DNA of 10,000 nt. It comes from Flavobacterium sp. GTDB taxonomy: Bacteria > Bacteroidota > Bacteroidia > Flavobacteriales > Flavobacteriaceae. Below, piece after piece: positions 1-10,000 of this stretch (positions are counted from its first letter, which is position 1; every line of letters starts with the position of its first letter). Under the pieces are notes generated by a model. It was not told the origin of the DNA. It was given only the letters and a program-made list of their open reading frames with translations, and made no database searches. The DNA lies in NCBI RefSeq assembly GCF_020217025.1, contig NZ_JAIWOF010000113.1, forward strand, positions 1-10,000, read 5' to 3'. Position numbers and translations under genes: made by a program.

Positions 1-1
1 A

Positions 2-91
2 ATCAATGAAAACGGTGAATTAGCAAAAGTAGTTTCGCCAAGAACGTTGCCTACAGATGCTGAAATCGTAAATTGGATTGAAGGAAAATAA
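2..91 (+). CDS. C-terminal end of a probable glutathione peroxidase (5' truncated by window)
   Basis: Only the last 29 codons are present, ending in TAA at 89-91. The tail reads INENGELAKVV, then SPRTLPTDAEIVNWIEGK. From memory this pattern (a 'L-I-N-E-x-G' strand, a turn ending in SPRTLPTD, then a short final helix) resembles the C-terminus of thioredoxin-fold glutathione peroxidases of Flavobacteria, which reduce peroxides with thiols. None of the catalytic residues (Cys/Sec, Gln, Trp) lie in this fragment, so the assignment rests on tail resemblance alone. Other thioredoxin-fold proteins remain possible. The gene converges on the minus-strand acetyltransferase, with 78 bp between their stop codons. 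Confidence 0.55.
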   Translation: MNENGELAKVVSPRTLPTDAEIVNWIEGK

Positions 92-95
92 TTTA

Positions 96-165
96 GTTTT
101 CAGTTTCCAGTCGCAGTTTTCAGTGTAAGGTTTTACAATTGTTACTGCGACTATGAACTGCGACT
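96..165. repeat. Short repeat cluster between convergent genes (possible two-way terminator)
   Basis: AGTCGCAGTT at 109-118 is an exact inverted copy of AACTGCGACT at 156-165, with a 37-bp spacer. ACTGCGACT also occurs at 144-152, so it is directly repeated 13 bp apart. GTTTTCAGT is repeated at 96-104 and 116-124. The block fills the gap between two converging stop codons. A folded transcript could end transcription from either side, but the long loop and the lack of a clean T-run make this uncertain. Similar CAGT/GCAGT-rich spacers are, from memory, scattered through Flavobacterium genomes, so it may be a dispersed intergenic repeat. Confidence 0.45.
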
Positions 166-169
166 AATT

Positions 170-664
170 TTAAAGCATCTTTTGCACAAAAACGGAATGC
201 AACCATCGGTTAAATTTAAAGCCTGTTTCTTTAAGAAATCCAACTTCTTCGAAACCGAACTTTTTATGAAAATCAATACTGTTGGTGTTTTCAGAATCGA
301 TAACGCCAATCATCGTGTGAAGGTTTTGTTGTTTGGCTCTTTCGATTAATTCGGTCAGTAATAATTTACCAATGCCTTTACCAATGCAATTCTTATTCGC
401 ATAAACGGAATGTTCTACTGTGAATTTATACGCTTCTCTGAAACGAAATTCACTATAATAACCGAAGCCTACGACTTCATTATTCATTTCGGCAACAATA
501 ACAGGAAAACCTTTCTGAAGTTTTTCTTCAAAAATAGCTTCTTGTGTAGTTAAAGTTCGAACGTTGTAATCGTACAAAGCAGTCGAATTCAAAATAGCAT
601 CGTTAATGATGTCTAAAATGGCTGGGCAATCTGTTATTTGATAGTCTCTAATTTTTATCTCCAT
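170..664 (-). CDS. GNAT-family N-acetyltransferase (phosphinothricin acetyltransferase-like)
   Basis: The product is 164 residues, a normal length for a single-domain GNAT enzyme that transfers acetyl from acetyl-CoA to an amine. The start IRDYQITDCPAILDIIND and the following 'TALYDY' segment resemble the phosphinothricin/methionine-sulfoximine acetyltransferase (Pat/YwnH) group. The acetyl-CoA pyrophosphate loop is visible as CIGKGIGK (about residues 93-100), followed by the helix LLLTELIERAKQQ. The C-terminal motif NTNSIDFHKKFGFEEVG (127-143) is the usual 'N-x-x-S-x-x-x-x-x-K-x-G-F' of the fold. The frame can be extended to a TTG at 670, but the ATG at 664 is preferred. The gene diverges from menD. 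The real substrate cannot be told from the sequence. Confidence 0.88.
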   Translation of the reverse strand: MEIKIRDYQITDCPAILDIINDAILNSTALYDYNVRTLTTQEAIFEEKLQKGFPVIVAEMNNEVVGFGYYSEFRFREAYKFTVEHSVYANKNCIGKGIGKLLLTELIERAKQQNLHTMIGVIDSENTNSIDFHKKFGFEEVGFLKETGFKFNRWLHSVFVQKML

Positions 665-712
665 TTGCAAAGAAATTACGTAGTAAAAGTACTAAAAACC
701 TTTTCAACTTCG

Positions 713-720
713 TAACTTTG
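713..720 (+). promoter_or_regulatory. Candidate -7 promoter element of menD
   Basis: TAACTTTG matches the Bacteroidetes -7 consensus TAnnTTTG at every fixed position and lies 21 bp before the menD ATG. No good TTG -33 element is seen at the usual distance upstream, so this is a moderate call. Confidence 0.45.
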
Positions 721-741
721 TAGTTCAGTTATTTTTTAAAA

Positions 742-2394
742 ATGATGTATCCAAAAATTCCTTTAGCGCAAAGCATTATCGAAATTTGCCAACAAAAAGG
801 AGTCCAACATATCGTAATTTCACCAGGTTCGCGCAATGCTCCATTGACTATTGGATTTACAAATAATCCATATTTCAAATGTTACAGTATTGCTGACGAA
901 CGTTGTGCTGCATTTTTTGCTTTGGGAATTGCCCAACAAATTCAAAAACCCGTTGTTGTGGTTTGTACTTCGGGTTCGGCTCTACTGAATTATTATCCTG
1001 CAATAGCTGAGGCTTTTTACAGCCAAATTCCGTTGATAGTTATTTCAGCCGATAGACCACAAAATAAAATTGATATTGGTGACGGACAAACCATTCGTCA
1101 GGAAAATGTTTTTGCGAATCACAGTTTGTATAATGCAAATTTGCAAGAAAATGTATCAACTGAAAACGACAATCACATTCAAATGGCTTTGCATGTTGCG
1201 ATTACCCAAAGAGGGCCAGTTCATATCAATGCACCTTTTGAAGAACCTTTGTATGAAACGGTTTCCGAATTACAAGTGCATCCTGAAATTGTTGATTTTA
1301 ATAAAGAAGAAAAGCATTTTTCACTAGGAAATTCAACGGTTGAAACTTGGAACAAAGCGACTAAGAAATTGGTTTTAGTAGGGGAGTTGTTTCCAAATTC
1401 AGTAGAGCAAAAATATTTGGATATTTTAGCGAATGACCCAAGTGTTGTAGTTTTAACCGAAAAAACATCGAATTTACATCATCCAACTTTCATCGACCAA
1501 ATTGATACGTTGATTACACCTTTCACGGATGAAGATTTCAAAGCGTTTCAACCTGAAATTTTGTTGACTTTTGGTGGAATGGTGGTTTCGAAACGTATTA
1601 AAGCGTTTTTGCGAAAATACAAACCATCGCATCATTGGCATGTAGACGATTTACGTGCGTATGATACGTTTGGAGCACTTACGAATCATTTTGAAACTAA
1701 AATCAATACCTTTTTGAGTCAGTTATTGAATGAAAATACGATTGAGAGTTCATATAAATCTAGCATTTCCAACATTTGGAAAGATAGGGTAGTAAAACAC
1801 CAAGAATACACATCAAAAATTCCGTTTTCGGATTTTAAAGTGTTTGATTTTATTTGCCATAATCTGCCAAAGAACTACCAATTGCAAGTTAGCAATAGTT
1901 CGGCGATACGCTATTTACAATTGTTTGATTTAGATAAAAGCGTGCAAGTTTTTTGTAATCGCGGGACAAGTGGAATTGATGGAAGCACTTCTACGGCAAT
2001 AGGAGCAGCCTCAGCGTCTTATTTACCAACGATGTTGATTACAGGCGATATTAGCTTTTTATACGACAGTAACGCTTTGTGGAACAATTACATTCCAAAA
2101 AACTTCAAGATTATTTTATTAAACAATAGTGGTGGCGGTATTTTTAGAATTTTACCAGGACATCAAGAAACGGAAACATTTAACACGTATTTTGAAACTT
2201 CTCATCAGTTAAACGCCTCACATTTAGCTAAAATGTATAGACTAGATTATTTTGAAGCGAATAATGAAGCTACTTTACAACAACAATATGCTAAATTCTT
2301 AAGCCAAAACGAAAAACCAAGTATTTTAGAAGTGTTCACTCCAGAAAAAGAAAATAATGGAATTTTGTTAGAGTTTTTTAAAAGGTTGAAGTAA
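742..2394 (+). CDS. menD: SEPHCHC synthase (2-succinyl-5-enolpyruvyl-6-hydroxy-3-cyclohexene-1-carboxylate synthase)
   Basis: This thiamine-diphosphate enzyme joins isochorismate and 2-oxoglutarate with loss of CO2 in menaquinone synthesis. The 550-residue length is typical. Family marks are ISPGSRN (26-32), DERCAAFFALG with the probable cofactor-activating Glu53, TSGSALLNYYPAIAEAF (76-92), SADRP (102-106) and GQTIRQ (115-120). The C-terminal half has NRGTSGIDGSTSTAIG (406-421) and the Mg/ThDP-binding stretch from GDISFLYDSNAL (435-446) to NNSGGG (461-466). Two ATGs stand in tandem at 742 and 745; either could be the start. Menaquinone would feed the respiratory chain that supplies electrons to the nitrite and NO reductases downstream, but the 700-bp gap and separate control region show menD is not in that operon. 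Confidence 0.97.
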   Translation: MMYPKIPLAQSIIEICQQKGVQHIVISPGSRNAPLTIGFTNNPYFKCYSIADERCAAFFALGIAQQIQKPVVVVCTSGSALLNYYPAIAEAFYSQIPLIVISADRPQNKIDIGDGQTIRQENVFANHSLYNANLQENVSTENDNHIQMALHVAITQRGPVHINAPFEEPLYETVSELQVHPEIVDFNKEEKHFSLGNSTVETWNKATKKLVLVGELFPNSVEQKYLDILANDPSVVVLTEKTSNLHHPTFIDQIDTLITPFTDEDFKAFQPEILLTFGGMVVSKRIKAFLRKYKPSHHWHVDDLRAYDTFGALTNHFETKINTFLSQLLNENTIESSYKSSISNIWKDRVVKHQEYTSKIPFSDFKVFDFICHNLPKNYQLQVSNSSAIRYLQLFDLDKSVQVFCNRGTSGIDGSTSTAIGAASASYLPTMLITGDISFLYDSNALWNNYIPKNFKIILLNNSGGGIFRILPGHQETETFNTYFETSHQLNASHLAKMYRLDYFEANNEATLQQQYAKFLSQNEKPSILEVFTPEKENNGILLEFFKRLK

Positions 2395-2401
2395 TTTTCG
2401 T

Positions 2402-2473
2402 TTATATTTTTCCTTTATATTTTGAATCAAAATCAATCATCCATTCGATGCCGTATTTGTCTAAAAAAAGCAC
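2402..2473 (-). pseudogene. Relic of a VOC/glyoxalase (PhnB-like) gene C-terminus
   Basis: On the minus strand a short open stretch reads VLFLDKYGIEWMIDFDSKYK and ends in GKI and a TAA stop, with an in-frame TAA directly upstream (2474-2476). The 'DKYGIEWMI' pattern is, from memory, the typical final strand of PhnB-like VOC (vicinal oxygen chelate) proteins. Only about 23 codons survive and nothing like the rest of such a protein could be found upstream in any frame, so this is a gene remnant, not a working gene. It lies 7 bp past the menD stop. Confidence 0.6.
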
Positions 2474-2990
2474 TTAAATATTAATGATAATCACTATTAA
2501 TAATTGGATATTTTAATTAAGTATAGCCAAAAATGATTTCATTTTATATACTATAACAGCTAATAGTGCAAAATTGATTTCCGTATCAAAAGTAAATTAT
2601 GAAGTATAAGTTATATCTGAATATAAATTTTGAGTGCCAACTAAATAATTAACTTAAATGATAAAACCTATAAAATATTTATTTTAAAGAGTTTTTTGTG
2701 GAGTAGAGTAGAGACAAAATGAATTTTTTAAAGAAAATTTGAGAAAGTTGCTTTTGGAATTTTTAAATAGAAACTTATGCTGGTTATGAATCATTTTCTT
2801 TGTTGTTTATTTTATCTAAGTCACATTAGTTAAATATAATTTATATTAGCATTACATTCTTCTCTTCTTTTTAATAACTAATATTATTAAGTTAATTTCT
2901 TTAAAAATAAATTAATCTAGAATTTTAGAACTCATTTTCATTTTTTTCTTTAAACTTAATTTTATTTTCATTTTTTTAACTTTTTTTCGA
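2474..2990. other. Very AT-rich non-coding spacer upstream of nirK
   Basis: No credible coding region or RNA gene is visible here; stops are frequent in all frames. A 7-bp inverted repeat TATTAAT/ATTAATA (2479-2485, 2496-2502) lies near the relic but is expected by chance at this base composition. Toward nirK, the 14-bp word ATTTTCATTTTTTT is repeated exactly at 2934-2947 and 2964-2977. Three T7 runs (2941-2947, 2971-2977, 2981-2987) start 30 and 10 bp apart, roughly in phase with the helix, which would favour a bend just before the nirK activator box. Confidence 0.6.
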
Positions 2991-2993
2991 AAC

Positions 2994-3037
2994 ATGATTT
3001 TTATCATATTAAAGGATGTTTTTGTCCTTTAATTTTG
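2994..3037 (+). promoter_or_regulatory. nirK promoter: FNR-type box plus -7 element
   Basis: ATGAT-TTTT-ATCAT (2994-3007) is a perfect palindrome with the N4 spacing of CRP/FNR-family sites (family consensus TTGAT-N4-ATCAA; the outermost base pair differs here). After 22 bp comes TAATTTTG (3030-3037), a full match to the Bacteroidetes -7 consensus TAnnTTTG. If transcription starts about 4 bp after this element (near 3041), the box is centred near -41, the classical position for an activator that contacts RNA polymerase, which would explain why no -33 TTG is needed. The leader would be about 60 nt. The same spacing recurs at ric and norC. Confidence 0.72.
3009..3032 (+). promoter_or_regulatory. 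AAAGGA-N8-TCCTTT palindrome at the nirK promoter
   Basis: TTAAAGGA (3009-3016) and TCCTTTAA (3025-3032) are perfect inverted 8-bp arms around an 8-bp centre. The site fills the gap between the FNR-type box and the -7 element and overlaps the first bases of the latter. The same palindrome with the same spacing stands before norC, and a degenerate one before ric. Its position would suit a repressor; an Rrf2/NsrR-type NO sensor is one candidate, but this is inference and no regulator gene is in the window. Confidence 0.7.
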
Positions 3038-3101
3038 ACCTATAAAATGATAGTAACGAAACTATTATTGAAACCAATATTTAAAACTAATTTTTTCTAC
3101 C

Positions 3102-4571
3102 ATGAGTAATTTTATTAAAAGAGTTCTTGTATTGTGTGTGGCTTGTGCAGCAAGTATTGCATGTAAACAGAACGGTGACTCAACAACCAACTATGCTGAT
3201 ATCTCTGTTGGTGATGAAATGATTGCAGAATTAACAGCGCCTCCATTTGTACCAAAACCTGTTGGAGATCGTCCTGCTAAAAAATTAATTGTAAACATGG
3301 AAATTAAAGAAATCGAAGGAGAAATGGCCGACGGTGTTAAATATGTTTACTGGACTTTTGGTGGTAGTGTACCAGGAAGTTTTATTAGAACTAGAGTAGG
3401 TGATGAAGTAGAATTTACTTTGAAAAATCACCCAGACAACAAATTGCCTCACAACATCGATTTACATGCCGTTACAGGTCCAGGTGGTGGAGCTGCTTCT
3501 TCTTTAGTAGCACCGGGACATGAAAAAACTTTTAATTTTAAATGTATCAATCCAGGATTATATGTGTACCACTGTGCTACAGCTCCTGTAGGGATGCACA
3601 TTGCAAACGGAATGTACGGATTAATTTTGGTAGAGCCAGAAGGTGGTTTACCTCCAGTTGATAAAGAATACTACGTAATGCAAGGTGATTTTTATACCAA
3701 AGGAAAAAATGGAGAACCAGGAATGCAACCTTTCGACATGACAAAAGCCGTTGATGAACATCCTGATTATGTAGTTTTTAATGGGAAAGTTGGTGCTTTA
3801 ACTGGTGACAAAGCGTTAACCGCTAAAGTGGGTGAAACCGTTAGAATTTACATGGGTAACGGTGGACCAAATTTAGTCTCTTCGTTCCACGTTATTGGAG
3901 AGATTTTCGACAGAGTTCATATTGAAGGTGGCGATGCAATCAATAAAAATGTTCAAACAACATTAATTCCTGCTGGTGGTTCTGCTATCGTAGAATTTAA
4001 AGTAGATGTTCCAGGAACTTTCATTTTAGTGGATCACTCCATCTTCAGAGCGTTCAACAAAGGAGCATTAGGAATGTTAAAAGTAGAAGGTGCTGAAAAT
4101 GCTAAAATTTACTCAGGTACAACACAAGAAGGTATTTATCACCCAGAAGGAGGAACTATTCAAACGATGCCAAAATCAGGTAATGGAAAAGAAGTAGTGG
4201 TAAACAAAACATTAGACCAACAAATTGCCGATGGTAAAAATATTTATGGAAGAACTTGTTTCGCTTGTCACCAATCAGAAGGTCAAGGTATTCCTGGTGC
4301 TTTCCCTCCATTAGTAAAATCTGATTTCTTAAATGCAGATCCAAACAGAGCAATCAATGCAGTACTTCATGGATTAAGTGGCGAAATTACAGTAAATGGT
4401 AAAAAATTCAATTCAGTAATGACTAGTCAAAACCTTACCGATCAAGAGATTTCAGATGTTTTAACATATGTGAATAACAGTTGGGGTAATAACAAAACCA
4501 AAGTAACTCCTGAAATGGTTAAAACACAAAGAGCAAAACCAGCTCCAAAATCAAAAGATATGCACGAATAA
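3102..4571 (+). CDS. nirK: Copper-containing nitrite reductase with fused C-terminal cytochrome c domain (lipoprotein)
   Basis: It reduces nitrite to NO. Residues 1-21 form a lipoprotein signal with lipobox SIA|C (Cys21), so the enzyme is likely membrane-anchored on the periplasmic side. Two cupredoxin domains follow (about 60-335). Type-1 copper ligands are H117, C158, H166 and M171. Type-2 ligands are H122, H157 and H312. D120 and H263 match the catalytic Asp and His of the family. A linker leads to a class-I cytochrome c domain (about 375-480) with heme site CFACH (C386, C389, H390) and probable axial Met440. The 489-residue length equals a normal NirK core plus one heme domain; such fusions are known in NirK. 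First gene of a five-gene operon, 27 bp before a near-copy of its own cytochrome domain. Confidence 0.97.
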
Positions 4572-4598
4572 TAATCAAATAAATAGAATAAATACAAA

Positions 4599-5024
4599 AT
4601 GAAAAAAATAGTATTGAGTGCCATCGCACTTATCGTAACCGGAACTTTAATCAGTTTTAAATTACCAACAACTAAAACATCTGAAGTAGTGACATTTCAG
4701 GATGTAAATAAAGGAAAAGCAATTTTTAGTAAAACATGTATCGCATGCCATCAGGCAAACGGACAAGGAATTCCAAATGCGTTTCCTCCTTTAGCAAAAT
4801 CTGATTACCTAAATAAAGATGTTAACAGAGCCATTAAAGTGGTATTAAACGGATTAAGCGGACCTATTACTGTAAATGGCAAAAAATTCAATAGTGCGAT
4901 GACTAGTCAAGGATTAAGCGACCAACAAGTAGCGGATGTACTGACTTATGTTTACAGCAGTTGGGGAAATAACAATACCAAAGTTACTCCAGCTATGGTA
5001 AAAGCACAAAGAGGTAAAAAATAA
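4599..5024 (+). CDS. Small class-I cytochrome c, near-copy of the NirK heme domain
   Basis: A 141-residue exported cytochrome c. A hydrophobic N-terminal segment (about 4-20) serves as signal peptide or anchor; no lipobox is seen. One heme site, CIACH (C47, C50, H51), and probable axial Met101 in FNSAMTSQ. From about residue 39 to the end it aligns without gaps to the C-terminal domain of NirK: by hand count about 74 of 103 positions are identical, including GKKFNS, the MTSQ motif and the shared tail WGNN-TKVTP-MVK-QR. This points to duplication of the heme domain. The likely job is electron delivery to NirK, or possibly to NorCB. Which came first, the fused or the free copy, cannot be told here. 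Confidence 0.93.
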   Translation: MKKIVLSAIALIVTGTLISFKLPTTKTSEVVTFQDVNKGKAIFSKTCIACHQANGQGIPNAFPPLAKSDYLNKDVNRAIKVVLNGLSGPITVNGKKFNSAMTSQGLSDQQVADVLTYVYSSWGNNNTKVTPAMVKAQRGKK

Positions 5025-5064
5025 GTATAAACAATAAACAAACTGAAGAATGGAAGCTCAATTT

Positions 5065-5835
5065 ATGAAACGATTTCACTACTGCCTAATTTTATTATCT
5101 TGGGTTTCCATTTCTTTTTCTCAGGTGCCCGAAGATATGGTAACCATTGGAGCAGGGAGTTACGTTCCGTTATATGGAACAACAGATAAGAAACCAGTGA
5201 ACATCAAATCCTTTTTGTTAGATGTATATCCGGTAACGAATCAACAATATTTAGAATTTTTGAAAAAAAATCCGGCTTACCGAAAATCAAAAATCAAACG
5301 TCTTTTTGCCAATACAACTTATTTATCAGAATGGAGTGGCGATTTAAGTTTCGGACAATTAAATGCAAATGCGCCTGTAACTAACGTTTCTTGGTTTTCA
5401 GCTAAAGAATACTGCGAATGTCAAGGTAAAAGATTAGCCACTTTAGACGAATGGGAATATGTAGCCATGGCAGATGAAAAACGAAAAGACGCTCGTTCAA
5501 AAGAAGAATTCAATAAATACATCTTGAGTTGGTACGAAAAAAACAAAACCTATAACAATTCCGTAGGGAAAACATTCAAAAATTACTGGGGTGTTTACGA
5601 TATGCACGGATTGGTTTGGGAATGGACTTTTGATTTCAATAGCATTTTTTTATCAGGAGAATCCAGAAAAGATAAAGATACCGATAAAGATTTGTTCTGC
5701 GGAAGTGGTTCTGTCAATGCCTCCGATTTAATGAATTATGCCGCTTTTATGCGTTACGCTTTCAGAGGCAGTATAAAAGCAAATTATACAACAAAAAATT
5801 TAGGTTTCCGATGTGCCAAAAACATCGCTAATTGA
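5065..5835 (+). CDS. nirV: NirV-like protein, formylglycine-generating-enzyme (SUMF1/FGE) fold
   Basis: 256 residues from the ATG at 5065, which gives a clean signal peptide (KRFHYCLILLSWVSISFSQ); the upstream in-frame ATG at 5050 would add five residues before it and is less likely. The mature part has FGE-family marks: EDMVTIGAGSY (23-33), LLDVYPVTNQQYLEFL (51-66), NAPVTNVSWFSAKEYC (102-117), GKRLATLDEWEY (121-132), GLVWEWTFDF (182-191) and the end motif NLGFRC (245-250). NirV, a protein of this fold, is encoded next to nirK in several proteobacterial denitrifiers; its role is unsettled. By manual alignment both catalytic cysteines of true FGE appear replaced (M and F), so formylglycine formation is unlikely. 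A structural or maturation role for NirK is an inference from the neighbours. Confidence 0.82.
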   Translation: MKRFHYCLILLSWVSISFSQVPEDMVTIGAGSYVPLYGTTDKKPVNIKSFLLDVYPVTNQQYLEFLKKNPAYRKSKIKRLFANTTYLSEWSGDLSFGQLNANAPVTNVSWFSAKEYCECQGKRLATLDEWEYVAMADEKRKDARSKEEFNKYILSWYEKNKTYNNSVGKTFKNYWGVYDMHGLVWEWTFDFNSIFLSGESRKDKDTDKDLFCGSGSVNASDLMNYAAFMRYAFRGSIKANYTTKNLGFRCAKNIAN

Positions 5836-5858
5836 GTTTTCAATTAAAAAAAATAGTC

Positions 5859-6452
5859 ATGAAAAAGATAATTTTATTCGTAATTGCTTCCCTTTTATTA
5901 ATCGGATGTAATGCAAAAGAGGAAAAACAAGACATAAAAGATAAACCAATAACCGATTTATCAATTTACAACTTGCCTGAAAAATGGACCAATCAAGACG
6001 GAAAAGATATTGAACTAAAAGAATTAAGAGGAAAAGTTCTTGTTATGGTGATGATTTATACTTCTTGTAAATCAGCTTGTCCAAGATTAGTTGCCGATAT
6101 GCGAAATATTGAAGCTAAAATACCAGAAGAATACAAAGACAAAGTCCAATTGGTTTTAGTAAGTATTGATCCAACGGTGGATACTCCAAAACGTTTAAAA
6201 GATTTCTCTATCGAAAATAAAATGACAGGAAATCAATGGGTTTTCTTGCGTTCAAATGAAGAAAACACCAGAGAATTCGCAGCAGTTCTAGCCGTAAATT
6301 ATAAAAAAATATCTCCGATAGATTTCTCACATTCCAATATTATCAGTGTATTTAATGCAGAAGGCGAATTGGCATTCCAACAAGAAGGCTTAGGAGTTAG
6401 TTACGATAAAACGGTTTCAAAAATCAAAGAAGAAGCGGCTAAAATAGAGTAG
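5859..6452 (+). CDS. SCO1/SenC-family copper chaperone, lipoprotein
   Basis: 197 residues from the ATG at 5859; the frame also extends upstream to a TTG at 5832, overlapping the nirV stop, but the ATG gives a proper lipoprotein signal with lipobox LLIGC (Cys17). The thioredoxin-like fold carries the SCO copper site: CKSAC followed by Pro (C70, C74) and the distant His148 in DFSHSN. Other family marks are LRGKVLVMVMIYTSC (56-70) and LVSIDPTVDTP (90-100). SCO proteins deliver copper to cupredoxin-type centres such as CuA of cytochrome oxidase; SenC/SCO genes beside nirK or nosZ are thought to supply those enzymes. Here the copper enzyme in the same operon is NirK, so it is the likely client (inference). 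It lies 23 bp after nirV. Confidence 0.93.
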   Translation: MKKIILFVIASLLLIGCNAKEEKQDIKDKPITDLSIYNLPEKWTNQDGKDIELKELRGKVLVMVMIYTSCKSACPRLVADMRNIEAKIPEEYKDKVQLVLVSIDPTVDTPKRLKDFSIENKMTGNQWVFLRSNEENTREFAAVLAVNYKKISPIDFSHSNIISVFNAEGELAFQQEGLGVSYDKTVSKIKEEAAKIE

Positions 6453-6480
6453 TGGCTTCCCAATATAAATCCAATACAAC

Positions 6481-7758
6481 ATGAAACTTCAAAATAAAAT
6501 GTTAGTTGCAGTTGCTTTTGCAATTTCAACCGTAGGTTCTTTTGCTCAAGAGTTAGAAGTCAACTTACAAATTCGACCTCGATTTGAATACCGAAATGGT
6601 TTCAAAGAATTAATGAAAGACGATTTTTATCCTACTTCATTTGTTTCCCAACGCTCAAGAATGAATTTCTTCTACAAGCAAGAAAAATTTAAAGCCAATG
6701 TATCGTTTCAAAATGTCAGAGTTTGGGGCGATGTAGCAACGACTTCTCCTTCCGATAAAAACGGAGTAGCTTTATTCGAATCTTGGATTTCGTATGATTT
6801 CAATACGAATTGGACAGCAAAATTCGGGCGACAAGTGCTTTCTTATGATAATCAAAGAATTATGGGTGGAATCGATTGGCTACAACAAGGTCAAAGTCAC
6901 GATGCCGTTTTGGTTACCAATAAGAAAAATGGCTACCAATTGGATTTTGGTGCAGCGTTAAATAATAACAACGAAGCCTTGTACGAATCGGCTTATGTGA
7001 CGAACTATAAAAACATGCAATTCATTTGGTTCAACCAAAAATTTTCAAAATTTAGTTTGAGCTTTTTAGCATTGAATAATGGTTATCAATATGAAAATTT
7101 GGTAGAAAATAAATTTCAAGTTGCCTATTTGCAAACTCTCGGAACTTATGGAAAATGGGATGTTTCAAAATTTTATGGTGATTTCGGTTTGTACGCTCAA
7201 ACAGGTGAAGCTGCTGTAACTAATGATAAAGTTGCTGTTGGTGCGTATTATGCGGGATTTAATTTGGGATATAAATTCACCAATCCTTTCAAAGCCGAAT
7301 TAGGTTTCGAATATTTATCTGGAAAAGATCAAAATGATACCGATACTAAAGTAAAATCGTTCACACCTTTATTTGGAACCAATCACGGATTTAATGGTTT
7401 AATGGATTATTTCTATGTCGGAAATCATAAAAATTCGGTTGGATTACAAGATTTTTATACCAAATTCATTTACGACAAGAACAATTGGCAAGTAACGTTA
7501 GCGCCTCACTTATTTTATAGCGCTGCATCGGTTTACAACATGACTACTTTAGAAGAGCAAGATAGTTATTTAGGTACAGAAATCGATTTAACAGCAACTT
7601 ACAAAATCGACAAAAACTTTGTAATATCGGGTGGTGTTTCCAAAATGTTTGCCAGCGACACTATGGAAATTTTAAAAGGAGGAAACAATTCAAATGGAAA
7701 CAATTGGGCATGGGTAATGGTTTCATTTAATCCGCAATTATTTACCTACAAAAAATAG
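6481..7758 (+). CDS. Outer-membrane beta-barrel porin, alginate-export family type
   Basis: 425 residues with a signal peptide ending ...VGSFA|Q (about residue 22). The mature protein begins LEVNLQIRPRFEYRNGF, followed by SQRSRMNFFYKQEKFKANVSFQNVRVWGD. Alternating aromatic/polar strands of 8-12 residues run through the protein, and KFGRQVLSYDNQRIMGG is typical of alginate-export/porin-like barrels. It ends ...FNPQLFTYKK rather than on the usual terminal aromatic residue. Last gene of the nirK operon, 28 bp after the SCO gene, and followed by a strong terminator. In this setting a role in letting nitrite or another small anion across the outer membrane is attractive but unproven; the substrate cannot be read from the sequence. 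Confidence 0.82.
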   Translation: MKLQNKMLVAVAFAISTVGSFAQELEVNLQIRPRFEYRNGFKELMKDDFYPTSFVSQRSRMNFFYKQEKFKANVSFQNVRVWGDVATTSPSDKNGVALFESWISYDFNTNWTAKFGRQVLSYDNQRIMGGIDWLQQGQSHDAVLVTNKKNGYQLDFGAALNNNNEALYESAYVTNYKNMQFIWFNQKFSKFSLSFLALNNGYQYENLVENKFQVAYLQTLGTYGKWDVSKFYGDFGLYAQTGEAAVTNDKVAVGAYYAGFNLGYKFTNPFKAELGFEYLSGKDQNDTDTKVKSFTPLFGTNHGFNGLMDYFYVGNHKNSVGLQDFYTKFIYDKNNWQVTLAPHLFYSAASVYNMTTLEEQDSYLGTEIDLTATYKIDKNFVISGGVSKMFASDTMEILKGGNNSNGNNWAWVMVSFNPQLFTYKK

Positions 7759-7789
7759 ATTAATTATAAATAGGGTTATTTTTAATTAA

Positions 7790-7822
7790 AAAAGGACTGC
7801 TAATTATTTTAGCAGTCCTTTT
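7790..7822. terminator. Strong intrinsic terminator closing the nirK operon (bidirectional)
   Basis: A perfect 14-bp stem, AAAAGGACTGCTAA (7790-7803) against TTAGCAGTCCTTTT (7809-7822), with a 5-nt loop TTATT. The arms end in A-run and T-run, so it can end transcription in both directions. It lies 31 bp after the porin stop and 57 bp beyond the ric stop on the other strand. Confidence 0.9.
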
Positions 7823-7827
7823 ACTTT

Positions 7828-7864
7828 AAAAAGAATCGTCCTGTTTACCAAAACGACTCCTTTT
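7828..7864 (-). terminator. Possible second hairpin after ric
   Basis: AAAAAGAATCGT (7828-7839) and ACGACTCCTTTT (7853-7864) form an imperfect hairpin: TCGT/ACGA pairs next to the loop and A/T-rich pairs at the base, with an internal mismatch. On the minus strand it would follow ric before the strong terminator. Weak. Confidence 0.3.
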
Positions 7865-7879
7865 AAAGAACCTAATTAA

Positions 7880-8602
7880 CTAATAAAACTTATCTTGTAA
7901 AACAATGGCACTTGGAAACAAAATATTATTTTCTAAATGAATGTGCGCATGTAAATCCGCTTCAAATTCTTGTAACATTTTATAAGTTACTTTGTACGTG
8001 TTACAAGCATCTGCTGGTGGAGTGTAGTTGTTTGATAATTCTACAATTTTTTCAAATCGTTCACCTTCATTTTCATGTTCTTCCATCATCATGGCAATAG
8101 GATTGGCTACAGAACCAAATCCAGGATTGTTGATGGGTGTATTATTTCGATTAGCTTCTACCATTTTTTTGATAAACGGAAACAGAATTAACTCTTCTTT
8201 TTTCATGTGTTGCGTTAATTCATCCGCACTTCTTTTGAATAATTTTTTAATTTCAAAAAGTTCTGGATGGTGAGCACCATGTACTTGTTCCAACTTAAGT
8301 AAAAACGATAGCAATTGCGGAATTTTTTCTTCCACATATCGATGGTGTTTTTTCTCAATATAATCAATTAACAAATCCAATTCCCAAGATTTAAAATCGA
8401 TTCCTTGATTGTTGTTGTTTGCCGTAACACGTTCTAATTCGTCTAAAAGCGCATATTTATCAATGCCTTTTTTTGCACATACTTCATCGATTGTTCGGTT
8501 TCCTTTACAACAAAAATCGATACCTAGTTGACTGAAAACACCTGCAGTTCTATAATCATCTGCTACTATGTTTCCCACTGTTTTGTTTGAATCTATTACC
8601 AT
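7880..8602 (-). CDS. ric: Iron-sulfur cluster repair di-iron protein (RIC; ScdA/YtfE/DnrN family)
   Basis: A cytoplasmic di-iron protein that helps restore Fe-S clusters damaged by NO or peroxide. It has 240 residues, the usual length. Residues 1-60 are the ScdA N-terminal domain, with the paired cysteines in LGIDFCCKGNRTIDEVC (C31, C32). The rest is a hemerythrin-like four-helix bundle with metal ligands expected among H86/H87, H111/H112, H132 and E136 (HMKKEEL), H176 (MEEHENEG), and H218/H222/E224 in LHAHIHLENNILFP. It runs toward the nirK operon and away from norCB, sharing a control region with norC. That fits a role in handling NO made by NirK. Homologues next to nor genes are called dnrN in some denitrifiers. 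Confidence 0.95.
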   Translation of the reverse strand: MVIDSNKTVGNIVADDYRTAGVFSQLGIDFCCKGNRTIDEVCAKKGIDKYALLDELERVTANNNNQGIDFKSWELDLLIDYIEKKHHRYVEEKIPQLLSFLLKLEQVHGAHHPELFEIKKLFKRSADELTQHMKKEELILFPFIKKMVEANRNNTPINNPGFGSVANPIAMMMEEHENEGERFEKIVELSNNYTPPADACNTYKVTYKMLQEFEADLHAHIHLENNILFPSAIVLQDKFY

Positions 8603-8619
8603 AATAATGTATTGTTTAA

Positions 8620-8643
8620 ATAAAAGACAAATTTATCCTTAAT
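8620..8643 (-). promoter_or_regulatory. Degenerate AAAGGA-N8-TCCTTT site over the ric promoter
   Basis: Read on the minus strand, the core is TAAGGA, an 8-bp centre, then TCTTTT: the same spacing as at nirK and norC, with 10 of 12 core bases kept. It is not perfectly palindromic, so binding may be weaker. It completely covers the predicted ric -7 element (8628-8635) and ends 19 bp before the ATG. Confidence 0.5.
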
Positions 8644-8671
8644 TTAATTTTCATAGTATGATTTGAATCAT
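8628..8671 (-). promoter_or_regulatory. ric promoter: FNR-type box plus -7 element
   Basis: On the minus strand the box ATGAT-N4-ATCAT (8658-8671) is followed after 22 bp by TAAATTTG (8635 down to 8628), a full match to the Bacteroidetes -7 consensus TAnnTTTG. The start would fall near 8624, placing the box centre near -41 as at nirK. No -33 TTG is seen. The leader would be about 22 nt. Confidence 0.68.
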
Positions 8672-8701
8672 AACGAATGTTTTTTTTTGGCAGTTATTTT
8701 G
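8658..8701 (+). promoter_or_regulatory. norC promoter using the same FNR-type box
   Basis: The same box, ATGAT-TTGA-ATCAT (8658-8671; 7-bp perfect arms TATGATT/AATCATA when extended to 8657-8672), is followed on the plus strand after 22 bp by TTATTTTG (8694-8701), which matches TAnnTTTG except for T in place of the A. Transcription would start near 8705, about 50 nt before the norC ATG. One box could thus serve two back-to-back promoters. Confidence 0.6.
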
Positions 8702-8708
8702 TACTTAA

Positions 8709-8732
8709 TTAAAGGATAAAAATATCCTTTAT
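8709..8732 (+). promoter_or_regulatory. AAAGGA-N8-TCCTTT palindrome upstream of norC
   Basis: TAAAGGAT (8710-8717) and ATCCTTTA (8724-8731) are perfect inverted arms around a 6-bp A/T centre. Flank, core sequence and N8 spacing match the nirK site. It lies just past the predicted norC start and 24 bp before the ATG, a position suited to a repressor or roadblock. Confidence 0.7.
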
Positions 8733-8755
8733 AATTTCTAACTAATATCTAAAAT

Positions 8756-9187
8756 ATGTTATCAAAATCACAAGCACGAGCATTTTTTTTAGGAGGAACC
8801 GTAGTAACCTTTTTAGTCTTTATCGGCTTAACCATTTACTCGTTCATGCCTAAAAATGATCAAACTTATCATGATAAGATTGATGCAAAAGTTATTCGAG
8901 GAAAGGAAATCTGGGAATCGAATAATTGTATGGGTTGTCATACCATACTTGGGGAAGGAGGCTACTACGCACCTGAACTTACCAAAGTAATCGAAAGAAG
9001 AGGAGAAGGCTATGTAAAAGCCGTTTTACAATCGCCAATTCCTTGGGGACCAAAAGGCAGAAAAATGGTAAAATACGAAATGAACGATGCCGATGCCGAA
9101 GCTGTAATTGCCTATTTCAAATGGATAGGAAACATTGATTTGAATGGGTTTGAACGCGTGGTTTCACCTTTAGCTAAAGAAGAATAA
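8756..9187 (+). CDS. norC: Nitric oxide reductase small subunit, membrane-anchored cytochrome c
   Basis: NorC passes electrons from periplasmic donors to the NorB catalytic subunit. The 143-residue length is typical. One N-terminal membrane helix (about 10-30, AFFLGGTVVTFLVFIGLTIY) is followed by a periplasmic heme domain: RGKEIWESNNCMGCH (C58, C61, H62), then LGEGGYYAPELTKV and the GPKGRKMVKYEM segment with the candidate axial Met (M104 or M109), ending in the helix AVIAYFKWI. The motif order is characteristic of NorC rather than of other small cytochromes. It is the first gene of an operon with norB, 17 bp downstream. Confidence 0.96.
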   Translation: MLSKSQARAFFLGGTVVTFLVFIGLTIYSFMPKNDQTYHDKIDAKVIRGKEIWESNNCMGCHTILGEGGYYAPELTKVIERRGEGYVKAVLQSPIPWGPKGRKMVKYEMNDADAEAVIAYFKWIGNIDLNGFERVVSPLAKEE

Positions 9188-9204
9188 TCCAAAATTTAGA
9201 AGAT

Positions 9205-10000
9205 ATGAAATATAAATCACAAAAAGTAGCGTATTGGTTCTTTGGATTATGCATGTTATTATTTGCATTACAAATTATCTATGGTTTTATTATGGGCTTT
9301 GCCCGAATTGGAATGGATGGTCTTCACGATTTTATTCCGTTCAATACAGCAAGAGCTGTTCACACGAATTTATTAGTAGTTTGGTTATTAACTGGTTTCA
9401 TGGGAGCCGCTTATTATATCATTCCTGAAGAAGCACAACGAGAATTAGTCAATGTCAAATTGGCTTATGTGCAGTTGATTTCATTAGCTGTTGTTGGCGT
9501 TTTAGCAATCGTTGGCTATCACTTTAATATTTGGGAAGGTCGAAAATTTCTTGAAATTCCAAGAGAATTAGATGTTTTAGTAGTAATCAATGTCTTATTG
9601 TTCTTAGGATTAATCCTTACCACTTTATTCAAAGCAGAAAGACGAACTACAACTTCATTAGTTTTAACAATGGGATTGGTTTTTGCTGCCTTATTATATT
9701 TACCAGGTATGATTTGGTTCGATAGCCAAGTAACGGATTCATTCTTCCGTTGGTGGGTAGTACATTTATGGGTTGAAGGTGTATGGGAACTAATCATGGG
9801 CGGTATTTTATCGTACTTGTTAATCAAGCTTACAGGTGTTGACCGAGAAGTTATTGAGAAATGGTTATACGTAATCGTTGGTTTGACATTCCTTTCAGGT
9901 TTATTAGGAACAGGTCACCATTACTACTACATCGGAGTAAATAAAATTTGGTTAATTGTAGGTGGAATTTTCTCAGCATTAGAACCATTAGCATTCTTAG
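9205..10000 (+). CDS. norB: Nitric oxide reductase large subunit NorB (cytochrome-c type), 3' truncated by window
   Basis: NorB reduces two NO to N2O at a heme b3/non-heme iron centre in the membrane. The first 265 codons are present, starting at the ATG at 9205 (MKYKSQKVAYWFFGLC). Visible landmarks are H53 in TARAVHTNLLVVW (low-spin heme b ligand), H187 with E191 and E195 in VVHLWVEGVWELIMGG (iron FeB ligand His and the conserved glutamates), and H238-H239 in GTGHHYYYIG (further FeB ligands). The spacing from H187 to H238 equals that of the Pseudomonas NorB H207 to H258. The short N-terminus directly after norC fits the two-subunit cNOR, not the quinol-dependent qNOR with its long N-terminal extension. 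About six hydrophobic segments lie in this part. Confidence 0.96.
   Translation, partial: MKYKSQKVAYWFFGLCMLLFALQIIYGFIMGFARIGMDGLHDFIPFNTARAVHTNLLVVWLLTGFMGAAYYIIPEEAQRELVNVKLAYVQLISLAVVGVLAIVGYHFNIWEGRKFLEIPRELDVLVVINVLLFLGLILTTLFKAERRTTTSLVLTMGLVFAALLYLPGMIWFDSQVTDSFFRWWVVHLWVEGVWELIMGGILSYLLIKLTGVDREVIEKWLYVIVGLTFLSGLLGTGHHYYYIGVNKIWLIVGGIFSALEPLAFL

Follow-up and report, generated by a model that had tools for sequence, protein, structure and literature searches.

The 10-kb window analysed here (C99, one piece of a 2.53-Mb assembly) carries the following genes: nirK, coding for a copper nitrite reductase; ric, coding for a di-iron protein of iron-sulfur cluster repair, on the opposite strand; and a norC-type and a norB-type gene (Table 1). 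The norB-type open frame runs past the window end into the piece C100, which joins the two; a further piece, C101, is next by gene order and holds more nos-type genes. In a profile search residues 375-465 of NirK gave a weak match to cytochromes. By eye, this terminal cytochrome c domain (window 4230-4540) looks like a close copy of the product of the next gene, a 141-aa cytochrome c (4599-5024).

Table 1. Genes and candidate promoter elements of the window, with positions relative to predicted transcription starts.
Feature	Positions	Strand	Remarks
Activator box ATGATTTTTATCAT, nirK	2994..3007	.	predicted -48 to -35; exact box, spacing and -7 element also at nirK of four same-genus genomes
nirK composite (box to -7 element)	2994-3037	+	exactly 22 bp between
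Inverted repeat AAAGGATGTTTTTGTCCTTT, nirK, candidate Rrf2-family operator	3011..3030	.	~-31 to -12; the nirK repeat has this position in four same-genus genomes too
-7 element TAATTTTG, nirK	3030..3037	+	at -12 to -5, TAnnTTTG placed after PMC9723704; predicted start near 3042
nirK, copper nitrite reductase; cytochrome c domain at its C-terminus	3102..4571	+	TIGR02376, 354.5 bits (cut-off 296.3)
ric, ytfE/scdA type; di-iron protein of iron-sulfur cluster repair	7880..8602	-	TIGR03652, 252.5 bits (cut-off 204.7)
Inverted repeat TAAGGATAAATTTGTCTTTT, ric	8622..8641	-	overlaps -7 element and predicted start, ~-18 to +2
-7 element TAAATTTG, ric	8628..8635	-	exact TAnnTTTG; predicted start near 8623
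ric composite	8628-8671	-	exactly 22 bp between box and -7 element
Activator box ATGATTTGAATCAT, common to ric and norC	8658..8671	.	palindrome, between both genes
norC composite	8658-8701	+	exactly 22 bp between box and -7 element
-7 element TTATTTTG, norC	8694..8701	+	one mismatch; predicted start near 8706
Inverted repeat AAAGGATAAAAATATCCTTT, norC	8711..8730	+	~+6 to +25; the genome's only zero-mismatch AAGGATA-N4-TATCCTT
norC-type membrane cytochrome c	8756..9187	+	PF00034, weak PF22085; gene name by context
norB-type subunit	9205..9999	+	PF00115, 119 bits; gene name by context

The window has two ATGAT-N4-ATCAT boxes (2994-3007 and 8658-8671), and these are followed by a -7 element of the TAnnTTTG type, which is exact at nirK and ric and has one mismatch at norC. 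The first-pass annotation had described this geometry at three genes as occurring in three independent directions: the composites do lie where it placed them, with 22 bp in each, but there are two boxes and not three, since ric and norC share the one at 8658-8671. The -7 elements of norC, of the nos operon and of a 596-aa gene downstream of the window are without the TA. A Bacteroidota sigma-A promoter carries a TTG as its -33 element, 17-19 bp before the -7 element, and inspection of the window sequence found no TTG at this distance 5' of the -7 element at nirK, ric or norC. In the named-genome scan described below, the nirK and ric promoters recur in near-identical form in F. proteolyticum and F. 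odoriferum, on which ground the window's genus is taken to be Flavobacterium.

Identical spacing had been held to be hard to get by chance, and the calculations bear this out: using the local intergenic frequency of -7 elements, the probability that at least three of four box directions have a -7 element (at most one mismatch) at one fixed spacing is ~3e-5, or ~1e-3 after allowing for 41 spacings, and a peak at 22 bp is found across the family independently of the window. A+T-rich DNA may yield boxes and -7 elements whose equal spacing is coincidental, and boxes with at most one mismatch do arise by chance in such a window (mean of 0.81 in shuffles as against the two seen, both exact). We nevertheless reject chance, to which we attach a negligible probability, on the strength of the local p, the family-wide spacing peak at 22, the gene enrichment and the counts in nirK regions versus shuffles, all given below.

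To follow the spacing across the family, the box and TAnnTTTG were allowed any separation of 12-32 bp in 299 Flavobacteriaceae genomes, 192 of which contain the free-spacing composite. Among the 150 matches listed, the spacing is 22 bp in 104 and 23 bp in 19, with every other spacing occurring at most four times; in the 104 members with 22 bp, the positions -33 to -31 are T-rich, have G in at most 6% and never read TTG. If TAnnTTTG is placed at -12 to -5, as in PMC9723704, the box spans -48 to -35 with its centre at -41.5. The earlier proposal of a CRP/FNR-family activator centred near -41, which would replace the missing -33 element, is supported by the spacing peak, by the lack of TTG at -33 to -31 and by the co-occurrence of box and regulator. 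A box centred at -41.5 has the geometry of FNR class II activation, and an activator site that overlaps the -35 region at 22 bp from a -10-type element, as in that class, is what the 104 of 150 matches listed contain, with the start position predicted from the -7 element. A phylum-wide draw of 296 genomes, with spacings counted among the matches listed, gave 22 bp in 44 of 67 matches from the same genus, 4 of 17 from the order (with 5 at 23 bp), 6 of 23 from the class and 2 of 17 from the rest of the phylum. In these matches the peak is sharp in the genus, weak in the order and class and absent from the rest of the phylum, and a phylum-wide code is unsupported.

The spelling of the box was examined in 120 genomes by leaving the outer bases of the N22 composite free, which gave 313 matches versus 7 in the reversed control. 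Among 150 matches listed, ATCA is followed by T 121 times, by G 15 times, by A 12 times and by C twice, where the TTGAT of FNR would give A. The distal half-site thus has A as its outer base in 121 of the 150, and the half-site here is ATGAT rather than the FNR half-site TTGAT. The lineage-specific core suggested at the outset is thus upheld. A second class of box, TGAC-N4-GTCA, likewise has the spacing of 22 bp in 107 of 149 matches listed. The regions upstream of nirK, taken like those of ric as the best 30 loci of more matches with the window included, have the composite at up to two mismatches in 19 of 30, against 0.05 expected from 20 shuffles; the exact ATGAT box occurs in 7 of the 30, and the boxes with two mismatches mostly read TGAC-N4-GTCAT. 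The TGAC-N4-GTCAT class is used in the nirK regions of several relatives and may mark a DNR-like reader.

The genes behind the composite were collected by a scan of named genomes, which comprised at least 117 stretches (8 of them clearly from outside Bacteroidota and taken as chance), at least 121 matches and at least 112 downstream proteins. Nearest genes and start codons were chosen automatically; the proteins were clustered, and the clusters were named via single representatives against NCBIfam, with ric and nirK recognized by likeness to the window proteins. The largest clusters among these at least 112 proteins are: subunit I/II of the cbb3 oxidase (ccoN) with 17 members; hemN, the oxygen-independent coproporphyrinogen oxidase, with 8; and the cytochrome that heads the nos operon with 5. 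Further genes among the matches listed are ric (2), nadA (2), nirK (1), flavohaemoglobin (1) and hemA (1).

The window's own genome has ten places with at most one mismatch: these precede hemN, nirK, ric, norC, the 596-aa gene, the nos operon, ccoN and ompW, with two further places lacking a gene. Five of the ten fall within the 20 kb of C99-C100 (p ~8e-9), and two of the remaining seven still do so when the nirK, ric and norC sites are left out (p ~1e-3). The expectation that a genome scan would find the composite concentrated near nitrogen-oxide genes was thus correct as far as this clustering goes, but hemN, ccoN and ompW carry it too. We therefore reject a regulon confined to denitrification, given that ccoN and hemN head the named matches; as predicted from these gene sets, the regulon is a general low-oxygen one that takes in the cbb3 oxidase, hemN, nir, nor, ric and nos. 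At up to three mismatches the genome has 166 places versus 101 in the reversed control, which are mostly noise. There are 19 two-mismatch places, and among those whose downstream genes were inspected (11, plus the promoter of a Crp gene, with C209 alone annotated by tool) several appear to precede housekeeping genes. Together, spacing, spelling and gene content support ATGAT-N4-ATCAT-N22-TAnnTTTG as a putative family-wide low-oxygen promoter code with a DNA spelling of its own.

The 596-aa gene (C100:5796-7586) has its box at 5695, followed at a spacing of 22 by TTTATTTG; its product has no match in Pfam or NCBIfam. A Mariniflexile protein that resembles it by eye has an exact composite. On account of the box and this look-alike, the gene is a candidate for a new low-oxygen or denitrification function.

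Four Crp-type proteins of the window's genome exceed the cut-off. One is the product of an FNR-like gene (C209:7091-7765), which stands head to head with the gene of a heavy-metal P-type ATPase; we take this neighbour to be the cbb3 assembly gene ccoI. Aligned to E. coli FNR, this protein keeps E209 and R213, while V208 is replaced by T and S212 by I. Of the four FNR cluster cysteines (C20, C23, C29 and C122) three align, with S or N at C29, and other conserved cysteines are present. It scores 83.9 bits against the NCBIfam Fnr model PRK11161, below the cut-off of 228. Its E-S-x-I-R motif is kept in all 28 aligned FNR-like relatives (28 of 29, one locus having given no sequence), preceded by T in 26 and by V in 2. 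The position of V208 presumably equals position 180 of CRP. The genomes of the two V-bearing relatives (G110 and G115) have ATGAT composites, so T at this position is not strictly needed. PMC1274295 describes CRP position 180 as correlated with which base stands at this end of the half-site.

A census of regulators in the 120 genomes found an FNR-like orthologue in 69; in 25 the only candidate is a receiver-CRP type protein (~350 aa, receiver-cNMP-HTH), in 8 there are only other Crp proteins and in 18 none at 1e-10. The composite, with outer bases free, is present in 61 of 69, 22 of 25, 6 of 8 and 3 of 18 of these genomes, respectively. This amounts to 83 of 94 genomes with an FNR-like or receiver-CRP protein versus 3 of 18 with neither (p 3e-9) when the eight genomes with only other Crp proteins are set aside, and p is 1e-7 when these eight are pooled with the 18. 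The 25 receiver-CRP genomes were assigned by the length of the open frame among the matches listed, and all 8 that were read do have a receiver. The recognition helix is T-E-x-x-I-R in all 10 receiver-CRP fusions read, on one of which the Pfam domains were run. Ten such Flavobacteriaceae fusions of receiver, cNMP and HTH_Crp domains, 349-362 aa long, are mostly encoded beside apparent histidine kinase and universal stress protein genes. From this co-occurrence we consider it likely that the FNR-like protein, or in some genomes the receiver-CRP fusion, reads the ATGAT box. A wider reading is that one fixed code serves either of two unlike sensors: the FNR-like protein, whose Fe-S cluster is putative, or a receiver-CRP fusion that a histidine kinase would drive. 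An Rrf2 repressor and its new operator would be added as an NO gate at the denitrification genes. Both sensors could read the same code since their altered recognition helices are much alike (T-E-x-x-I-R as a rule), and the low-oxygen regulon would therefore have changed its sensor without changing its sites. We put this forward tentatively, at somewhat below even probability. The literature search returned, among the matches listed, no paper whose title concerns a receiver-CRP fusion taking over FNR-type sites.

The boxes at the denitrification genes could instead be served by a Crp-type gene of the island itself. Its product, a Crp/Fnr paralogue (C101:6441-7028, helix VETVIR), would act as a DNR-like NO sensor in place of the C209 FNR-like protein: the gene sits in the same island as the denitrification genes; its own promoter (C101:7071-7114) has the hybrid box ATGATTTCAGTCAT, a spacing of N22 and then TTAATTTG; and TGAC-N4-GTCAT boxes, whose class shares the spacing peak (107 of 149 matches listed), stand in the nirK regions of many relatives. 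Against this, the code is not tied to denitrification, for composites occur in 192 of 299 genomes and nirK of this kind in 48 of 249, with ccoN and hemN leading the named matches. The paralogue also has V at the V208 position, a weak argument in that two FNR-like relatives have V too. We regard the paralogue as an unlikely, though serious, contender and retain the FNR-like protein as the favoured reader.

All three promoters of the window have a second element, which was missed in the first-pass annotation. This is a 20-bp inverted repeat with the core GGATA-N4-TATCC, which overlaps the -7 element or lies near the start. Genome-wide, AAGGATA-N4-TATCCTT is matched best at norC (no mismatch) and next at the nos promoter (one mismatch); at up to two mismatches there are 17 places versus 23 in the reversed control, i.e. 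background, and 5 of the 17 are in the 39-kb island. Four same-genus nirK promoters and one norC promoter, chosen from a list for their look, preserve the order of box, repeat and -7 element. The repeat, searched for with a degenerate pattern that was drawn up after examples had been seen, is present at up to one mismatch in 17 of the 30 nirK regions, against 1.3 expected from 50 shuffles. A composite with three mismatches or fewer occurs in 22 of the nirK regions, and 16 of these 22 have the repeat as well. In 11 of the 16 the repeat is centred at +12 to +21 and in the window at -21; two have it near -60 and two elsewhere.

At ric, the presence of the repeat follows that of an Rrf2 gene: among the 29 best-scoring ric relatives, it stands 5' of ric at all 24 loci where an Rrf2 gene is adjacent and at none of the 5 where it is not (p 8e-6), as counted with the same degenerate pattern, widened at one position for this count. 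The unwidened pattern is found in 24 of 30 ric regions, window included, versus 0.5 in shuffles. The adjacent Rrf2 genes at the 24 loci are just upstream of ric, and 57-66% identical to the island gene C101:10562-10999. None of the 29 relatives has the composite within 260 bp of ric, and the pair of box and repeat is therefore not general at this gene; the composite is present at ric in two named genomes (L091 and L110). A similar repeat occurs in four of five divergent Rrf2 promoters read (the fifth has one half only), the partner gene being a nos-type cytochrome; the Rrf2 proteins beside nos are 38-42% identical to the C101:10562 protein.

Both Rrf2 proteins of the island carry the cysteine cluster C-x6-C-x5-C. 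They pass the Rrf2 superfamily model TIGR00738 (79 and 87.7 bits against a cut-off of 73.3) and fail the NsrR equivalog PRK11014 (22.3 and 34.4 bits against 182). The closest PDB entry to the C101:15347 protein is Streptomyces NsrR (5n07, E 7e-4), with IscR and another Rrf2 protein close behind. An operator at NO-detoxification genes such as ytfE/ric is a trait of NsrR, and the repeat 5' of ric would be its counterpart if an Rrf2 protein binds there. The two Rrf2 genes belong to a block (C101:10562-15781) with a cytochrome c gene, a COX1-like gene and nadB- and nadA-like genes, perhaps including a second nor-type pair; a GGATA-type repeat separates the nadA-like gene from one of the Rrf2 genes.

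The position of the repeat bears on what it may do. At ric, norC and the window's nirK it overlaps the -7 element or is close to the start, and in 11 nirK regions it is centred at +12 to +21, all of which fits repression. At nos in the window's genome and in two of the 30 nirK regions, however, it lies near -60, just 5' of the box: this is an odd place for a simple repressor, which counts against repression and suits a second dimer acting as an activator or co-activator, at least at these promoters. Given the other positions, we judge such a positive role improbable. Alternatively, the repeat could form an RNA hairpin or attenuator instead of a DNA operator, as its place just 3' of the predicted start at norC and in 11 nirK regions would permit; yet in the window and in four same-genus genomes the nirK repeat lies 5' of the predicted start, its stem is short and A+T-rich and Rfam gave no match at the gathering threshold. 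We accordingly disfavour an RNA element and rate it as very improbable.

Bringing box and repeat together, we propose that nirK, ric and norC are probably governed by FNR-like activation combined with an NsrR-like repression that NO lifts. The sequences show both elements, their fixed spacing and conservation, the gene sets and the joint occurrence with regulator genes; the pairing of proteins with sites, activation as opposed to repression, the clusters, the signals and the starts are predictions. An FNR-like dimer, active at low oxygen, would bind ATGAT-N4-ATCAT at -48 to -35, contact RNA polymerase in class II fashion and thereby stand in for the missing -33 element beside the Bacteroidota -7 element TAnnTTTG. 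An NsrR-like repressor of the Rrf2 family, in which three cysteines are clustered, would occupy as a dimer the GGATA-N4-TATCC repeat at the -7 element or start and block transcription until NO damages its presumed cluster. With such an activator and an NO-released repressor, nirK, ric and norC would therefore need both low oxygen and NO.

The activator half of this model resembles the E. coli FNR class II promoters (TTGATnnnnATCAA centred at -41.5) in the 14-bp palindrome, the 22 bp to a -10-type element, the lack of a -35-type element and the low-oxygen genes downstream. It differs from them in that the outer base is A/T and not T/A, in the Bacteroidota TAnnTTTG element and in the regulator, where T and I take the places of V208 and S212 and C29 has no cysteine as its counterpart. 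The layout as a whole, with an activator box upstream and an NO-repressor operator downstream, is that of the E. coli hcp-hcr promoter, where, according to PMC1274295, an FNR site lies upstream and an NsrR site downstream; the operator proposed here is GGATA-N4-TATCC and not gATGyAT-N5-ATrCATc, the activator box differs, and the setting is Bacteroidota. According to the same paper, NsrR regulons also cover dnrN/ytfE and, in some proteobacteria, nirK and norB, and DNR or NnrR, activators of the Crp/Fnr family like the one proposed here, control nir, nor and nos from upstream in proteobacteria; unlike theirs, the box here stands before ccoN, hemN and further low-oxygen genes as well, and it is joined by an Rrf2-type site.

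Within the phylum, the promoter map of F. psychrophilum (PMC9723704) shares with the present code both TAnnTTTG at -12 to -5 and cbb3 oxidase and haem genes, which it reports as induced at low oxygen; neither FNR nor CRP is named in its main text. A Flavobacteriales CRP/FNR homologue of an anammox community has been predicted, in PMC8510549, to have a MalR-like role in sensing carbon and not oxygen, which counts against the low-oxygen model; the main text of that paper contains no ATGAT or TTGAT string.

In the literature searched, which omits most subscription papers, we found no description of either the ATGAT box or the Rrf2 operator GGATA-N4-TATCC. What appears to be new is a lineage-specific FNR box joined with this operator, while the kind of control, FNR-type activation together with NsrR-type repression, would be a known one. 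Many genes for nirK, norB and clade II nosZ are found in Bacteroidota, and to our knowledge little has been described of how these bacteria regulate denitrification and the reduction of nitrous oxide. The code explains how a promoter that lacks a -33 element could be turned on, and it may provide a case of a changed FNR site alongside changed recognition residues. Most surprising, if true, would be the capacity of a receiver-CRP fusion to take over the same sites. A readable oxygen/NO code would allow the prediction of regulons across Bacteroidota genomes.
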